Of a stretch of 64,000 bases of DNA, positions 1 through 64,000 are shown in pieces (the first letter of the stretch is position 1; each line of letters begins with the position of its first letter). The DNA is taken from NCBI GenBank assembly GCA_025782575.1, contig JALGYY010000017.1:795892-859891 (forward strand), written 5' to 3'. The notes under the pieces are model-generated. The model was not told the origin of the DNA. It worked only from the letters and a program-made list of their open reading frames with translations, and made no database searches. Position numbers and translations under genes: made by a program. The stretch is from a bacterium. Lineage in GTDB: Bacteria > Orphanbacterota > Orphanbacteria > Orphanbacterales > Orphanbacteraceae.

Positions 1-158
1 TTCCGGCTCGCTTCCTGGAGGCGTCGCTCAAAACGCTGTTCGGGGCTGAGCCGGTCCTGGGCATGCAGATCAGAGGGGGCGCTGAAACTGATCAGAATGA
101 GAAAGATGGTGGAAACGATGCCGAAGAGCGCGCTCCGACATGGATTTGATGCTTTCAA
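1..158 (-). CDS. Secreted protein of unknown function (N-terminal part only)
   Basis: The gene runs off the left edge, so only about 52 N-terminal residues are visible. It opens with TTG at 158, behind a strong AGGAGGAG ribosome-binding site seven bases upstream. The first residues form a classic Sec signal: basic start (K-A-S-N-P-C-R), a hydrophobic core (FGIVSTIFLILISF) and a likely cleavage after H-A-Q or A-P-S. The mature part begins acidic and charged (DRLSPEQRFERRLQEA), suggesting a helix. No family can be named from this fragment. An ATG-initiated reading in another frame over the same bases lacks a signal and is probably spurious. Confidence 0.55.
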   Translation of the reverse strand, partial: MKASNPCRSALFGIVSTIFLILISFSAPSDLHAQDRLSPEQRFERRLQEASR

Positions 159-377
159 CCGATTCTCCTCCTGAATCCACTCCGGCAGGAACCCGGGCCC
201 GCCACGATCGTATTCGTTCCAATGTAGCACAAAGAGGGACACGTGAGCTTCTCAACCCATTACAGGGGATCAGGTTCCGCGAGGGCATTCCTTAAATAGG
301 GAGGGGCGGACGGGGACCGAAACTGTTAGATTGAAAGTAGCGGGGCGCCCGGCCCGTCCGATGATGGAAGGAGAGAA

Positions 378-1259
378 ATGAAGACGATCCCTGATCTTGT
401 GGAACACGCTTTGGAATTGATCCGGTTGACGTCGACCAAGCTACCGGACGACATCGTGTCGGCATTAAAGAGCGGCCGCAAGAAAGAAACGACCGGATCC
501 GCCGCTGAGGCGACTCTGGTAACGATTGAAACCAATATCGAGATGGCGTCCGAAATGTCGACGCCGATCTGCCAGGATACAGGCACTCCCCTTTTTTATG
601 TGAAGCACCCCTGGGATTACCCGACCAGGATGATGCGGGAGGCGTTCACCAGCGCCGTACAGATCGCCACGGAGAAAAACTACCTGCGACCGAACGCCGT
701 GGACAGCGTGACCGGCAAGAACTCGGGAGACAACACGGGCGACCACTTTCCTGCGATCTATTTCGACCAATGGGATCGGGACGATGAAATTGAGGTGAGG
801 CTCATGTTGAAAGGGGGCGGGAGCGAGAATCAGGGTGCCCAGTACAGCCTCCCTTACGGGCCGCTCGACGCCGGTCGTGATATGGACGGCGTACGGAAAG
901 TGATCCTCGATCAGGTCGTCAACGCCCAGGGGCAGGGGTGTGGCCCGGCTGTGCTCGGCGTCTGCATCGGTGGCGATCGAGCGAGTGGTTATGCGCTCGC
1001 AAAGAAGCAGAGCATTCGACCGCTCGAAGACGTCAATCCCGATCCTGTTCTGGCGGATCTCGAAAAAGAGATAACCGAAAAGGGGAATCATCTCGGCATC
1101 GGCCCCATGGGATTCGGCGGGGAGACAACACTGCTCGGCACCAAAATCACCAAAGCACACCGTGTTCCCGCGAGCTTCTTCGTTTCCATCATCTACATGT
1201 GCTGGGCAGCCAGGCAGAAGACCATGACATTCAAGAATGGTGAGGTGAGCTATGACTGA
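378..1259 (+). CDS. Fumarate hydratase class I, alpha subunit (4Fe-4S hydro-lyase)
   Basis: Catalytic half of a two-subunit class I fumarase/tartrate dehydratase, converting fumarate and malate in the TCA cycle. The 293 residues match the FumA N-terminal/TtdA domain. Three cysteines in conserved contexts, C65 (ICQDTGTP), C188 (GQGCGP) and C275 (YMCWAAR), are the expected ligands of the [4Fe-4S] cluster whose open iron binds substrate. The start has a good AAGGAGAG ribosome-binding site. The gene overlaps the beta subunit by 8 bases, so the two are translationally coupled. The paralogous L-tartrate dehydratase shares this architecture; fumarase is the more likely role in an organism with no tartrate genes nearby. 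Confidence 0.93.
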   Translation: MKTIPDLVEHALELIRLTSTKLPDDIVSALKSGRKKETTGSAAEATLVTIETNIEMASEMSTPICQDTGTPLFYVKHPWDYPTRMMREAFTSAVQIATEKNYLRPNAVDSVTGKNSGDNTGDHFPAIYFDQWDRDDEIEVRLMLKGGGSENQGAQYSLPYGPLDAGRDMDGVRKVILDQVVNAQGQGCGPAVLGVCIGGDRASGYALAKKQSIRPLEDVNPDPVLADLEKEITEKGNHLGIGPMGFGGETTLLGTKITKAHRVPASFFVSIIYMCWAARQKTMTFKNGEVSYD

Positions 1260-1866
1260 GCTTCGCACACCCATTTCGGAAGAGGCGATTCGGGCGCTTA
1301 AAGTGGGCGACATCGTTTCAATTAACGGAACCGCCGTTACCGCCCGTGATGCGGCTCACAAATACATGGTCGAGAGCTGGATCGAGTCGGAGCCATCCGG
1401 CGAGGACAAAGAGCTTCGGACAACGCTGAAACCGATTCTCTCCGGGGGAATCATCTATCACTGCGGCCCCGTGGTGAACCAGGACGAATCAGGAAAATGG
1501 CACTTCATCGCCGCCGGCCCGACCACTTCGAGCCGGGAAGAACCGTACGAGCACAAAGTGATCAAGGCGTTCGGTGTACGGGCGGTAATAGGTAAGGGGG
1601 GTATGGGCGACAAGACCCTGGCCGCCTGCGGCGAATTCGGAGCTGTCTATCTTCACGCCGTCGGTGGAGCGGCGACCTTGATCGCCCAGAACGTCGAAGA
1701 AGTAGAAGCGGTCTACAAGACCGAGTTCGGCCTCCCCGAAGCGTTCTGGCAGATCCGGGTCAAGGACTTCCAGTGCGTCGTCACCATGGACAGCCATGGC
1801 GGCTCACTCCACAAAGATGTCTTGAGTCAGAGCCGGGGCAAGTACAACGAGATGTTCGGGGGTTAG
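1252..1866 (+). CDS. Fumarate hydratase class I, beta subunit
   Basis: Second subunit of the class I fumarase, corresponding to the C-terminal (TtdB-like) domain of single-chain FumA. The 204-residue length is normal. The family blocks are visible: HCGPVV around residue 66, TTSSREEPYE in the middle, the GKGGMGDKT glycine-rich turn and the GGAA loop. It starts inside the alpha-subunit stop region (8-base overlap), indicating an operon of two. It supplies part of the substrate pocket at the subunit interface and has no cluster ligands of its own. Nothing suggests damage. Confidence 0.92.
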   Translation: MTELRTPISEEAIRALKVGDIVSINGTAVTARDAAHKYMVESWIESEPSGEDKELRTTLKPILSGGIIYHCGPVVNQDESGKWHFIAAGPTTSSREEPYEHKVIKAFGVRAVIGKGGMGDKTLAACGEFGAVYLHAVGGAATLIAQNVEEVEAVYKTEFGLPEAFWQIRVKDFQCVVTMDSHGGSLHKDVLSQSRGKYNEMFGG

Positions 1867-2072
1867 AGCGAGGCGGGCTTCGGGAGTCTGTCTATGTTGC
1901 AGATGAGTTGTTCCGGTTCGGCAAGCCCGAGCCGGCGCCCGACTCGATCTACCGACAGTGTACGGATTTGACTGATCTTTACCCAGAAGCGCTTCGGCAG
2001 TTTCGGGGAGCCTATCTCAACGGTCAGATGGAAGCTCGCTCGCTCAGGATGTATGCGTTGTCTATTCGGTGA
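1867..2072 (+). pseudogene. Unexplained coding-like remnant after the fumarase genes
   Basis: Directly after the fumarase beta stop, one plus frame stays open to 2072 with protein-like composition (segments such as VYVADELFRFGKPEPAP and LTDLYPEALRQFRGAY) but lacks its own start or ribosome-binding site. It could be the tail of a gene whose front was lost, possibly when the HNH repeat arrived just downstream. I do not recognise the family, and chance openness in GC-rich DNA is a real alternative. The rest of the interval to 2365 is the 5' flank of HNH copy 1. Confidence 0.2.
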
Positions 2073-2111
2073 CGGTCATAGTTCCGCCCCGCGTCGCTTG
2101 ATTTTTTTAAA

Positions 2112-3541
2112 CTTTCTACCGATTTAAAGAAATATTGCTTGACACGTTTCGTAGCCTGCCGGATTCGACTATCTTAGATCCCTCGCCAGATCCGCTTAAG
2201 AACCCCTCTCTTCACTATGGATTAACTGGATGCGATCTCATCGGTTCAGCTTTCAAATTCATCGCCAGTCTCTCTTGCTGGTCCTCTCTCGAAGCCGAAA
2301 AAGGGCATGCTAAAATATCTGTGGGGCTTGGAACGACAGGGGTGGATCAGGAGGGGAAGAAGACGATGACGACGAAGAAGATGGATTCGGTGCTGGCGAA
2401 GCTTTCCAACCATGAGATCATTCAAAAAGGGGATCGGGCGGTTCACAGCCGGCATGAGCTCTCCATCGAGATTCTCGACTGTCTGGTCGAGATCGAGAGC
2501 CGGTCGATTTTCCTGAAAGAAGGGTACTCTTCTCTGTTCGATTACTGCACGCGGAGATGGCACCATTCGCCCCCCAAAGCCGGACGGTTCATCGCTGCCG
2601 CCCGATGTATGAAGAACTTTCCTGATGTGCGAAATCTGCTAGTGCAGCGGAGGATCACACTTTGCGGCGTCTCCAGAATCGCCGGAATCCTGACCGATTC
2701 GAATTCCGACAGGATTCTCCGAGAGGTCTCGGGAAAGAGATTCGTGGAGATTGAAAAGATTGTAGCCTCGCTGAAAATCGCTCCCAGGACCCGGGAGTCG
2801 ATCCGGCCGATCGGACTGCAGGAGCCGGCGGGCGGGCGGGTTCGAAGTGCCGATTACGAGAATCTCTTTCAGCCGAATCCACTACCTGAGAACTATCAAT
2901 TTGATAGCGATTTCACGAGTGACCTTGGCGATCTTTCCGGGGGCAACTCTCAAATTGATAGTCCGAAAGAGAAACCGGAACACCGTTACGAAATCCGGTT
3001 CTCGGCGAGCGAAGAGTTCTGCCGGGATCTGGAACGTGCGAAGACGGTCTGCTCCCGGAGTTGGAATCTGGAGGCGATCCTGGGGAGAGCGATCAAGGAC
3101 CTGCTGGAGAAGCGCGATCCCGAGCGAAAAGAGGCGCGGCGGAAAAAAAGAGAAGCCAGGAAGCAGAGCAAGTCGCGGAGCCAGGCGAAGAGGCGAACGC
3201 GAACCAAGACGGCGGGTCAATTGGCAACCGAGGGTGGAGCAAAAGGGACGGGTGAAAAGGGTTCACCCGGCAAGGGCACGACGGCATCGCCCGTCCGTTC
3301 GCGGCACATCCCGGCCCATTTGCGGGACGCGGTGTTCACCCGCGACAAATGGCGCTGCACGTACACCAGTTCCCTCGGCATCCAATGCGACTCGACCGCT
3401 CATCTGCAGATTGATCACATCACGCCGTATTGCCGGGGAGGGGATCACTCGCTAGAGAATCTGCGCATCCTGTGCGGCAAGCACAACCGATTGGCGGCTA
3501 GGGAAATGTCACTTACAAACCGTTGATCGGCGGGGAAGTCC
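2112..3541 (+). repeat. Dispersed HNH-gene repeat, copy 1
   Basis: This block and the inverted block at 60018-61425 are homologous over their whole length: about 250 bases of 5' flank, the HNH gene, and roughly ten bases past its stop (ATCGGCGGGG in both). The outermost conserved 5' element is a near-palindrome around AATATT followed by CTTGACA (2120-2144). Similarity stops abruptly on both sides. No terminal inverted repeats, target-site duplication or transposase are visible, so the unit spreads by an unknown route or is an old duplication. Confidence 0.7.
2366..3526 (+). CDS. HNH endonuclease domain protein, copy 1
   Basis: A 386-residue protein with a helical N-terminal half (about 1-160), an acidic and polar variable linker (about 170-220), a strongly basic stretch rich in K/R/E (about 260-320) and a C-terminal HNH nuclease domain. 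The HNH core is intact: CTYTSSLGIQC zinc/structural cysteines, the LQIDH histidine, ENLRILC asparagine and the final KHN histidine. I chose ATG 2366, which follows AGGAGGGGAAG and matches the start of copy 2; the frame is open further upstream without support. HNH proteins of this layout are usually annotated only by motif. A homing-like or self-spreading role is inferred from the second copy; the substrate is unknown. Confidence 0.8.
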   Translation: MTTKKMDSVLAKLSNHEIIQKGDRAVHSRHELSIEILDCLVEIESRSIFLKEGYSSLFDYCTRRWHHSPPKAGRFIAAARCMKNFPDVRNLLVQRRITLCGVSRIAGILTDSNSDRILREVSGKRFVEIEKIVASLKIAPRTRESIRPIGLQEPAGGRVRSADYENLFQPNPLPENYQFDSDFTSDLGDLSGGNSQIDSPKEKPEHRYEIRFSASEEFCRDLERAKTVCSRSWNLEAILGRAIKDLLEKRDPERKEARRKKREARKQSKSRSQAKRRTRTKTAGQLATEGGAKGTGEKGSPGKGTTASPVRSRHIPAHLRDAVFTRDKWRCTYTSSLGIQCDSTAHLQIDHITPYCRGGDHSLENLRILCGKHNRLAAREMSLTNR

Positions 3542-3561
3542 TGGTACGCACCGGTGCCACG

Positions 3562-4458
3562 TCACCTCCCATATAAGAATTCGTACGCGTTGATGAGAGC
3601 GGGAACAGCGCCTGCATCGTGACGCATGTTCCCGATCACCTCGGCCCTGAATTGAAGGTTGGCGTCGTCGAACGCCTCCCACGCCTCTATCCATTTTGCC
3701 GCGCCGGAGCGAACGGAGGCAAGGTCGTTTTCTGCATAGGAAACATAGACCCGGGTCGGACGACTGAATCCCCTTTGCCGGAGCGATTGCGTAGTCTTCT
3801 CGAACTCCGGGCCGACGAAAGGTGCCGCGAGCGGCGGAGCGAGAATGATGTAGTCGCTGAAGATTCCCGGATGGGTCACCAAGTGCCATGCGGCGAACAG
3901 GCCACCCATTGAAAAACCCGCCAACCCCACCCGGTCACGGTCGACGCTGTACTCTTCCAGCACGTGCGGCAGGACTTCCTCGTGAAGGAAGCGTGCGAGT
4001 TCGGGGGCGCCGCCGCCGGTGTTCAAGGGTACCTGGGCGCCATAGTAGTCGATAACCCCGACGGAATCGGGCAGAAAGTAGTAAGTGCGGTTCATCCAGA
4101 TCGCATCCGGCGTACTGCCGAAGGGCAGGCCGACGAGGATCACCGGTTCCGCCTTCCCGTCCTCAATCCAGAGAAAGTTGATCGTCTTCAGAAGGCCCAT
4201 GAGCGGATCTGCGTCAGGAACGACGAGGAGCGGGTATGACTTCGCCGGATCGTAAGTGTGCGGCGTGTAGACGACCACCTCCATCTCCTGACCGGTTTTT
4301 CCGATCGGCAGGACCAGACTCTCCATCGGGAGCATGGTCAGTCGCTCTCCGGAAGAAATGCCGGTCTCCTGAGCGTTCGCTGCTGAGACGAGCAGGAGTA
4401 GAGTGGCGAGAGAAGCGCCGAGCGTCCGTCCCGATTTGTGCGCGGTAAAGTTGATCAT
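3562..4458 (-). CDS. Secreted alpha/beta-hydrolase, esterase D/enterochelin-esterase-like
   Basis: A 298-residue periplasmic or secreted hydrolase. Residues 11-29 form a signal peptide ending in A-N-A-Q. The fold is the putative-esterase type: the strand PLLVVPDAD near 77-84, the nucleophile elbow GFSMGG with Ser183, a likely acid at D245 (YAENDLAS) and His280 (MRHDAG). Family members cleave esters of siderophores, feruloyl groups or S-formylglutathione, so the substrate cannot be set here. It stands alone with a GGGGAG ribosome-binding site, within the cassette-like region, downstream of an attC-like half-site. Confidence 0.75.
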   Translation of the reverse strand: MINFTAHKSGRTLGASLATLLLLVSAANAQETGISSGERLTMLPMESLVLPIGKTGQEMEVVVYTPHTYDPAKSYPLLVVPDADPLMGLLKTINFLWIEDGKAEPVILVGLPFGSTPDAIWMNRTYYFLPDSVGVIDYYGAQVPLNTGGGAPELARFLHEEVLPHVLEEYSVDRDRVGLAGFSMGGLFAAWHLVTHPGIFSDYIILAPPLAAPFVGPEFEKTTQSLRQRGFSRPTRVYVSYAENDLASVRSGAAKWIEAWEAFDDANLQFRAEVIGNMRHDAGAVPALINAYEFLYGR

Positions 4459-4512
4459 AGTCTCCCCTGGTTAAGTGGAAGGTGACCTGGCGATTTCCGG
4501 GCCGAACCGATT

Positions 4513-4562
4513 AGCTAACGTCCCTCTGCTATTCCCACCAGCAGTGCGGTCGCCCAGAGGCT
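4513..4562 (-). other. Possible attC half-site (degenerate)
   Basis: Read on the minus strand, the end of the YCII gene runs into AGGGACGTTAG, an 11-base match to the R' end of the strong attC at 18811. CCTCTG and CAGAGG arms 5' of it can pair. The R'' end is not recognisable and the site overlaps coding sequence, so this may be a decayed site or coincidence. Confidence 0.3.
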
Positions 4563-5243
4563 CGACAACCCCCAACTTACGTTCGAGTCACCTGAGTCCA
4601 GCCATTCCTCTGCCTCCTCGACTGTTTCCGCAGTCAGCAGAACCAGGAACTCCCCCTGACGCTCCCCGCCAAGTTCGCCCGCACAGATGATCCTCTTCTC
4701 CCCAGCAAGGTCCGGCAACACATCTCTCGCCCGCTCGGCCGGCGTGCCGATCGCCAGCACATACGCTCCAGGCACGAACGGTTCCCCAGCCAGCTTTCCC
4801 CGTTCCAGCTCGTCACGCATGGGCCGAAGATCGACATCCGAGCGCCACGGAAATAGCTTCAAGTCGAACAACCCAGCCACTACGGAAGGATCCGCCAGCG
4901 TGAGATCACGCGCCTTTTCCATATCAGTCAGATCAAATACATAGAGCCCTCGCCAACTCTCATTCGCGCGGGGTTCACCGAAAGGTCCGGCCAGGAGCAG
5001 AGTTCCGTCCGCCCCCATACTCTCAATGTGCGCGCGATGCCCCGTCGAAGCGGCTGCCACCGCCTCTTCGTGCAGCTCGCCCGCCCGCGCGCCGGTCGTC
5101 AGGATAGCGAGTACATATTCATGACCGGGGATTGTGCGCGTTACGTCCGTTCTGATCGAATCGGGTCCCGCACAACCTGCAAGGAGAAGCAGCCATACCA
5201 ATGCAACACTTCGGAACGCGTATCGCGTCTCATGTCTTTTCAT
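4515..5243 (-). CDS. Lipoprotein with tandem YCII-like domains
   Basis: A 242-residue lipoprotein: the N-terminal hydrophobic stretch ends in the lipobox LLAGC. Two ferredoxin-like YCII-type units follow. The first (about 40-130) has the family pattern of a conserved His pair, H-x-A-H-I-E-S-M, then G-x-LLLAGPFG and a closing FDLKLFPW strand. The second (about 150-225) is weaker, with AYVLAIGTPA and ICAGELGG. YCII proteins are small enzymes or dimeric sensors of unclear substrate; a membrane-anchored tandem form is unusual. It is a single gene with an AGGA ribosome-binding site, between attC-like motifs. Confidence 0.65.
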   Translation of the reverse strand: MKRHETRYAFRSVALVWLLLLAGCAGPDSIRTDVTRTIPGHEYVLAILTTGARAGELHEEAVAAASTGHRAHIESMGADGTLLLAGPFGEPRANESWRGLYVFDLTDMEKARDLTLADPSVVAGLFDLKLFPWRSDVDLRPMRDELERGKLAGEPFVPGAYVLAIGTPAERARDVLPDLAGEKRIICAGELGGERQGEFLVLLTAETVEEAEEWLDSGDSNVSWGLSSLWATALLVGIAEGR

Positions 5244-5250
5244 CCGGGAT

Positions 5251-5307
5251 TCCTGACGTTGACTTCATCTACTCAAGATGTTTGTCAGATGGAAGCTCTT
5301 GTTGACC
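5251..5307 (-). other. Possible attC site (degenerate)
   Basis: The minus strand between the SnoaL-like gene's stop and the YCII gene begins GGTCAACAA and ends CAACGTCAGGA. Between them CTTCCATCT pairs with AGATGAAG leaving one unpaired C, the kind of extrahelical base seen in folded attC sites. The R' end GTCAGGA departs from GTTRRRY. Position (10 bases past a stop codon) and orientation agree with the strong sites. Confidence 0.35.
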
Positions 5308-5316
5308 AGCCAATGC

Positions 5317-5856
5317 TCAATCCGATGGAGCCTCCTCTTGCTCTGGAGGAGGAAAGAGACCCAACTGGACGAGAGCCGCGAGGTTGTCCCAGGTTACCCA
5401 CGTTTCAGCTATCTTCCCCTCGGCGATTCGATGGTACCCGGCGAACTCGGACACCATCTGTTTCCCCGTTGCGGGGAAAGGGCCCATCGGTCCTGTCTGG
5501 GTAGCACTGAAGGACCCATAGAACGCAACGAGATCACCCTCCGCCACGAGGACATCGACCTTCGTCACTACTTCCGAGTACGTGCCGCTCCACTCACGCA
5601 ACAGCGCCTTGAAGTCATCGAGATTACTGACAACAGCATCCGGGGTGGCCTGGCAGTGCCTCACATAGTTCGCAGCGATAAAATTGTCGAGATCGTCGAG
5701 AGAGCCGGCGTCCAGGATGGCGATGGTCTCCATGACCAATGTTTTATTCCGCTCCAGATCGCCTTCAGATCCCGCAAGAGAGCTCGACGTTCCCAGGATC
5801 ATAACGGCACCTGCAAGCAAGCACGCCGACAAGCGACTGTGAGATGAGTGATACAT
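5317..5856 (-). CDS. SnoaL-like (ester cyclase/NTF2-fold) secreted protein
   Basis: A 179-residue protein with an N-terminal signal peptide (about 8-30) and a SnoaL-like NTF2-fold domain. Visible family features are ERNKTLVMETIAILDAGSLDDLDNFIAANYVRH near the start of the mature part, FKALLREW, the strand VAEGDLVAFYGSFSATQTG, and the closing HRIAEGKIAETWVTWD strand. These proteins form cone-shaped pockets; some cyclise polyketide esters, many have unknown roles. The export signal argues against a polyketide tailoring role. The ribosome-binding site AAAGGAGGT is excellent. Single gene in the cassette-like region. Confidence 0.7.
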   Translation of the reverse strand: MYHSSHSRLSACLLAGAVMILGTSSSLAGSEGDLERNKTLVMETIAILDAGSLDDLDNFIAANYVRHCQATPDAVVSNLDDFKALLREWSGTYSEVVTKVDVLVAEGDLVAFYGSFSATQTGPMGPFPATGKQMVSEFAGYHRIAEGKIAETWVTWDNLAALVQLGLFPPPEQEEAPSD

Positions 5857-5934
5857 TGAGCTTACCTCCTTTGGTTCTCTCCGACTTCTGCCGGCCTGAC
5901 ATGGGCTTTATCTGCAAAGACGTATGGCGCATGA

Positions 5935-6807
5935 CTACTCCGCTACCGGTAGCCAGAACAGACCGGTATCGTAATCAACAGTCCAGATGAACTGTGACAG
6001 GATGTCCGAGCCAATACCGGCCAGGATCGTCTCAGATAACTCAGGGGCGATTGCTGTCTGATCTACTTCTTTTGCACTTCGTATGGAAAAAGAGAGGTCC
6101 CCGATCTGCAGACTGTCAATACGGACGCCGTGCTTGACCTTTCGCAAGTCCAGATCGGCCGCCAGGTCAGGATTGACAACCGTGCGACTCTTCCCGGTAT
6201 CCAGTTGCATGACAACGCTGCGCCCCTCAATCGTCCCGCGAACAAGGATTAACGTCGGGAAATGATCGGATCGGACCAGTGGCACGGATTGATAACCCGG
6301 TATCGCCTGCGGAAGCTGCGCGGAACCGGCAGCGAGCCGTCGCGTTCCATAATCCAGTGTGAAATGCCCCGCCTCCAGATCAGCGGGACCGAACAGGCCG
6401 GTTAGCATCGGATGATCGTGCTCATGAATCTCTTTCTTACCGATCTCCCTGCCAAGGACTCCGATTCGGCGAGCCTCGCCCACGCGCAAGGTTGCAACGA
6501 TATCGCCCGCTCCGTCGAATCGATTCCAGGTACGGACAGGACTCAGCCCCAGTTGGTCAAACAGTTCCGTGTTCAAGGAGACGCCGACCATGTTGCCAGT
6601 GTCGAAAGTAAGGAACACCTCATGGTCGCCAATGATAATCGGGATCTTGGGGAATCCGAAGCTGCCGATCTCAATTGAGATCACTTCTGATGAGGAGTAC
6701 CCGAATGCGTCCGGCCAATCTGACTCATCACCAGATGGCGCGCAGCCAAGATGAATCATCAGGGCGAGGGCAGCACACCCACGCGCACTTTGCTTCAGGA
6801 GCCGCAT
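5935..6807 (-). CDS. Retropepsin-like aspartic protease lipoprotein
   Basis: I start this at ATG 6807 (GGTGGAG ribosome-binding site), giving 290 residues with a lipobox (IHLGC, Cys22). It contains two aspartic-protease-type half-domains: TFDTGN with Asp69 and QLDTGKS with Asp203, each followed by a hydrophobic strand and a later hydrophobic-hydrophobic-G turn. This is the single-chain, pepsin-like doubling of a retropepsin fold, found in bacterial periplasmic proteins. The longer frame from 6894 would overlap the upstream gene and lack a signal at its N terminus. Substrate unknown. Confidence 0.7.
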   Translation of the reverse strand: MRLLKQSARGCAALALMIHLGCAPSGDESDWPDAFGYSSSEVISIEIGSFGFPKIPIIIGDHEVFLTFDTGNMVGVSLNTELFDQLGLSPVRTWNRFDGAGDIVATLRVGEARRIGVLGREIGKKEIHEHDHPMLTGLFGPADLEAGHFTLDYGTRRLAAGSAQLPQAIPGYQSVPLVRSDHFPTLILVRGTIEGRSVVMQLDTGKSRTVVNPDLAADLDLRKVKHGVRIDSLQIGDLSFSIRSAKEVDQTAIAPELSETILAGIGSDILSQFIWTVDYDTGLFWLPVAE

Positions 6808-6823
6808 AGCTCCACCGCCTCTT

Positions 6824-7258
6824 CTACTTCTCATCCTGTTGATCGTACACGATTTCGTACTTGATCCCCTCGATGTCCTTGAAGAATACAGCATAGTACA
6901 CTGGGCTGTATTCCGGATAGAGTTTCGGCTTGGTTACTATCACCGCCCCTATTTCTACTAACTGAGTATAGAGGAGGTCCACTTCAGCCCGGGATTCCGC
7001 CTTGAACGCCAGGTGATGCAATGCGCCTGGCTTCCGGCGGCAGATCGTGTCGTCCGCATAGGCTGTTCTTGGTGAAGTAATAGCAAACCCCAGCAGTGGA
7101 TGAGAGTAATCGACCACATGAAAGTCATGCTCTTCGATTACTGCATTGACTCTCTTCTTAATATCAAACCCCAAAAGGGGAAGGAACTTATCGTAGAACG
7201 GCACCGCAATGCTCATGTCTTTGACAGTGATCTGTATATGATCAATGATCGGTTTCAT
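6824..7258 (-). CDS. VOC-family (glyoxalase/bleomycin-resistance fold) protein
   Basis: A 144-residue vicinal-oxygen-chelate protein with the two beta-alpha-beta-beta-beta modules expected. Likely metal ligands are His7 (IDHIQITV), the histidine in ALHHLAF and the final glutamate in KYEIVY. The family includes glyoxalase I, extradiol dioxygenases and antibiotic-binding proteins, and the sequence alone does not choose between them. Start at 7258 follows GGGGGGA; an upstream in-frame ATG would add 12 residues not fitting the domain. It sits 16 bases before the retropepsin-like gene, so the pair may be cotranscribed. VOC genes are frequent integron-cassette cargo. Confidence 0.78.
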   Translation of the reverse strand: MKPIIDHIQITVKDMSIAVPFYDKFLPLLGFDIKKRVNAVIEEHDFHVVDYSHPLLGFAITSPRTAYADDTICRRKPGALHHLAFKAESRAEVDLLYTQLVEIGAVIVTKPKLYPEYSPVYYAVFFKDIEGIKYEIVYDQQDEK

Positions 7259-7364
7259 CAATCCCCCCGATCTCAGGTTACTTGATTCGTCCACCCATTA
7301 TCTAGTCGCTCTGTGTAACTATTTGTGTCTGTGTGGTAATGAGTGGCCCGAGCGGCATAACCAA

Positions 7365-8006
7365 TTACGCGCTCGCCGTCATCGCCTGCCACGGCCCGCC
7401 CGGCTCCCAGCGCATCGCCTCCAGGTAGGGCCGCATCACTCCGGTTACCCGGTCCAGCCGGGCGGAGCGCCAGAGATCGTCGAGCTGCTTGGGATGGAGG
7501 CGCCGGAATTCGCGCAGGGCTTCCAGCGCCACATCGATGCCGATCTTGTTGCGGAACTTAAAGCAATCGGCCACGGTCTTGGCCGCGCTGAAGACGCGCA
7601 GGGTCACCCCATCGAGGTCGTGCTCCTCGACCCCTTCCCGCAGAACCGCGCCCGACAGATAGACCAGGCGCAGGGGTGGATGCTCCGCCCTGGGCCGCCA
7701 GGCCTTGCGATCGATCGCCATCCAGACCTCGAATGGATTCTGGGTAGTCAGACCATGGAAACGAAGGGCGGAGAGCAGGCAGAGCACCCCGCCCGGGACC
7801 AGCCGCGCCGCACTGGCCAGGTCGCTCGTCTCGGTGAGGGGCGCACCTGCCAGGCGATATAGGCCGCGGCTCACCCGCTCCAGCACGCCCTGATGCATAA
7901 GACGCTGAATCTGGGAACGGGAAAGTCCCGCCCGTTCCAGCTCGCAGGAGCGGGCGATTCTCTCGTTTTCCAGCAGATCCCGAGCGCGTTCGGCAGGAGT
8001 TGACAT
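7365..8006 (-). CDS. AbiEi-type antitoxin/transcriptional regulator, apparently orphan
   Basis: A 213-residue protein of the AbiEi type IV antitoxin family: an N-terminal winged-helix segment (SCELERAGLSRSQIQRLMHQGVL, about 20-45), then YRLAG and the AbiEi C-terminal core with LCLLSALRFHGLT, and FSAAKTVADCFKFRNKIGIDVALEAL. AbiEi normally represses its operon and neutralises the nucleotidyltransferase toxin AbiEii encoded just downstream. Here only 106 bases follow before an unrelated VOC gene, and no AbiEii fragment longer than a few codons is visible. It is clearly GC-richer than its neighbours, suggesting a separate origin. Confidence 0.75.
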   Translation of the reverse strand: MSTPAERARDLLENERIARSCELERAGLSRSQIQRLMHQGVLERVSRGLYRLAGAPLTETSDLASAARLVPGGVLCLLSALRFHGLTTQNPFEVWMAIDRKAWRPRAEHPPLRLVYLSGAVLREGVEEHDLDGVTLRVFSAAKTVADCFKFRNKIGIDVALEALREFRRLHPKQLDDLWRSARLDRVTGVMRPYLEAMRWEPGGPWQAMTASA

Positions 8007-8094
8007 GTTACGATTCCTCGGAGTCTATCGATAAGTGCCGAGAGAATGTACCACCAGTAGAGATCCGCTGTCCACCTTCTTTCCTCAAAAGAGC

Positions 8095-8236
8095 CCTCCC
8101 TGAAGGCTCTCCGCCCTGGCCTGTTCCGGATTGCGTTCGACCAGGCGGGCGAGGACCTCGTTGTGGGTCTTTTCGGGCCATGGGAATGGGCCACGGCGCG
8201 GTCCATGGCGGTGTGCAGGTCGCGCGGCTGCAGCGG
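8095..8236 (-). pseudogene. Scrap resembling the C terminus of a DNA methyltransferase/type II restriction protein
   Basis: After the stop of the 89-residue ORF, the minus strand codes in one frame for LHTAMDRAVAHSHG and, after a shift, for EVLARLVERNPEQARAE. This order recalls the LH-x-AMD-x-AV ... EVL-x-RLL-x-LN-x-x-R tail of large type II-like DNA methyltransferases. It has no start and a shifted frame, so it is at best a decayed fragment. The resemblance is from memory of the family. Confidence 0.28.
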
Positions 8237-8240
8237 CAGG

Positions 8241-8510
8241 TCAGAATTCTCCTGTCTCGCTTGCGATGCCCACGTACAGCTCGTCAAGAAGGAGCTGCAG
8301 GTCGTCGTCCTCGCAATCGTTGATCGACCGGGCCAGATCGCCGAGAAGCTGCACGAGTTCGTAACGCTCACACGGCACAGCGACATCGTCGCGTGACTCG
8401 CGGATCGAATTGAGTTCCTTCCGCAGCTTCGGGAAAGGGTACCCGTGCTCCAGAATCAGTTCGCGATCACTCTGCGAGAGCGTCAGCATGACCGATTTAC
8501 GACCACTCAT
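8241..8510 (-). CDS. Small acidic protein of unknown function
   Basis: An 89-residue ORF starting at ATG 8510 behind GAAGGAGCAG, a good ribosome-binding site. The product is helical and acidic: TLSQSDRELILEHGYPFPKLRKEL in the first half, then two helices including LVQLLGDLARSIND and DLQLLLDELYVGIA. There is no signal peptide or recognisable catalytic motif. I cannot name a family. The longer frame upstream lacks support. It lies between the DinB gene and a decayed methyltransferase-like scrap. Confidence 0.55.
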   Translation of the reverse strand: MSGRKSVMLTLSQSDRELILEHGYPFPKLRKELNSIRESRDDVAVPCERYELVQLLGDLARSINDCEDDDLQLLLDELYVGIASETGEF

Positions 8511-8582
8511 GTTTCTGCTCCTTCGATCCCTACACTGTCGCTTTCGCGATATCGGCAATGGCCTTCGAGCCATTAGGTCTAA

Positions 8583-8623
8583 GCCTAACGGTTCAGCAAA
8601 GCAGAGTCCGTCTGAAGAGTTCT
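8583..8623 (-). other. Possible attC remnant (short)
   Basis: On the minus strand, immediately at the DinB gene stop, TTCAG pairs with CTGAA and is followed by CCGTTAGGC, a perfect GTTRRRY-type R' box (8583-8589). An R''-like GAGAAC is present but the whole site would be only 41 bases, shorter than usual attC sites. The R' box is also half of an inverted repeat, CCGTTAGG and CCTAATGG. Confidence 0.3.
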
Positions 8624-9105
8624 CAATCAATCGGATAGTCCACACCACTGACCGGATGCCCCTGTAACCCACACATTACAGTGACCTGCCCCTGGTGGTG
8701 ATACAGATGCGTTTGAGTCCGAACGATCACCTGAGCCGGAACAAGGATCTTTTCCTTGTTACCCCAGGTCATCATCGAGCGAGGCGTATTCAATTCTTCT
8801 ACTGAAGATTGGCGGAGATATGATTGGGTAGTCTGGAACACTTTCTCGCGATAGCTAGCAAGCGAATCGACGGTCGGATAAGCGGGAGCATCATCATCGA
8901 CATCCATGCGTCCCTCAAGTACCCCGATCCAATATCTCTCGCAAATGATCACATGATGTAGCTGCAATTGAACCGTTCCATAGCCAAAGCCAGGCAACTT
9001 GCAGTGCAATTCCTCCTGGCTGAGATCGCCGCAATGACCCAGCAGATCGGCCAGGTTACGGTGCGCACGTTCATGAAAATCGAGCAGAGATTCAGGAGAA
9101 TGCAT
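8623..9105 (-). CDS. DinB-superfamily four-helix metalloprotein
   Basis: About 160 residues of a DinB/YfiT-type helical bundle. The metal-binding histidines are in order: the HHVIICERYW motif in helix 2, and the H-x-x-x-H pair in THLYHHQGQV near the C terminus. The pattern LHHVIICERYWIGVL is typical of the family. Members are thiol transferases (BshT/MSH-type S-transferases) or uncharacterised hydrolases; the residues do not say which. I prefer ATG 9105, with AAGG eight bases upstream, over a TTG six codons earlier. Single gene, with attC-like motifs on both sides. Confidence 0.72.
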   Translation of the reverse strand: MHSPESLLDFHERAHRNLADLLGHCGDLSQEELHCKLPGFGYGTVQLQLHHVIICERYWIGVLEGRMDVDDDAPAYPTVDSLASYREKVFQTTQSYLRQSSVEELNTPRSMMTWGNKEKILVPAQVIVRTQTHLYHHQGQVTVMCGLQGHPVSGVDYPID

Positions 9106-9154
9106 TGGTATGCCTTCGTTCAAGTTTGAGTTTTCAGACGCTCCTGTTGAAGCA

Positions 9155-9223
9155 GGTTAACGGGTTAAGCCTCAGTAACAAGGTTGGCTGGCGCGATTGA
9201 CAGCCGCACGCTTTTGTTAGACG
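9155..9223 (-). other. Probable attC site, left half good
   Basis: On the minus strand the space between two genes contains GTCTAACAAAAGCGTGCGG, with a perfect R'' box (GTCTAAC, 9217-9223), then a GGCTG/CAGCC hairpin, then GAGGCTTAACCCGTTAACC, where GGCTTAAC resembles L' and GTTAACC is R' with one mismatch. Length (69 bases), orientation and location just past a gene end fit a worn attC site. Confidence 0.5.
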
Positions 9224-9267
9224 GCTCCTGAACCCGCCTGTCGACTCTTCACCACCGACCTGAGCGA

Positions 9268-9783
9268 CTACTGCCTCGCCAGCGACACCCGCGCGAAAGT
9301 CGTACGCTTCGCACCTCGATCAATCTCTATTAGCCAATGCCATTCATCGGATTCTCGATCGTAGGTAAAGGTCGTGTGAATAATGTTATCGTCGCCGGTA
9401 TCGAAAACGAAGGCCAACTCGTCGACTGCAGGCTCCGCGTGGCCAGTGGCTTCGGGAAATTGACCGCCGCTTCCGGTTACGTCTAGCCATAGACATGTAT
9501 ACCGGCTTGTGGGCTGGTGCCAACCGATGAAGACAATGGCCTCATAAGCCGGCACGCCTTCACTGTCCACTTCACGCGCCACTTCGTGAAAACGAAGATA
9601 CTGATGACCGAGAACCCACTCGGCAACAAGATCGTGTGTCACCTGAGATCCGCCGATTGTACCAGTCATAAGCCAGTTTCCGGCCATGTGGTCAAGCAGT
9701 TCGTCTTGAAACCCTTGCTGTTCCGCTACTGCAGGAAGAGAAAGCAACAACAAGACAGTGACGACACGAATTGCAGTATTCAC
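9268..9783 (-). CDS. Secreted protein of unknown function (DUF1579-like)
   Basis: A 171-residue exported protein. I start it at GTG 9783, preceded by GGAG, because the signal peptide (NTAIRVVTVLLLLSLPAVAEQQ) begins there; the longer frame to 9903 would place 40 extra residues before it. The mature part reads like a lipocalin-type or DUF1579-like beta protein: MAGNWLMTGTI, EWVLGHQYLRFHEVAR, AIVFIGWHQPTSRYTCLWLDVTG, and repeated beta strands toward the C terminus. Function unknown. It follows the CDGSH gene closely, with weak evidence of cotranscription. Confidence 0.6.
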   Translation of the reverse strand: MNTAIRVVTVLLLLSLPAVAEQQGFQDELLDHMAGNWLMTGTIGGSQVTHDLVAEWVLGHQYLRFHEVAREVDSEGVPAYEAIVFIGWHQPTSRYTCLWLDVTGSGGQFPEATGHAEPAVDELAFVFDTGDDNIIHTTFTYDRESDEWHWLIEIDRGAKRTTFARVSLARQ

Positions 9784-9899
9784 GCTACCAAATCTCCACG
9801 AACTACTTATTTTCCGCCTATAGGTCAGTTCCATTACGCTGCCGGGAAAGGCCGTGTATGTTCTTATTCTTTCAAATTGAAAATTAATCGAGCCGTGTT

Positions 9900-10535
9900 T
9901 CAATTCCTATCATCTTTGAATTCTATATGCCAATGCGTTCCATCACAAAAGGGTTTGTTCTTAGAACCGCCACAACGACACATGGCAAAATGCTCTTTTG
10001 AGGCACCTTCTGCTCGTGTAGTATCGCCGAGGTTCGGTCCGCCGGACACGACATATGGACCGTTCGGTACAACGAAAATAGTCGGCTTGCCGTCCCGGTC
10101 GCGGTGTTCGACATCCTCGACCGAGTAGCTTAGGGCACCTGACGGGCATTGTTGAATCGTCGCGATGATCTCGTCGGCACTCGCAGCATCCGGATGAATC
10201 CATGGCTCTTCGTTCAAACGAAAAACAGCAGCCAGGCCATCTGTGCAGCGGCCGGCATGTGCACAAATACCGCGGTTGTCGTGAATCGTGATTCTCTTAC
10301 CCGCATAGTTCTCCCTCTGATCCTCAACGCGCCCTTCAAGTTTGGCGGACGAAAACTCAATACTTACGTGTGTGCCATCGCAGAACGGCTTGTTAGCCGA
10401 CCCGCCACATCGACAGAGGGCCAAGGTCTTTTTGGTTTCGATGGGTCCCTTTTGATTGGCGAAATTCTCGAGATCTTTCACCAAGTATGGCCCGTTAGGA
10501 GTTGGCATAATTTTAGGCTTCTTTTCTGAACTCAT
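9900..10535 (-). CDS. CDGSH-Fer4_19-CDGSH triple iron-sulfur protein
   Basis: A 211-residue protein with three predicted Fe-S modules. CDGSH domain 1: C41, C43, C52, H56 (CRCGGSANKPFCDGTH), binding [2Fe-2S] by three Cys and one His. A middle divergent 4Fe-4S mono-cluster-like domain follows (GICAHAGRC, C91/C97, and QQCPSGALSY, C130). CDGSH domain 2 has C186, C188, C197 and H201. This order (CDGSH, Fer4_19/DUF-type, CDGSH) is known in bacteria, but its electron partners are not. No signal peptide, so it is cytoplasmic. Excellent ribosome-binding site (AAGGAAAGGAAAT). Confidence 0.85.
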   Translation of the reverse strand: MSSEKKPKIMPTPNGPYLVKDLENFANQKGPIETKKTLALCRCGGSANKPFCDGTHVSIEFSSAKLEGRVEDQRENYAGKRITIHDNRGICAHAGRCTDGLAAVFRLNEEPWIHPDAASADEIIATIQQCPSGALSYSVEDVEHRDRDGKPTIFVVPNGPYVVSGGPNLGDTTRAEGASKEHFAMCRCGGSKNKPFCDGTHWHIEFKDDRN

Positions 10536-10621
10536 ATGAATTTCCTTTCCTTGTTAAGTTCGTAAATTGAAACGACAATCGTTCAACAGGTTGTCTTCTT
10601 TTCATTTGTTCTGATCCTACT

Positions 10622-10650
10622 AACTACTATTCTATCAATTGGCCCGATGC
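10622..10650 (-). repeat. 29-base motif shared with 19523-19551 (copy A)
   Basis: This stretch and 19523-19551 agree at 25 of 29 positions, including TCTATCAATT in both. Both lie upstream of a minus-strand gene (CDGSH here, the PD-(D/E)XK-like protein there). Read on the minus strand it begins GCATCGGGC and continues AATTGATAG. It could be a cassette-start or promoter element left by recombination. Confidence 0.5.
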
Positions 10651-10651
10651 A

Positions 10652-10678
10652 GACTCACCGCGAACCGCGCAGTAAATC
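10652..10678 (-). repeat. Hairpin abutting the 29-base motif
   Basis: GATTTACTGC and GCGGTGAGTC (minus strand) pair over ten positions, with three G-T wobbles, around a seven-base loop. It directly precedes the GCATCGGGC end of the shared motif, the arrangement expected for the stem of a folded recombination site. No matching R'' box was found. Confidence 0.35.
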
Positions 10679-10990
10679 AGCACGGTCCACCACATCCGTG
10701 TCTCTCAGAATAGCATAGGGGCAACAACTTCCGTTTGAAACTCGTTTCGCTGTCCAGAGCAATAGGCCGAGCAACAGTCGGTGTAACGATAATGTACCGC
10801 CGTGTGGTCGGCCCGGCGTAGCCTGTCGGCAGGCCGACCCTCAGTTCATGTTGATGGTGTAGAGGCTGGTGCAATTGATTGTGGCGGTGTTGTCCGGTTT
10901 CATTTTGGCAGTAGGAGCTGCCACCGGTCCCGCTGATTATTCGGATCACTTCCTGATTGCTTCCACGCAATTATCTCATTCTCACAACAC

Positions 10991-11008
10991 TACGTATTGC
11001 AATACGTA
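10991..11008. promoter_or_regulatory. 18-base perfect palindrome
   Basis: TACGTATTGCAATACGTA is its own reverse complement over all 18 bases. Such length is typical of an operator for a dimeric repressor. It lies 60 bases downstream of the small minus-strand ORF and 450 upstream of the plus-strand oxidase, so its target is unclear. Confidence 0.35.
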
Positions 11009-11067
11009 TGGTTCCTGAATACGCAGATTCGTTCCGCCTGTCCTGGCAAAGTGGACTTCGATATTCT

Positions 11068-11247
11068 TCACTCGTCACCCGTGACTATAGAAGCCAGGCC
11101 TTCCCGCATGAGAGCCTCATTGAACGTCTTGTAGGCCAAGGTGTCAGTTTCGAACGTGTCGTCCCAGACAATAGAGTTCCCCGCTTCATCCACGACTTCC
11201 AGGGTCCGCGGTGTGGAATGTAGCGTCAAATACAACGGCTTTCGCAT
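11068..11247 (-). CDS. Possible 59-residue protein
   Basis: A short ORF from ATG 11247. The product has protein-like composition: MRKPLYLTLHSTPRTLEVVDEAG, a strand-turn-strand pattern, then DTFETDTLAYKTFNEALMREGLASIV, a likely helix, ending GDE. It lacks a good ribosome-binding site. No family recognised. Dense acidic, amphipathic structure is the main argument that it is, or recently was, coding. Confidence 0.35.
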   Translation of the reverse strand: MRKPLYLTLHSTPRTLEVVDEAGNSIVWDDTFETDTLAYKTFNEALMREGLASIVTGDE

Positions 11248-11456
11248 CGTTCGCGGCTTGTGGGCTGAGTGGATAGACTGCGCAGCTCACGAAACTGTGA
11301 TACACTATGCATCAGCTACCGTGATTCCTTAACCCGGCTGCCGCGATTGGCTATGCGGCGAACCCTTATTCGCGGGACGCTCCCTTTCCGCGGGGTCTAC
11401 ATAACCTCGACATTTCTGCCGAATGCGGGTCGGTTCTTCTATCGGGAGACTCCGAC

Positions 11457-13505
11457 ATGCTCAACCGCCACAGTTCGTACTCGTTCGTTCTACTGACTCT
11501 GCTCGTCGGCCCTCTTCCCGCTGCAGGCCAGGTTAGTGACTCCTGGTCGCCTAAAGTTGCCCTACGGGACGATGTCACGAGCGACTTCCTGGCTCCGATC
11601 CATGCATCGCTGATGCCGGACGGCAGCGTGATGCTGTTCGGGTTCACGCAAACCCTCGAAGAACCACCGAATGTCAGCTTCCAGACGGGTTCTTTCACCG
11701 CCCTTCTTGTCCCACCTGTTTTGGGGTCAAGCGTTCCCTCCGAAATGTACATCACGAACTACCCCGAAGATCTGGAGTACAACCTGAATGGAGGGGGCGG
11801 TACCTATCTGCATGACACCTATTTCTGCAGCGGCCATTCCCATATGCAGGATGGCACACTGTTCATCTCCGGCGGCTTGCGGAACGCACTCGACTGGCCG
11901 GACCCGGCACTCGGGACGACCATCTCAGGAGGCGGTGGGATGCCTTACGCCGCCACCTGGGACCACACGGCAAAGACCTGGTCGCGCATTCCGAACGATA
12001 TGGTCGGCCAGGGATCCTCGGGGCCGGTCGGCACTTTCTTTGAGGGGCCGGACCGTTACTACCCGACGGTGACCCGGCTCGCGGATGGCCGCATGCTGGT
12101 TGTCGGGGGTTCACAAATCCTTGAGCTCACAATAGTCGGCGTCACATACATCAGCAACGAGAAGAATCTAAGCGCCGAAATCTATGACCCTGAAACCGGA
12201 GACTGGACTGAACTCGCAACCCACGCCACTTCACCGCCTGCGATCTTTAATCGAGACTACACCCACTCATTCGTCCTCCCCGCATCACAGGGCAGCTTCG
12301 ACATCCTGATTCTCGGTGAGTTCGGCTTCCCGGTTTTGATGTCAACCACCGGACCTCAGCGCTGGTCGGCCCTCGGACCGAAACGCCCAGGCCCGGACAT
12401 GAACGAGGAGGGGATCCCGCCGGTCTCCGGCGCCTCGACCGTGATGCTGCCGATCCGTCTGCAAGCCAACGAGTGGGGTTACAGCAACGGCTCGATTCTG
12501 GTCGCCGGTGGCGAGGGGGATTACAAGGACGAGGTGGACATCTACGATCCGGCGACCGGCACCTGGGACGCGGGCCTTCTGCTCGCCGTCGACCGCCACC
12601 ACCTGTCGAGCCTCCTGCTGCCCAACGGAGAAGTGCTCGTGGTGAGCGGCCACAACGGCAGTACGGCGACCTCCCTGTTGCGGCAGGCGGAGTACATCGA
12701 CCCGGCAGCCGGCTTTGCTCGTCGAACGGGCAGCGACTCATCGTACGTGGTGCGCGGCTACCACACGATCACCCTGCTGCTTCCTGATGGGCGGGTTCTT
12801 GTAGGGGGCGGCCGTCTTGGCGGCCCCGGCACGCCGCCGCCCGAAAAGGCCAACTTCGAACTGCTCAGCCCGCCCTACATGTTCAATGCGCGCCCCACGA
12901 TTCTGTCAGCGCCGTCCGAAATCTATTACGGGCAGCCGTTCCAGGCGAGCTGGTCCGGCTCGGTGGATGATGCCGTGCTCGTCGCCCTCGGCTCAATGAC
13001 CCACTCGATTGACATGGCCCAGCGCCATGTCCAGGTCTCGCTCACTCCCGATCCGTCGAAACGGCCGCTGCCGGGGGGAAAGAACGCACTCGACGGCTCG
13101 ATCGAGGCGCCCGCCGATTCCTCGATCGCACCCCCGGGATACTACATGCTCTTCCTGCTGGCGCCCGACTCGATGCGGACGCCGTCGGTTGCGAAAATCG
13201 TCCACCTGCAGCACGCGCAAAACACCAGCGTCTCGACAATTCCGGATGGATCCAGACACTCCGGCCTCGCGCTCACACTCTCCCCCAATCCGACCCGCGG
13301 CCATGTGCTTGTTCAACTATCTGGAAGAATCGGCGGTGTGGCCGGCATCAGGGTGATCGACGTCCGGGGGCGGGTCGTCCGCCGGTGGGGCCCACGCGAA
13401 AACTTGGACCTCGATCTATCCGGGCTCCCCGCCGGAGTTTATTTCATTCGAGTGAGGGACACGGCGGGAAGAAGTGTAAGCGGCACGGTAACGCTGGTCC
13501 GGTAG
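11457..13505 (+). CDS. Secreted galactose-oxidase-like copper radical oxidase with C-terminal sorting domain
   Basis: A 682-residue extracellular enzyme of the galactose oxidase/glyoxal oxidase fold (CAZy AA5-like). Order: signal peptide (about 8-24, GPLPAAGQ), seven-bladed kelch propeller (about 40-475, repeated DG-R-x-L-V-V-GG blades), DUF1929 domain (about 478-586), and a 75-residue FlgD/Por-type sorting domain (SPNPTRGHVLV ... GLPAGVYFIRVRD). The whole copper-radical site is conserved: Cys124 (TYFCSG) for the thioether to Tyr202, axial Tyr435 and His436 (RGYHTI) and His516 (MTHSIDM). The stacking Trp290 of galactose oxidase is replaced (GGSQ at 217-220), so the substrate may not be galactose. 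It is one of only a few plus-strand genes in the region. Confidence 0.85.
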   Translation: MLNRHSSYSFVLLTLLVGPLPAAGQVSDSWSPKVALRDDVTSDFLAPIHASLMPDGSVMLFGFTQTLEEPPNVSFQTGSFTALLVPPVLGSSVPSEMYITNYPEDLEYNLNGGGGTYLHDTYFCSGHSHMQDGTLFISGGLRNALDWPDPALGTTISGGGGMPYAATWDHTAKTWSRIPNDMVGQGSSGPVGTFFEGPDRYYPTVTRLADGRMLVVGGSQILELTIVGVTYISNEKNLSAEIYDPETGDWTELATHATSPPAIFNRDYTHSFVLPASQGSFDILILGEFGFPVLMSTTGPQRWSALGPKRPGPDMNEEGIPPVSGASTVMLPIRLQANEWGYSNGSILVAGGEGDYKDEVDIYDPATGTWDAGLLLAVDRHHLSSLLLPNGEVLVVSGHNGSTATSLLRQAEYIDPAAGFARRTGSDSSYVVRGYHTITLLLPDGRVLVGGGRLGGPGTPPPEKANFELLSPPYMFNARPTILSAPSEIYYGQPFQASWSGSVDDAVLVALGSMTHSIDMAQRHVQVSLTPDPSKRPLPGGKNALDGSIEAPADSSIAPPGYYMLFLLAPDSMRTPSVAKIVHLQHAQNTSVSTIPDGSRHSGLALTLSPNPTRGHVLVQLSGRIGGVAGIRVIDVRGRVVRRWGPRENLDLDLSGLPAGVYFIRVRDTAGRSVSGTVTLVR

Positions 13506-13623
13506 CGGCCTGACCTGACGTGCAGTTGCCGTTCGTGACCGGCAGGGACTGGTCGTGGCCGGCGGCAACTCGCAGGATCAGGGACGGCACCGTGTCTGAC
13601 TGTACAATCACAGTGGCCGGCGA
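13506..13623. other. Junction between the oxidase gene and truncated hsdR
   Basis: A minus frame continues from hsdR through this space into the end of the oxidase gene, adding about 59 residues with no similarity to HsdR. I see only read-through here, and the breakpoint of the lost hsdR 3' half. No clear terminator separates the convergent genes. Confidence 0.5.
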
Positions 13624-14955
13624 GGCCTCGTCCGGCTGTTCCCAACGGAGCTGCCTGGTCTGGCGGTCTCGAATGCCCACCATCGTGCCGTCTTCAGCCT
13701 CGATAGTTGAGCCGCCCGCTGTGATCTGTGTGCGGATCTTGTAGATCTCAAAGTCCACGTTCACGCCATCGGCTACCGCCTCTTCGTGGCTGTACTCCAT
13801 GACCAGGTTCTGATTGAAGAAGCCGAAAGTGTGTTTGGCCGGGGTGGCGGTGAGGCCGATCAGATAGGCGTCGAAGTACTCCAGCACCTGCCGCCAGAGC
13901 GAGTAGATCGAGCGATGACACTCGTCGATGATGATGACATCGAAGTACTCGGGCGGGATGGCCTTGTTGTAGACCACCGGCAGCGGCTCTTTGGGGAGCG
14001 CCGCTTCCTCGGTCTCAAAGAGAGACAGCTCATCGGATTCCTCGTCGAACTCCGGCTCACCCTTGAGCATAGAGTAGAACCGCTGAATCGTAGAGATCAC
14101 CACCTTGCTCGATGAGCCAATGGTCGCCGATTGCAGTCGCTGCACATTGTAGAGTTCGGTGAACTTCCGGTTGTCGTCCGGGGTCCGATATCCCGCAAAC
14201 TCCTTTTCGGTTTGCTCGGCCAGGTTGCCGCGGTCCACCAGGAAAAGCACCCGCCGTGCGCCGCCGTACTTGATGAGCCGGTAGATCGCGGTCACGGCCA
14301 ATAGGGTCTTACCACTCCCGGTGGCCATCTGGATCAGCGCCCTCGGTTTGTCCTTTTTCAGCGACTGTTCCAGGTTGGTGATGACTTTGACCTTGTTCTG
14401 CCAGAGGTTCGGAATGTGATCGGGCGGCAGGGTCTGGATGCGTGAGCGGAGGGTTGATGGCTTGTTGTCCTCGGCAAAGGTGTAGAGCCCGTCGTCGGGT
14501 GGACTGAGGCTCTTGACCCATTCATCGAGGGTCTCCATCTCCAGCCACTCCACAAGCGTCTCCGGGCGATGGAACTGGAAGATGCGGCGGCTCCGGGGAT
14601 GGGGGTCGAAGTTGTTCGAGAACCTGGTCTCCACACCGGTGGAAAGGTAGCAGAAGGGCAGGGGCGCATAGGGAGCATCCAGGTTACCCGGTAGCCCCTC
14701 GGAATACTTCTGACCCTGGACTTCGACTCCGCCGAGCGGGAAACCAGCCTTCTTCGCTTCCAGCACACCGACGGCCTGACTGTCGACGAAGAGCAGGTAG
14801 TCAGCAAAGCCATGCCCCGACTTCATCTTGAACTCACGGATAGCGACCCCAAGACCGGCAGAGAGGTTGATCTCGGCTCTGTCCTGTATTACCCAGCCTG
14901 ACTCTTCAAGCTGTTGGTCGATGACTGCTCGTGCTTGATGTTCAGGTGTTGTCAT
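13624..14955 (-). pseudogene. hsdR: Type I restriction enzyme R subunit, 3'-truncated
   Basis: The first 444 residues are a good HsdR: a PD-(D/E)XK nuclease domain (DYLLF around 52, then V-L-E-A-K-K with Glu66 and Lys68), helicase motif I (ATGSGKT, about 211-217), motif II DECH (Asp344), motif III TATP (about 369-372). After LRWEQPDEA the similarity ends; the second helicase domain, motifs IV-VI and the C-terminal HsdM-docking region are missing, leaving well under half of a usual 900-1050 residue subunit. The enzyme cannot translocate or cut as a normal type I complex. No hsdM or hsdS is present in the window. It lies 90 bases downstream of the RloC-like gene on the same strand. Confidence 0.85.
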
Positions 14956-15045
14956 TTATGAGTCCGGTTCGTTGGTTCTGTTGGGTGTGTCTGACGCTTC
15001 TGGCTCTCATTCCAATCTGTCACGCTCTTTTCGCTCACGAGCGTG

Positions 15046-17350
15046 TCACTTTTTCACAAACGCCAAGACTCGGTCTACCCATCCCCGAAGTTCGGTCTCG
15101 TTCACCGTCTCGGTCTCCCACGCAAGATTGGTGTTGTGGTGAAACCTGTTAGCGTACTCGCAGATTGCGTCCAACTCTGTCACTGCGGCCGGAGACAGAA
15201 TGGGCTGACTCCCCGCGCCTTGATCCCGGATTTTTCGCCGGAGATCGCCGAGAACGTCACCCGGCAGAAAGTGCGCGGGGCAGCACCGTCGCAGGAAACC
15301 CTCCATCACATGCCGCAGGCCTTGGGCCACCAAGCGCGAGCGCGCGGGATTGCCCGGGCAATACTCCCGCAATCGTTGATGTTGGCGGTCGTACTCGGTC
15401 ACAGAATCGTCTCCGATTGACCACGTCGAGATCGTTGATCCAGGCGGAGCCTCGACGATGGCTAGCGGCGTGCAAGCCTGTCGGTCAGCGTACCGCCAAA
15501 TAGCGCACAGGAACGCCTTGGAGTGCGAAAGTACGATCACTTGCTGGACCCGCTGGACCATGCTGCGCACCTCCTGAACCGTCGTGAGTGACCGATGCTC
15601 ATCAAGACTCGTCAATGGATCGTCAATCACCACGATCTTGGATGCCAGCGCCGGATCCTGATCCAGCGACACGAAAAAGAAGGCAAGAGCCAACGCATTG
15701 CGGTCCCCGGCGCTTAGCGTGCTCCGGAAGGATGGCGTTCCCCGCACTGGGGGCGCACCACCGGTCGGGATGTTTGTGTTGTTGATGACTACGCTGTACG
15801 TACACGCCGATCCGCCGCGAGTGTTAGCCGGGGTCATGCTGCCAAGCTGGAAACCTGCGTTGAATCGCTGAAGGTACACATTGATCGCGGTCTCATATCT
15901 GGGAAATACGTCCGTCCTGTACTGGTCCAACGCAGTTCGCGCTTGGTCGCGGAGATCCTCAGTCTCCCTCTTCGCGGCCCTTTCCTCCAAATACGCTTGG
16001 CACAAGGCGTTCGTCGGGGGAGCGTGGCGTGCTCTGACAGCCATCAGTCGCGCCAGATCGGAAGCCAATATCGTTGGGTTGCCCGAAGCCGCCTGTTCCT
16101 TCGTGAGGCGAACGGCGGCATTGGCTCGCTGCAGTTGTTGACTCAACGCGGCGATAGTCGCCCGCTGCCCTTCGTAGGCCAGGATAGCTTCACGGGCCTC
16201 TGCAGAGAGAGTAGTACGATCCAGTGGTGCGGCCTGCTTCGCGGCCAGAGCTTCGGCAACTGCATCATTCGCCGCTTGCCAATCTCGAACTACAGCGGCA
16301 GTGTCCACGGCGATCTCGGGTATATCGCAGAAGCGAACCCAAAACTGCCTCCCCTCCACGGCAATTCGGACAGCCCGCTCGAACGACGCCGGAGTGTCGC
16401 CCCCATGGATCCGGGTGTTCGCCGCTATGGCTTCAATAACAGATCGCTTCAATTGATCATAGGCGTCACTGAAATACGCGCGATAGTGGGCGATCAGCTC
16501 TGATCCGGGGAGGTCTTGAGCACAGAATGGGCAGACGACCGCCCCCTCAGTAGAAATAGGTATTGGCACCCGCGCCATCCCATCCGCGATCCACGCCTCC
16601 CCGCCTTGCCCTATGCGCCCCAAGGTGTTCTTGGACCCGCACAGCCGCGTCCGCGTCAAGGGCTGGCAAGTCACGCCGGAGGACCGCTTCGATGGCCGGG
16701 AGATCGACCGCGGGCAAGGCAATGGGCGCGAATTCAGCGGTGTTTCGCACCGCATCTTGCTCTCTTGCCGCCGCAAGGTTGCGTTCCGCCGTTTGGACCG
16801 CGGAATCAATATCGGTGCGAGTGGGAAGGTTGCAGAACTCGTCCACTGAAAGAGCCCCGCACTCGGCGGCGGGAATGGCGGCGCCCTTGACGCGTAACTG
16901 GCGGTTGTGTTGCTCAATCGCCGCGATAGAAGTCTGGTGCCGCTGATTCAGCTCGATTCCCTGAGCGCCGAGAATCAACTCGTGTAGTCGCTGGCGATGC
17001 TCGGGGCTGATTGCTAAGCCGGAATAGACATTCTGGTCCACAAACTGGTCGTCGAACACTACGATGTCGCCGAGCGAGCGGTTCCACGCCCCGTTCTGAA
17101 ACACCGCCGCCGAAGGGTCGCCAGTGCAATCTAGGACGACGTGAGGCGGATGCACAGCTCCGATCCGGGCCCGTTCGGTAATCGGGGTAGGATCGTTGGT
17201 ACCTAGAGATCGAAGAATCGCAGCAAGGGTGGTTTTGCCTCGCCCGTTTTCTGCGTAAATGAGCGTCAGTCGTAATAGTGTGATGCTCGCAGCTTCACTC
17301 ACCGAATCGAACTGCCCGACGTTCCTAAGGAGTTGTAGACGATTGATCAA
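15046..17350 (-). pseudogene. RloC/PrrC-like AAA_13 ATPase, candidate anticodon nuclease, frameshifted
   Basis: Two overlapping frames make one protein of about 767 residues if a single base is removed from the C run at 16618-16621. The joined product has Walker A AENGRGKTT (about 33-41), a zinc-hook motif CPFC (273-276) between coiled-coil arms, the ABC signature LSAGDR (545-550), Walker B IVVIDDP (572-578) and an H-loop LSHS (His609). That is the Rad50-like layout of RloC. The C-terminal part has R679-x3-E683 and a downstream histidine pair (737-738), reminiscent of the Arg-x3-Glu...His triad of the PrrC anticodon nuclease, though spacing differs. PrrC and RloC genes sit in type I R-M loci, as here. 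Natural break or assembly error cannot be told apart. Confidence 0.75.
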
Positions 17351-17424
17351 CGATCACACACCTCTCTGGATATCTGTCTAGTTTTGGGGGTTGTGCGCAC
17401 GAGCCAATAACAGCCTCGGTACGA

Positions 17425-17489
17425 GCCTAACGCCTTGCCGATAAGCGGCAGTCCCGAAGCGGCCGTCCATCTGCAACGCCTTGGACAGC
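17425..17489 (-). other. Integron attC site (attC-2)
   Basis: On the minus strand the 65 bases after the serine-protease stop have attC architecture: a divergent R'' box (GCTGTCC), AAGGCGTTGCAG (shared with many chromosomal attC sites), GGACGGCCGCTTCGGG, the L' arm GCCGCTTATCGGCAAGGC and a perfect R' box GTTAGGC (17425-17431). It starts six bases past the stop codon, as in typical cassettes. Orientation equals attC-1. Confidence 0.75.
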
Positions 17490-17494
17490 CGCAA

Positions 17495-18733
17495 TTATTC
17501 CCATGTGAGGGATAGCCGCTCTTGGATCGCATCCCAAGGGACCCCGAAAGAGAGACCTTCAAATCCCGGAGCGGCGATTTTCCAACTAACAATGGCCACA
17601 ACCTGCCCGGCCGAATTAATCAAGGGACCGCCGCTATTGCCCGGGTTCAGGCTTGCATCTGTTTGCAGGTAAGAAAACCCATCGAGAGTGCGATGACCAC
17701 TAACAATCCCGCGGCTCACGGAAAACGCAAGCTCCTCGCCACTCGGCGCACCAATCGCATAGAGTTCCTCACCAACAGCTGGAGGCTGCCCCGTGAGCAG
17801 TGGCATGCACGCGTGGCCCTTTCCTGGCAATTTGATAAGAGCCACGTCTTGCGCAAGATCTTCCTTTATGACCTCTGCAGTGAGTTCGAGACCGGAGTGC
17901 AGAACGACAACTACGTTCTCAAGACCACTAACTACATGTGCCGCGGTAATGGCTTCCCCAGAAGAGGCGATCACAACGCCACTTCCGATACTGGCTCCGG
18001 CCCTGATTAAGACTACACAGTCCATGAGTTCATCCAAGTCTCCGGGCATCGACCTGGGAGTCACTTCACATCGCTGGACGGAGTGAAGGGGTCCGGAGGC
18101 AATTGCTGCGCCCCACTCAGCACTGGGGCGTTTTCCAACGATTTCAACAAATGCTGGATTAGCCATTAGGTTGCTTAGGGCCGCCCTAAACGCGCCTTGG
18201 ACACATGCGTTGGTTGCGCCAGAATGCTTTGCGTACCCTACTGTAGTATCTGCGAAAACAACCTCTTGACGCAAGGCGTTGTAGAGTTGCCACTCTACCG
18301 TCATGTTGGCGTCTGAGTAATTCCCCGCGAGCGAGCCAAATGTATTCAGCTCCATTGTCGTAACGGTGCCACCAATTTGATATTCGGCCTTCGCCGACTT
18401 GTCGATCCCGAACAACAGATTATCTCCACCAAGAACCTCATAGCCGGAAGACTTCATGTGCTCCGAAGCGATGATTTTGAACTCATCGGATGCAACAGTA
18501 AGATTCGACTGCCAGACGTGTTTGAACTTGACGATCTGGAGCATGCCCTCGTGATGGGCGCCAAGTTCTGTACCGGAAGGCACGCGCACGACAAGCCGAG
18601 TGAAAGTAATGGGTGCTGACCCCGTGGGGCCTAACACTAGTGGCGTAAGAGTTGGAACTACGGTGCTCTTGGTAGTGGCGCAGCCCGCGAGGACCAGCGA
18701 CATCCCCACAATTGCAAGAGATTTCAATAACAT
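17495..18733 (-). CDS. Trypsin-like (DegP/HtrA-type) serine protease lipoprotein in a cassette
   Basis: A 412-residue lipoprotein (lipobox LAGC, Cys18) with two parts. Residues about 40-210 are a domain I do not recognise, with beta-rich strands such as YQIGGTVTTMEL. Residues about 235-412 form a trypsin-like domain with the catalytic triad intact: His266 (TAAHVV), Asp296 (DVALIKL) and Ser367 (NPGNSGGP). No PDZ domain follows, unlike DegP. The start has an excellent ribosome-binding site (GGGAGGT). It is framed by attC-1 upstream and attC-2 directly after its stop, the signature of one gene cassette. Confidence 0.8.
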   Translation of the reverse strand: MLLKSLAIVGMSLVLAGCATTKSTVVPTLTPLVLGPTGSAPITFTRLVVRVPSGTELGAHHEGMLQIVKFKHVWQSNLTVASDEFKIIASEHMKSSGYEVLGGDNLLFGIDKSAKAEYQIGGTVTTMELNTFGSLAGNYSDANMTVEWQLYNALRQEVVFADTTVGYAKHSGATNACVQGAFRAALSNLMANPAFVEIVGKRPSAEWGAAIASGPLHSVQRCEVTPRSMPGDLDELMDCVVLIRAGASIGSGVVIASSGEAITAAHVVSGLENVVVVLHSGLELTAEVIKEDLAQDVALIKLPGKGHACMPLLTGQPPAVGEELYAIGAPSGEELAFSVSRGIVSGHRTLDGFSYLQTDASLNPGNSGGPLINSAGQVVAIVSWKIAAPGFEGLSFGVPWDAIQERLSLTWE

Positions 18734-18810
18734 GTCGTTTACCTCCCGAGGATTAGAATCTGCGAGAGATCATGCTCCCGCTTGGGGATTACCGCAACAC
18801 AAAGTCTGCT

Positions 18811-18874
18811 GTCTAACGTCCCTGAGATGAGCTGCAATCGCGAAGCGGCTGTCTGCTTAAATCCATTGTTCGGC
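18811..18874 (-). other. Integron attC site (attC-1)
   Basis: The best attC in the window. On the minus strand: R'' GCCGAAC (18868-18874), AATGGATTTAAGCAGAC (L''), GCCGCTTCGCG loop, GCAGCTCATCTCAGG (L') and R' GTTAGAC (18811-18817). It lines up along its length with class 1 aadA-type attC sites, including the AACAAT start, the AAGC-x-GAC arm, the CCGCTTCGCG centre and the CGTTAGA end. It begins eight bases past the stop of the upstream gene. Confidence 0.85.
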
Positions 18875-18882
18875 ACGACCGC

Positions 18883-19500
18883 TTACTCATCCTTCTTCGC
18901 GATGACTCTCAGTTGCGTAAGCGTGCTATCCTTTACCGCCTCTACGAATAGTGGGCGAGTATCGCCATCCAGGGTTGTCAATACTCGATTTACGAAGTAA
19001 TCGCCGAGTTCGTAGCGGCGGGGTGAACCGGCTGAGTGGTATTCATTGCCACTGTAGACACCAGGGGTTGGCCGGCCGTCGTCGCCGGGGATCTCCATGA
19101 GCTTGGGTGCTTTGGTGAGTTTCTTCATGTCGCCGATTTGGCACTGGGCGCGACTCTTCTCTTTGGGGCTTAGCTTCTTCAATTCGCCGCGCTTGGCTTG
19201 GACTAGTATGGCCTTGTCTACTGTGGATTGGCCGTCTGTAATGGTAGCTGTGATGGCGAGATCTGCTCCTGACCAGCGCTCTGCGGCACCGGGCCCTCGA
19301 TCATCCATGACGGTAGACTGGAATTCGACGCGGCCATGAGAGCCGCTGTACGCAACGCCCTCCAGAGCGTGAGCGAGAGCCGCAGTGTAGGCAGCTTCCT
19401 GGCGGTATCGACGGTGGTCGACCGACTCAATGGCCTTCTCAACGTGTCGGCGCACGGCCTGCCTGACATCCCGATGAAAGCCGAACGCGTGTCGTGGCAT
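18883..19500 (-). CDS. PD-(D/E)XK-like nuclease-fold protein in a cassette
   Basis: A 205-residue cytoplasmic protein. The pattern E35 (RQEAAYTAALAHAL), D80 (WSGADLAITATI) and Q101-A-K103 (AILVQAKRG) matches the E ... D ... (Q/E)xK active site of the restriction-endonuclease-like superfamily. The C-terminal part (PGVYSGNEYHSAGSPRRYELGDYFVNRVL) may bind substrate. Members often act as restriction or defence nucleases, but no methyltransferase is adjacent. The start is behind GGAGGGGGG. Its stop is eight bases from attC-1, so it is the first clear cassette next to the chromosomal alr gene. The nuclease call rests on motif spacing and needs a profile comparison. Confidence 0.6.
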   Translation of the reverse strand: MPRHAFGFHRDVRQAVRRHVEKAIESVDHRRYRQEAAYTAALAHALEGVAYSGSHGRVEFQSTVMDDRGPGAAERWSGADLAITATITDGQSTVDKAILVQAKRGELKKLSPKEKSRAQCQIGDMKKLTKAPKLMEIPGDDGRPTPGVYSGNEYHSAGSPRRYELGDYFVNRVLTTLDGDTRPLFVEAVKDSTLTQLRVIAKKDE

Positions 19501-19522
19501 CTCGTCCCCCCTCCATGTGCCG

Positions 19523-19551
19523 AACTAATACTCTATCAATTAGCCCAATGC
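19523..19551 (-). repeat. 29-base motif shared with 10622-10650 (copy B)
   Basis: Second copy of the AATTGATAG-containing motif, 22 bases upstream of the start codon of the PD-(D/E)XK-like gene. It differs from copy A at four of 29 positions. Here no hairpin precedes it, and the next gene upstream is the host alr, so it may mark the array edge. Confidence 0.5.
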
Positions 19552-19643
19552 CGATTTTTTCCGTTCAGGCCAGAATACCATACATGGCAATGAGGCAGCA
19601 TGGAACGCGCTTAGTCGGCGAGGTTTACCAATGTGCAGAAGGG

Positions 19644-19660
19644 AGTCCCAAACTGGGACT
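19644..19660 (-). terminator. Weak hairpin after alr
   Basis: AGTCCCA and TGGGACT form a seven-base stem around a three-base loop 92 bases past the alr stop. No T run follows on the minus strand, so it would be at best a weak terminator. The rest of 19552-19751 shows nothing recognisable. Confidence 0.25.
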
Positions 19661-19751
19661 GATTTCCAGCGTGATTGGAATCCTGAACGAGCTCAACAAG
19701 AGGCCTGTCGCAGCGGCAGAACGCCCGGCACGATCAGAAGATCAACACCCC

Positions 19752-20930
19752 TCACCCCTCCTCGAACGACCGCGACCCAAGCATGGTCCTCGCCCAAAGC
19801 AGGCGCTCCGACCTTGTATAAACGCGCGGTACCCTTCGCCCAATAGCCAACGTAATCTCATACGGCATGCGCTCGGTGCGTCGCGCTACTTCGCTTACGG
19901 TGATCTCTTCGTCACCCATTCGGCCGACCAGCACGACCTCGTCGCCCACTTCCACGCCGGCCCCCTCACCGCAATCAACCATGAGTGCATCCATGGTGAT
20001 CTGGCCGACTATCGGAACGCGCACGCCGCGAATAAGCACCTCACCCCCATTCGACATCTTTGGACTGTACCCATGACCATAACCAACCGGGATGACCGCG
20101 ATAGTGGTCGGGCCGGGTACTTCGTATGTCAATCCATAGCTGATGTTTTCGCCACCGTGGAACTGTCGGACTTGGACTACTCGTGAGCGGAACGAGAGTG
20201 CGGGGCTGATGGTGACGCCAGGCGGGAGCTTTTCTTTGTCCATGTGACCGTAGAGAAAGATGCCGGGCCTGACTGATGTCAGGCAGGTGCTGTCCACCCC
20301 CCAGCAGAGGCTTGCGGAGTTGGCGGCGTGCACTTCGGGAGGCTCGATCCCCTCGGCTCGAAGGGCCGCGATCAGACGTTCGAAGTTGCGGATCTGTTCG
20401 TTCGAAAACTGGACATCATCATGGTCGGTCGCGGGAAAGTGCGTATAAACACCGGCGAGCGCGATGCCGTCCATGGCGCCGAGTTCCTTCAGAAATGGAA
20501 TCGCATCCCGTGTAAAGACCCCCCATCGCCCCATCCCGGTGTCGATCTCAACCTGGTAACGCCCGACCACTCCTGCGCTCAGACATTCCCCCGCATACTC
20601 CCGGGCGAAATCGATCTCCACGATCGACGGTTCGATCCGATTGCGGACCACACGAGCCGCTTCCCCTTTCATCGGGGGATTGAACATCAGTATCGGGAGG
20701 TCGATTCCCGCTTCCCGAAGCTCCACCGCCTCGTCGAGGGTCGCCACACCGAGTCGATTGACGCCGTTCCGAACGGCCTCATGAGCGACCGCGATTGCGC
20801 CGAGACCATAGCCGTCCGCTTTCACGACCATCAGGATGCCTCGGTCTTCGCCGATCATTCGGCGGGCTTCCCGGCAGTTATGCGCAATGGCGTCGAGATC
20901 GACCACGGCTGATACGGGATATCGGTTCAT
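19752..20930 (-). CDS. alr: Alanine racemase
   Basis: PLP-dependent racemase making D-alanine for peptidoglycan. The 392 residues cover the N-terminal TIM barrel and the C-terminal beta domain. Lys37 in VVKADGYG carries PLP, and Tyr265 in NISYGLTY is the second catalytic base; HFPATDH, VRPGIFLYG, GYGHGY and GQITMD are family motifs. It follows an AAGGTG ribosome-binding site. The TPR-membrane gene lies ten bases upstream, so the two are probably cotranscribed. It marks the right border of the cassette-like region. Confidence 0.95.
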   Translation of the reverse strand: MNRYPVSAVVDLDAIAHNCREARRMIGEDRGILMVVKADGYGLGAIAVAHEAVRNGVNRLGVATLDEAVELREAGIDLPILMFNPPMKGEAARVVRNRIEPSIVEIDFAREYAGECLSAGVVGRYQVEIDTGMGRWGVFTRDAIPFLKELGAMDGIALAGVYTHFPATDHDDVQFSNEQIRNFERLIAALRAEGIEPPEVHAANSASLCWGVDSTCLTSVRPGIFLYGHMDKEKLPPGVTISPALSFRSRVVQVRQFHGGENISYGLTYEVPGPTTIAVIPVGYGHGYSPKMSNGGEVLIRGVRVPIVGQITMDALMVDCGEGAGVEVGDEVVLVGRMGDEEITVSEVARRTERMPYEITLAIGRRVPRVYTRSERLLWARTMLGSRSFEEG

Positions 20931-20939
20931 CGTCGCACC

Positions 20940-23534
20940 TTATTTAAGCAATCGGGAGAGGGAATCCGCTTTCTGTCTGGCGTAAGCCTCTTCCACCTGA
21001 TTCCCCATCACGGCATTCAGATCGGCCACATGCACGTACGTCTCCGCGCGGGCGGCCAGATCGCTGACCGGGGTCTGCTCGAGTGCCACACGGAAGGCAT
21101 CGAGCGCCTGTTCCGGCTTATCGAGACGGGCGAGAACGACCCCCTTGGTGTCATAAAAGTAACCGAGCTCGTTCAGCGTGGCGAATCGAATCCCCCGCTC
21201 CACAAGTTCGGCCGCACGCTCCAGATTACGGCCACTCTCGACAAACAGATAGGCGAGCGCGTTGTAAGCGCCGGCGAGTGAACTGTCGAGTGCAATCGCC
21301 CGCTCCAGTTCGTCCTCCGCTTCCGGGTTCTTTCCGATTCGAATGAAAGCGACTCCCAGCTTGTAAGCGATCGACGGGCTGAGCGGGTGCCTCTCTTTTG
21401 CGATCTCATAATATGTGAGCGCCTGAGCGACATTCCCCATTCTGTCATAGCCGTCGGCGAGCGCTTCGTATTCGCTGAATGTCTCCGAATCCGCAGCCTC
21501 CAACTGACCGAGAAGATCGACTCCCATCCTGTCGATACCGAGACGGCCAAATCCTTTCGCGAGGCCGAGAGTGATCAGTGGATCGACCCCCTCCCCCTTC
21601 AATGCCGAGTAATAAGCTTGGGCGGCACCGGAGCTGTCGGCCGAGTTCAGCAGGCAGTTCCCGAGGTTCAGCCAGTCTCCCGCCGAACCGCTCGTCTCGG
21701 CCGCCAGGCGATACTCCGTCGCTGCACTGACGTAGTTCTCCATGCCGACGTAAATATTGGCAAGGTTTCTTCTGGCCTGCGCAAAGTCGGGGTCGATGGC
21801 GAGTGTCTTCTCGAGCGCAGCTACCGCGCCCGCCGTATCTCCGGCAGCCGCCTCCCCCACACCCCGAACGAATTGCGCCTCACGGAGTTCGGGAACGGAT
21901 GCAAGTAATAGCTCGTTCACCTCGGTCAGTCCCACCGAATCATCAATCTGCTTGTAGTGATCGATCCAACGGGAGAGATAGCTCACTACATACCGCCGAG
22001 CGAGATAGTCCCCCGTAAGTGCTCCCGGCGGAAAGCCGTCCCGATGGAAGAACTCGAGCCTGGTGGGAGCGATCTCCCCTTGACTCGATACGAATTGATA
22101 GACAGGGCCCGCAGAACGGAGCTGTTTTCCCGCAACGGTCTCTTTAGCAAAATCAGTAACGCTGTAAACCGGTTCGCCCGACGATACGAGCTTCAGGACG
22201 GCGGCATTGAGAGCAGCTTTACGGCCGGGTCTTCTCGGATCGATCCCCAAACGCTCCGGATAGAAATTGAGATCACGATCGAGAATCCGAACATCGGGCC
22301 GCAACCCTTCGACCCGCTGCAGGTAGTAAAGTAGAAAAGTATTATTATCGCCCGTAGTAAGAAGATGGCCATCCTGCGCCACCGCCTCAAGAACAGCCGT
22401 CCCTGTTTCGTCTCCCAGACGAAAATCGCGGGCCGAGCTGACGCTCCAGTTCCACATGAGCGGGACGATCGACAACACAATAACCGCGAACGGCGGAACC
22501 GGCGACCTTTGCGCCATTCTGGCGACGAGATCCTTGAGCAGAGGGGCAGCCAGCAGGAATCCGAGCAGAATGGCCGGAATATAATAGACCTGGGCGACAG
22601 CCCCGTCGCGAGGACCGACTCCATGATTCAGAAGCAGCAGCAGCCCGACAGAGAAAAGCGCAAAGTGAATCGTGAGCGATCGCTGCATGGGTGAACCGCT
22701 ACTCCGCCAGGCAGCGGCGATCGCAAATGGTACGAGCAATGCAACAACCGTCATCTCCCGCAGTATGAAAACCAGAAGCCATACTAATTGCGAACCGAGC
22801 AGCGAAACCGACCTCGCTTGTACCGAAAGTGCGCCGTACTGCTCCCGTGTTATATGAGCGAGAAGCCCCGAGATCGTCTCCGGCTTTCTCCACGCAAACA
22901 GTTCGGGCGAACCGGGTCTGACGAGCAGCACCAGATAGAGCGAAGCAGCGACAAAAAACGCGACCGCCCCCCTCCCGAGCAACCGAGCGTCAAGCGATCC
23001 CCGTGACCAGTAGTAGTAGAGAATGCCCGGAACGAGAAGCAGGATGGTCTGGTGATTGGCCGCGCCGAGCCCGAGTAGAAAGAACGTAAGCACCGGCCGG
23101 CGGCCGCGAAAAGTCGACCAGAGAACAGCGGCGATCAGAAGCACATTCAGGCCGTACACTTCGGCCTTTACCATTTCGGACCATGTAGTTCTTGAGAACG
23201 CGAAGAGAAGTATGACTGTTGCGGACGCCGCGATCGCCGCGCCGTCATTTTGCCGGCGAACACGGGCAGGAATCCCGCCGAGCAAAAGAGCGAGCATGTA
23301 CGCCGCCGCTCCTCCGCAAACTGCCGAAAGCAGATTGAGCCGGAGCGCGACTTCGCCAACGGGCAAAAGCGAGAAGAGCCGTCCGAGAAGCATGTATAGA
23401 GGATAGCCGGGCGGGTGAGCCACTCCCAGCTCGGCCGCCGCAGTCACCAGTTCACCCGAATCGCCCACGTAAATCGTCGGGCAGAGTGTGATCAGATAGA
23501 CGGCGAATACGACGCCGGCAACCGCATAGCGCAA
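20940..23534 (-). CDS. DUF2723 membrane protein with C-terminal TPR domain
   Basis: An 864-residue inner-membrane protein. The N-terminal DUF2723 region (about 1-500) holds around ten transmembrane segments and the family signature GDSGELVTAAAELGVAHPPGYPLY split over residues 24-47. DUF2723 belongs to the GT-C/protein O-mannosyltransferase-like group, so a lipid-linked sugar transferase role is likely but unproven. From about 550, tetratricopeptide repeats (for example AVAALEKTLAIDPDFAQARRN and AIALDSSLAGAYNALAYLF) face one side of the membrane. Starts with TTG at 23534 behind GAAGGGAA, four bases after the DUF4175 stop. Confidence 0.8.
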   Translation of the reverse strand: MRYAVAGVVFAVYLITLCPTIYVGDSGELVTAAAELGVAHPPGYPLYMLLGRLFSLLPVGEVALRLNLLSAVCGGAAAYMLALLLGGIPARVRRQNDGAAIAASATVILLFAFSRTTWSEMVKAEVYGLNVLLIAAVLWSTFRGRRPVLTFFLLGLGAANHQTILLLVPGILYYYWSRGSLDARLLGRGAVAFFVAASLYLVLLVRPGSPELFAWRKPETISGLLAHITREQYGALSVQARSVSLLGSQLVWLLVFILREMTVVALLVPFAIAAAWRSSGSPMQRSLTIHFALFSVGLLLLLNHGVGPRDGAVAQVYYIPAILLGFLLAAPLLKDLVARMAQRSPVPPFAVIVLSIVPLMWNWSVSSARDFRLGDETGTAVLEAVAQDGHLLTTGDNNTFLLYYLQRVEGLRPDVRILDRDLNFYPERLGIDPRRPGRKAALNAAVLKLVSSGEPVYSVTDFAKETVAGKQLRSAGPVYQFVSSQGEIAPTRLEFFHRDGFPPGALTGDYLARRYVVSYLSRWIDHYKQIDDSVGLTEVNELLLASVPELREAQFVRGVGEAAAGDTAGAVAALEKTLAIDPDFAQARRNLANIYVGMENYVSAATEYRLAAETSGSAGDWLNLGNCLLNSADSSGAAQAYYSALKGEGVDPLITLGLAKGFGRLGIDRMGVDLLGQLEAADSETFSEYEALADGYDRMGNVAQALTYYEIAKERHPLSPSIAYKLGVAFIRIGKNPEAEDELERAIALDSSLAGAYNALAYLFVESGRNLERAAELVERGIRFATLNELGYFYDTKGVVLARLDKPEQALDAFRVALEQTPVSDLAARAETYVHVADLNAVMGNQVEEAYARQKADSLSRLLK

Positions 23535-23538
23535 ACTT

Positions 23539-26500
23539 TTATTTCCCTTCGGTCAGTGATCGGAAGTAAGACCGAATCAGCTCCTCGTACTCCGGGGGGT
23601 ATGAGAAATGCGGCATCCGGATGAGATCTTCCCTGATTTTCTCCTGCGCTTCAGATAGCGACTGCGGGAGACTGGTCGGCGCCGCCGCTTCAGCCGCCTC
23701 GGCACTACGAGACCGGCGGGAACGTTTGTAACCCCGCTCCCGAATGGAACGCTGGGCGTCGAGCATGCGGGAGAGTATCTTCTCCTGTCTTTCCCTCGTA
23801 TCGTCGGAAAGCTCGGCGTTTTCCAGGCTCCGCTCGACCTTCCGCATCTCTTCCACAATGTCGTCGATACTTCCGAGGGTTTCGCTCGTCCCCTCTACTT
23901 CTTCCATCAACTGTTCCATCCCCTTACGGATCTCCTGCTGCTCAGCCGCGAGACGTGCCATCCCCGCCTGCTGCTGCATGGTCATCTGTCCCGGATTCCG
24001 CCCGCCAGGCATGGGCATCTGGGAGGACTGCTGATTCAAACCCCGTTGTTGCTGCGTCATCTGTTCCAGCTGCTGCTGGCCCTGGCCCTTGCCGTTCGGA
24101 TTGGAGCACGAAGAGGAATGATTCTGCTTGGATCGAAGGAGTTCGACTACGGAACGGTTCAAGTGGAGAAGTGATTCCTCAGCTTTTGTTCCCGCCATGC
24201 TGAGATCACCCTCTTCAAATTTCCGTGCCGCCTCGTCCGCTTTACGTTTCCCCCGGCGGAGCAGATTCAGAACCTGTGCGGAAAGCTCGGGGACTTCGCG
24301 GCCCACCTCGCGAATCTTCTCCATCACGCGGCCGATCCCTGTAGAGACCTCCAGCTGACGTTCCGCATATGACCGGCGCTCCAGCAGGGAAGCGCGTCTT
24401 CCGCTCTGACCGTCATCGGCAAGATTTTCCTGGCCGTTCGAAAGATAGAGCAGATCCTGGATGCTCTCGCCGAACGCCGCCTGCACCTTCTTGTTTGACG
24501 AGCTCTTACATGACTGACCGTATTCAGTAAGCTGGAACGCGAGTTGGAAGAGTTCCTCCTCCGCCTGCTTCTGCTTATCCATGGCATCGGATTTCTCATT
24601 TGATTTCAGGTCGTTCGTCGCCTCTTCCATTTTTTGCTGAGTACCCTGCTGCTCCATCTTCTCAATGGCCTTCTCCATCTCTTTGGAGAATTCCTCTGAA
24701 CGCTCTTTCGAGTTTTCGGCAAGCTTTTTCATCTCTTCTTTCAGCTTGTCGACTTCCTTCTGGAGAGCCTCTTCCTGCGCCGCCATATCCTCCATCTCAT
24801 CCGCCCCCGCCTCTTCGGTCTCTTCCCGGAGCTCACGCTGCTCCTCGGCCATGCGGCGCATCCCCTCGGCAATGGCGTCAAGATCCTGCAGGTCCTTCAT
24901 CCGTTTCAACATGTCGATCGTCCGGTCGAGCCGCTCCATGAAATCTTCCTGCGTCAACTGGAGCTGCTCCGCTGCTTTGGCGATTTCTTCCGGATCGAGT
25001 TTCTCCATCGCCTCCGCGAGATCCCGCATGGCCTGCTTCATCTCTTCGGTAGCCACTTCCTGCAGCAACCGATTCAGCTCGTCGAGACGTTCAATCGTTT
25101 CAGGAGTAACGAGGCGATTTTCCTCCATCTCCCTGGAAGTCTGCTCGATCTGATTGGCTACTTTCCGCAGGTTCTTCTCGATCTCCTTCTGCTTCTCGAC
25201 GATCCCTTCGATTTTCTTCTTTTCGTCCCACGAGATTTCGTCCGCCTTTTGGATCTCACGGGCGAGCTCATCGAGCTTCTTGTCGAGTCTTTCGCTCGCA
25301 TCACGCATCTCTTCGAGGTCGTCGATCTCCGTCTCCTGGTCTTCGGAGAGCTCCGAATACATCTGGGCGAGAGAGGGCATACGGATGGTAAACGTGCGGC
25401 TCACACTTCTCTTGGGACCGTTGATCTCGTCATTGTCCCAGACTTCCAGATAGTAGGTCAGCACATCCTGGGGGAGCATATTTTCCGACCCCAGATTCCA
25501 GTCCCGCTCACGCTCGATTTCGGTCAGCCTGTGGCTGGTCGTAAAAAACGGGACCTTTTTCTCGTCGTTATCGTTTTTCCGGAAAAGCAGGTTGACTTCC
25601 CGGACACCATAGTCATCGATCGCCGCGAACTGAACCGGCAGAACCATGTCCTGATCGAGCACGCGATCTTCGGCGGGATACAGTATACGGATGAATGGTT
25701 TTTCGTCGGTGAGAGGCGTCACTTCGTAGAGAATCGGATTCCGGTTGCCGTTCCCGTTCTGATCGAGAAACGAGACGACATAGGAGAAGGATTCGGTCAC
25801 CTTGAATCGGGCGACTCCATCACGGCCCGAGGAGACGACAGAGATCGGATCCGCACCCTCGATCACGAGCGATGCTTCACTGAACTCCGTGTTCGCAGTG
25901 AACCGGAGCTCCACGTCCGTTCCGGTCAACGCACGCACATTGCCATGATTCTCGCTGATCTCGAGAGGCTCGAGTCCTGTGTAGGACGGGAAGTCGAGAC
26001 GGAAGGCGACGTTCGTTACTACCGGCGGCTCGCTCACGGTTACGGCATAGACGTTGCTCTCTCCCGTATCAAACCGAATCTTGTATTCAGCGCCTGTCTC
26101 CAGTTCCCGGAGGGAAGCCTCGAACACCCTGTCCACACCCTCCCGTTCCCCCATGGGAAATTCACGCCACTCCTCTTCGCCATCCCGCTTGACCGCAAGG
26201 AATGCGGAAAGACCGTTATAGGATTCGAACGTGGCGGTCACCTTGATGTTCTCACCCGACTCGATGTCGCAGCTCCCCGGTTCGACTGTGAGCCCGACGG
26301 CGAGAAGCAGCTCATCCTGATCGGCCGGCACGAGAGCGCTGAAAACCATTGTCGTTCGCTCAGGGGCAAAGAAGAAGAGCAGGCCGAATAGAGCGATTGC
26401 GGCGGGCAGTATGGGCAGATGACGATTGACTCTCTCACGGCCGATCACATCCCGGTCCCGGATCGCCGCGGATTTAGCGAACGCATCCGCGATCAGCGCC

Positions 26501-26883
26501 TCGATCAGAGAGAGGGAATAACCGAAAGGATTGCCGTCCTTCCGCATGCCGAGATCGAGGGCGCCCCGCATGAGGTCGCCTTTCAGTTCGGGAGTCTCCC
26601 GTTCCGCCTGCGCGGCGATCCACGCCAGGCTCGGCCAGCGGCGGGAAAGAATTACGAAAGCGGTTCCCGCCAGCAGAATTATCGCCGCGATCCCCGCCCA
26701 CGCCCCCAGGCGGCGAAGTCCCATTCCGACGGGAAGATAGGTAAGCAGCACATTGATGGCGAGGGCGCCGGCGGCCGCTCCGATCAGGCGAAGCGCGAGA
26801 ATAGAGAACTCGTAGCGCAGGAATCGATTGCGAAGGGAGACAAGCTTCCTCCGTATTCGATCGTAAGCTTGATTCGTGTCCAT
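23539..26883 (-). CDS. DUF4175 family membrane protein with long coiled coil
   Basis: A large protein of about 1114 residues from the ATG at 26883 (GGGAGA upstream); a TTG at 26949 is an alternative. N-terminal transmembrane helices (about 30-90 and near 165) are followed by Ig-like beta domains (about 200-490) with LDFPSYTGLEPLEIS, then a charged coiled coil of some 300 residues (LSEDQETEIDDLEEMRDASERLDKKLDELAREI onward), a Q/M-rich stretch (QMTQQQRGLNQQSSQMPMPG), and a final SYPPEYEELIRSYFRSL. This is the DUF4175 layout. Role unknown. It forms an operon with DUF4159 and the DUF2723 protein; in related genomes such genes go with MoxR-VWA systems, which here lie 30 kb away. Confidence 0.8.
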   Translation of the reverse strand: MDTNQAYDRIRRKLVSLRNRFLRYEFSILALRLIGAAAGALAINVLLTYLPVGMGLRRLGAWAGIAAIILLAGTAFVILSRRWPSLAWIAAQAERETPELKGDLMRGALDLGMRKDGNPFGYSLSLIEALIADAFAKSAAIRDRDVIGRERVNRHLPILPAAIALFGLLFFFAPERTTMVFSALVPADQDELLLAVGLTVEPGSCDIESGENIKVTATFESYNGLSAFLAVKRDGEEEWREFPMGEREGVDRVFEASLRELETGAEYKIRFDTGESNVYAVTVSEPPVVTNVAFRLDFPSYTGLEPLEISENHGNVRALTGTDVELRFTANTEFSEASLVIEGADPISVVSSGRDGVARFKVTESFSYVVSFLDQNGNGNRNPILYEVTPLTDEKPFIRILYPAEDRVLDQDMVLPVQFAAIDDYGVREVNLLFRKNDNDEKKVPFFTTSHRLTEIERERDWNLGSENMLPQDVLTYYLEVWDNDEINGPKRSVSRTFTIRMPSLAQMYSELSEDQETEIDDLEEMRDASERLDKKLDELAREIQKADEISWDEKKKIEGIVEKQKEIEKNLRKVANQIEQTSREMEENRLVTPETIERLDELNRLLQEVATEEMKQAMRDLAEAMEKLDPEEIAKAAEQLQLTQEDFMERLDRTIDMLKRMKDLQDLDAIAEGMRRMAEEQRELREETEEAGADEMEDMAAQEEALQKEVDKLKEEMKKLAENSKERSEEFSKEMEKAIEKMEQQGTQQKMEEATNDLKSNEKSDAMDKQKQAEEELFQLAFQLTEYGQSCKSSSNKKVQAAFGESIQDLLYLSNGQENLADDGQSGRRASLLERRSYAERQLEVSTGIGRVMEKIREVGREVPELSAQVLNLLRRGKRKADEAARKFEEGDLSMAGTKAEESLLHLNRSVVELLRSKQNHSSSCSNPNGKGQGQQQLEQMTQQQRGLNQQSSQMPMPGGRNPGQMTMQQQAGMARLAAEQQEIRKGMEQLMEEVEGTSETLGSIDDIVEEMRKVERSLENAELSDDTRERQEKILSRMLDAQRSIRERGYKRSRRSRSAEAAEAAAPTSLPQSLSEAQEKIREDLIRMPHFSYPPEYEELIRSYFRSLTEGK

Positions 26884-26945
26884 GGCCGGGTCTCCCAGGG
26901 GAGGGGGTTCGTTTAGTCCAGTTTTCGGCCCGCCCACCGATCCCA

Positions 26946-27656
26946 TCAATGGGAAAGGGCGTAGCTCACGATGTTGATCGCCATCCGGAGCGCCTTCTCG
27001 CGCTTCTCGGCAGGATCGTTGTGAACCGACCCATCTTCTAGACCATCACCGATATCAGTACTGTAAGTATAAAACACGACGAGCTTTCCGTCGTAATGGA
27101 TTCCGAATCCCTTGGGGGGCTCCCCGTCATGTTCATGGATCTTCGGCAACCCTTTGGGGAATGAATAGGGCCCGTGGAAGATCGGATGATCAAAGGGGAG
27201 TTCCCGTAATTCCGCCTCAGGAAAGACTTTGCGGATTTCCCGGCGGAAATACTGATCCAAACCATAATTGTCGTCTACCCATAGAAATCCGCCATGAATG
27301 AGATGATAGCGGAGGCGCTGCACCTCGGCGTCCGAGAAACGCATGACGCCGTGACCTGTCATATAAAGAAAAGGATACTCGAAGAGCTCTTCATCGAGAA
27401 TCTCCACCCTCGCCTCCTGATCGGCTGCCCGTATATTGGTTCGCTCGTTGAGGCCCTGTAGCAGATTGGGGAGCGAAGTCGGATCGGAGTACCAGTCGCC
27501 TCCTCCCTCGTACTTGACGCGGGCGATCGTGAAGAGCCCCTCCCCGGGGAGCTGCGCGGCCGGCCGTGCTGGAGAAAGGGCGAGCAACAGTGCCAGAAGG
27601 AGCAATCCGCTCCCCCCCACATGACTAAAGTAGAATGGACAGGTCTGTTTCGTCAT
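26946..27656 (-). CDS. DUF4159 secreted protein
   Basis: A 236-residue exported protein: a hydrophobic segment GLLLLALLLALSPARPAAQ (about 15-33) then a flavodoxin/glutaminase-amidotransferase-like DUF4159 fold. Family motifs are FTIARVKYEGGGDWYSDP, FLYMTGHGVMRFSDAEVQRLRYHLIHGGFLWVDDNYG and PFDHPIFHGPYSF. The stop overlaps the frame of the DUF4175 gene. DUF4159 genes are typically found beside DUF4175, DUF58 and MoxR; function is unknown, but cell-envelope stress or gliding-related roles have been suggested for the group. Confidence 0.8.
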   Translation of the reverse strand: MTKQTCPFYFSHVGGSGLLLLALLLALSPARPAAQLPGEGLFTIARVKYEGGGDWYSDPTSLPNLLQGLNERTNIRAADQEARVEILDEELFEYPFLYMTGHGVMRFSDAEVQRLRYHLIHGGFLWVDDNYGLDQYFRREIRKVFPEAELRELPFDHPIFHGPYSFPKGLPKIHEHDGEPPKGFGIHYDGKLVVFYTYSTDIGDGLEDGSVHNDPAEKREKALRMAINIVSYALSH

Positions 27657-27689
27657 TTCAAGCAACTATAGGTTGATCTTCCCGGCCGG

Positions 27690-30600
27690 TCAAACGGACG
27701 ATCCGAGAGGGATAGAGACGAATACGGCGGTCCCCTTGTCCCGTGTGGAGCCGATCATGATGCTCCCCCCGTATCCTTCGACAATGGCGCGTGAGATTGC
27801 GAGGCCGAGCCCGGTGCCATTCGTCTTGGTAGAGAAATTCGGCTCGAACAGTTTTCCCCGCGCCCCTTCGGACACCCCTGAACCGTCATCGGCGATCCGG
27901 AACACGAGCAGATCACCCTCTCTCGGCGCTTCCGGAGTGGATTCCCAGATCTCCCACCCCTCATCGTTCGTCGGGGATCCGGATGAAACGGAAAGCGCCA
28001 CATCGATATTCCCCGACCGCTTGATCGCCTGCACCCCGTTTTCCAGTAGATTGATGAGCACACGCCGAAACTCCTGGCGGTCCACCAGAATCTCTTTCTT
28101 CTCCGGAGGAAGGTCGACCCGTATGCGCCCGCCTGGAATGGAACCCTCGTAGAGGCGGACCACGTCCGCCACGAGCAGGCCGGCGTCCACAAGCTCCAGT
28201 CGACGACGAGGCATGCGGGCGAACGCGGAAAACTCCGTCGCTATCCTGCGAAGGGACTCGATCTCCTCGATAATCAGATCGGTCGACTCATCCAGTATTT
28301 CTCCGAACCGCTTATGGCCGTCATGGTAGGCCCGCCTGATCTGCTGCACCGACAGCTTGATCGGTGTGAGGGGATTTTTGATCTCGTGAGCCACCTGGCG
28401 GGCCATCTCCCCCCAGGCGAGCAGTTTTTTCGACTGAATCAGCGCTGTAAGATCCTCGAAGACGATCACCTTGCCCAGGTGACTCCCCTCCTCGTCGGTC
28501 AGCATGCTGGCCACGACCCGAAGTGCCACCACCCGTCCCCCCGGCCCGCTCAGCTCGACCTCCTCCTCGTGCAGCCTGTCACCGGTCCTGTCGATCTCCT
28601 CCAGCAGTTGCTGGAGCGGCCGAAACAGCCCCCCCCTTAAGTTTTCCAGCTTCTCTCCCGGAAGATCCTCGACGGGAACATCCAGGATCCGGGCGGCAGC
28701 CGGATTGGCGCTTACCACACGGCCCCGCTCTTCGAACGCGATGACTCCGGTGCCGACGCTCTGCAGGATGGTCTCGATATAGCGGGTTCGCTCCGTCAGC
28801 TCTTCGCGACTCCGTTTCAGATCGGACGTCATCCGGTTGAATGCCTCGACAAGCCTCCCGATTTCCCCACCGGCTCCCCGCCTGATCGCCACTCCCAGAT
28901 CCCCCTCCGCCACCCTCTTCATCCCCTGTGAGATATCGGCCACCGGTCTCGCAATCCGCTGTCCCATCACTTCGGCAATCACGATAATGACGAGAAGCGT
29001 GGCGAACGTCAGATAGGTGATGGCGGCATAGGCTCGCTGCACATCCCGGTTCGCTTCATGCTCCCGAAACAGGAGGGGGACAGCGATTGTCCCTACCGGC
29101 TCCCCGGAGAGCCCCTGAAGTGAGCTGTATCCTACGAGATAGGGCGTTTCCGCAACCTGCTCGCGGCCAAAACGAATCCGCTCACCCCGCAGCTCGAGGG
29201 GGAGGTAGACATTCGCGGGGAGACGGGTGGACAGAATTCCCGCCTGATAGAGTTCCCGTCGCGTGGAGACGGCAAGATCCCCCCCTTTGAAGAAGGTAAG
29301 ATCCCGGCCTACTCTCTCACCCAATCGTGAAATCAGCGCTTCATCGATCGGTCTCGACAGGAGGAGCACACCTTCCAGGTCGTCCTCGAATCCTTCAATC
29401 GTGATTCCGACCAGCGCCACGATCGAGAGCTGATCGGTATACTCGAATGCGGTAAGCGGCGTCCGCCGGTCACGGACCTCTGCGATCGCCTCCCGATTCA
29501 CCTCCCCGATCCGCCCGTTCTGCAAGATGAGATCGCCGGCAGGTGTGAGAATCGCGAATCGTTTGAGACCGACTTCGAGATCGATCCGCTCCTCCTCGTC
29601 GATGCCGAGGACCTTTCGTCTGACGAAAGTGCTGCGCGCGAGTTCCTCCGCCTCTCGAATAGCCTCCTGATCGAGTGCAAACAGTACGGCCTGGAGAGAG
29701 GTGCGCGCTTCGTCCTCGCCCGCCTCGGCAACATAGCCGCTCACCATTCGGCGGCCGGCGCCGCCAAGCAGCACGGCAGGCAGAAGTGCGATCAGGAGAA
29801 AGGCGAGAACCAGCTTGTCCTGGAAAGTCGGTTCAGGGCGCACGCGGAGCAGAGGACCTGTGGTGATCGAGAGTACGATCAGCACCGGAGCCGACAGCAC
29901 GACAAAGCACACCGCAAGAAATAGATCGATCAGCGTCATGTCGATGAGCGCTTTGACATGATCGATCCACCCGGCCTTCTTCCTGGCATAGGCGAGAACC
30001 CCTTCTCGCGCGGGATCTTTCCAACCGGTATAGAAAACGTCGTAACGCTTTCCGGAATGACTCTCCGTGAGCCAGATCGGACGGCCGCTTACGATCTTCT
30101 CTAACAGATCAGGACCGGGCGCGGGAACTACGGGCGGGCGGTCATCCGAAGAACGAATCAGCCTCTCCCCGACGTAGTGAAGTACCTGGATCTCATCCTC
30201 AGGATCGGGGAGTGAGCGCTGAGCTGACCGGTAGTTTCGAAAGATCTCGTGGGATGTGGACGGGAGATTCGACGCATACTCGAGGCTTTCAATAAAGTAG
30301 GGAACTGTAATGATCACCGCGCCGACGAGTTCCTCTTCTACCCGGATCGGGGTGACCCCCGTGTAGCTCTCCACCGATCTCCCCCGAATCACCCGGCGGG
30401 ATGACTCGATCTTTCCCTCTCCCCCGCCCCGGAGTTCCCGAAACGCAAACGCCGCACGGACTGCGGACTGAGCGGGCATATCCATCGAAAACCGATTCAC
30501 CACCGCCCCTTGCCGATCGAGGATCAGCAGATCACAACTGTGATCGGACTGGGAGAGGCCGCTTCGAATCCAGGCTGAAAAGGCATCTCTCCCTGCCGGT

Positions 30601-32510
30601 GTGACTTCGTTCCTCATCAGCTTCTCAGCGAGCTTTTCGTCATCCCGAAGAACCTGGAGCGCCTTTTCCAGAACGAGCCGCTTCTCCTCATCCGCCGGAT
30701 CGGCGAAGCGAAGCGCCCTCTCCTGCAGGTGAATCCGAGCGATGTCATCCTGGGCAACTCTCACCGGACCATGGGTGACAATCACGAGAGCGGCAATAAA
30801 ACCGAGCCCGTTCCAGAGGCGCCACCCTCTTCCACGGAGAAGAAAGAGAAGCAGAAATCCTGTTGAGAGAGTGGCTGCGGGATAGAAGAGAATGCTCTCT
30901 GCCCCGCGGGCACACCACCAGGTCAGAAAGAGGGTAGCCAGAGCAAAGATCGTGGCGAGAGCGAAGCGAACAGGAAATGAAAGCCGGCCGGCCAGTCCTC
31001 GCCCGGCAAACCCGGATCGACCCGCCCAGACGAATCCGGCGTCGATGAGGAGCAGGTAGGCGGCGGCAAAAAACAGAATCCCCCCTTCGATCAGAAGCGC
31101 ACCGACCGAATCGAGAGGAGACGGCCCGCGGAACAGCTCGAGTTCCGATGTGAATAGGAGTCGCCGAATGAGCAAGTGAAACCCGTAGGTAACAATCGAA
31201 AGAATCGCCATGGCAAGAACAGGAATGCCCCACATGGCGAGCGGGGAGCGGCGCCCGACTTTTCTTCCGAGATCATTTTCTCCTCCGGCGAGGCGCTCCC
31301 GGAGGACGATGACCGGCGCCAGGAGTGCGGCGGCCGTCAGAGCAAGATCGAGAGGCGTACGAAAGAAGCCGCCGAGAAGCGAGAGGGTGAGCTCCTGAAT
31401 ACCTGTGACATCAGCCAGGTCGAAATCACCGGCCGGCCACCGGAACAGAAGGATAATGAGCCGGACGATGAGGATCGGCAGGATCGGTATTCGGGAAGCC
31501 CAGAACTTGAGGTCTCCCCCGGACTCTTCCGCAGGAAGCTGCTTTCGATGGCGGAGACGCGGCCATGGTATGCAGGCGGTCCAGAAGAGCGCTAGAATAG
31601 CCCCCAAAACATGCCGGGCATGTTGCAGTGCGGCGTCCCGCTCCAACTCCAGCGGAGGAAGAACCACCTGTGCCCGTCCGAGAGGCCTGCCGGACGCCCC
31701 TTTGACCGGACGACCCTTCTTCCCCTCGAGGGGATGAAGCTGGACCTCCCGGCCGGCCACATCATGCAGTCGAACGGCAAACGGCACATCTCTACCGAAC
31801 CGGCCGCGGAGGAGCGGATTGATCCCGACGGGCCGAAGTACTCTCACATGCCCCGTCGGCAGGCTGATATCGAAAGTCTCGAGCGGCCGCTCCACAACCA
31901 GATAGAGCCGGAACGGATCGCTCATGATTCCGGCTCCTCCCGGAATCGGCGCCCGATCGACATCGGGCAAGTCCCCCCACCAGGCGACGGACTGGCCGGT
32001 CGCGGAGGAGACGATATCGAAGGCGATTCCCTCGGCGTAGTCAGGTATCCCATGGTGGGCAGCAAATAGAGCAAGCGCTTCGAATGCTTCGATACGAGCT
32101 TTCTTTTCCCCGTAGTGCACTGACACATCCACGATGGAGGGATCCGCCGCCAATCGATCCACCCATTCCGCCAGACGGCTCTCCTCTTCCTCTAGAAAGC
32201 CGCCCACTGCATCGTACGTCCCACCGAGGGACTGAATTCGTCCCCGGTCATCCACGGCTTCGAGCCGGTCGAGATGGGCGTGGGAAAAGAAGAGGGCGAG
32301 AGCAAAACCGGCCAGCAAGGCACCGCGTACCCACCGGCGCGCGAGTAGAAAGAGGAGAGAGATCGTGATCGCGCCGGCAGAGAGTAACCAACCGGTTTCG
32401 AAGAGAGAATGAGCAGCGCTTAAGTAGAGAAAAGAGGCCCACGCCATAACGGCGAGCGCCGACATTGCAATCGCCGGCCACGCAGAAAGAGGGGAACGGT
32501 TTTCGGTCAA
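27690..32510 (-). CDS. Very large NtrY-like sensor histidine kinase
   Basis: A 1606-residue membrane kinase starting with TTG at 32510 (GGAG upstream). N-terminal helices flank an extracytoplasmic region (about 80-290). A multi-helix membrane block (about 310-590), a second sensor domain (about 600-830), another helix near 860 and a further sensor region end at a helix near 1120. HAMP (about 1140-1195), PAS (about 1205-1300), a HisKA domain with His1375 (VAHEIKNPLTP) and HATPase motifs N (Asn1491), DDGSG, NGTGLGLAIS follow. The order from HAMP onward is that of NtrY. No response regulator is adjacent, so the partner lies elsewhere. Typical NtrY proteins are about 700-770 residues; the extra N-terminal modules are unusual. 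Confidence 0.85.
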   Translation of the reverse strand: MTENRSPLSAWPAIAMSALAVMAWASFLYLSAAHSLFETGWLLSAGAITISLLFLLARRWVRGALLAGFALALFFSHAHLDRLEAVDDRGRIQSLGGTYDAVGGFLEEEESRLAEWVDRLAADPSIVDVSVHYGEKKARIEAFEALALFAAHHGIPDYAEGIAFDIVSSATGQSVAWWGDLPDVDRAPIPGGAGIMSDPFRLYLVVERPLETFDISLPTGHVRVLRPVGINPLLRGRFGRDVPFAVRLHDVAGREVQLHPLEGKKGRPVKGASGRPLGRAQVVLPPLELERDAALQHARHVLGAILALFWTACIPWPRLRHRKQLPAEESGGDLKFWASRIPILPILIVRLIILLFRWPAGDFDLADVTGIQELTLSLLGGFFRTPLDLALTAAALLAPVIVLRERLAGGENDLGRKVGRRSPLAMWGIPVLAMAILSIVTYGFHLLIRRLLFTSELELFRGPSPLDSVGALLIEGGILFFAAAYLLLIDAGFVWAGRSGFAGRGLAGRLSFPVRFALATIFALATLFLTWWCARGAESILFYPAATLSTGFLLLFLLRGRGWRLWNGLGFIAALVIVTHGPVRVAQDDIARIHLQERALRFADPADEEKRLVLEKALQVLRDDEKLAEKLMRNEVTPAGRDAFSAWIRSGLSQSDHSCDLLILDRQGAVVNRFSMDMPAQSAVRAAFAFRELRGGGEGKIESSRRVIRGRSVESYTGVTPIRVEEELVGAVIITVPYFIESLEYASNLPSTSHEIFRNYRSAQRSLPDPEDEIQVLHYVGERLIRSSDDRPPVVPAPGPDLLEKIVSGRPIWLTESHSGKRYDVFYTGWKDPAREGVLAYARKKAGWIDHVKALIDMTLIDLFLAVCFVVLSAPVLIVLSITTGPLLRVRPEPTFQDKLVLAFLLIALLPAVLLGGAGRRMVSGYVAEAGEDEARTSLQAVLFALDQEAIREAEELARSTFVRRKVLGIDEEERIDLEVGLKRFAILTPAGDLILQNGRIGEVNREAIAEVRDRRTPLTAFEYTDQLSIVALVGITIEGFEDDLEGVLLLSRPIDEALISRLGERVGRDLTFFKGGDLAVSTRRELYQAGILSTRLPANVYLPLELRGERIRFGREQVAETPYLVGYSSLQGLSGEPVGTIAVPLLFREHEANRDVQRAYAAITYLTFATLLVIIVIAEVMGQRIARPVADISQGMKRVAEGDLGVAIRRGAGGEIGRLVEAFNRMTSDLKRSREELTERTRYIETILQSVGTGVIAFEERGRVVSANPAAARILDVPVEDLPGEKLENLRGGLFRPLQQLLEEIDRTGDRLHEEEVELSGPGGRVVALRVVASMLTDEEGSHLGKVIVFEDLTALIQSKKLLAWGEMARQVAHEIKNPLTPIKLSVQQIRRAYHDGHKRFGEILDESTDLIIEEIESLRRIATEFSAFARMPRRRLELVDAGLLVADVVRLYEGSIPGGRIRVDLPPEKKEILVDRQEFRRVLINLLENGVQAIKRSGNIDVALSVSSGSPTNDEGWEIWESTPEAPREGDLLVFRIADDGSGVSEGARGKLFEPNFSTKTNGTGLGLAISRAIVEGYGGSIMIGSTRDKGTAVFVSIPLGSSV

Positions 32511-32691
32511 GTAGCGGCTCCAGTGGATCGAACGGGGTTAGCGAGCATAGTCCGGCCCGGGCGATCTTTGAGGGAATCGCAAGGGACGTGCCATAAGGGA
32601 GTATTGTCGGGAATCAGTGTTGCCGGGAACACCCGTCGGAAACAGTGCGGTAAAGCCGTTGCCGGCCTGCCCGGGCCGGGAATCGGCGCCG

Positions 32692-32743
32692 GCAGGATTG
32701 TCCTCGATCGGGGATCGCCGTCCCCCATCGTGGACAATCCTGC
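32692..32743 (-). terminator. Perfect-arm hairpin downstream of secF
   Basis: GCAGGATTGTCC at 32692-32703 pairs perfectly with GGACAATCCTGC at 32732-32743, with an inner GATCCCC/GGGGGAC-like stem. It lies directly past the secF stop. No T run follows, so it could be a terminator of the secDF transcript or a REP-like palindrome. Confidence 0.4.
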
Positions 32744-32751
32744 ACGAGCGG

Positions 32752-33669
32752 TTATTTGGCCGCTTTTTTCGCCTTCGCTCTCGCCGCTGCCCGGAGGTTC
32801 CACTCCACAAGAATGGGGGACGCGACAAAAATGGAAGAGTACGTACCGATGATCACGCCGATCAGGAGAGCGAGAGCGAAATCGCGGATCACACTCCCGC
32901 CCGCCACCATCAGGAAGATCACGACTACCATGGTGGTCATCGAGGTCAGGATCGTACGAGAGAGCGTCCGGTTGATCGCGGCGTTCAGCACGCGATCATA
33001 CTTCTTCCGGGCATACAGTCGTAGATCCTCACGGATTCGATCAAAAACAACAATCGTATCGTTCAACGAATACCCGACGATCGTGAGGAATGCGGCTACC
33101 ACCGCGAGAGAAATCTCCCGATCGGTAAGCGAAAAAATCCCCAGCGTGATCATCACATCATGAATGAGGGCGATCACCGCAGCGATGGCAAATCGAAACT
33201 CAAATCGCCACGAAATATAGATCAGGATTCCGATGATGGAAAATACGATTGCCAGGAACGCCTGGCCCCGCAGTTCTTTTCCGATTCGCGGCCCGACCGT
33301 CTCCTCCCGCCGGAGTTCGACAGTCCGTTCCGGGAAGTCAGCCTTGAAGCGATCGATCACTGTGGGACCGAGGTCCCCCTTCGTATCCGATTTTTCGACT
33401 CGAATCAGGATCTCCCGCGGATCGCCGAACTCCTGAATCTCGAATGTACCGACGTCGGTCGCCCCGACGGACGTGCGAAGGTCATCGATGGCCACCGGCT
33501 CATCGAAACGAAGCTCGATCAGCGATCCTCCGCGAAAGTCGATCGAATAGTTCAGGCCCTTGTGAAACAAGATCGAAAACAGCGCGATCAGGATCAGGGT
33601 ACTGGAAAGGATAAGCGCACCCTTCCGCCTGTTGATGAACTCAATATGAGTGTCGGTGAGAAACTCCAT
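32752..33669 (-). CDS. secF: Protein translocase subunit SecF
   Basis: A 305-residue inner-membrane protein of the SecDF complex, which uses the proton gradient to pull exported proteins out of SecYEG. Six transmembrane helices: the first at about 20-38, a periplasmic P4-like segment with NYSIDFRGGSLIELRF, then five helices in the C-terminal half with GYSLNDTIVVFDRIREDLR, the RND-type signature. A basic tail (RAAARAKAKKAAK) ends the protein. It follows secD in the same direction, 21 bases apart. Confidence 0.95.
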   Translation of the reverse strand: MEFLTDTHIEFINRRKGALILSSTLILIALFSILFHKGLNYSIDFRGGSLIELRFDEPVAIDDLRTSVGATDVGTFEIQEFGDPREILIRVEKSDTKGDLGPTVIDRFKADFPERTVELRREETVGPRIGKELRGQAFLAIVFSIIGILIYISWRFEFRFAIAAVIALIHDVMITLGIFSLTDREISLAVVAAFLTIVGYSLNDTIVVFDRIREDLRLYARKKYDRVLNAAINRTLSRTILTSMTTMVVVIFLMVAGGSVIRDFALALLIGVIIGTYSSIFVASPILVEWNLRAAARAKAKKAAK

Positions 33670-33690
33670 CGGTCTCCGCTCCTCAATATA

Positions 33691-35349
33691 TTAAATACTA
33701 AGCTTCTTGATCGCGAAGCGATCGACTACGGAATCAAATACCAGTCTCGTCATAACCAGCGCCGTAAACATGGAGCAGCAGATCCCGATCATGAGCGTCA
33801 CGGCAAAACCCTTGACGCTTGCCGTGCCGAACTGCCAGAGCACGAACGCGGTAATAAACGTCGTGACGTTGGCGTCAAGAATCGTACGGAACGCATGCTT
33901 GTATCCACTCTCGATCGCCGCGCGAACAGACTTCCTGTTTCGCAGCTCCTCACGGATCCGCTCGAAGATGAGCACGTTGGCGTCGACCGCCATCCCGATC
34001 GTAAGGATGATTCCTGCAATTCCGGGGAGCGTCAGCGTCGCCTTGAGGCCGGCCATGACGGCCATCATGAATGCGAGGTTCAAAATGAGAGCCATATCGG
34101 CGATCAGGCCGGAGCCCCTGTAATAGACGACCATGAAAATCACGACAAAGATGCTGCCATAGATTGCCGCGCGGACTCCCATGGTGATCGAGTCTCTACC
34201 GAGGGAGGGGCCGACTGTTCTCTCTTCGACAATCTCGAGAGGCGCCGGAAGGGCACCTGCTCTGAGAACGATCGAAAGGATCTTCGCTTCATCCATCTCG
34301 AAGCCGCCGGTGATCGAGGCGTTCCCCCGTGGGATCCGGCCCTGAATGGTAGGGGCCGACTGCACTTTCCCGTCGAGCACGATGGCGAGTCGCCGGCCGA
34401 TATTGTCGCCGGTGAGGCGCGCGAAATCGTGCGCCCCCTCTCCGGTGAGGGTGAGCGATACACCGGGCGCGTTGGGCGCGCTTTGATCAAGGCCTATTTT
34501 GACGAGCGCGTTGGCGACCGACTTTCCGGTCATCTCGGCGCGATCGGTCAATAGATAAAGGGAGCGCATCCGCTGGCCGCCGAAGTCGTCCAGTTCCTTG
34601 CCCCAGGCGAACTGGGTGCCGAATGGAAGCACGCCGAGGACGGCTGGCATAGTGAGGATTGACTCCACTTCGGCCGCCTGCTGCTCCGGAACCCATGCCT
34701 GGTTCTGATCGGACTGGCGCAGGAATCGAAGCCTGGAAGTGAGAGGAGTTTTGGCGAGCGGATCGTCCTCTACCTCCTCCTCAGCGAAGAGGTCATCAGC
34801 CGCCGTCGTGTCTTCTTCTTCTGGCTTCGCCTCTTCTTTCGCACCGCCGCTCAGCAGATAGAGATACTCGTCGATCCGGCGGAGAGTCTCCGTAAAATCA
34901 GCGGCCGGTCGAACCAGCTTGAACTCGAGAAGCGCGGTCTGGCCGATCAGCTCCTTCGCCTGGTGAGCGTCCTGCACACCGGGGAGTTGAACGATGATCC
35001 GGTTCTCTCCCTGGCGTTGGATAGACGGTTCAGCCACGCCGAACTGATCCACACGGTTTCGAATAATCTCGAGCGCCCGATCAAGAGCATCAGTCGCCTC
35101 GTCTTCGGTCAGCTCCGACTTATCCACTTCCAGGACGAGGTGCATTCCTCCCTGGAGATCGAGTCCAAGACGGAGTGCTTTCGATTCGAGTGCGGCCATC
35201 TGCGAATCGAGTTCGACGATCTGTTCGGGGTCCAACTCCGCCCGGTCTACTCGGGAGAGAGATATCAGTTTCACCGTCGGGTAGAGATAAACCCCACACA
35301 GGATCAGTACGATCGCCACTACAACCAACTTCAGGCGGTTATTGCCCAT
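33691..35349 (-). CDS. secD: Protein translocase subunit SecD
   Basis: A 552-residue partner of SecF. One N-terminal helix (about 8-26), the periplasmic P1 region beginning GLDLQGGMHLVLEV, the NRVDQFGVAEPSIQRQGENRIIVQLPGVQD block, an inserted acidic stretch (about 180-215, GAKEEAKPEEEDTTAADD) and five C-terminal helices with GIILTIGMAVDANVLIFERIREELR, containing the conserved Asp for proton relay. The acidic insert is unusual in length and may be flexible. Encoded just downstream of the DUF610 gene. Confidence 0.95.
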   Translation of the reverse strand: MGNNRLKLVVVAIVLILCGVYLYPTVKLISLSRVDRAELDPEQIVELDSQMAALESKALRLGLDLQGGMHLVLEVDKSELTEDEATDALDRALEIIRNRVDQFGVAEPSIQRQGENRIIVQLPGVQDAHQAKELIGQTALLEFKLVRPAADFTETLRRIDEYLYLLSGGAKEEAKPEEEDTTAADDLFAEEEVEDDPLAKTPLTSRLRFLRQSDQNQAWVPEQQAAEVESILTMPAVLGVLPFGTQFAWGKELDDFGGQRMRSLYLLTDRAEMTGKSVANALVKIGLDQSAPNAPGVSLTLTGEGAHDFARLTGDNIGRRLAIVLDGKVQSAPTIQGRIPRGNASITGGFEMDEAKILSIVLRAGALPAPLEIVEERTVGPSLGRDSITMGVRAAIYGSIFVVIFMVVYYRGSGLIADMALILNLAFMMAVMAGLKATLTLPGIAGIILTIGMAVDANVLIFERIREELRNRKSVRAAIESGYKHAFRTILDANVTTFITAFVLWQFGTASVKGFAVTLMIGICCSMFTALVMTRLVFDSVVDRFAIKKLSI

Positions 35350-35375
35350 CCGTTTCGTTCCTCCGGATCTTTATC

Positions 35376-36173
35376 TTACCCAGGCTGACCGACGAGGTCC
35401 GTCATCGGCACAATCTGGATCCCGAGCTTCTTGAACTCGGGTAACTTCTTTCGCAAAGCGTCGAGCGCGATTCCTCTCGGATGACCGATTCCGATCGCCC
35501 ATCCCTGTTCGAGCGCCATGCGCGCCAATCTATCCAGATTATCCAGGATCTCCTCACTGGTGCTGTAGCCGTCATCCCAGAACATGCGATTCTCTGCGAA
35601 ACGCACTCCCAATGTTCGGGCTACCGAGCGAGCCAGATTTCCCGGATAGGTCTTCGAATCAACGAAGAAGAGATCCCGTCGGGCGATCTCTTCCATCACA
35701 ATCGATACGATGCGCTGCTCCTGCATCACTCTCGATCCCATATGATTATTCGCACCATCGAAATTCGGGTACGAATCGAGGGCTTGGCGAACGAGACGCC
35801 TGATCTCGTCGTCACTATGGTCGACGAGCAGCGCTCCGCTACCGGGGTCTTTCTCGGGGTAAGCCAGGGGCTCCATCGGAATGTGAGCCATGACCTCTTT
35901 CCCCGACTCCTCCGCCTCGGCGGCGATCCGGTAGGAGTAGTATTCCAGGGGGATCACCGAGATCGTAATCGCCTCCGGCACGGCCAGAAAGCCGCGTACA
36001 GTCTCGTTGTAGGCGTACCCGAAATCGTCCACTACCAGAACGATCCGAGCCCCCCGGATCTTCGGAACCCCTCCAGGATCAGCCGGTACGGCCTCGACCC
36101 CCACAAAAAGAGACAGCCAAGCAATCGCCAGAACTGTCCCTCTGCGACGCGGCCCCAATCCGGGCTTACTCAT
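35376..36173 (-). CDS. Divergent polysaccharide deacetylase (DUF610/YibQ family)
   Basis: Start at ATG 36173 (GGAGGG upstream) gives 265 residues. A signal peptide (about 12-31) is followed by a NodB-like barrel: IVLVVDDFGYAYNE (strand 1, with Asp pair), ITISVIPLEYYSYRIAAEAEESGKEVMAHIPMEP, NHMGSRVM, FFVDSKTYPGN, and the last IGIGHPRGIALDAL. The expected metal site residues Asp/Asp/His are partly present, but the family is divergent and its enzymatic activity is doubtful. In E. coli yibQ lies next to envC; here the envC-like gene is about 10 kb away in the same strand. Confidence 0.8.
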   Translation of the reverse strand: MSKPGLGPRRRGTVLAIAWLSLFVGVEAVPADPGGVPKIRGARIVLVVDDFGYAYNETVRGFLAVPEAITISVIPLEYYSYRIAAEAEESGKEVMAHIPMEPLAYPEKDPGSGALLVDHSDDEIRRLVRQALDSYPNFDGANNHMGSRVMQEQRIVSIVMEEIARRDLFFVDSKTYPGNLARSVARTLGVRFAENRMFWDDGYSTSEEILDNLDRLARMALEQGWAIGIGHPRGIALDALRKKLPEFKKLGIQIVPMTDLVGQPG

Positions 36174-36303
36174 GCTTCTGCCCTCCCAGGAACCCCGTTT
36201 GACCCTCCCCAACACGAATCATCGAGCATGGGGGGAGGGCGGTTTTGTGTCAATGGTTTTCAGCGGTGATTCGACTGTCCGGCGGTCCGTTCGGCCGGTT
36301 GCC

Positions 36304-36951
36304 CTAGCTTCCGGAAGCCGGTCGGTCCGTCTGCCTGTAGATGGCCCAGAGACCGGGCAGGTCCCGGTCAGGACGGACAACGAAAATCTGCGGCGAAATG
36401 ACCTGATAGGTCGTGGGGTCAAGGCCCCCCTCCATGAAAACGTTCAATTTGACCGAGGTCAGAACCTCGAACCAGGCCTCGCCATCAGGCTGATCCGGAA
36501 AATTGGTAGTCGTTTCGAATTGAGTCTTCAGCGTGATTTCGAGCGAAATCGCACGGACCGGCTCCCCCTCCGAACCGATTGCCCCCGAGAACATCCGCTC
36601 CGTAATGACCCGTTCGAGTTCGAGGGGCCACCATTCGAGTGTGTCCGCCTCGCTCGACTCGTCAAGAAGCGCCTCAAACCGATAGCTGTTGTCGAGACAT
36701 TCGGTGTAGCGATCGAAGTCGAGCTGCTCATAGACTTTCGGGAGATAGACCTCGACGAGCTTCTCAACCGACTCCCGATCTTCATCGGACGCGGCGGAGG
36801 GTTGCTGGTCGATCGGCGTGGGATCGGTTCCCGAGTCCCCGCCGCAGGAGAAGAGGAGAAAAAGGGGAATCAGCAGCACGGACAGGCCGTTCGCGCTCCA
36901 CTGTGATCGATTCTTCCCTGCTCTTCGCGCCTTTGGTCGCACTCTCGACAC
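36304..36951 (-). CDS. Small lipoprotein of a tandem family, member A
   Basis: A 215-residue lipoprotein, read from GTG 36951 behind AGGAG; lipobox LFSC with Cys36. The mature part has an NTF2/SnoaL-like pattern: acidic ESVEKLVEVYLPKVYEQLDFDRYTECLDNSYRFEALLDES, then ITLKTQFETTTNFPDQPDGEAWFEVLTSVKLNVFMEGG and the ending LWAIYRQTDRPASG. The order and the W-x-I-Y-R-Q-T-D-R ending match the two genes upstream (members B and C), so this is a diverged paralogue. Likely outer-membrane anchored; function unknown. Confidence 0.7.
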   Translation of the reverse strand: MSRVRPKARRAGKNRSQWSANGLSVLLIPLFLLFSCGGDSGTDPTPIDQQPSAASDEDRESVEKLVEVYLPKVYEQLDFDRYTECLDNSYRFEALLDESSEADTLEWWPLELERVITERMFSGAIGSEGEPVRAISLEITLKTQFETTTNFPDQPDGEAWFEVLTSVKLNVFMEGGLDPTTYQVISPQIFVVRPDRDLPGLWAIYRQTDRPASGS

Positions 36952-36965
36952 TTCATGTCTCCTGA

Positions 36966-37589
36966 TCAACCGCCCGCTATGGCCTCCCGGTCAGTTTGCC
37001 TGTAAATCACCCACTGCTCCTCGTCATTCGGGTCGGGAGCGGTAACGAACTCCTGATCGGAAAAGACGATGAAATTGGTAAAGCCGTCTGCTCCCTGATC
37101 GAGCACAAAGACTTTGAGATCGATCGCGGCGATCGAAAGAAACCATGTCTCACCGGCCGGTTTGTCCGGCCACATGGTGTTGTCCTCTCCCGTCGTCTTC
37201 AGACTGATATCGAGATTGATCGACTGAACGACAGCGCCCTGGTTGGTTTCCCAACCGTGGAACATATGCCCGGCGATCGCCAGTTCTTCGTCGCGGTCCC
37301 AGCATTCGGCGGGTTCGGAATCGTCCGGATCACGGTCGAGCAGACAGAACTGGTAGTCCGGGTGGAGCATTTCCGCGTATTTGGTGCTGTCCCGCTGATT
37401 GTAATACTTCGGGAAGAAGTCCGTCAGGAGTGCGTCGACCGTTAGCCGCTCTTTCGGGGGGTCGTCGTCGTCGTCGCCGGTCGGAGCGACCACATCGTCG
37501 CCGTTACATCCGGCAAAAACCAAAGGAATCGCGAAAAGAAGGAGCAAAACGAGAGAACGGGGCGCGAACAGAATCGAACGGAGATGCAT
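36966..37589 (-). CDS. Small lipoprotein of a tandem family, member B
   Basis: A 207-residue lipoprotein (lipobox FAGC, Cys28) with a run of five aspartates after the anchor. It is almost identical to member C through the core (ELAIAGHMF-x-GWETNQGA, SINLD-x-x-LKTTGEDNT, WFLSIAA, LKVFVLDQGADGFTNFI and the VIYRQTDREAIAGG ending), so the two arose by recent duplication. The acidic spacer after the lipid-anchored Cys resembles surface-export signals in some lipoproteins, an inference. Ribosome-binding site GGAGGGG. No known function. Confidence 0.72.
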   Translation of the reverse strand: MHLRSILFAPRSLVLLLLFAIPLVFAGCNGDDVVAPTGDDDDDPPKERLTVDALLTDFFPKYYNQRDSTKYAEMLHPDYQFCLLDRDPDDSEPAECWDRDEELAIAGHMFHGWETNQGAVVQSINLDISLKTTGEDNTMWPDKPAGETWFLSIAAIDLKVFVLDQGADGFTNFIVFSDQEFVTAPDPNDEEQWVIYRQTDREAIAGG

Positions 37590-37767
37590 GGACCCCTCCA
37601 GACTTGGGACAGCAGGATTCCGGGGGCAAATTGTTATGTTTCAAGAGTAGCGGGAGAGGGGCGTACCGTCAAGGAAGTGGCCTTTTTCAGACAAATGATT
37701 CCCCGAATCACACCCACGTGGGAGTGATCCCGAGCGGGACGAATGGGCTGGTGAGAGGGATGGGACC

Positions 37768-37848
37768 CATTTAGTTCCGGGGACACAATACTTAACTCCG
37801 ACCAGAACGGGTCGGGGGAGTTAAGTATTGTGTCCCCAGAACTAAATG
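37768..37848. repeat. REP-like inverted repeat, 32-base arms
   Basis: The arms at 37768-37799 and 37817-37848 are reverse complements with one mismatch and a 17-base spacer. They contain ACACAATACTTAACTCC and its complement, a sequence type widespread near REP-associated tyrosine (RAYT, Y1-type) transposases. No such transposase is in the window. Known role: transposase-mobilised non-autonomous palindrome, inferred by sequence type from memory. Confidence 0.6.
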
Positions 37849-37916
37849 CCCGGAACTAGGGGAGCGAAGGACGACCGCCGTGGAGGAATGCGCCGGGGGG
37901 GTGCGCACCGGGGCAA

Positions 37917-37951
37917 GAAAGGAGGCCCGAAGCATCGCTCCGGGCCTCCTG
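37917..37951 (-). terminator. Rho-independent terminator of lipoprotein member C
   Basis: On the minus strand AGGAGGCCCG pairs with CGGGCCTCCT around a ten-base loop and is followed by TTTCTT. It lies 34 bases downstream of the stop of the gene at 37985. A GC-rich stem plus T run is a standard intrinsic terminator. Confidence 0.7.
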
Positions 37952-37984
37952 GTCATTCAGATTTCGACGACTGGTTGAGAGGGG

Positions 37985-38617
37985 TCAGTTCTTGCCACCG
38001 GCAATCGCCTCCCGATCGGTCTGTCGATAAACCACCCATTGGGCGTTATCCTGCGGATCCGGCCGGGTGACGAACTCCTGATCGGAAAAAACGATAAAGT
38101 TAGTAAATCCGTCTGCTCCCTGATCGAGCACAAAGACTTTGAGGTCCACCGCCGCGATCGACAGGAACCAGGTCTCATTGGCCGGCTTGTCAGGCCAGTT
38201 GGTGTTGTCCTCTCCCGTAGTCTTCAGATTCAAGTCGAGATTGATCGATTGAACGGTTGCGCCTTGATTTGTTTCCCATCCGTTGAACATATGGCCGGCA
38301 ATGGCGAGTTCCTCTTCCTTGTCCCAGAATTCCGGCGGATCAGTATCATCCGGATCCTTGTCAAGGAGTTCGAACTGGTACGCATCGTCGAGCATCTGTT
38401 CGTACTTCAAGCTGTCCTGCTGGTTATAATACTTCGGAAAGAAGTCCGCGAGAAGGGCCTCGATAGTCGCTCGCTCCGCGATGTCGTCATCGTCGTCGTC
38501 CCCGGGCTGGGGATCACCGTCGCCTGGGCTCAGGAAGCAGCCGGAGCCGAGTCCGAGCATCAGGACGAGTGACAACGTGAAAAGAAACGTCACTGTGAAT
38601 TTCAATTTACCGTTCAT
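37985..38617 (-). CDS. Small lipoprotein of a tandem family, member C
   Basis: A 210-residue lipoprotein (lipobox GSGC, Cys27) with a run of six aspartates downstream of the lipid anchor, followed by the same NTF2-like core as member B, including LADFFPKYYNQQDSLKYEQML, the GHMFNGWETNQG motif, and the WVVYRQTDREAIAGG ending. The start ATG 38617 follows GTGAGG. Downstream is an intrinsic terminator and then the REP-like palindrome, so it is a single transcript from the promoter at 38838. Function unknown. Confidence 0.72.
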   Translation of the reverse strand: MNGKLKFTVTFLFTLSLVLMLGLGSGCFLSPGDGDPQPGDDDDDDIAERATIEALLADFFPKYYNQQDSLKYEQMLDDAYQFELLDKDPDDTDPPEFWDKEEELAIAGHMFNGWETNQGATVQSINLDLNLKTTGEDNTNWPDKPANETWFLSIAAVDLKVFVLDQGADGFTNFIVFSDQEFVTRPDPQDNAQWVVYRQTDREAIAGGKN

Positions 38618-38837
38618 ACGCCTCACCAATGTTCTCCTGGGGCTTCGAGCCGTTGGGGATAGCCGCTTTACCGGTTGATCGGTCGCGAGCAGGTTCCACT
38701 CGATAGGATTCGATGACCGATTACACCCGCAAGGGCACTTCTTGTTCGATTCTACTCCGTTTTTGTCATTTTGCGTGAAATCATCAGATCCTGTATCAGA
38801 TCAAGGGGGTTGAGATGCAGGAATCTGTGGGAAGTTA

Positions 38838-38867
38838 ATACTAACACTTCAAGAGGACCCTTGTCAA
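38838..38867 (-). promoter_or_regulatory. Sigma-70-type promoter upstream of lipoprotein member C
   Basis: On the minus strand TTGACA (38862-38867) is followed after 18 bases by TAGTAT (38838-38843). The -35 is perfect and the -10 keeps four of six bases. It lies about 220 bases upstream of the member C start, and just past the stop of member D. Confidence 0.55.
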
Positions 38868-38886
38868 GGTCGGCCGAACGACTCGA

Positions 38887-39558
38887 TCAATCCGAGCATT
38901 CGATCCCGGCTTCCACATCCCCCATGAAACGTCCCCATGACTCGTCAGGCGGCTGCCGGCCATCTTCCCATCGGAACAGGCGCCAGCTATCCCCCTCGTC
39001 CCGCACATCGAGAACGATTCTACCGGCGAAGACTAAATCCACCTGACCGGACTCCTCGGTAAAATAAGTGAGCACCATATTATAAGCTCCGGAGTATCTT
39101 ACCTTCGTCTCTTCGATCTCTTCATCCAGCACATCCGGATAGGTGAGTTCAATCCCCCAGCCGACCCCTGCCACAGCCCGATCATCGATGCACACCTTGA
39201 TGAGCTGAAATACATCGAGGATCTTTGTTCTGTCCCACGGCTTGGCGAAGACGTCGCTCCCCCCGTCGGCAAGCTCGCTCGAATCGCTTGAACTGGGGTG
39301 GAAAACGAAATCCTCGGCGAAGAGACAATCGATCCCTTCCACAGTAAACGGGGCCAAAGCTCTCGCGAAATCATCCGCAAATTCCTGACTGGTCGAGACG
39401 GTCGGACAGAGCCGGCCTCCCCCTCCCGGCCCGCGCGGGGGATCGGGATCGCGGGGGGAAAAGAAACACCCTCCCCCGAGGATCGCCACGAGCACCCCCA
39501 CGACAATCAGGCGGGCGGGTAACGTTTCAAGGTCATCTCTATTATTCCTGTATCGCAC
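38887..39558 (-). CDS. Small lipoprotein of a tandem family, member D (diverged)
   Basis: A 223-residue lipoprotein, starting at GTG 39558 (AGGAGT upstream). The lipobox is GGGC with Cys31, followed by a proline-, glycine- and aspartate-rich spacer (SPRDPDPPRGPGGGG). The core (QEFADDFARALAPFTVEGIDCLFAEDFVFHPSSSDSS; VKVCIDD-like, then FTEESGQVDLVFAGRIVLDVRDEGDSWRLFRWEDGR) follows the same plan as members A-C, ending in a similar S-W-R-L-F-R strand, but identity is low. Common ancestry with A-C is plausible, not certain. Four small lipoprotein genes in line on the same strand is notable. Confidence 0.65.
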   Translation of the reverse strand: MRYRNNRDDLETLPARLIVVGVLVAILGGGCFFSPRDPDPPRGPGGGGRLCPTVSTSQEFADDFARALAPFTVEGIDCLFAEDFVFHPSSSDSSELADGGSDVFAKPWDRTKILDVFQLIKVCIDDRAVAGVGWGIELTYPDVLDEEIEETKVRYSGAYNMVLTYFTEESGQVDLVFAGRIVLDVRDEGDSWRLFRWEDGRQPPDESWGRFMGDVEAGIECSD

Positions 39559-39568
39559 TATTCGACTC

Positions 39569-41668
39569 CTAGAACGCGATCGAGAAACTAGTTATCATAT
39601 TCCACTGAGTCTTACGCGTCTCCCGCCCGGCGTTCCCGACAAGGCGGAAGATCGGCAGCGTGGCGTCCTGAATCTGCTTCGCAAAGAAATTGAACGACGC
39701 ATCGCGGGGGAGCTTGGTCTTGTATTCGATCGAGTTCGATATCTGCACTCGATCATTGTGATCCTCAAGCGTCTTCTCCCCTTCAATTGAGTATCGTTTC
39801 GTTGTTTCATAGAATTGTTCCGCCCGGAAGTCGAGCCCTTCGATCGGAGTGTACCGCATCTGCAGTGAGATGCGCTGGGTAGAGGTCTCTCCTTCCTGCA
39901 GAAATGTTCTCGTTATCCCGCTTCCCCTGAAACGCCCGTTCTGATCGACCTTGAACTTGTAGGTCATTGTGAGAACAGTGGGTTTCGATAGTTTCCATCG
40001 CATATTGGATCGGAGCTCACTGATCCTGCTCATTGTATTCTTGGCCGAGTTGAACGACTTGAATGTATAGACCAGTCGCAAATTATAGGCATTCCTGATG
40101 GAGAATCTCTTGATCGGTGAATAGTCAAACGACGGATTGACCGTCCAGGTTTCCCTCGTCTGATTCCGATTCGAGCGAGTAGTGTGAATATTGATCGTCT
40201 CCGCCTGATCCACCGATATAGTCGCTTTCCCTGAAATCTTCTTGCTCGACTTGTTATCGATCGACATGCTGAGCCGTTTCGTAGTGTCGTCTTTGTCCTG
40301 GACCACGTCTTCGTTCAGCCGGCTCGAGAGCGAGAGCAGGCCGGATGCCTGGACATTGGTGCTCTTCCAGAACTTCCGGGAGAGGTTCAGATTGATCTCC
40401 CCGCGATGGGTGTCGCCGGTACGGTCGGGCTGAAACACCCACACTTCTTCAAGCTTGGAACGTCTGAACTGTAACTTGGTCTTCAACTTCCATGGCATGG
40501 CGTAGTTCACGAGCATGTCGGCGGAGACATCCACACGTCTCTGTGTCTGGTCGATATCGATAGCATATGCTTTTTCAGCAGACGACCACCGAACGCTCGC
40601 TTTGTAGTCCAGACGCTTGTTTATGTCTCCCCTCGCCGTAACACTCGCGCGGGAATTCCTGTCTGTCGTCGTTTCCACCCCCCCTTCGGCCCGGGCAAAC
40701 GTCTTCTCCGCCTTTTCTGCCGACGAACCAAAGTCGAGTTTCATCAGCGCCAGTCGTTTATAGACAAAACCGGCCTTGATCCGATCGAGGTCATCCCGAT
40801 TATCACGATCACTCTGGATGACTTCGCCATCCCGCTTGACCACGATTTCCCTGTTCCCCCGGCCGATTGTCGCGTCCAGCGAGCCGTTTATGTCTTTGTC
40901 GACGTCGTACAGGAGACGGACAATGTACCGCTGGGAAATCCCGGTACGAACCTCGTTTCGAAATACAATGTCTCCCTCTCCCCCCGCCGACTCCCTCTCG
41001 TCATCTTTGCCACGCCGACTCAGGATGCCTCGCGCCACCATATTGAGCGCGAAGTCTCCCGGCAGCGGAGCGCGAAGGGTCGTGCCGAACGATATTCGCT
41101 TCGAGATGGTTTCCTTGTCGTCTATGGCGATCAGCGAACGGTCATTGTCCTTCTCCCGAGAGGCTGAAACATCGAATCTCACCCCCTTTCTCACCAGGTA
41201 CTGAAACCCGACCTTGTCCTCCCGCTCATTCGTCTCCCGAGAAGCTCCGTCCGAACGGTTCGTTTTGAAGTTCACGGTGTCACTGACCACGATGTTTCGG
41301 TTCACCAGATAGGAGAGCGAAAAGTTGTGCGCCAAAGCAGTTGTTGATCGCTGCCGGTTGAATGTAAACGCGTACCTGGGATGGAACCCGGGGGGCACCT
41401 GGCTGAGGGCGGCACCTTTCCGCGTTTCTTCCATGGCAAGCGTATCCGCCTCCAGGATCGAATCGACCATGGAGGAATCGACCCAGAGCGTGTCTCCGCC
41501 CATGACCGGTAACCAGACAGAATCTTTTCGTACACTGCCATGGTCATCGAGGTGGCGATCGTCCGGCTGGGCTACTGCGTCCGCCGCCGTGATCGCCATC
41601 AGAATTGTGAGCATCGCACAGAGCGTGAGGCGTCGGGTCGATTGAATTCCGGGCGCCTCCCTTCTCAC
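39569..41668 (-). CDS. Outer-membrane beta-barrel protein of unknown family
   Basis: A 699-residue exported protein. The signal peptide covers about 13-34 (ending AVAQ). The remainder is dominated by short alternating polar/hydrophobic strands typical of a transmembrane barrel (for example FSLSYLVNRNIVVSDTVNFKTNRSDG, YKASVRWSSAEKAYAIDIDQTQRRVDVSADMLVNYAM, TVNPSFDYSPIKRFSIRNAYNLRLVYTF) and ends in Phe (SFSIAF), the usual C-terminal signal for the BAM complex. No plug, TonB box or known family is apparent. It starts with GTG overlapping the rsmA stop by four bases, so it is cotranscribed with rsmA; the lipoproteins lie directly downstream. Confidence 0.6.
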   Translation of the reverse strand: MRREAPGIQSTRRLTLCAMLTILMAITAADAVAQPDDRHLDDHGSVRKDSVWLPVMGGDTLWVDSSMVDSILEADTLAMEETRKGAALSQVPPGFHPRYAFTFNRQRSTTALAHNFSLSYLVNRNIVVSDTVNFKTNRSDGASRETNEREDKVGFQYLVRKGVRFDVSASREKDNDRSLIAIDDKETISKRISFGTTLRAPLPGDFALNMVARGILSRRGKDDERESAGGEGDIVFRNEVRTGISQRYIVRLLYDVDKDINGSLDATIGRGNREIVVKRDGEVIQSDRDNRDDLDRIKAGFVYKRLALMKLDFGSSAEKAEKTFARAEGGVETTTDRNSRASVTARGDINKRLDYKASVRWSSAEKAYAIDIDQTQRRVDVSADMLVNYAMPWKLKTKLQFRRSKLEEVWVFQPDRTGDTHRGEINLNLSRKFWKSTNVQASGLLSLSSRLNEDVVQDKDDTTKRLSMSIDNKSSKKISGKATISVDQAETINIHTTRSNRNQTRETWTVNPSFDYSPIKRFSIRNAYNLRLVYTFKSFNSAKNTMSRISELRSNMRWKLSKPTVLTMTYKFKVDQNGRFRGSGITRTFLQEGETSTQRISLQMRYTPIEGLDFRAEQFYETTKRYSIEGEKTLEDHNDRVQISNSIEYKTKLPRDASFNFFAKQIQDATLPIFRLVGNAGRETRKTQWNMITSFSIAF

Positions 41669-42516
41669 GCCACCCCTCCCATTGCATCACTCAGTCGGCA
41701 CCAGTCCGCTACTCCTAATACCTCAGGCCGTGAACTCAAAGGGATCCCCGATTCCCGTTCCACCCGGTCAAGGGCCTCCAGGTCGAGCTCGCCGAATGAT
41801 CGAAGACCGCTTCGTATCATCTTTCGTCGTGACTGAAAAAGCTGCTTGATGAGTTCGAACATGAGCTTTTCGTCGACCGGCCTGGCAGGAAGGGTTTCGT
41901 ACATATCGAGATGAAGAAGAGCCGAATCGACTCGTGGCCGCGGCGAGAAAGCGCTCGGCTTGACCTTGAAGAGAGTGCGGGGGGCGCTATGATACTGGAC
42001 TGCAACCGAAATCCGGCCGTATCGACGGGACCCGGGAGGGGAGGCGATCCGGTCGGCTACTTCCTTTTGCATGAGCAGATAGGCCCGGTCGACCAGATCC
42101 GCCTGTTCGAGAATGCGGATGATGATCGGCGAGGTCGCACTGTACGGAATGTTTCCCACGACAACGATCTTTCTCCCCTCGGCAAACTCCGCGAGATCCA
42201 CATCCAGAAAATCAGCATGAACGAATCGGATATTCCGACGTTCACACAGTCTCTCCTTCTGTTTGTCGATCAATTCCCCCTCGATCTCCACCGAAATGAC
42301 TTCCTCAGCCCGATCGGCGAGGAGCCCCGTCATCGTGCCGGGGCCTGACCCGATCTCCACGACACGATCCCCCGGCCCGAGACCGACTGAATCGACGATG
42401 CGCTCCAGGACATGAGAATTGATGAGGAAGTTCTGACCAAGGCTCTTCCTGGGGTGGAAACCGGCCTCTCGGAGGGCTCTCACCCCGGCGGCGGGTGTTT
42501 CATCGTCACGCTTCAA
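41665..42516 (-). CDS. rsmA: 16S rRNA dimethyltransferase RsmA/KsgA
   Basis: A 283-residue SAM-dependent enzyme dimethylating the two adenosines of the 3' terminal 16S rRNA hairpin. Motifs: SLGQNFLINS at about 25-34, EIGSGPGTMTGLLA (SAM motif I, about 57), the acidic SVEIEG segment, and GNIPYSATSPII, the N-I-P-Y catalytic loop. It starts with TTG shortly after the tatD stop. The block tatD-rsmA after metG recalls the metS-yabD-rnmV-ksgA order of Firmicutes. The initiator TTG rests on the reading frame and the missing ATG alternative. Confidence 0.93.
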   Translation of the reverse strand: MKRDDETPAAGVRALREAGFHPRKSLGQNFLINSHVLERIVDSVGLGPGDRVVEIGSGPGTMTGLLADRAEEVISVEIEGELIDKQKERLCERRNIRFVHADFLDVDLAEFAEGRKIVVVGNIPYSATSPIIIRILEQADLVDRAYLLMQKEVADRIASPPGSRRYGRISVAVQYHSAPRTLFKVKPSAFSPRPRVDSALLHLDMYETLPARPVDEKLMFELIKQLFQSRRKMIRSGLRSFGELDLEALDRVERESGIPLSSRPEVLGVADWCRLSDAMGGVA

Positions 42517-42518
42517 GA

Positions 42519-43292
42519 TCAGTTCCCGAGCCGGAAGAGGCGTTCCGTGTTCTCCGTCGTGAGGCGGTCGATCTCCTCAGGATCACGGCCGAGGATTTCG
42601 GCAACCTTGTCACGCACAAAACGGACGTACGCGGGCTCATTTCTCTTGCCCCTGTGCGGGGCGGGGGTTAGCCAGGGGCAATCAGTCTCAATCAGGAGAC
42701 GATCTTCGGGGCAACGGCGAACGACATCGTGGAGAGGTCCCTCTTTCTTGCCGAATGTGATCGTCCCCGGAATGGAAATATAAAAGCCGAGGGGGAGCAC
42801 GCTCTCCATAAGTCCCGTGTCGCCGGAGAAGCAGTGCATGACACCACCGGGAAACCGGCCGGCATGCTCTTTCAAAGTGGCCACCACGTCGTCATGAGCC
42901 TCCCGGTCGTGAATGACGACCGGCTTTTCGAGACGGCCGGCAATTTCGAGAGAGGCGCGGAACAGCTTCTCCTGGTTTTCCCGTTTAGCCCAGTCGCGAT
43001 AGAAATCGAGCCCGGTTTCGCCGATGGCGACGACCTTCTTGTGACGGGCCATTTCTTCGACACGGATAATATCGTTGTCATCGACACGATCAGCCTCATG
43101 TGGATGAAGGCCGATGACAGCGTAGACGGAATCGAATTTTTCCGCCGCTTCCACTGTCTCACGGCAGGACGGGATATCGTAGGCGATGCAGATGATTCGA
43201 TTCACGCCCGCTTCTTCCGCTCGGGTCACGAGCGCTCCGACGCCATCTTCTGCAAAGTCGGGATGTGTCAGGTGGGCATGACTGTCGATCAT
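42519..43292 (-). CDS. tatD: TatD-family metal-dependent DNase
   Basis: A 257-residue amidohydrolase-fold metalloenzyme. Ligands visible: His in IDSHAHLTH (two histidines), Glu in IGETGLDF, His in VVIHDREAH, His in VMHCFSG and Asp in IETDCPWL. The family has 3'-5' exonuclease/endonuclease activity on DNA and is often in operons with metG and rsmA, as here. Start ATG 43292 overlaps the metG stop (ATGA), so it is translationally coupled. Length and motif order are ordinary. Confidence 0.93.
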   Translation of the reverse strand: MIDSHAHLTHPDFAEDGVGALVTRAEEAGVNRIICIAYDIPSCRETVEAAEKFDSVYAVIGLHPHEADRVDDNDIIRVEEMARHKKVVAIGETGLDFYRDWAKRENQEKLFRASLEIAGRLEKPVVIHDREAHDDVVATLKEHAGRFPGGVMHCFSGDTGLMESVLPLGFYISIPGTITFGKKEGPLHDVVRRCPEDRLLIETDCPWLTPAPHRGKRNEPAYVRFVRDKVAEILGRDPEEIDRLTTENTERLFRLGN

Positions 43293-44836
43293 TCGGGCTT
43301 CATCTCTTCCATGCGGGGAAAGAGGGGCTTTTGAACGGCGAGTACCTGCCCCGCGACCGGCTCATTCTTCCAGACAGCGTCGTCATCAAACCGGAGGTCG
43401 GAAGAGGATCGCTCGATCCCGAGCGCGTGCAGGAGTTCGGTCGTCTTCGCCGGCATGACAGGCGAGATCAAAACAGCGGTAAATCGAAGTGTCTCCGCGC
43501 AATTGTACAGCACGGTCGAAAGACGGGCCTTCTTGTCCGGATCTTTGGCCAGCATCCACGGAGCGGACTCTTCCACATACTGGTTGCACCTCCGTACGAG
43601 TTCCCAGACAGCCGCGAGAGCCGCGTGCCACTCGAAACGGTCCACATGTTCCGTGTAGCGCTTCGCAACGTCTCCCGCGAACTCCCGGAGCACACCGTCA
43701 TCCTCGGCACTCACGGGCAACGGAAAGTCCTCGCCCAGATATTTTTTGGCCATGCCGGCCAGACGATTCAGCAGGTTCCCGAGGTCATTGGCGAGATCCG
43801 CGTTGTAGCGACCTCGTAGCTGACCCGTGGAAAAGTCGCCGTCCCGCTCGAACGAAACCTCTCTCATCAAGTAATAGCGGACCGCATCCGTACCGAATTC
43901 GTTGACCAGATCACGGGGATCGACCACATTCCCGAGGGACTTCGAGATCTTCCGCCCTTCTACCGTAATGAAACCATGGGCGTAAATCGTCTTCGGCAAC
44001 GGAATTCCCGCGGACATGAGCATGGCGGGCCAGATGACGCAGTGAAACCGGGTAATGTCCTTCCCGATCACATGCAGGTCTGCAGGCCAGTACTTTTCGA
44101 ATGAATCCGCGTTTACGGGAAATCCGGCAGAGGTAACATAGTTAATGAGTGCGTCGAACCAGACATACACCACATGGTCCTGATCCGAAGGGAGGGGAAT
44201 CCCCCACCCCTGGCTCGATCGAGAAACGGAGACGTCGATCAAGCCGGACCGGATGACGTTCACAATCTCATTTCGCCGGGACGCCGGCTGGATGAAAGCG
44301 GGATTGTCTTCGATATGCTTCAGCAAACGATCGCCATATCTGGTGAGGCGAAAAAAGTAGTTTTCCTCTTCAATCTCCTGGGGCACGGTCAGATGATTCG
44401 GGCACTTTCCGTCGACCAGGTCCTTTTCCTGGATGAAGTTTTCGCAGGAAACACAATAGAGACCGCGATACACATCTTTAAAAATGTCTCCCTTCTTTTC
44501 GATCCGTCGAAAAATCTCGACCACGGCTTTTTCATGGTCAGGTTCCGTCGTCCGGACGAACCGATCGTAAGAGAGATCGAGAGTCTGCCAGATCTCCTCG
44601 AACACGACCTGCATCCTGTCGCAATATTCGAGGGGGTCGAGATTCTGGCTACGCGCCTCTTTCTCGACGTTCAGGCTGTGCTCGTCATTCCCCATGGAGA
44701 AGAAAGTATCGAAACCGCGGAGCCGTTTATATCGGGCGATACAATCTGCGGCGATCTTTTCGAATGCGGTCCCGATGTGGGGGCGGCTGTTAACATAGTC
44801 GATCGCTGTGGTGATGTAGTATTTATCGCTCCCCAT
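43289..44836 (-). CDS. metG: Methionyl-tRNA synthetase
   Basis: A class I aminoacyl-tRNA synthetase of 515 residues from ATG 44836. The HIGH motif appears as HIGT (20-23) and KMSKS as KISKSLGN. A compact zinc cluster is visible: CVSCENF and CPNHL, as in single-zinc MetG forms lacking the second CxxC. The C-terminal anticodon-binding helical domain ends without the tRNA-binding (EMAP-like) extension, so the enzyme is of the short type. It directly follows ricT by one base. The frame extends 20 codons upstream, but this start follows the synthetase's usual N terminus. Confidence 0.93.
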   Translation of the reverse strand: MGSDKYYITTAIDYVNSRPHIGTAFEKIAADCIARYKRLRGFDTFFSMGNDEHSLNVEKEARSQNLDPLEYCDRMQVVFEEIWQTLDLSYDRFVRTTEPDHEKAVVEIFRRIEKKGDIFKDVYRGLYCVSCENFIQEKDLVDGKCPNHLTVPQEIEEENYFFRLTRYGDRLLKHIEDNPAFIQPASRRNEIVNVIRSGLIDVSVSRSSQGWGIPLPSDQDHVVYVWFDALINYVTSAGFPVNADSFEKYWPADLHVIGKDITRFHCVIWPAMLMSAGIPLPKTIYAHGFITVEGRKISKSLGNVVDPRDLVNEFGTDAVRYYLMREVSFERDGDFSTGQLRGRYNADLANDLGNLLNRLAGMAKKYLGEDFPLPVSAEDDGVLREFAGDVAKRYTEHVDRFEWHAALAAVWELVRRCNQYVEESAPWMLAKDPDKKARLSTVLYNCAETLRFTAVLISPVMPAKTTELLHALGIERSSSDLRFDDDAVWKNEPVAGQVLAVQKPLFPRMEEMKPE

Positions 44837-44837
44837 T

Positions 44838-45689
44838 TCAGTTCCTCGCCGGCGGCTTCTTGCGAGGCACCCACTTACCGTCACGCATTTCTTCAATCAG
44901 TTCTTCCAATTCCAGGCGGTGCTCTTCCCCCTCGCTGGTGCGGACCAGAACCGTCTCCGTGAAAATATCCGCCTTGATCGCTTTCCCCTCGACCGACTTC
45001 GACCGTACCCGCGATCCGATCCGCGGGAATCGGCGCAAGGTCTCCACGTACATTCCCCGCTCGTAAGCGAGACAACACATCAGCCGGCCGCAGACACCGG
45101 AAATCTTGTTCGGCGAAAGGGCGAGATGTTGATCCCTGGCCATTTTCAATGTAATCGGCTGAAACTCCCGCAGGAATTCCGAGCAACAGAGTCGCTTGCC
45201 GCAGGGTCCGACCCCATCGAGCCGCTTCGCTTCATCACGAACCCCGATCTGGCGAAGCTCGATCCGTGTTTTGAAAGTAGCTGCCAGGTCCTTGACGAGT
45301 TCACGAAAGTCGATCCGTTTTTCCGCCGTAAAATAAAATGTGATCTTATTCCCGTCGAATTGCATTTCCACATCAACGAGCTTCATGTCGAGCTTGCGCG
45401 AATCGATCCGCTGCACACAGACCCGGCGGGCATCCTCCTCCCTGCTCCGATTTCTGAACAGGGTCATCCGGTCCTGCGGACCTGCCTGGCGAACGACTTC
45501 GAAGGATTTCTCTCTTTCGTCTGTGCTTGCCTCGGCGAGCATCCCGGTGTGGATCACCTTGCCCATGTCCTCGCCCCGGTCGGCATCGACGATCGCGTAG
45601 TCACCGATGGCGAATGATTCGTCCCGCCGGTTCACATATACCTGCTGACGCCTCCCTTTGAAACGCAGCTCAATAAATTGAATGGACAT
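44838..45689 (-). CDS. ricT: PSP1-domain protein RicT/YaaT
   Basis: A 283-residue PSP1-family protein. The C-terminal PSP1 domain carries a cysteine set in CGKRLCC and CGRLMCCLAYE motifs, which in RicT bind iron-sulfur clusters. RicT forms the Y-complex in Bacillus with RicA and RicF, acting in mRNA maturation with RNase Y; here it would act without those partners in this window, so its target is open. The order ricT-metG-tatD-rsmA is conserved with Firmicutes (where holB-yaaT-metS-tatD-rnmV-ksgA occur near each other), an unusual long-range synteny. The KKPPARN tail is basic. Confidence 0.85.
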   Translation of the reverse strand: MSIQFIELRFKGRRQQVYVNRRDESFAIGDYAIVDADRGEDMGKVIHTGMLAEASTDEREKSFEVVRQAGPQDRMTLFRNRSREEDARRVCVQRIDSRKLDMKLVDVEMQFDGNKITFYFTAEKRIDFRELVKDLAATFKTRIELRQIGVRDEAKRLDGVGPCGKRLCCSEFLREFQPITLKMARDQHLALSPNKISGVCGRLMCCLAYERGMYVETLRRFPRIGSRVRSKSVEGKAIKADIFTETVLVRTSEGEEHRLELEELIEEMRDGKWVPRKKPPARN

Positions 45690-45694
45690 ATCAA

Positions 45695-46828
45695 TTACCT
45701 CAACCAGCGCGTCGGATCGAGCGGCTTGGTTCCTTTTCGTACTTCGAAGTGGAGAGAGCTTCCGGCAACTGAACCGGTGTCCCCCACGCGGGCAAGGACA
45801 TCACCCGGCGCGACTCTCTCCCCTTGCGTGACCAGAATCTCCGAGGCGTGGGCGTAGAGCGTATAATACCCGCCCCCATGCCGGAGGATGATGCAGTTCC
45901 CGTAACCAGGGAGGGTGCTTATGTACTCGACCCTTCCCGCGGCGACCGCGTGAACGTCAGTGCCGTACGGTGCTGCTATGTCGATACCGTTGCTCGCCAC
46001 TATTGTGCCGAACTCGGGGTGTTTCGTCTTTCCGAATTGTCGGATCACCTTGCCCCTGACAGGCCAGGGAAGCCGGTCGCCCCCCTCGTCGAAAGGTGAG
46101 GGTCCCGAGAAGTCCTCGTCCCCCGGTTGCCTGGATCGTGCGGCGATGATCTTCTCGAGCTCACGGGAAGCGTCTTCCATTTCCGCCGCGAGCTTCTCAT
46201 AACTTTCCCTCTTGTTGCGGACCCGGTCAAGGAGGTCCCGCCGATCCTGGCGCCGGTTACTGAGAGCCATCCGCTCCCGCTCTCTCTCATTTTCGAGAGA
46301 CAGGAGTTCAGCGTCTCGCACGGCAAGCTCCTTGTGAGCCGATTCAAGACGGAGGCGTTCTTTCTCTACCAGCCGGTAGAGTTCATCATCCCGTTTCGCT
46401 ACCCGCAGGATGCGATCGAACCGGGATACCAGATCGACAACCGAGTCCGACCCCAGGAGCAATTCAAACTCATGGTATCCGCCGAACATGTAGAGCGATC
46501 GAAGCCGCTCCTTCAGGACGGACCGACGATTCCGGAGTTCCCCTTCCGCGTTTACGACTTCGGTCTCGAGATCTCCGAGCTGTTCTTCTACTTTCCTGCG
46601 TTTCGTTTCGAGCCCGCGTAGCAGCCTGTTCGCCAGAGAAAGCTCCTCGTCCATCTTCATGAGGTTCGAGAGAATCCCGCTCTCCTCACCTGCAAGGCGG
46701 CCTGCTTCCAGGCGAGTCTCCTCGATCTTCGTGCGGAGTGCCTGAAGCTCCGTCTCCTCCTCATCCGCCGCTGCCAGAGGCACGAAAAGTGCGATAAGTA
46801 AAAGCAGACTCTTCCAGCCGTGCCTCAT
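45695..46828 (-). CDS. EnvC-like murein hydrolase activator (degenerate M23 domain)
   Basis: A 377-residue exported protein: signal peptide (about 7-21), a long coiled coil with repeated heptads (about 22-245) and a LytM/M23 domain (about 260-377). Active M23 enzymes have H-x-x-x-D and H-x-H zinc ligands. Here the first ligand position reads ASNGIDIAAP, so a serine replaces the usual histidine, while LYAHA and SSLHFEV keep the later ones. Loss of active-site residues is the mark of EnvC-type activators, which switch on amidases under FtsEX control. The upstream neighbours are ftsX and ftsE, with a 4-base overlap to ftsX, making this the expected third partner. Confidence 0.82.
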   Translation of the reverse strand: MRHGWKSLLLLIALFVPLAAADEEETELQALRTKIEETRLEAGRLAGEESGILSNLMKMDEELSLANRLLRGLETKRRKVEEQLGDLETEVVNAEGELRNRRSVLKERLRSLYMFGGYHEFELLLGSDSVVDLVSRFDRILRVAKRDDELYRLVEKERLRLESAHKELAVRDAELLSLENERERERMALSNRRQDRRDLLDRVRNKRESYEKLAAEMEDASRELEKIIAARSRQPGDEDFSGPSPFDEGGDRLPWPVRGKVIRQFGKTKHPEFGTIVASNGIDIAAPYGTDVHAVAAGRVEYISTLPGYGNCIILRHGGGYYTLYAHASEILVTQGERVAPGDVLARVGDTGSVAGSSLHFEVRKGTKPLDPTRWLR

Positions 46829-47703
46829 GCCCGGCTCACCTTGAGATACTTATGAAGAGAGATCATGCTGCCGGTAGCGCCCAGAGCACCGCCAAGGAGA
46901 AAAAAGAGCAGTACTCCACTGGTACCGAGAAAGAGGACACCCGCCAGTCGCGCTACAGCGAACTGCCAGGTCTGATATAGACAGAGCCATGCCAGTCCGG
47001 AAGCGAGGAGCCCCAGAATCGCCCCCTCAAACAGATAGGGAAGGCGAATCTGGAATCGAGTCGCCCCGACAAGTCGTAGTACCTGTATTGTATCTTTTCT
47101 GCTTTCGAGCGCCAGTTTCATAGTGTTCCCGACGACCAGCAATGTGGAGAGGCCGAGCACAAGTCCGAGAAAGAGATCGACCGCGACAAAGAAGTAGATC
47201 CATCTTTCGAGCTGGCCGATCCAGTCTTCTCCGTAGATCACCGAGTCGACTCCATTGCCGCCGCCGATTGCGGCAGCCAGTGCGCTCATCCGGTCGGCGG
47301 TCTTGAAATCGTCGTATACCTCTACTTCGAGCGCGGCGGGGAGCGGGTTTCCCTGGACTCCCTCCAGCAAATAGGACCGGCCGCCCAGCTGGCGCTGAAA
47401 GCGCTGGAGCGCCTCGTCATTCGAGACGTAGTCGACAGCCAGAACTCCGGGCATCGATTGAATCGTCTCTCGCAGCCGGGATCGTTCCTCGGAAGTCGTG
47501 CCGCCTGCGAGATAGGCGGTCAGCCCTACTTTGGCGTGAGCCAACCGGATGACCTCCTGCATGTTGGCCGTGCCCACAAAGAAGAGACCGAGAATGAAGA
47601 GGGCGACTGACATGATGATGACGGGAGCCAGATGACTCTTCAGGCTCCTTCTCGTCCCGTAGAAGAACTCACGAACCACGTGTTCGATATGGGAAAGCGT
47701 CAT
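46825..47703 (-). CDS. ftsX: Cell-division permease FtsX
   Basis: A 292-residue inner-membrane protein, starting at ATG 47703 (14 bases past the ftsE stop). A cytoplasmic N terminus, helix 1 (about 24-44), a large periplasmic loop (about 45-170) and three C-terminal helices with LALESRKDTIQVLRLVGAT form the FtsX/MacB fold. FtsX uses ATP from FtsE to pull on the envelope and activate EnvC-type partners. A start 48 codons earlier is open but would read through ftsE. The adjoining envC-like gene fits this pathway. Confidence 0.9.
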   Translation of the reverse strand: MTLSHIEHVVREFFYGTRRSLKSHLAPVIIMSVALFILGLFFVGTANMQEVIRLAHAKVGLTAYLAGGTTSEERSRLRETIQSMPGVLAVDYVSNDEALQRFQRQLGGRSYLLEGVQGNPLPAALEVEVYDDFKTADRMSALAAAIGGGNGVDSVIYGEDWIGQLERWIYFFVAVDLFLGLVLGLSTLLVVGNTMKLALESRKDTIQVLRLVGATRFQIRLPYLFEGAILGLLASGLAWLCLYQTWQFAVARLAGVLFLGTSGVLLFFLLGGALGATGSMISLHKYLKVSRA

Positions 47704-47716
47704 GGGGCGGCCCCGC

Positions 47717-48415
47717 TCACGTAGCGGTCCGGCGCATCGGTCGTGCACCGGCCCGGGGAATGGTTCGCGGACGGATCGTCCCCCCATCGAGATGAAGGAC
47801 CCGATGACCCGAGAGCCGGACCATCTCGAGATCGTGGGTCGCCACAAGAACAGCGGTTCCTCCCAGATTGGCGCGATCGAGCAGGTTATATGTCTCGCCG
47901 GCTGTTTCCGGATCGAGGTTCCCGGTAGGCTCGTCAGCCAGCAGGATGAATGGGCGGTTCACGAGCGCCCGCGCAATGGCGACCCTTTGCATTTCTCCCC
48001 CCGAGAGGTTGGCTACTTTATCCTGTGCCCGGCCGTACAGCCCGACATCAGCGATTACTTCCAGTGTGCGGCTTTTGATTTTCTTCCGGTGTTCTCCGAC
48101 AACCCGCATGGCAATCGCCACGTTTTCGAAAACCGTGCGATCCTCGATCAGCCGGAAATCCTGATGAACGAAGCCGATCTTTCGGCGGATGTAGGGGATG
48201 TGGCGGGCTTTCACCTTGTCGCTCGAATGGTCAGAAACCTGTACGACACCGGAAGTCGGGAAGATGTCGTGGTGGAGCAGCTTGAGAATGGTCGACTTGC
48301 CGGCGCCGCTCGCTCCGGTCATGAAAACGAACTCCCCCCTCCGTATTTCAAAGGAGATGTCGTGGACAGCCTGCTGCCCATTGTATGACTTAGAGACGTT
48401 TCTGAAAGAAATCAC
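47717..48415 (-). CDS. ftsE: Cell-division ATPase FtsE
   Basis: A 232-residue ABC ATPase: Walker A GASGAGKST (about 36-44), Q-loop VHQDFRL (about 87), signature LSGGEMQ (about 140), Walker B ILLADEPTGNLD and the H-loop ATHDLEMV. It energises FtsX at the division site. A tail with basic residues ends the protein (RAGARPMRRTAT). It lies 63 bases downstream of the SurA-like gene, in the same direction, so the whole block from mfd may be one long transcript. Confidence 0.92.
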   Translation of the reverse strand: MISFRNVSKSYNGQQAVHDISFEIRRGEFVFMTGASGAGKSTILKLLHHDIFPTSGVVQVSDHSSDKVKARHIPYIRRKIGFVHQDFRLIEDRTVFENVAIAMRVVGEHRKKIKSRTLEVIADVGLYGRAQDKVANLSGGEMQRVAIARALVNRPFILLADEPTGNLDPETAGETYNLLDRANLGGTAVLVATHDLEMVRLSGHRVLHLDGGTIRPRTIPRAGARPMRRTAT

Positions 48416-48478
48416 GGATCTTCGTCCTTTTCCCCAAAATAGCCGGGCGGCGGGGCGGACGTCAAGCGGGCCGGGTGA

Positions 48479-49771
48479 TCAACTCTCGATTAGAATATCG
48501 ACGAGAACCTCATGGCGGAGTTTCTCGAGGTAGTCGTCCAGGACTTCCTGCTGCCTCGCTTGCGCGGCTGTCGCCCGAATCTCGTCCTCCACCTCGGCGA
48601 AGCTCGGTTTCCCCTCGTCATGGTGGGCAATGATGTGGAAGATATGAAGGCCGTCCGACGCGTCGATCACATCGCTCACCCCCCCCTCCGGAACGCCGGC
48701 AAGCGCCTCTCTGACATCAGGGGTGAGGTCCGCCACGCTGTAGGTTCCCAGATTACCGCCTGAGGCCGCACTCTGGGAGTGATCCGAATGGCGGCGCGCC
48801 AGCTCTGTGAAATCCACACCGCTTGAGATGCTGTCGCGGATAGCCGTGGCCAGGTCCCGTGCCAGGGCCCGCTCTTCATCGCCACCGCTCAGCTTCTTCA
48901 GAATGTGTCTCACTCGAATACGCTCCCCGTCTCCGGTGACCAGTTGAATCAAGTGGAGACCGAACGGAGTCTGCACCACATCGCTCATGTCGCCCGGTTC
49001 GGTGAGGGTGAAACAGGCCGCCTCAAAAGAAGGATGCATGTCCCCCTTGGTGAAGAACCCCAGATCGCCTCCAGCCGTCGCGCTCGGCCCGTCAGAATAC
49101 TGATTGGCCAGATCGCCGAAATCGGCTCCCTCTTCCACCTGCGACCTGATCGAGAGCAGTTCCTCCGTGGCAAGCGATTCGGCGCTCACCGACACATCGG
49201 GCTCGATGAAGATCTGGGCCAGGATATAGCGTTCCGGGAAAATGGGCAGGTTGACCAGATAATCTTCGTAGAACCGTCGGATTTCTTCCTCGGTCACATC
49301 CACACGGCGCCTGACATCCCGCTCAATCAACATGCGGATTGTCAGGCTCTTTTTTACTTCGTCCCGATAGCGTTTCCGGAGATCGCCTTCGGTGATCCCT
49401 TCGGCCGCCAGGGCGGCATGAAACTCCTCTTCCGTCGGGAACTGCCCTTTCATCCGGGCAAGACTCGACTGGAGGGCGTCTTCCACCTCGTCTTCCGTCG
49501 GACCGAGACCGTCATCTCTCGCCTTGGCCATCAGAATCTGGTCATCCACGAGCTTTTTTAGCGCCAGTCTCCTCAGTTCGGTCTCCCCGGCCTGCCGGAG
49601 GGAGGGTTCTGCCCCATAGACGAGCATCTCCTCAGCAAGCTGGCTCTCGAGAACCGGACGGTCATCGATAATCGCCACAATCCGGTCGACCGGTTCCCCG
49701 GCAGCAGAGAGCCCTCCCCAAAGGAGAAGGGCTCCCAGCATGGTTGATCGGACTAGACCGGTTCTGATCAC
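48479..49771 (-). CDS. surA: SurA-type periplasmic chaperone/prolyl isomerase
   Basis: A 430-residue exported chaperone. Signal peptide (about 8-24), an N-terminal helical chaperone module (EPVDRIVAIIDDRPVLESQLAEEM, about 26-180), and two parvulin domains, PPIase 1 (about 180-285, GGDLGFFTKG) and PPIase 2 (about 290-395, GGNLGTYSVADL), followed by a C-terminal helix. SurA escorts outer-membrane proteins to the BAM complex. It overlaps the upstream parvulin lipoprotein by four bases (ATGA). With beta-barrel and lipoprotein genes nearby, an envelope-assembly cluster is plausible. Confidence 0.88.
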   Translation of the reverse strand: MIRTGLVRSTMLGALLLWGGLSAAGEPVDRIVAIIDDRPVLESQLAEEMLVYGAEPSLRQAGETELRRLALKKLVDDQILMAKARDDGLGPTEDEVEDALQSSLARMKGQFPTEEEFHAALAAEGITEGDLRKRYRDEVKKSLTIRMLIERDVRRRVDVTEEEIRRFYEDYLVNLPIFPERYILAQIFIEPDVSVSAESLATEELLSIRSQVEEGADFGDLANQYSDGPSATAGGDLGFFTKGDMHPSFEAACFTLTEPGDMSDVVQTPFGLHLIQLVTGDGERIRVRHILKKLSGGDEERALARDLATAIRDSISSGVDFTELARRHSDHSQSAASGGNLGTYSVADLTPDVREALAGVPEGGVSDVIDASDGLHIFHIIAHHDEGKPSFAEVEDEIRATAAQARQQEVLDDYLEKLRHEVLVDILIES

Positions 49772-51468
49772 GAAGCTCCCAACTCCTGGTCCTCTCCCTC
49801 ACTTAGAAGGTTCAGGACCTCGGGGAATATTTTGACTCCTACTTCATCCCGCTTCGTTTCCAGCCAATCGTTCAGCAGGCTGTTCTTATTGTTCTCGAGT
49901 AGGGCCAGACGGATCTCCTCGTAAGCCTCTTCGTAGGTCAGGTTGTGACCGGCATTCTTTTCCAGTAGTTTCGCCATCAGGAAGCCGCCCGTGGCTGCGG
50001 TTACCACCGTGGTCATTTCGCCCGGCTCCAGTTGGTCGAATAATTGAATCTGCAGGTCTTCGACAGAGATTTTGTCTCTCGTTGCGGGACCGATCATCCC
50101 CTCCTTCTCGAGGATGGGCCCCACATTGTACTCGAGAGCCAGCTCTTCGAAACTCTCGCCACCAAGGATCCGTTTCCGGGCTTCCTGTATTTTCGCATTG
50201 TCGAGTAACGATATGAGACAGAAGCGAACGGTATCTCCCACCTTGAGATCGTCCTTGACTCGCTCATAGGAGCTCCGGATGGAGTCCTCCTCGACAACAA
50301 CATCCTGGACGATTTCTGTGTGAAGGATATCCAGCATCCGTTCCTGCACCCGTTTCCTGATGTTACGCGCCACGTTGTCCTGCTCGAGGATCCCACGGTT
50401 TACAGCTTCCGCCAAATTCGTCTTGTTAAGAATCACAGCCTCGATCGCCCGCATGATCCAGGCACCCCCCGGTGTCTGGACCGGGATCCCTTTTCCCGAT
50501 TCCGGCGAGTAACTCGCCAATAGCTTGCCCACCGTCCATTCACCATCTTTGTATGTGCATAGCGTCTTCGCGCGCAGCTCCTTGGATATGGTTTCCCGCC
50601 ACCCGGGGTTCACATCGCCACGTTCCGGCAGCAAGCCATTGATTTCGGCGATCACGTCGTCGTCGAACTTCACCTGATTGACGGCGAGTTGATCCTGCAG
50701 GTAATCGTTCCACCGCCGGCCCCGTTTCTGGTTCCGGAGTTCAGCGGCACAGACCGGTCTCTGCTGCTCGAACTCGTCCATGCTGGGCTCGTTTCGATGG
50801 ATCGTCTGAATGACGTGGTAACCCTGACGCGACCCGACTACATTAGACACCTCGTCTATCTCGAGTCCGGCCGCCACCTGAACTAAGATCGCCGGGTCCT
50901 TCGCGGAATCGATAAAGCCGAGATCCCCTCCGGCCGGACCCGACTTTTCGTCGATAGAGAACTCCCTCGCCAGCGTGGCGAAGTCCTCGCCATCTTCCAC
51001 GATCCGGCGGCGAAGATCCTGGGCTGTCTCCGCAGTAGCTACCAGAATGTGGCGTGCCCTTACTCTGGACCGCGACTTCTTATAGTAAGCTTCGACTTCC
51101 GCCCCCGTAATTTCGAGACCGGTATCCACGACTTCCTTATAGAGTGCGCGCAAGCCGTATTCGAGTTCGTATAGCTCCCTTTGCGCCACGACCCCGGGAT
51201 CCTCATCGAGATTTCTTGCCCGGGCCTCATCCATGAGAAGCTCTTTGTTGATCAGGATATTAAGGAATTTTTCCTTGTCCTCGTATGTGAGGAGTGGAGG
51301 CCGGTTGAAAACCGAGATCGATGTATGGGCGATATTGAAGTCCCCGAGGCTGATCTCCTTTTCCCCTACTTTCGCTACGATATGCTCTCCGGGCGGGCCA
51401 CCGCAGCCGATGAGAGTGATCGCAGCAATGACAAGGCAAGCCCCTATCAAATAAGGCTTTGCATGCAT
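49768..51468 (-). CDS. Parvulin-type prolyl isomerase lipoprotein (PrsA/PpiD-like)
   Basis: A 566-residue lipoprotein with lipobox LIGC (Cys22). The chaperone core (about 30-115) is followed by a parvulin domain (about 130-225: RARHILVATAETAQDLRRRIVEDGEDFATLAREFS, GGDLGFI), an alpha-rich middle, and a second, weaker parvulin-like domain (about 400-505, FCLISLLDNAKIQEARKRI, ATGGFLMAKL). A second foldase that precedes surA in the same operon suggests division of labour in outer-membrane protein folding. The starting ATG 51468 lies 60 bases past mfd. Confidence 0.82.
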   Translation of the reverse strand: MHAKPYLIGACLVIAAITLIGCGGPPGEHIVAKVGEKEISLGDFNIAHTSISVFNRPPLLTYEDKEKFLNILINKELLMDEARARNLDEDPGVVAQRELYELEYGLRALYKEVVDTGLEITGAEVEAYYKKSRSRVRARHILVATAETAQDLRRRIVEDGEDFATLAREFSIDEKSGPAGGDLGFIDSAKDPAILVQVAAGLEIDEVSNVVGSRQGYHVIQTIHRNEPSMDEFEQQRPVCAAELRNQKRGRRWNDYLQDQLAVNQVKFDDDVIAEINGLLPERGDVNPGWRETISKELRAKTLCTYKDGEWTVGKLLASYSPESGKGIPVQTPGGAWIMRAIEAVILNKTNLAEAVNRGILEQDNVARNIRKRVQERMLDILHTEIVQDVVVEEDSIRSSYERVKDDLKVGDTVRFCLISLLDNAKIQEARKRILGGESFEELALEYNVGPILEKEGMIGPATRDKISVEDLQIQLFDQLEPGEMTTVVTAATGGFLMAKLLEKNAGHNLTYEEAYEEIRLALLENNKNSLLNDWLETKRDEVGVKIFPEVLNLLSEGEDQELGAS

Positions 51469-51527
51469 GGAACTATGCTCCTTCTTCGAAACGTTACTTA
51501 AGTGGACTGACAGTTGACGCTAGCAAA

Positions 51528-54500
51528 CTACACCAGCGCCAACAATACCTTTCTGGCAATCTCCACCGGGTCCTGTGAGCCGTCAAGCTCGATTTCCACG
51601 ATGAGCCCCGTCGTCGCGTCGAACGAGACCGGGGCACCGAGGCCCTCGATCAGTGCTTCCAGCTTCTTCTTGCTCGGTCTCAAACCCGCCCCGGCCCGGA
51701 TCCTCACCTTTCTATTATCGAGCCGAACCGATTCCGCTCCACACTCTTCTCCCAGAATCTTTAACTCCCTGAGAGAAAACAGGTTGGCCGCTTCATCCGG
51801 GAGTCGGCCGAACCGATCGGCCACTTCTTCCCGAATGGACCCCACCTCGGCGGAATCCCTGCTTCGCGCGAGCCGCCGGTAAAGCACCACCTTCAGGTCG
51901 GAATCGCCCACGTAGTCGTCAGCAAGATAGGCGTTCAGGCCGGACTCGATCCTCGTCTCGGGGCCCGCCGGGGGGGTCTCCCCCTTCAACTCGCTTACCG
52001 CGTCCTCCAGTAGTTTGCAGTACATTTCGAATCCCACGCTCGCGACGAATCCATGCTGCCGGGCGCCCAGCAGGTTCCCGGCTCCACGGATCTCGAGGTC
52101 TTTTCTGGCGATCCGAAAACCGGAACCGAGATCGGTGAACTCGGTGAGAGCCTCCAGCCTCTTCTGGGCGACTTCGGTCAGTTTTTTCGATCGCGGCACG
52201 ATGAGGTAGGTATAAGCACGATGATTCGATCGCCCCACCCGCCCCCGCAGCTGATAGAGCTGGGCCAGACCGAAATGGTCCGCCCGATTCACGAGCAATG
52301 TGTTGACCGTCGGAATATCGAGCCCCGATTCGATAATCATTGTGGAAACCAGTATGTCGACCTTTCGATCCGTAAACGCAAGCATGGCCGCTTCAAGCTT
52401 CCGCCCCGTCATCTGGCCGTGGGCGATTCCGATTCGCGCCTCGGGCACCAGCTTCGACAGATAGGATGCCATCGAAGTGATCGACTGAACGCGGTTGTGG
52501 ACGAAGAAGACCTGCCCCCCCCGGTCCAGTTCCCGGAGTATCGCGGCAACAATGACCTTCCCGTCGAAATCGATCACTTCGGTGACAATCGGGAGACGAT
52601 TCTTGGGTGGCGTGTTAATGAGTGACATGTCACGCGCCCCGGCGAGAGACATATGGAGTGTGCGTGGAATAGGTGTCGCCGTGAGAGTAAGCACATCAAC
52701 CGTCTCACGTATCCGTTTCAACTTCTCTTTCTGGCGCACCCCGAAACGCTGCTCTTCATCGATGACGAGAAGACCGAGATCCTTGAATCGGATGTCCTTG
52801 GACAGGATCCGATGGGTGCCGATCAGGACGTCGACTTTCCCTTCGGCGAGATCAGCTATGACTTGTTTCGTCTCAGCGGGATTGCGAAAACGGGAGAGAA
52901 CCTCCACCCGAATGGGAAACGCGCCGAACCGATCTTTGAATGTGCGGTAGTGCTGCTGTGCCAGGATGGTGGTAGGGACGAGAATCGCAACCTGCTTCGT
53001 ATCCATGATCGCTTTGAACGCCGCACGAATAGCGACCTCGGTCTTACCGTAGCCCACGTCGCCGCAGATGAGGCGGTCCATGGGGCGAGCGGTCTCCATG
53101 TCCCCTTTCACATCGCGCATCGCCCGGAGCTGGTGATCCGTCTCCTCGTAAAGAAACGACGATTCCAGCTCCTGCTGCCAATGGGTGTCGGAAGGAAATG
53201 CGTGCCCGGGACGGGAGAGTCGTGCCGCGTACAGCCGGATCAGCTCTTCCGCCATTTCGCGCACAGCTTTTTCGGCTCTGGTCTTCGTCTTCGCCCACGC
53301 GGTGCCGCCGATCCGGTCGACCGACGGCTTGACGGAATCACTGCCGGTGTATTTCTGGAGGAGATCCATCTGATCGGTCGGCACGAAGAGACGGTCATCG
53401 CCCGAATAGCCGAGGACAACACAATCACGGCTCGATCCATCCACATCGATCCGTCTGACCTCCTGGAATCGTCCGACGCCGTGGTGCACGTGAACCACAT
53501 AGTCCCCCGGCTTGAGGCTGAGGTAACTGTCAATCGCCGCGCCCCGCGGACGGCGGCGATCGAGCCGTGGTCTGCGGACGCGCCGAAAGATCTCATGCTC
53601 GGCAAAGAGCGCGACTCTTTCGGCGGGGAGCAGGAATCCCCGTCGGAGCTTGCCGAGACCGAGCGCCACTCGATCGGCATAGGCATCAAGAACCTCCCCC
53701 AGGCGTTCGAGCTGGCCCGTGTTATCGCAGAGTACGAAGATTCGAAAGTCACGAGCGAGTAGATCATCGAACTCGGATTTGAGCAGATCGAGATTGCCGA
53801 GAAACGGGGGGGCGGGCGAAGCCTCCAGCGAAACGACCGAATCTGCCTCGGAAGTCCTGGCGCGTTTCGCGACGATCCGATCGAATCGTTCCATACACTT
53901 CTCGAGCCCGGCCGGATCGAGAAACTGGCTGTCCGGTGTCGGGAGCTGATCCTCCTCGTCGCTGTTCCCGTGAAACTGAACCGCTTCCTCCCAGATTTCT
54001 GCGGCACCTTGATAGATATCTTTCTCTTCAAGGATCGCCACGACCGTATTGTCCGGCAGATAGTCGAAGAGAGTATCGGCATCCGCAAAAAAGTGGGGAA
54101 GCCATCGTTCTATACCGTCAAAATGGGTTCCTCTTGTCAGCATGTCGGCCACTTCCCCGGTGAGGGGAAGATCGTGCATCCGCCGGAGAACTTCATCGGT
54201 AATCGGGATCTCCTGCTGGGGAAGAACCAGCACTTCAATAAGCTCCTGGCTCGACCGTTGGGATTCCGGGTCGAATTCACGAATCGATTCGACTTCGTCA
54301 CCGAAAAGTTCCATCCGCACGGGCCGTCGCCACTCCGAAGAGTAGATGTCGAGGATCCCCCCTCGCCTGGCGAACACACCCGGCTCATCCGCCAGAGGGG
54401 AGCGCTGGAATCCGATGTGAATCAGGCGCTCACAAACAGCGTCCAGGTCGAGTTCGTCACCGATTACGATGGATATGGTGGCATCCCGGAAGACGCGTCG

Positions 54501-54896
54501 GGGCAGGATACGTGGAACGAGGGCGCGGGCCGAAGTGACGATTACGCCTCTTTCCTGCCGCACCAGCCTTCCAAGCGCACGCATCCGGGCAGCGGTAAGA
54601 TCGATTGTGGGGGAGTGTTCTTCGTAGGGGAGCAATTCCCACGATGGAAAGAGGGAGACACGATCCCGGTCGAGCATTCCCTCGAGTTCATCCGCGTATT
54701 GCTCCGCATCCTCCGGCCTGGGAAGGACCAGCAGCACGGGGCGGTCATTTTCTTCCACCACATCGGCAACGACGAACGAAAGAGTGGACGCCACTGCGCC
54801 ATCGAGCGATACCCTCGCCGTGCCGGCGGCAATCAGCTCGTTTACCCGCCGGAACGGCGCCACTGTTCGGAGTAGTGAGCGGATTTCAGTGTGCAC
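51528..54896 (-). CDS. mfd: Transcription-repair coupling factor Mfd
   Basis: A 1122-residue DNA translocase that removes stalled RNA polymerase and recruits UvrA. Order: UvrB-homology domains with VLLVLPRPEDAEQYADELEGML (about 50-80), FPSWELLPYE, the RNAP-interaction domain beginning GDYVVHVHHGVGRFQ, helicase motif I GDVGYGKTEVAIRAAF (about 640), DEEQ motif II (VIDEEQRFGVRQKEKLKRI), motif III TATPIPRTLHMSLAGARD, motif VI RGRVGRSNHRAYTY, then the TRCF C-terminal domain. GTG start. Length and motifs are ordinary. Confidence 0.96.
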   Translation of the reverse strand: MHTEIRSLLRTVAPFRRVNELIAAGTARVSLDGAVASTLSFVVADVVEENDRPVLLVLPRPEDAEQYADELEGMLDRDRVSLFPSWELLPYEEHSPTIDLTAARMRALGRLVRQERGVIVTSARALVPRILPRRVFRDATISIVIGDELDLDAVCERLIHIGFQRSPLADEPGVFARRGGILDIYSSEWRRPVRMELFGDEVESIREFDPESQRSSQELIEVLVLPQQEIPITDEVLRRMHDLPLTGEVADMLTRGTHFDGIERWLPHFFADADTLFDYLPDNTVVAILEEKDIYQGAAEIWEEAVQFHGNSDEEDQLPTPDSQFLDPAGLEKCMERFDRIVAKRARTSEADSVVSLEASPAPPFLGNLDLLKSEFDDLLARDFRIFVLCDNTGQLERLGEVLDAYADRVALGLGKLRRGFLLPAERVALFAEHEIFRRVRRPRLDRRRPRGAAIDSYLSLKPGDYVVHVHHGVGRFQEVRRIDVDGSSRDCVVLGYSGDDRLFVPTDQMDLLQKYTGSDSVKPSVDRIGGTAWAKTKTRAEKAVREMAEELIRLYAARLSRPGHAFPSDTHWQQELESSFLYEETDHQLRAMRDVKGDMETARPMDRLICGDVGYGKTEVAIRAAFKAIMDTKQVAILVPTTILAQQHYRTFKDRFGAFPIRVEVLSRFRNPAETKQVIADLAEGKVDVLIGTHRILSKDIRFKDLGLLVIDEEQRFGVRQKEKLKRIRETVDVLTLTATPIPRTLHMSLAGARDMSLINTPPKNRLPIVTEVIDFDGKVIVAAILRELDRGGQVFFVHNRVQSITSMASYLSKLVPEARIGIAHGQMTGRKLEAAMLAFTDRKVDILVSTMIIESGLDIPTVNTLLVNRADHFGLAQLYQLRGRVGRSNHRAYTYLIVPRSKKLTEVAQKRLEALTEFTDLGSGFRIARKDLEIRGAGNLLGARQHGFVASVGFEMYCKLLEDAVSELKGETPPAGPETRIESGLNAYLADDYVGDSDLKVVLYRRLARSRDSAEVGSIREEVADRFGRLPDEAANLFSLRELKILGEECGAESVRLDNRKVRIRAGAGLRPSKKKLEALIEGLGAPVSFDATTGLIVEIELDGSQDPVEIARKVLLALV

Positions 54897-54902
54897 GTGT
54901 TG

Positions 54903-56996
54903 CTAGCCTTCGACAGTCAAAGTTCGTCTGGATCCCTGAGCGACGAACAGCTCGACGATTGCGAGTGCAAGAGCGAGCAGAATAATTTCCCACCAGAGTT
55001 CCCGGCCGAATCGAGCGCTCATGACCGGGCGGTCGAGCCTTCCCTCGCCGGAGACCAGGACCGCTCCGGGGAATCCGAATTCCTCAACGATTCGATCGGA
55101 GCCCATCGGAGTCAGATTCGATTCTTCAGTGTTCAGATTAACTGCGAACCACTCGCTGAACTCACCCCCCTCAACCAGGTAGAAGCCGGGCCTCGCCGTA
55201 TCGAGGAACTCCAGTACCATTCGTTCACCGTCGATTCGTGGTTGCAGGCCGACCACCTCACCCGAAGGGGTGGTACAGGTAAAGAGATCGCCGAGACCCA
55301 CGCCCGCCAGATCGCGGCGGTAGGGCTTACCTACGGTGAGCGATTGACGATAGAGAGCTCCGCCCGAATAGAGATAACGGACCAGCTCGTGAACCAGCGG
55401 GAGGAAAACCGCCTGTGTCGGAAGGTCACTCCAACTGAGGTCGCTCCCGACCGCAAACATCAACGCCCGGCCGGCGCCCAGGCGCGATTCGAAAAGAAAT
55501 GTCCGACCGTCCGATGTGCGGGCCATCTCGGTTGCGATCGGCGGCGGGGTGAGATCCAGTAGTCTCGAAATATGGATATCCTGAAAGACTCGATCAGCGC
55601 CGCGAGGAAAAATTGCGAATACCGGGTGGTTCATGTCATGCCATTCGACTCCTACGGGACGGGAACGGTGCTCGATAATCGATTCACCGATCTCTCCCCC
55701 CCCGAAAAGGCGGGGGAGGATCTCCCTGTTATAGGCACCGAAATCGAGACCGTCCCCCGGAAGCACGATCACACCCCCACCTCCGCGCACATACTCTTCG
55801 AGCGCCGCAAGGCCCGATTGATCGAGCGTGGGGACGCCGGCGAGAATGACGGCGTGATAGCCGGAGAGTCGAAGGGAACGGACCTCGGGCGGCTGAACGG
55901 AATGAATGGTGATCAGCCCCTCTCCCTCCTCCGGTCCGAGCACTTTCCGGAGGTAGAAACCCCCGCGGTCCCCGGGATCGCCGACAAGAAGAACTTTCAG
56001 ATGATCCGGCCTGTCGAGTGTAAAGAAGAATGCATTATCCCCGGGAAGGGCGTCATCCTCGATTCGAATCTCCCCCCGGCGTACCCCCCCCTCCTGAAGG
56101 GGAACGGAGAAGAGAGCCGCCCCGCTCGCCCCGGCCGCGAGAGTGACCGATGCTGTCCCGCGCCGCTCGCCGTCCAGAAGGAGCGTGGCGATCATGTCGA
56201 CCTCTCGCTCCGAATAGTTCGTCACCATTGCTCGAATACGAACCGCCTCGCCGAACCGTCTCGGCTCGTAAAGCTCGGCGCCGGTGACAGCGAGGTTCGG
56301 CCGGGCACTCCCCCCGACCGGAAGAAGATAGAGTCGGATATCCTGTACAGCCTCTTCCTCCCAGTCGGCGCTTCCGGTCTGAAACCCGCCCGCCTGCATG
56401 TCGGAAACCACGTAGATTTCGCGATTGGGATTGCGCGATCCTTCAAGAAGCCGCATCGCCTCCCGTACGGAGAGTGCGAGATCGGTCCCCCTGGCCGAGA
56501 GAGGGGCCCGCTCGATTTCTCCCTCGAGCAGGCGGAAGTTATGTGTCGGTGTCTCGAAACGGCTCTCCGGGGATCGCGACCCGAGCACGAGAAGTGATTC
56601 GTCCCCATCCTTCATCAGGCCGACCACACTTCGTGCCCGTTCTTTGGCCCGCTCGAACAGCCCGGTGCCTCGATCCTGAAACCCCATGCTGTAACTGACA
56701 TCGAGAACGACGCAAGCCGAAGTGCGCACCGTCCCTCCGAGACCGCGGGCCAGTGTGCCGCGCAACGCCGGCCGTGCGAATGCGAATGCCAACAGGGCGA
56801 TAAGCAGCACCCGCAGAATCAGGAGTAATATCTCCCGTATGCGGAGACGTTTCGACTTCCTGATCTGAAGCCGCTTTACAAACTCCAGGCTGCTGAATCG
56901 GATGACCCGCGCACGGGGCCGGTTCAGCAGATGGATCAGTACCGGTATGGCCGCTGCAGCGAGGCCTGCCAGAAACAAAGATTGTAGAAACGACAT
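54903..56996 (-). CDS. BatA-type VWA membrane protein
   Basis: A 697-residue protein of the BatA aerotolerance type. It begins with an N-terminal hydrophobic helix and the BatA signature (FLAGLAAAAIPVLIHLLNR, LEFVKRLQIRKSKRLRIREILLLILR, about 8-66), two membrane helices, and a VWA domain starting CVVLDVSYSMGF with a DxSxS metal motif (about 90-270). A large C-terminal beta/glutaminase-amidotransferase-like region (about 330-560, LKVLLVGDPGD, GYHAVILAGVPTLD) and a last helix (EIILLALALAIVELFVA) follow. It is linked with MoxR, DUF58 and the XRE-cupin regulator upstream; such genes assemble MoxR-VWA complexes. Function is unproven. Confidence 0.82.
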   Translation of the reverse strand: MSFLQSLFLAGLAAAAIPVLIHLLNRPRARVIRFSSLEFVKRLQIRKSKRLRIREILLLILRVLLIALLAFAFARPALRGTLARGLGGTVRTSACVVLDVSYSMGFQDRGTGLFERAKERARSVVGLMKDGDESLLVLGSRSPESRFETPTHNFRLLEGEIERAPLSARGTDLALSVREAMRLLEGSRNPNREIYVVSDMQAGGFQTGSADWEEEAVQDIRLYLLPVGGSARPNLAVTGAELYEPRRFGEAVRIRAMVTNYSEREVDMIATLLLDGERRGTASVTLAAGASGAALFSVPLQEGGVRRGEIRIEDDALPGDNAFFFTLDRPDHLKVLLVGDPGDRGGFYLRKVLGPEEGEGLITIHSVQPPEVRSLRLSGYHAVILAGVPTLDQSGLAALEEYVRGGGGVIVLPGDGLDFGAYNREILPRLFGGGEIGESIIEHRSRPVGVEWHDMNHPVFAIFPRGADRVFQDIHISRLLDLTPPPIATEMARTSDGRTFLFESRLGAGRALMFAVGSDLSWSDLPTQAVFLPLVHELVRYLYSGGALYRQSLTVGKPYRRDLAGVGLGDLFTCTTPSGEVVGLQPRIDGERMVLEFLDTARPGFYLVEGGEFSEWFAVNLNTEESNLTPMGSDRIVEEFGFPGAVLVSGEGRLDRPVMSARFGRELWWEIILLALALAIVELFVAQGSRRTLTVEG

Positions 56997-57140
56997 TGTG
57001 TTCGCCTTGCAGGGGTCAGGACAACCGGCCGGGCCGGATCTTTCCGGACCGGCGCTTGCGGGTAGATCGCATTATAGGTGAAACCTGCCACAGGTGTAAC
57101 CCGCCGAATCGGCGAGGGCTCCCGGGAATGTCTGGAGTTT

Positions 57141-57698
57141 CTAAAGAACGGGGGGAGATGTGCCCACCCAGATTGCTTCAGCTCCCTGGCGGGAAGCCGT
57201 GAATATGGCGTGAGGGTGGGACGACTTATAGTGAATGCTGTCGCCCGATTTCAGTTTAAAGTGCTTCTCGCCGACGATCACCTCGAGCGTGCCCTTCGTT
57301 ACCACCAGCGACTCTTCTCCTGCGTGTGTCCGAAGTCGCGGTTCCTTCAAGAGCGGAGTCGCTGTCAATTGGTACATGTGCAGTGTGCCTCCCGAGATCC
57401 CGGTCGAAAGCCCTTCCAACCGGAGCCCGGTCTCTTCGTTCTGCATCATGACCCGATCATCTCTCGTAATATTCGAGACTTCGTCGAGTACGGTTTCCTC
57501 AATGAAATGGGCGGTTGTGCGATCGAGTGCGCGGGCGAGCTTTTCGAGAGCGCCGATCGTGGGCGAGGTCATGCCCCGCTCGATCTGCGAAGTGTGGGTC
57601 ATGGAGACACCGGAGAGAATCTCCACTTCTTTCAGCGTCAGACCTTTTTCCTGGCGTGCCGACTTGATCCGCTTGCCCAGCTCTTCCCGACTCGGCAT
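57141..57698 (-). CDS. XRE-family regulator with C-terminal cupin domain
   Basis: A 185-residue transcription factor: helix-turn-helix of the Cro/CI type at about 8-62 (RIKSARQEKGLTLKEVEILSGVSMTHTSQIERG) followed by a cupin_2 sensor (about 105-180; HAGEESLVVTKGTLEVIVGEK, SGDSIHYKSSHPHAI). These regulators commonly respond to small metabolites. It sits between DUF58 and BatA genes, breaking the usual moxR-duf58-bat order, and has its own strong promoter at 57771-57798. Nearby palindromic sequences might be its operator, but none is decisive. Confidence 0.87.
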   Translation of the reverse strand: MPSREELGKRIKSARQEKGLTLKEVEILSGVSMTHTSQIERGMTSPTIGALEKLARALDRTTAHFIEETVLDEVSNITRDDRVMMQNEETGLRLEGLSTGISGGTLHMYQLTATPLLKEPRLRTHAGEESLVVTKGTLEVIVGEKHFKLKSGDSIHYKSSHPHAIFTASRQGAEAIWVGTSPPVL

Positions 57699-57770
57699 GG
57701 AAAGGCTCCCTGTCTCTACGAAAAAGCGTCTCTTGACGCAGGGAAGGTCAAATAACGGTTACATGTCAAA

Positions 57771-57798
57771 ATTATCACGTCGTTCGAGAATGTGTCAA
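57771..57798 (-). promoter_or_regulatory. Sigma-70-type promoter of the XRE-cupin gene
   Basis: Minus strand: TTGACA at 57793-57798, a 16-base spacer and GATAAT at 57771-57776 (five of six matching TATAAT). A start site about ten bases on would give a leader of around 65 bases before the ATG at 57698. A second TTGACA lies just downstream (57764-57769). Confidence 0.55.
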
Positions 57799-57817
57799 GA
57801 CAAACGCCACTCGAGCG

Positions 57818-58720
57818 TCAGCCGAGCTTCGCGCGTTTTTCGAGATAGGAGAAGAGGGCTACATCATAGGGAGTTGTCGTTTCCACAAAATTATAATCGA
57901 TTTTGTTCTCACGGCAGATTCGGCGGTAGTAGTTTCGCCACTCTTTCACTTCCTTCGCGTATTCCCGCTGGATTCTCCACGGCTGCGCCACCACATGGTC
58001 GTCCGACTCGAGGTCCTCGAAGCGAGCTTCCCGATCAAAATCAAATCGTACTTCCTTCGGGTCGAGTACATGGAACACGACCACTTCATGCTTCTTATGT
58101 CTGAAGTAGCGAAGCGCCATCAGCACACCTTCCGGATCGTCGAGAAGATCCGATATCAAAATGATGAGTCCCCGCCGCTTGATACGCTCCGCCAGGCTCT
58201 GAAGCGATGAGCCAACATCGGTTCCCGAAGCGGGGGAAGCGTTCTCCAGTTCAGTCAGAATCTGGTGCAGCTGGGTGGGCGCCGACCGGGGCGCCAGATA
58301 GTGCTGGAGTCGATCGTCGAACAACATGAGGCCGACCGAGTCACGTTGCTTCAACATCAGAAAAGAAAGAGCCGCCGCTAGAGATGCCGAATAATCGAAT
58401 TTGGTGATCGACTCGGACCCGTAGCCCATCGAGGCGCTCCGATCGAGAAGAATATACGATCTCAGATTCGTCTCTTCTTCATATTCCTTGATATAGAACT
58501 TGTCTGACTTGGCGTAGACCTTCCAATCGACGTGACGGAGCGGATCGCCCGGCATGTATTGCCTGTGCTCGGCGAACTCGACACTGAAACCTCGATGAGG
58601 TGACTTGTGCAGGCCCGCAACGAACCCTTCCACGACCAGCCTCGCCTTGATACCCATATTAGATAGTCGGGAGACCACCAGGGGATCGAGGTAGCTCGGA
58701 TTCCTCTGCGCTTCGCTCAT
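57818..58720 (-). CDS. DUF58 domain protein
   Basis: A 300-residue cytoplasmic protein. The DUF58 core is seen: VEGFVAGLHKSPHRGFSVEFAEHRQYMPGDPLRHVDWKVYAKSDKFYIKEYEEE (about 28-82), then a VWA-like part with the metal motif DRSAS (about 92-96) and a C-terminal region ending EKRAKLG. DUF58 proteins cooperate with MoxR ATPases. It overlaps the moxR stop by four bases (ATGA), so coupling is translational. No signal or helix; 300 residues is standard. Confidence 0.9.
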   Translation of the reverse strand: MSEAQRNPSYLDPLVVSRLSNMGIKARLVVEGFVAGLHKSPHRGFSVEFAEHRQYMPGDPLRHVDWKVYAKSDKFYIKEYEEETNLRSYILLDRSASMGYGSESITKFDYSASLAAALSFLMLKQRDSVGLMLFDDRLQHYLAPRSAPTQLHQILTELENASPASGTDVGSSLQSLAERIKRRGLIILISDLLDDPEGVLMALRYFRHKKHEVVVFHVLDPKEVRFDFDREARFEDLESDDHVVAQPWRIQREYAKEVKEWRNYYRRICRENKIDYNFVETTTPYDVALFSYLEKRAKLG

Positions 58721-59712
58721 TCCACGTCCCGTGGCACGGATTCGATCAGGCGGCCGACGATATCGAGAGCATCCACCCCTTCCGCTTCGGCGGTGAAGTT
58801 TGTCACGATCCGGTGCCGCAGCACGGCGGGTGCTACATGGACAACATCATCAGGCGAAGGGGCATAGCGGCCGGCCATGACTGCTCGCGTTTTGGCGCCG
58901 AGAAGCAGATACTGGGATGCGCGCGGTCCCGCCCCCCAGCTCACGAAATTTTTGATGAAGTCCGGTGCGTCCTCCGATCGGGGCCTCGTGGCCCGGCAGA
59001 GTCGCACCGCATATTTGACCACATGATCCGGGGCGGGCACACGCCGAACGAGAGACTGCAGCTCCAGAATCTCGGTTCGGTCCAGCACTTTCTCCAGCTT
59101 CGCCTCGAAAGCGCTCGTGGTCATCTCGGCGATCTTCTCCTCTTCGGCCGCCGACGGATAGTCGACCCACAGATTGAACATGAACCGATCGAGCTGAGCC
59201 TCCGGTAACGGATAGGTTCCTTCCTGCTCGATCGGGTTCTGTGTGGCCAGGACAAAGAACGGCGGCTCCAGATGGTATGTATTTCCCCCGGTAGTCACCT
59301 GGTGTTCCTGCATCGCCTCGAGCAGCGCAGCCTGCGTCTTCGGCGGCGTACGATTGATCTCATCTGCGAGAACGACATTCGCAAACACCGGCCCCTTGAT
59401 GAATTTGAAGACCCGACGACTCGTTTCCTGATCCTCTTCAAGAATGTCTGTACCTGTGATATCGCTCGGCATGAGATCGGGTGTGAACTGAATCCGGTTG
59501 AAATTAAGGTCGAGTACCTGGGCAACCGTGCTGACGAGTAGAGTTTTCGCCAGTCCGGGAACACCGACGAGCAGACAATGGCCGTTCGCGAGAAGCGCAG
59601 TGAGAAGTCCCTCGATCACTTCTTCCTGGCCGACGATGACCTTGCTCACCTCGCTCAGAATCCGATCGTGCGCTTCCTGTAGTTTTTTTACCGCTTGAAT
59701 ATCCTGGTCCAA
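58717..59712 (-). CDS. MoxR-family AAA+ ATPase
   Basis: A 331-residue AAA+ chaperone-like ATPase. I start it at TTG 59712, since AAGGAGAG lies just upstream and the family N terminus (ILSEVSKVIVGQEEVIEGLLTALLANGHCLLVGVPGLAKT) follows; the open frame extends 47 codons further with no such site. Walker A GVPGLAKT, Walker B VVLADEINRTPPKTQAALLEAM, sensor 1 ATQNP and Arg finger PEAQLDR are present. It probably loads or remodels VWA proteins such as DUF58 and BatA downstream. Confidence 0.9.
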   Translation of the reverse strand: MDQDIQAVKKLQEAHDRILSEVSKVIVGQEEVIEGLLTALLANGHCLLVGVPGLAKTLLVSTVAQVLDLNFNRIQFTPDLMPSDITGTDILEEDQETSRRVFKFIKGPVFANVVLADEINRTPPKTQAALLEAMQEHQVTTGGNTYHLEPPFFVLATQNPIEQEGTYPLPEAQLDRFMFNLWVDYPSAAEEEKIAEMTTSAFEAKLEKVLDRTEILELQSLVRRVPAPDHVVKYAVRLCRATRPRSEDAPDFIKNFVSWGAGPRASQYLLLGAKTRAVMAGRYAPSPDDVVHVAPAVLRHRIVTNFTAEAEGVDALDIVGRLIESVPRDVE

Positions 59713-60032
59713 CGTGGCTCTCCTTACTTGCAGGTTCGTGAGGTAACCGTCGGTTCTCCCGAGCCTCCTACAAACGCCTGGCGGGCGGGGTGGGTTCCAA
59801 TCGGTGCAGCGTAGCAGCGGCCTCGCTCTGCCGTCAACAGATGGACGGAGCATGAATTCGCCAAGCTGCGAGATCCCTGCCGCGATATCTGGCGATCTTG
59901 CAAGCCCTCCACTAGGGCAAAAACTCTTTTTACTCCTAAATCATATCGATCGGTTTCCGGGGTTGCCTGGCTACGTACGCGTATCACCCATTCACTTTCC
60001 CCCTTTCTCCCTCCCCATCATACCCCCGCCGA
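59713..60032. other. Intergenic space between moxR and HNH copy 2
   Basis: No gene or RNA recognised. It contains the leader of moxR and the extreme 3' edge of the HNH repeat (60018 onward). Confidence 0.5.
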
Positions 60033-61425
60033 TTAACGGTTCGTCAGTGACATCTCTCGAGCCGCCAACCGGTTGTGCTTCCCACAGAGAATGCGCAGAT
60101 TGTCGACGGAGTGCTCCCCTCCCCTGCAATATGGCGTGATGTGATCGATCTGCAGATGTGCAGTCGCATCGCATCGGATGCCGAGGGAACTCGTATAGGT
60201 GCAGCGGCCTTCATCGCGGGTGAACACTGCATCCCGCAATTGGTCCGGGATGTGTCGGGAACGGCCCGGGGATGTCTGCGTGCCTCTGCCAGGGGTTTTC
60301 TTTTCATCTTTTGCTGTTGGCTCGCTCACTGTTGCCGGATTGACCGGTGATCGCCCCCGCGACTTCTCCTGCTTTCTGGCTTCTCTCTTCTTCCTCCGCG
60401 CCTCTTTCCGCTCAGGGTCGCGCTTCTCCAGCAAGTCCTTGATCGCTCTCCCCAGGATCGCTTCTAGGTTCCAGCTACGGGAGCAGACCGTCTTCGCCCG
60501 TCCCAGGTCTCGGCGGAATTCCTCGCTCGCGGAAAACCGGATTTCATAGCGATGTCCCGGCCTCTGTATCAGGTGTTCAACTGGAGAGTTGCCCCCGGAC
60601 TGAGCCGCCCGGTCATCCGTAATATCGCTCTCAATTTGATAGTGCTCAGGTGTTGGATTCGGCCGAAACAGATCCTCGTGATCGGCACTTCGATCCCGTC
60701 CGCCCGCCGGATCCTGCAGTCCAATCGGCCGGATTGACTCCCGGGTTTTGGGTGCGATTTTGAAGGAGGCGACGATCTTTTCGATCTCCACGTATTTTTT
60801 CCCCGAGACTTCTCGGACAATCCTGTCGGCATTCTCATCCGTCAGGATTCCGGCGATTCTGGAAACGCCGCAAAGTGTGATCCTCCTCTGGGAGAGCAAA
60901 TTCCGTACGGCAGAGAAATTCTTAATACATCTGGCAGCCGCGATGAACCGTCCCGCTTTGGGCGGGGAGTAGTGCCATCTCCGCGTACAGTAGTCGAATA
61001 GAGATGAGTATCCTTCTTTCAGGAAAATCGACCGACCCTCAATCTCCACCAGACAGTCGAGAATCTCGATGGCGAGTTCATGCCGGCAACGAACTGCCCG
61101 GTCCCCTCTTCGAATGATCTCATGGTTGGAAAGCTTTGCCAGAACCGTTTCCATCTCTTTCGTTGTCATCATCCTCTTCCCCCTTTCATCCACCCTGATC
61201 GATCCAAGCCCCATAACCATTCTAACACCCACTTTTTCGGCTTCGAGGGAGGCACTTCACGAAGATCCGGCAATGAATTCGAAAAATCGATAAGGAGATC
61301 CGATCAAACCGATCTTGGACAAAGAGAGTCAGTCCTGGGGCCAGCGTGCAATGGAGCGCGGCTTACCGAAATTTCTCACCCAAAAACCTGTCAAGCAATA
61401 TTTCTTGAAATCGATAGAAAATCAA
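60018..61425 (-). repeat. Dispersed HNH-gene repeat, copy 2 (inverted relative to copy 1)
   Basis: Homologous to 2112-3541, on the opposite strand. The 5' flank includes the near-palindrome TCAAG-A-AATATT-G-CTTGA at 61388-61409 and the CGAAGCCGAAAAAG block. The near-palindrome is complete here (16 of 18 positions self-complementary) but has one arm altered in copy 1. Confidence 0.7.
60033..61169 (-). CDS. HNH endonuclease domain protein, copy 2
   Basis: A 378-residue paralogue of the protein at 2366. N-terminal half and HNH core are nearly identical (HHSPPKAGRF vs HYSPPKAGRF; LRDAVFTRDEGRCTYTSSLG; LQIDHITP; NLRILCGKHN), while the linker (about 170-215) and the basic region (about 260-315, shorter here) differ most. 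All HNH residues are intact, so both copies appear under selection for function. ATG 61169 follows an AGGGGGAAG site; a second ATG lies immediately before it. The two copies are in opposite orientation at the two ends of the window. Confidence 0.8.
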   Translation of the reverse strand: MTTKEMETVLAKLSNHEIIRRGDRAVRCRHELAIEILDCLVEIEGRSIFLKEGYSSLFDYCTRRWHYSPPKAGRFIAAARCIKNFSAVRNLLSQRRITLCGVSRIAGILTDENADRIVREVSGKKYVEIEKIVASFKIAPKTRESIRPIGLQDPAGGRDRSADHEDLFRPNPTPEHYQIESDITDDRAAQSGGNSPVEHLIQRPGHRYEIRFSASEEFRRDLGRAKTVCSRSWNLEAILGRAIKDLLEKRDPERKEARRKKREARKQEKSRGRSPVNPATVSEPTAKDEKKTPGRGTQTSPGRSRHIPDQLRDAVFTRDEGRCTYTSSLGIRCDATAHLQIDHITPYCRGGEHSVDNLRILCGKHNRLAAREMSLTNR

Positions 61426-61699
61426 AACAGTCGGAAGATATGGACTAGCAACGGCGTCGAACGGTTGCCACAGATCGTGAATGGCAACCCTGGGTCACAG
61501 ACAGCTGCCTTAGGTCATAAGTCATTTGCGAGTGAACTGTTCGGAGTGGCAAATAACTCTGCGTCTTTTGGTGGAATGCGGGGGGAAGGGGCGATAGACT
61601 GAGTGACTTGGTGATCGACTTCACGCCCCACTCCCCTGTGATCGCTATGCGAATCCGGTCTAACCCGGAATCTTGCGAGAAGGATTGGATGGACGAAGC
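61170..61699. other. Intergenic space between HNH copy 2 and nth
   Basis: Up to 61425 it is the 5' flank of the HNH repeat. Beyond that I see no gene, RNA or strong repeat. An imperfect inverted repeat AATCCGG ... CCGGAAT lies about 50 bases before nth. Confidence 0.5.
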
Positions 61700-62356
61700 A
61701 TGAAAGACGGACGAATCGACGATGTTATGAAAACGCTGAAGCGGGAGGTACGCCGCTGGGATGAACCGGTGATGGAGAAAGTGAGCGCCGGAAAGCGCGA
61801 TCCCTACCGGGTTCTGATCAGCTGCATTCTTTCTCTCCGGACCAAGGACGAGGTGACGGGACCGGCATCCCGCAGGCTCTTCGCCGTGGCGCCCGATCCC
61901 GAAGCGCTCTCCTCACTCCCGGTCAGCCGGATCGAGAAGCTCATCTACCCGGTCGGGTTTTATCGCAATAAAGCCGGACAGATTCGCGAAATCGCTCGAT
62001 CCCTCGTCAGCGAACACGCCGGCCTCGTGCCCGATACGATCGACGGACTTCTTGCTTTCAAAGGGGTCGGCCGGAAGACAGCTAATCTGGTGATGACCAA
62101 CGGTCACGGCAAGTATGGAATCTGCGTGGATATTCACGTTCATAGAATCACCAATCGATGGGGGTACGTACAGACCGGGAAGCCGGACGAAACCGAGTTC
62201 GCCCTCCGCGATAAACTCCCCCGCCGCTGGTGGCGATCGATCAATCGAATCCTGGTGACCTACGGCCAGAATCTCTGCAAACCGGTTTCACCATTCTGTT
62301 CCGAGTGTGTGATGGTGGGGGACTGCGCGCGGGTGGGTGTGGAGAGGTCGCGGTAG
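61700..62356 (+). CDS. nth: Endonuclease III
   Basis: A 218-residue bifunctional DNA glycosylase/AP lyase for oxidised pyrimidines. The helix-hairpin-helix LLAFKGVGRKTANLVM carries the catalytic Lys; VDIHVHR carries the catalytic Asp; and the C-terminal [4Fe-4S] loop is intact with C-x6-C-x2-C-x5-C (CKPVSPFCSECVMVGDC). I start at ATG 61700; a TTG nine codons earlier is possible. It is one of few plus-strand genes and is convergent with the COG3014-like gene. Confidence 0.93.
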   Translation: MKDGRIDDVMKTLKREVRRWDEPVMEKVSAGKRDPYRVLISCILSLRTKDEVTGPASRRLFAVAPDPEALSSLPVSRIEKLIYPVGFYRNKAGQIREIARSLVSEHAGLVPDTIDGLLAFKGVGRKTANLVMTNGHGKYGICVDIHVHRITNRWGYVQTGKPDETEFALRDKLPRRWWRSINRILVTYGQNLCKPVSPFCSECVMVGDCARVGVERSR

Positions 62357-62420
62357 GTTGGGGGGCTCGGATGATCGAAGTCGCTCAACGCAGCATTGGA
62401 TCTAGACCGGCAGCCCCCCG

Positions 62421-63734
62421 CTAGTTCAGAGATCGATAGTATAGGAAGCGCGTTTCCCCCGCTTTGATGTCGAGAGGGCCGAGGTCGATCGAGTCGATCT
62501 GTCCGCCGTAATGGCCATAGAGGTTCAGCTCGATCGATTCGTAGGACCCGGGCGGGACGACGAGTCTGGCAATATGAAACTCTCCTGGCAGAGTTTCCCA
62601 GCTTCGGAGGTCGGCCCGTTCGTTCGCCGAGTTGAACATGTTCAGTACGAACCCCCAGAAGGCGCTCTTTTTTCTGACTTTGGCCACCTCAACCGCTTTG
62701 ATCGTCGCCCGGGCGAGCTCTTTCAGCACGACTCTGCCGTAGCGATCCTCCAGATCCTTGATGGCAATACCGGTCACATCTTCGGCGAGCTCCGCTTGTG
62801 CTGATCGATCGCCCACGCGAATCGTGGCGGAACGGATCTCAGTCGGAACGGCGCGAAAGACGGGAAACGCAATCGAGATGAGCTGATCCCCCGTACCGAT
62901 ATGGAAGTCCTGTTCTTTCTTCAGAGGCGCCTGTCCGTTCTCGAATACAAATACGATCTCGCCCCGCCGCCGCTTCTCCCGATAAGGCTCCCAGGTTAAA
63001 TCGGGATGTTTTTTCCTGTACGCCTCGAATACATGATCGATCCGGTTTGCTTCAGCCACTCTCAGGATCGACTCGTTGAGCGAATAGGGTACGGGAGTGC
63101 CGTAAGCATCGCTGTAATAGCCATAGGCTTCGGCCGCCAGTCTGTAGTCGACGAGCGCCTCGTTCAGGTCACCCTGGGATTCATAGATGATCCCAGAAAG
63201 ATAGCGGGCAAACGCATCTTCACTGTAGACGCTCTTTTCGTCGTACTTTTCGCTCAGTTCTACGAGTTTGTTATTGAGAGCCCGGCACTCGACCAGCGCT
63301 TCTTCGGTCTCACCAAGAGAGAGATAATTCAGCGCCTTGATCGGATGAACGAGAACACGCTCGAAGTCCTCGCCCTTGTATTCCAGCATGTAGTCATTCA
63401 CCAGATAGGAAGCAGCTTCATCGGAGAGATCAGTGGTGAGGAGATCTTCCATGATCTCCTCCGATTCCGCGAACGCCCGATTGGACTCTTCGAAATCTCC
63501 ACGAACGTGGGCGATCATCCCCCGGTCAAAAGCATAGAGGAGCCGGTTCTTGTCATCCCGTGCATCCTCGAGGGCGACCAGCGCGCCGTCCAGATCGCCG
63601 TCATAGAATTGACTGTAGGCTTTGCGCCGCGCTTCCTGGCCGACCGCTCCGCAGCCGGCGAGAAACGGGATCAGCAGTAACCAGGCGGCGGCTCTTCCGG
63701 CCCGGCCCCCACCGAACCGTCGATTGAGGTTCAT
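62421..63734 (-). CDS. TPR-containing lipoprotein (COG3014-like)
   Basis: A 437-residue lipoprotein with lipobox LAGC (Cys28). TPR-like helical repeats (AYSQFYDGDLDGALVALEDARDD, GMIAHVRGDFEESNRAFAES, GIIYESQGDLNEALVDYRLAAEAY) fill about 35-225, and a C-terminal beta-rich domain (about 240-437) ends in RFLYYRSLN. This resembles the COG3014 family, commonly next to an LpoB-like gene; that partner lies directly upstream here. The pair is thought to act in regulating peptidoglycan synthesis, but COG3014 itself is not characterised. Confidence 0.75.
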   Translation of the reverse strand: MNLNRRFGGGRAGRAAAWLLLIPFLAGCGAVGQEARRKAYSQFYDGDLDGALVALEDARDDKNRLLYAFDRGMIAHVRGDFEESNRAFAESEEIMEDLLTTDLSDEAASYLVNDYMLEYKGEDFERVLVHPIKALNYLSLGETEEALVECRALNNKLVELSEKYDEKSVYSEDAFARYLSGIIYESQGDLNEALVDYRLAAEAYGYYSDAYGTPVPYSLNESILRVAEANRIDHVFEAYRKKHPDLTWEPYREKRRRGEIVFVFENGQAPLKKEQDFHIGTGDQLISIAFPVFRAVPTEIRSATIRVGDRSAQAELAEDVTGIAIKDLEDRYGRVVLKELARATIKAVEVAKVRKKSAFWGFVLNMFNSANERADLRSWETLPGEFHIARLVVPPGSYESIELNLYGHYGGQIDSIDLGPLDIKAGETRFLYYRSLN

Positions 63735-63744
63735 GGCTGCCTGC

Positions 63745-64000
63745 TTACAGCTTCATGTTGCTGGCTTTGAAGTGCTTAGTGATCTCCGTAAAATCAGTCC
63801 ACTCAATGAGCGCCGTCTCGAGATCGATCAGGTTCATCGTCGTCTTGTAGGTGACGATTTTCTTGTTATCCAGCTTGGACTCGATCGAAGCGAGGTCGCC
63901 TGTCATGATGTACATGGCACCATATTGGCGCCCCTGCCTGACCGCCCTCGACGGATCGACCGCGCCCGAAGACTGGTATTTGTACTCATCGAGAACCGCG
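63745..64000 (-). CDS. LpoB-like penicillin-binding protein activator (C-terminal part)
   Basis: Only the last 84 or so residues lie in the window; the start is beyond the right edge. The fragment reads ...VLDEYKYQSSGAVDPSRAVRQGRQYGAMYIMTGDLASIESKLDNKK, then YKTTMNLIDLETALIEWTDFTEITKHFK, matching the end of LpoB (the G-A-x-Y-x-x-x-G-D-L block and the Y-K-T-T-x-x-L-I-D-L-E strand). LpoB is an outer-membrane lipoprotein that stimulates class A PBPs. It lies 11 bases upstream of the COG3014-like gene, so they form a pair. Confidence 0.75.
   Translation of the reverse strand, partial: AVLDEYKYQSSGAVDPSRAVRQGRQYGAMYIMTGDLASIESKLDNKKIVTYKTTMNLIDLETALIEWTDFTEITKHFKASNMKL

Follow-up and report, generated by a model that had tools for sequence, protein, structure and literature searches.

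A gene cassette array headed by a copied attI leader, away from the integron integrase, in a member of the Orphanbacterota

Integrons typically carry a single attI near the integrase gene, and IntegronFinder 2 detects attI only for class 1 (PMC9024848). A single attI per integron is likewise stated in an account of Treponema, where intI is transcribed toward attI (PMC3607928). The usual view therefore places one attI beside the integrase (PMC9024848, PMC3607928) and treats cassette clusters without a nearby intI (CALINs) as degraded integrons or off-target events. The listed origins of CALINs are off-target insertion, loss of intI and rearrangement (PMC8618304). In Xanthomonas, CALINs are described at recurrent loci away from intI (PMC12444791). 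In the open-access literature, no report was found of additional or orphan attI sites, or of attI copies heading such arrays.

The stretch analyzed here (the window) comprises 64,000 nucleotides of a 997-kb contig, C2, in a genome of 4.88 Mb (G000). It contains a short cassette array, array A, and a second candidate locus, array B, each preceded by a copy of the leader that stands beside the integrase gene of the same genome on another contig. Array A is probably a cassette array at a dispersed attI that was loaded in trans, and relatives have the same layout, an indication that a single integrase can load cassettes at a number of chromosomal places.

The main integron and its integrase

The genome encodes one integron integrase, a TIGR02249 match above the cut-off on contig C28, with 345 and 100 bits over two overlapping frames. 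The initial annotation, made from the window's letters alone, saw no integrase in view and proposed that an integrase located elsewhere may feed a chromosomal array here. The first statement nearly holds for the window, which has only a 40-bp intI scrap (10902-10863), but not for the genome; the second is supported by the C28 integrase and the long attC array found with it. The genome-wide IntI search also revealed a frameshift in intI immediately ahead of the TLRHSFATH catalytic motif (L012:1380-1420 in the assembly), reflecting either an assembly error or true inactivation. Because of this frameshift, present-day feeding by the integrase is unproven.

C28 has the composition of a complete integron, with intI, albeit frameshifted, next to attI and attC. 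The gene is transcribed toward attI and the cassettes, and four attC sites follow it before the contig ends. Contig C24 starts inside an array, holds at least 13 more attC sites (L138, G000 C24:1-10781) and is probably the continuation of the C28 array, giving a main array of about 17 sites in total. Gene names assigned by eye suggest that the L138 cassettes carry a katG-like catalase-peroxidase, a methyltransferase, GNAT enzymes and a MazEF-like pair; several of their R' boxes read GTTATGC, GATGGCA or GCTATGG.

Cassettes, attC sites and leader copies in the window

Two covariance models were used to score attC sites. R1 draws on 32 attC sites from other genomes and phyla, taken from arrays at 80 integrase loci in named genomes of many phyla; R2 draws on 15 attC sites inside the genome's own main array. 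In 148 kb of the genome, R1 recovers the four C28 sites, none of which was used in training, at 24-41 bits. Against the same 148 kb, R1 assigns attC site 1 (18811-18874, minus strand) 22.5 bits with E=0.0014, placing its boundaries exactly where the initial annotation had drawn them; the next-best match in the window reaches 9.6 bits. Site 1 also ranks first in the window with R2 (20.2 bits), and in the R1 scan of all 4.88 Mb it is the best match outside the main array on C28 and C24 (E=0.046). The stop codon of the ORF at 18883-19500 lies 8 bases ahead of it.

Site 2 (17425-17490, minus strand) is not significant alone, with 8.0 bits and E=1.9 at 17425-17486 for R1 with filters off, and rank 7 in the window for R2 (10.3 bits, E=3.5). 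It nonetheless lies directly past a stop codon, ends in GTTAGGC and repeats site 1 with 73% identity over 41 nt; no longer direct repeat occurs in the surrounding 6 kb, and the spacing is 1386. By eye, it resembles a poorly conserved main-array site (L138:6754). On the R1 and R2 scores, site 1 is sound and site 2 is a degenerate candidate, so that the earlier claim of two intact attC sites is borne out for the first by the covariance check and is too strong for the second. The further likeness drawn between site 1 and aadA-type attC survives as a shared plan only, since blastn against 72,556 plasmids gave no attC match.

Other searches recovered little. An Rfam search of the window returned no matches, a strict R''/R' consensus scan recovered neither site, and minimum-free-energy folding of both as free DNA is uninformative, giving no attC hairpin. 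GCCTAAC was not found downstream of array A, and no third attC follows site 2.

Cassette 1 (18817-19524, minus strand, 708 bp) starts with TTCGGC at the attI crossover, and its last base is the G of its attC (18811-18874; R'' GCCGAAC, R' GTTAGAC), which lies 3' of the gene. That gene (18883-19500, minus strand) encodes a 205-residue protein of unknown family, with no sequence match in Pfam, NCBIfam, PADLOC or PDB and no homologue among seven genomes of the phylum, plasmids and viral contigs; its single-sequence structure model has a pLDDT of 42, unreliable and too poor for a structure search. Cassette 2 (17431-18816, minus strand, 1386 bp) starts with TTAGAC and lies between attC site 1 and the degenerate, non-significant candidate (17425-17490, minus strand; R'' GTCCAAG, R' GTTAGGC). 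Its gene (17495-18733, minus strand) encodes 412 residues with a lipoprotein-like N-terminus and a trypsin-like (HtrA-type) protease domain, matched by Pfam PF13365 (E=3e-31) and, below the cut-off, by a domain of NCBIfam TIGR02037.

Behind array A, 13444-17350 (minus strand) holds an AAA_13 gene that spans two overlapping frames, together with a truncated HsdR-like gene. Both look broken, neither has attC sites, and the AAA_13 gene resembles the candidate defence family PDC-S06. Near opposite ends of the window, two HNH-type proteins (2135-3526, plus strand, and 60033-61232, minus strand) are 76% identical over 405 residues.

Leader A (19525-19593, minus strand) stands at the head of array A; its segments 19593-19560 and 19555-19525 align with the leader that separates intI from the first cassette on C28 (blastn E=2.5e-6). 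The C28 leader terminates in GATAGAATAGTAG^TT, and the corresponding G^TT crossover of leader A falls at 19525/19524, with its G at 19525, just upstream of cassette 1. Leader B (10620-10802, minus strand) is 75.5% identical to the C28 leader over 184 bp (E=4e-35) and has its crossover at 10624/10623. The core CATTGGGCTAATTGATAGA occurs at three places in the genome, namely C28 and the two in the window, as an exact 19-mer except for one place with two mismatches; a reversed-control 19-mer has no occurrence in the 4.88 Mb. The cores of leaders A and B score 31/38 and 32/38, against a background maximum of 23 over the remaining window plus 96 kb of further DNA from the same genome. All copies lose agreement directly after the G^TT crossover. 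Two more matches to AATAGTAGTT (G002 C8 and G000 C2:28207) show no leader homology.

Leader A is homologous to the leader beside intI and ends at the G^TT where cassettes start, as an attI does; this homology sets it apart from an attG, which is neither attI nor attC. The leader of about 190 bp comprises attI and probably also the cassette promoter. Leader A is not a faithful copy: it lacks an inner 40-nt stretch that both other copies have, its core reads AGTATTAG in place of AATAGTAG, and a sigma-70 scan found no consensus promoter in it.

Array A is not a complete integron, as no intI adjoins its attI and attC and none lies in the window. Like a CALIN, it has no nearby intI, only the 40-bp scrap, with intI itself on another contig; IntegronFinder 2 by default calls a CALIN from at least two attC sites, and array A has one significant and one degenerate site. 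To label the locus a plain CALIN misses the attI copy, leader B with its intI scrap, and the recurrence of the layout in relatives.

The scrap, a region encoding ETGQHRRHHLHQ (10863-10902, minus strand), is 87.5% identical over 40 bp to C28 intI (blastn E=9e-7). It lies 60 bp upstream of leader B in the right order and on the right strand, about 6.5 kb from site 2, and is the sole intI trace in the window. A tblastn search of the window with IntI gave no significant remnant, the best match (E=0.099) falling at the place of this scrap, and no intI trace was found in the 159 bp between leader A and alr (19752).

Behind leader B runs a series of short same-strand genes (10535-3562, minus strand): CDGSH/Fer4_19, an unknown, DinB, an AbiEi antitoxin, glyoxalase, an aspartyl-protease-like gene, SnoaL, YCII and an esterase. 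The run looks like a cassette array with decayed attC sites, of which only 9155-9222 (minus strand) scores, as a possible decayed attC with 15.8 bits, E=0.13 and rank 2 in the window for R2; it had been spotted by eye before R2 was built. The scrap beside leader B suggests that a complete integron once stood there and decayed.

The junction between leader and cassette provides a separate line of evidence. The circular cassette intermediate demands that R'' mirror the start of its own cassette, and in the main array (C28 and C24) it does so at 46/56 variable positions, where 27.9 are expected by permutation and none of 100,000 permutations reaches 46. The array A junction reads GTTCGGC and matches the reverse-complemented R'' of cassette 1 at 7/7 positions; it fits none of 18 other R'' boxes, GCCGAAC being an unusual R''. 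For cassette 2, R'' agrees with its own start at 5/7 positions. The match at the junction links leader A, cassette 1 and attC site 1 as the outcome of recombination between attI and attC, which predicts such a match.

Extra attI leaders in related genomes

An integrase is present in four of the seven genomes of the order (the same seven that make up the phylum sample), one in each. Genome G006 has its main attI on C261 and extra leaders on C334 and C78, 79-81% identical over about 185 bp; G005 has its main attI on C80 and an extra leader on C18; and G004 C7 has an attI-like end. In the main integrons of G005 and G006, as on C28, transcription of intI runs toward attI and the cassettes. Each of the relatives' extra sites heads a cassette with a significant attC, and the junction agrees with R'' in 7/7 positions at G006 C78, G006 C334, G005 C18 and G004 C7. 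Over these four sites and the first cassette of array A, the junction rule holds with a permutation p of 0.005; a weaker attI-like candidate, G006 C312, does not obey it. The leader homology in the relatives starts about 50 bp past the intI stop codon, and no intI sequence was found at the extra leaders of G006 C78 and G005 C18.

The extra sites of G005 C18 and G006 C334 share a 2.7-kb flank at 89% identity, indicating one inherited, orthologous locus, and their cassettes differ. Cassette X, a 335-bp cassette without an ORF, stands in tandem at the extra attI of G005 C18 (L146:3741-4141) and also at the main attI on C80. Its copies are 97-98.5% identical and the C80 and C18 leaders only about 80%, which implies that cassette X moved after the leader was copied. 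Three contigs end inside this cassette.

On G006 C78, a 5.4-kb attI-headed island (L189 350-5921) is missing at the orthologous place in G005 (L188, C111) and sits between near-identical direct repeats of an approximately 85-bp segment that is single in G005. The product of the first cassette of this island is a TIR protein of the CAP12/Pycsar type. Intergenic repeats about 100 bp long, seen at L189:5611-5830, occur on many G005 and G006 contigs. For array A, no empty site is readable, since the relatives keep alr and none of its window neighbours.

Origin of the arrays and relation to known systems

We infer loading in trans at array A and expression from the leader, and likewise the manner in which the leader was copied. 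The proposed course would begin with a leader of about 190 bp that now exists three times, beside C28 intI and at two places in the window that have no functional integrase gene. Cassette 1 would have entered at the attI copy through ordinary recombination between attI and attC, with cassette 2 behind it. The recombination would most likely have been supplied by the single IntI in trans, now or before its frameshift, and the leader would drive cassette expression. The broader proposition, that in this bacterial family one integrase serves several chromosomal attI sites, each with its own leader and a short, changing set of cassettes, is put forward tentatively, at somewhat less than even odds. 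Several observations count against dispersed attI with trans loading: intI is frameshifted, array A is short, its second site is degenerate, the core of leader A is changed and its 40 nt are missing, an intI scrap stands at leader B, leader A shows no sigma-70 promoter, and G006 C312 breaks the junction rule.

Some of these features would fit a history in which arrays A and B were complete integrons with their own intI, received their cassettes in cis and later lost intI by deletion. CALINs have been proposed to arise through loss of intI (PMC8618304), the scrap upstream of leader B has the order and strand that such a history predicts, and a short array with a degenerate second attC is what decay would leave. 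This explanation is nevertheless the less likely one: the interval between leader A and alr holds no intI trace, the homology at G006 C78 and G005 C18 begins past the intI stop codon and includes no intI sequence, and cassette X is far more alike between its sites than the leaders are. Trans loading at dispersed attI sites and decay of complete integrons may both have happened.

It is much less probable that array A is a plain CALIN, formed by off-target attG insertion or rearrangement, with its attI likeness due to chance or to a promoter alone. Insertion at attG is established (Loot 2024, as cited in PMC12444791), and the same source places Xanthomonas CALINs away from intI at recurrent loci, but the attI likeness here covers the leader rather than a core triplet alone, and every copy stops agreeing at the crossover. 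That both sites are chance attC-like sequences lying among ordinary genes is scarcely credible: site 2 does score no better than random spots and may still be one, but for site 1 this is refuted by scores that make it the best window match of two models trained on different sequences, and the leader and junction independently agree with it.

If dispersed attI sites are loaded in trans, attI copies away from intI, which occur at an orthologous locus in two species with different cassettes, make such arrays working outposts, and cassettes can take the leading position at several chromosomal places. Copied attI sites may also account for part of the CALINs elsewhere, and the origin of a CALIN becomes testable by seeking the genome's own attI at the head of the array.

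Among described systems, CALINs (Cury et al., IntegronFinder) resemble array A in having attC-bounded cassettes, no nearby intI and an integrase elsewhere in the genome, but they are defined by attC alone, whereas at the head of array A stands a recognisable copy of the attI leader found beside intI in the same genome. The Xanthomonas CALINs are similar in that cassette clusters occupy conserved chromosomal places with intI elsewhere; the accessible part of that report notes no attI at those loci, unlike array A (PMC12444791). Insertion at attG (Loot et al. 2024) also puts cassettes away from the intI-adjacent attI, but attG sites are not attI copies. Cassettes of the delta-attI type (PMC12901181) share with array A an attI in an unusual place; there, a cassette within an array carries attI as its own site of recombination, whereas in array A attI stands at the head. 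The sedentary chromosomal integron of the Treponema denticola type matches C28 and the main integrons of G005 and G006 in that intI reads toward attI (PMC3607928), yet it has one attI per integron, whereas the genomes described here hold two or three attI leaders.
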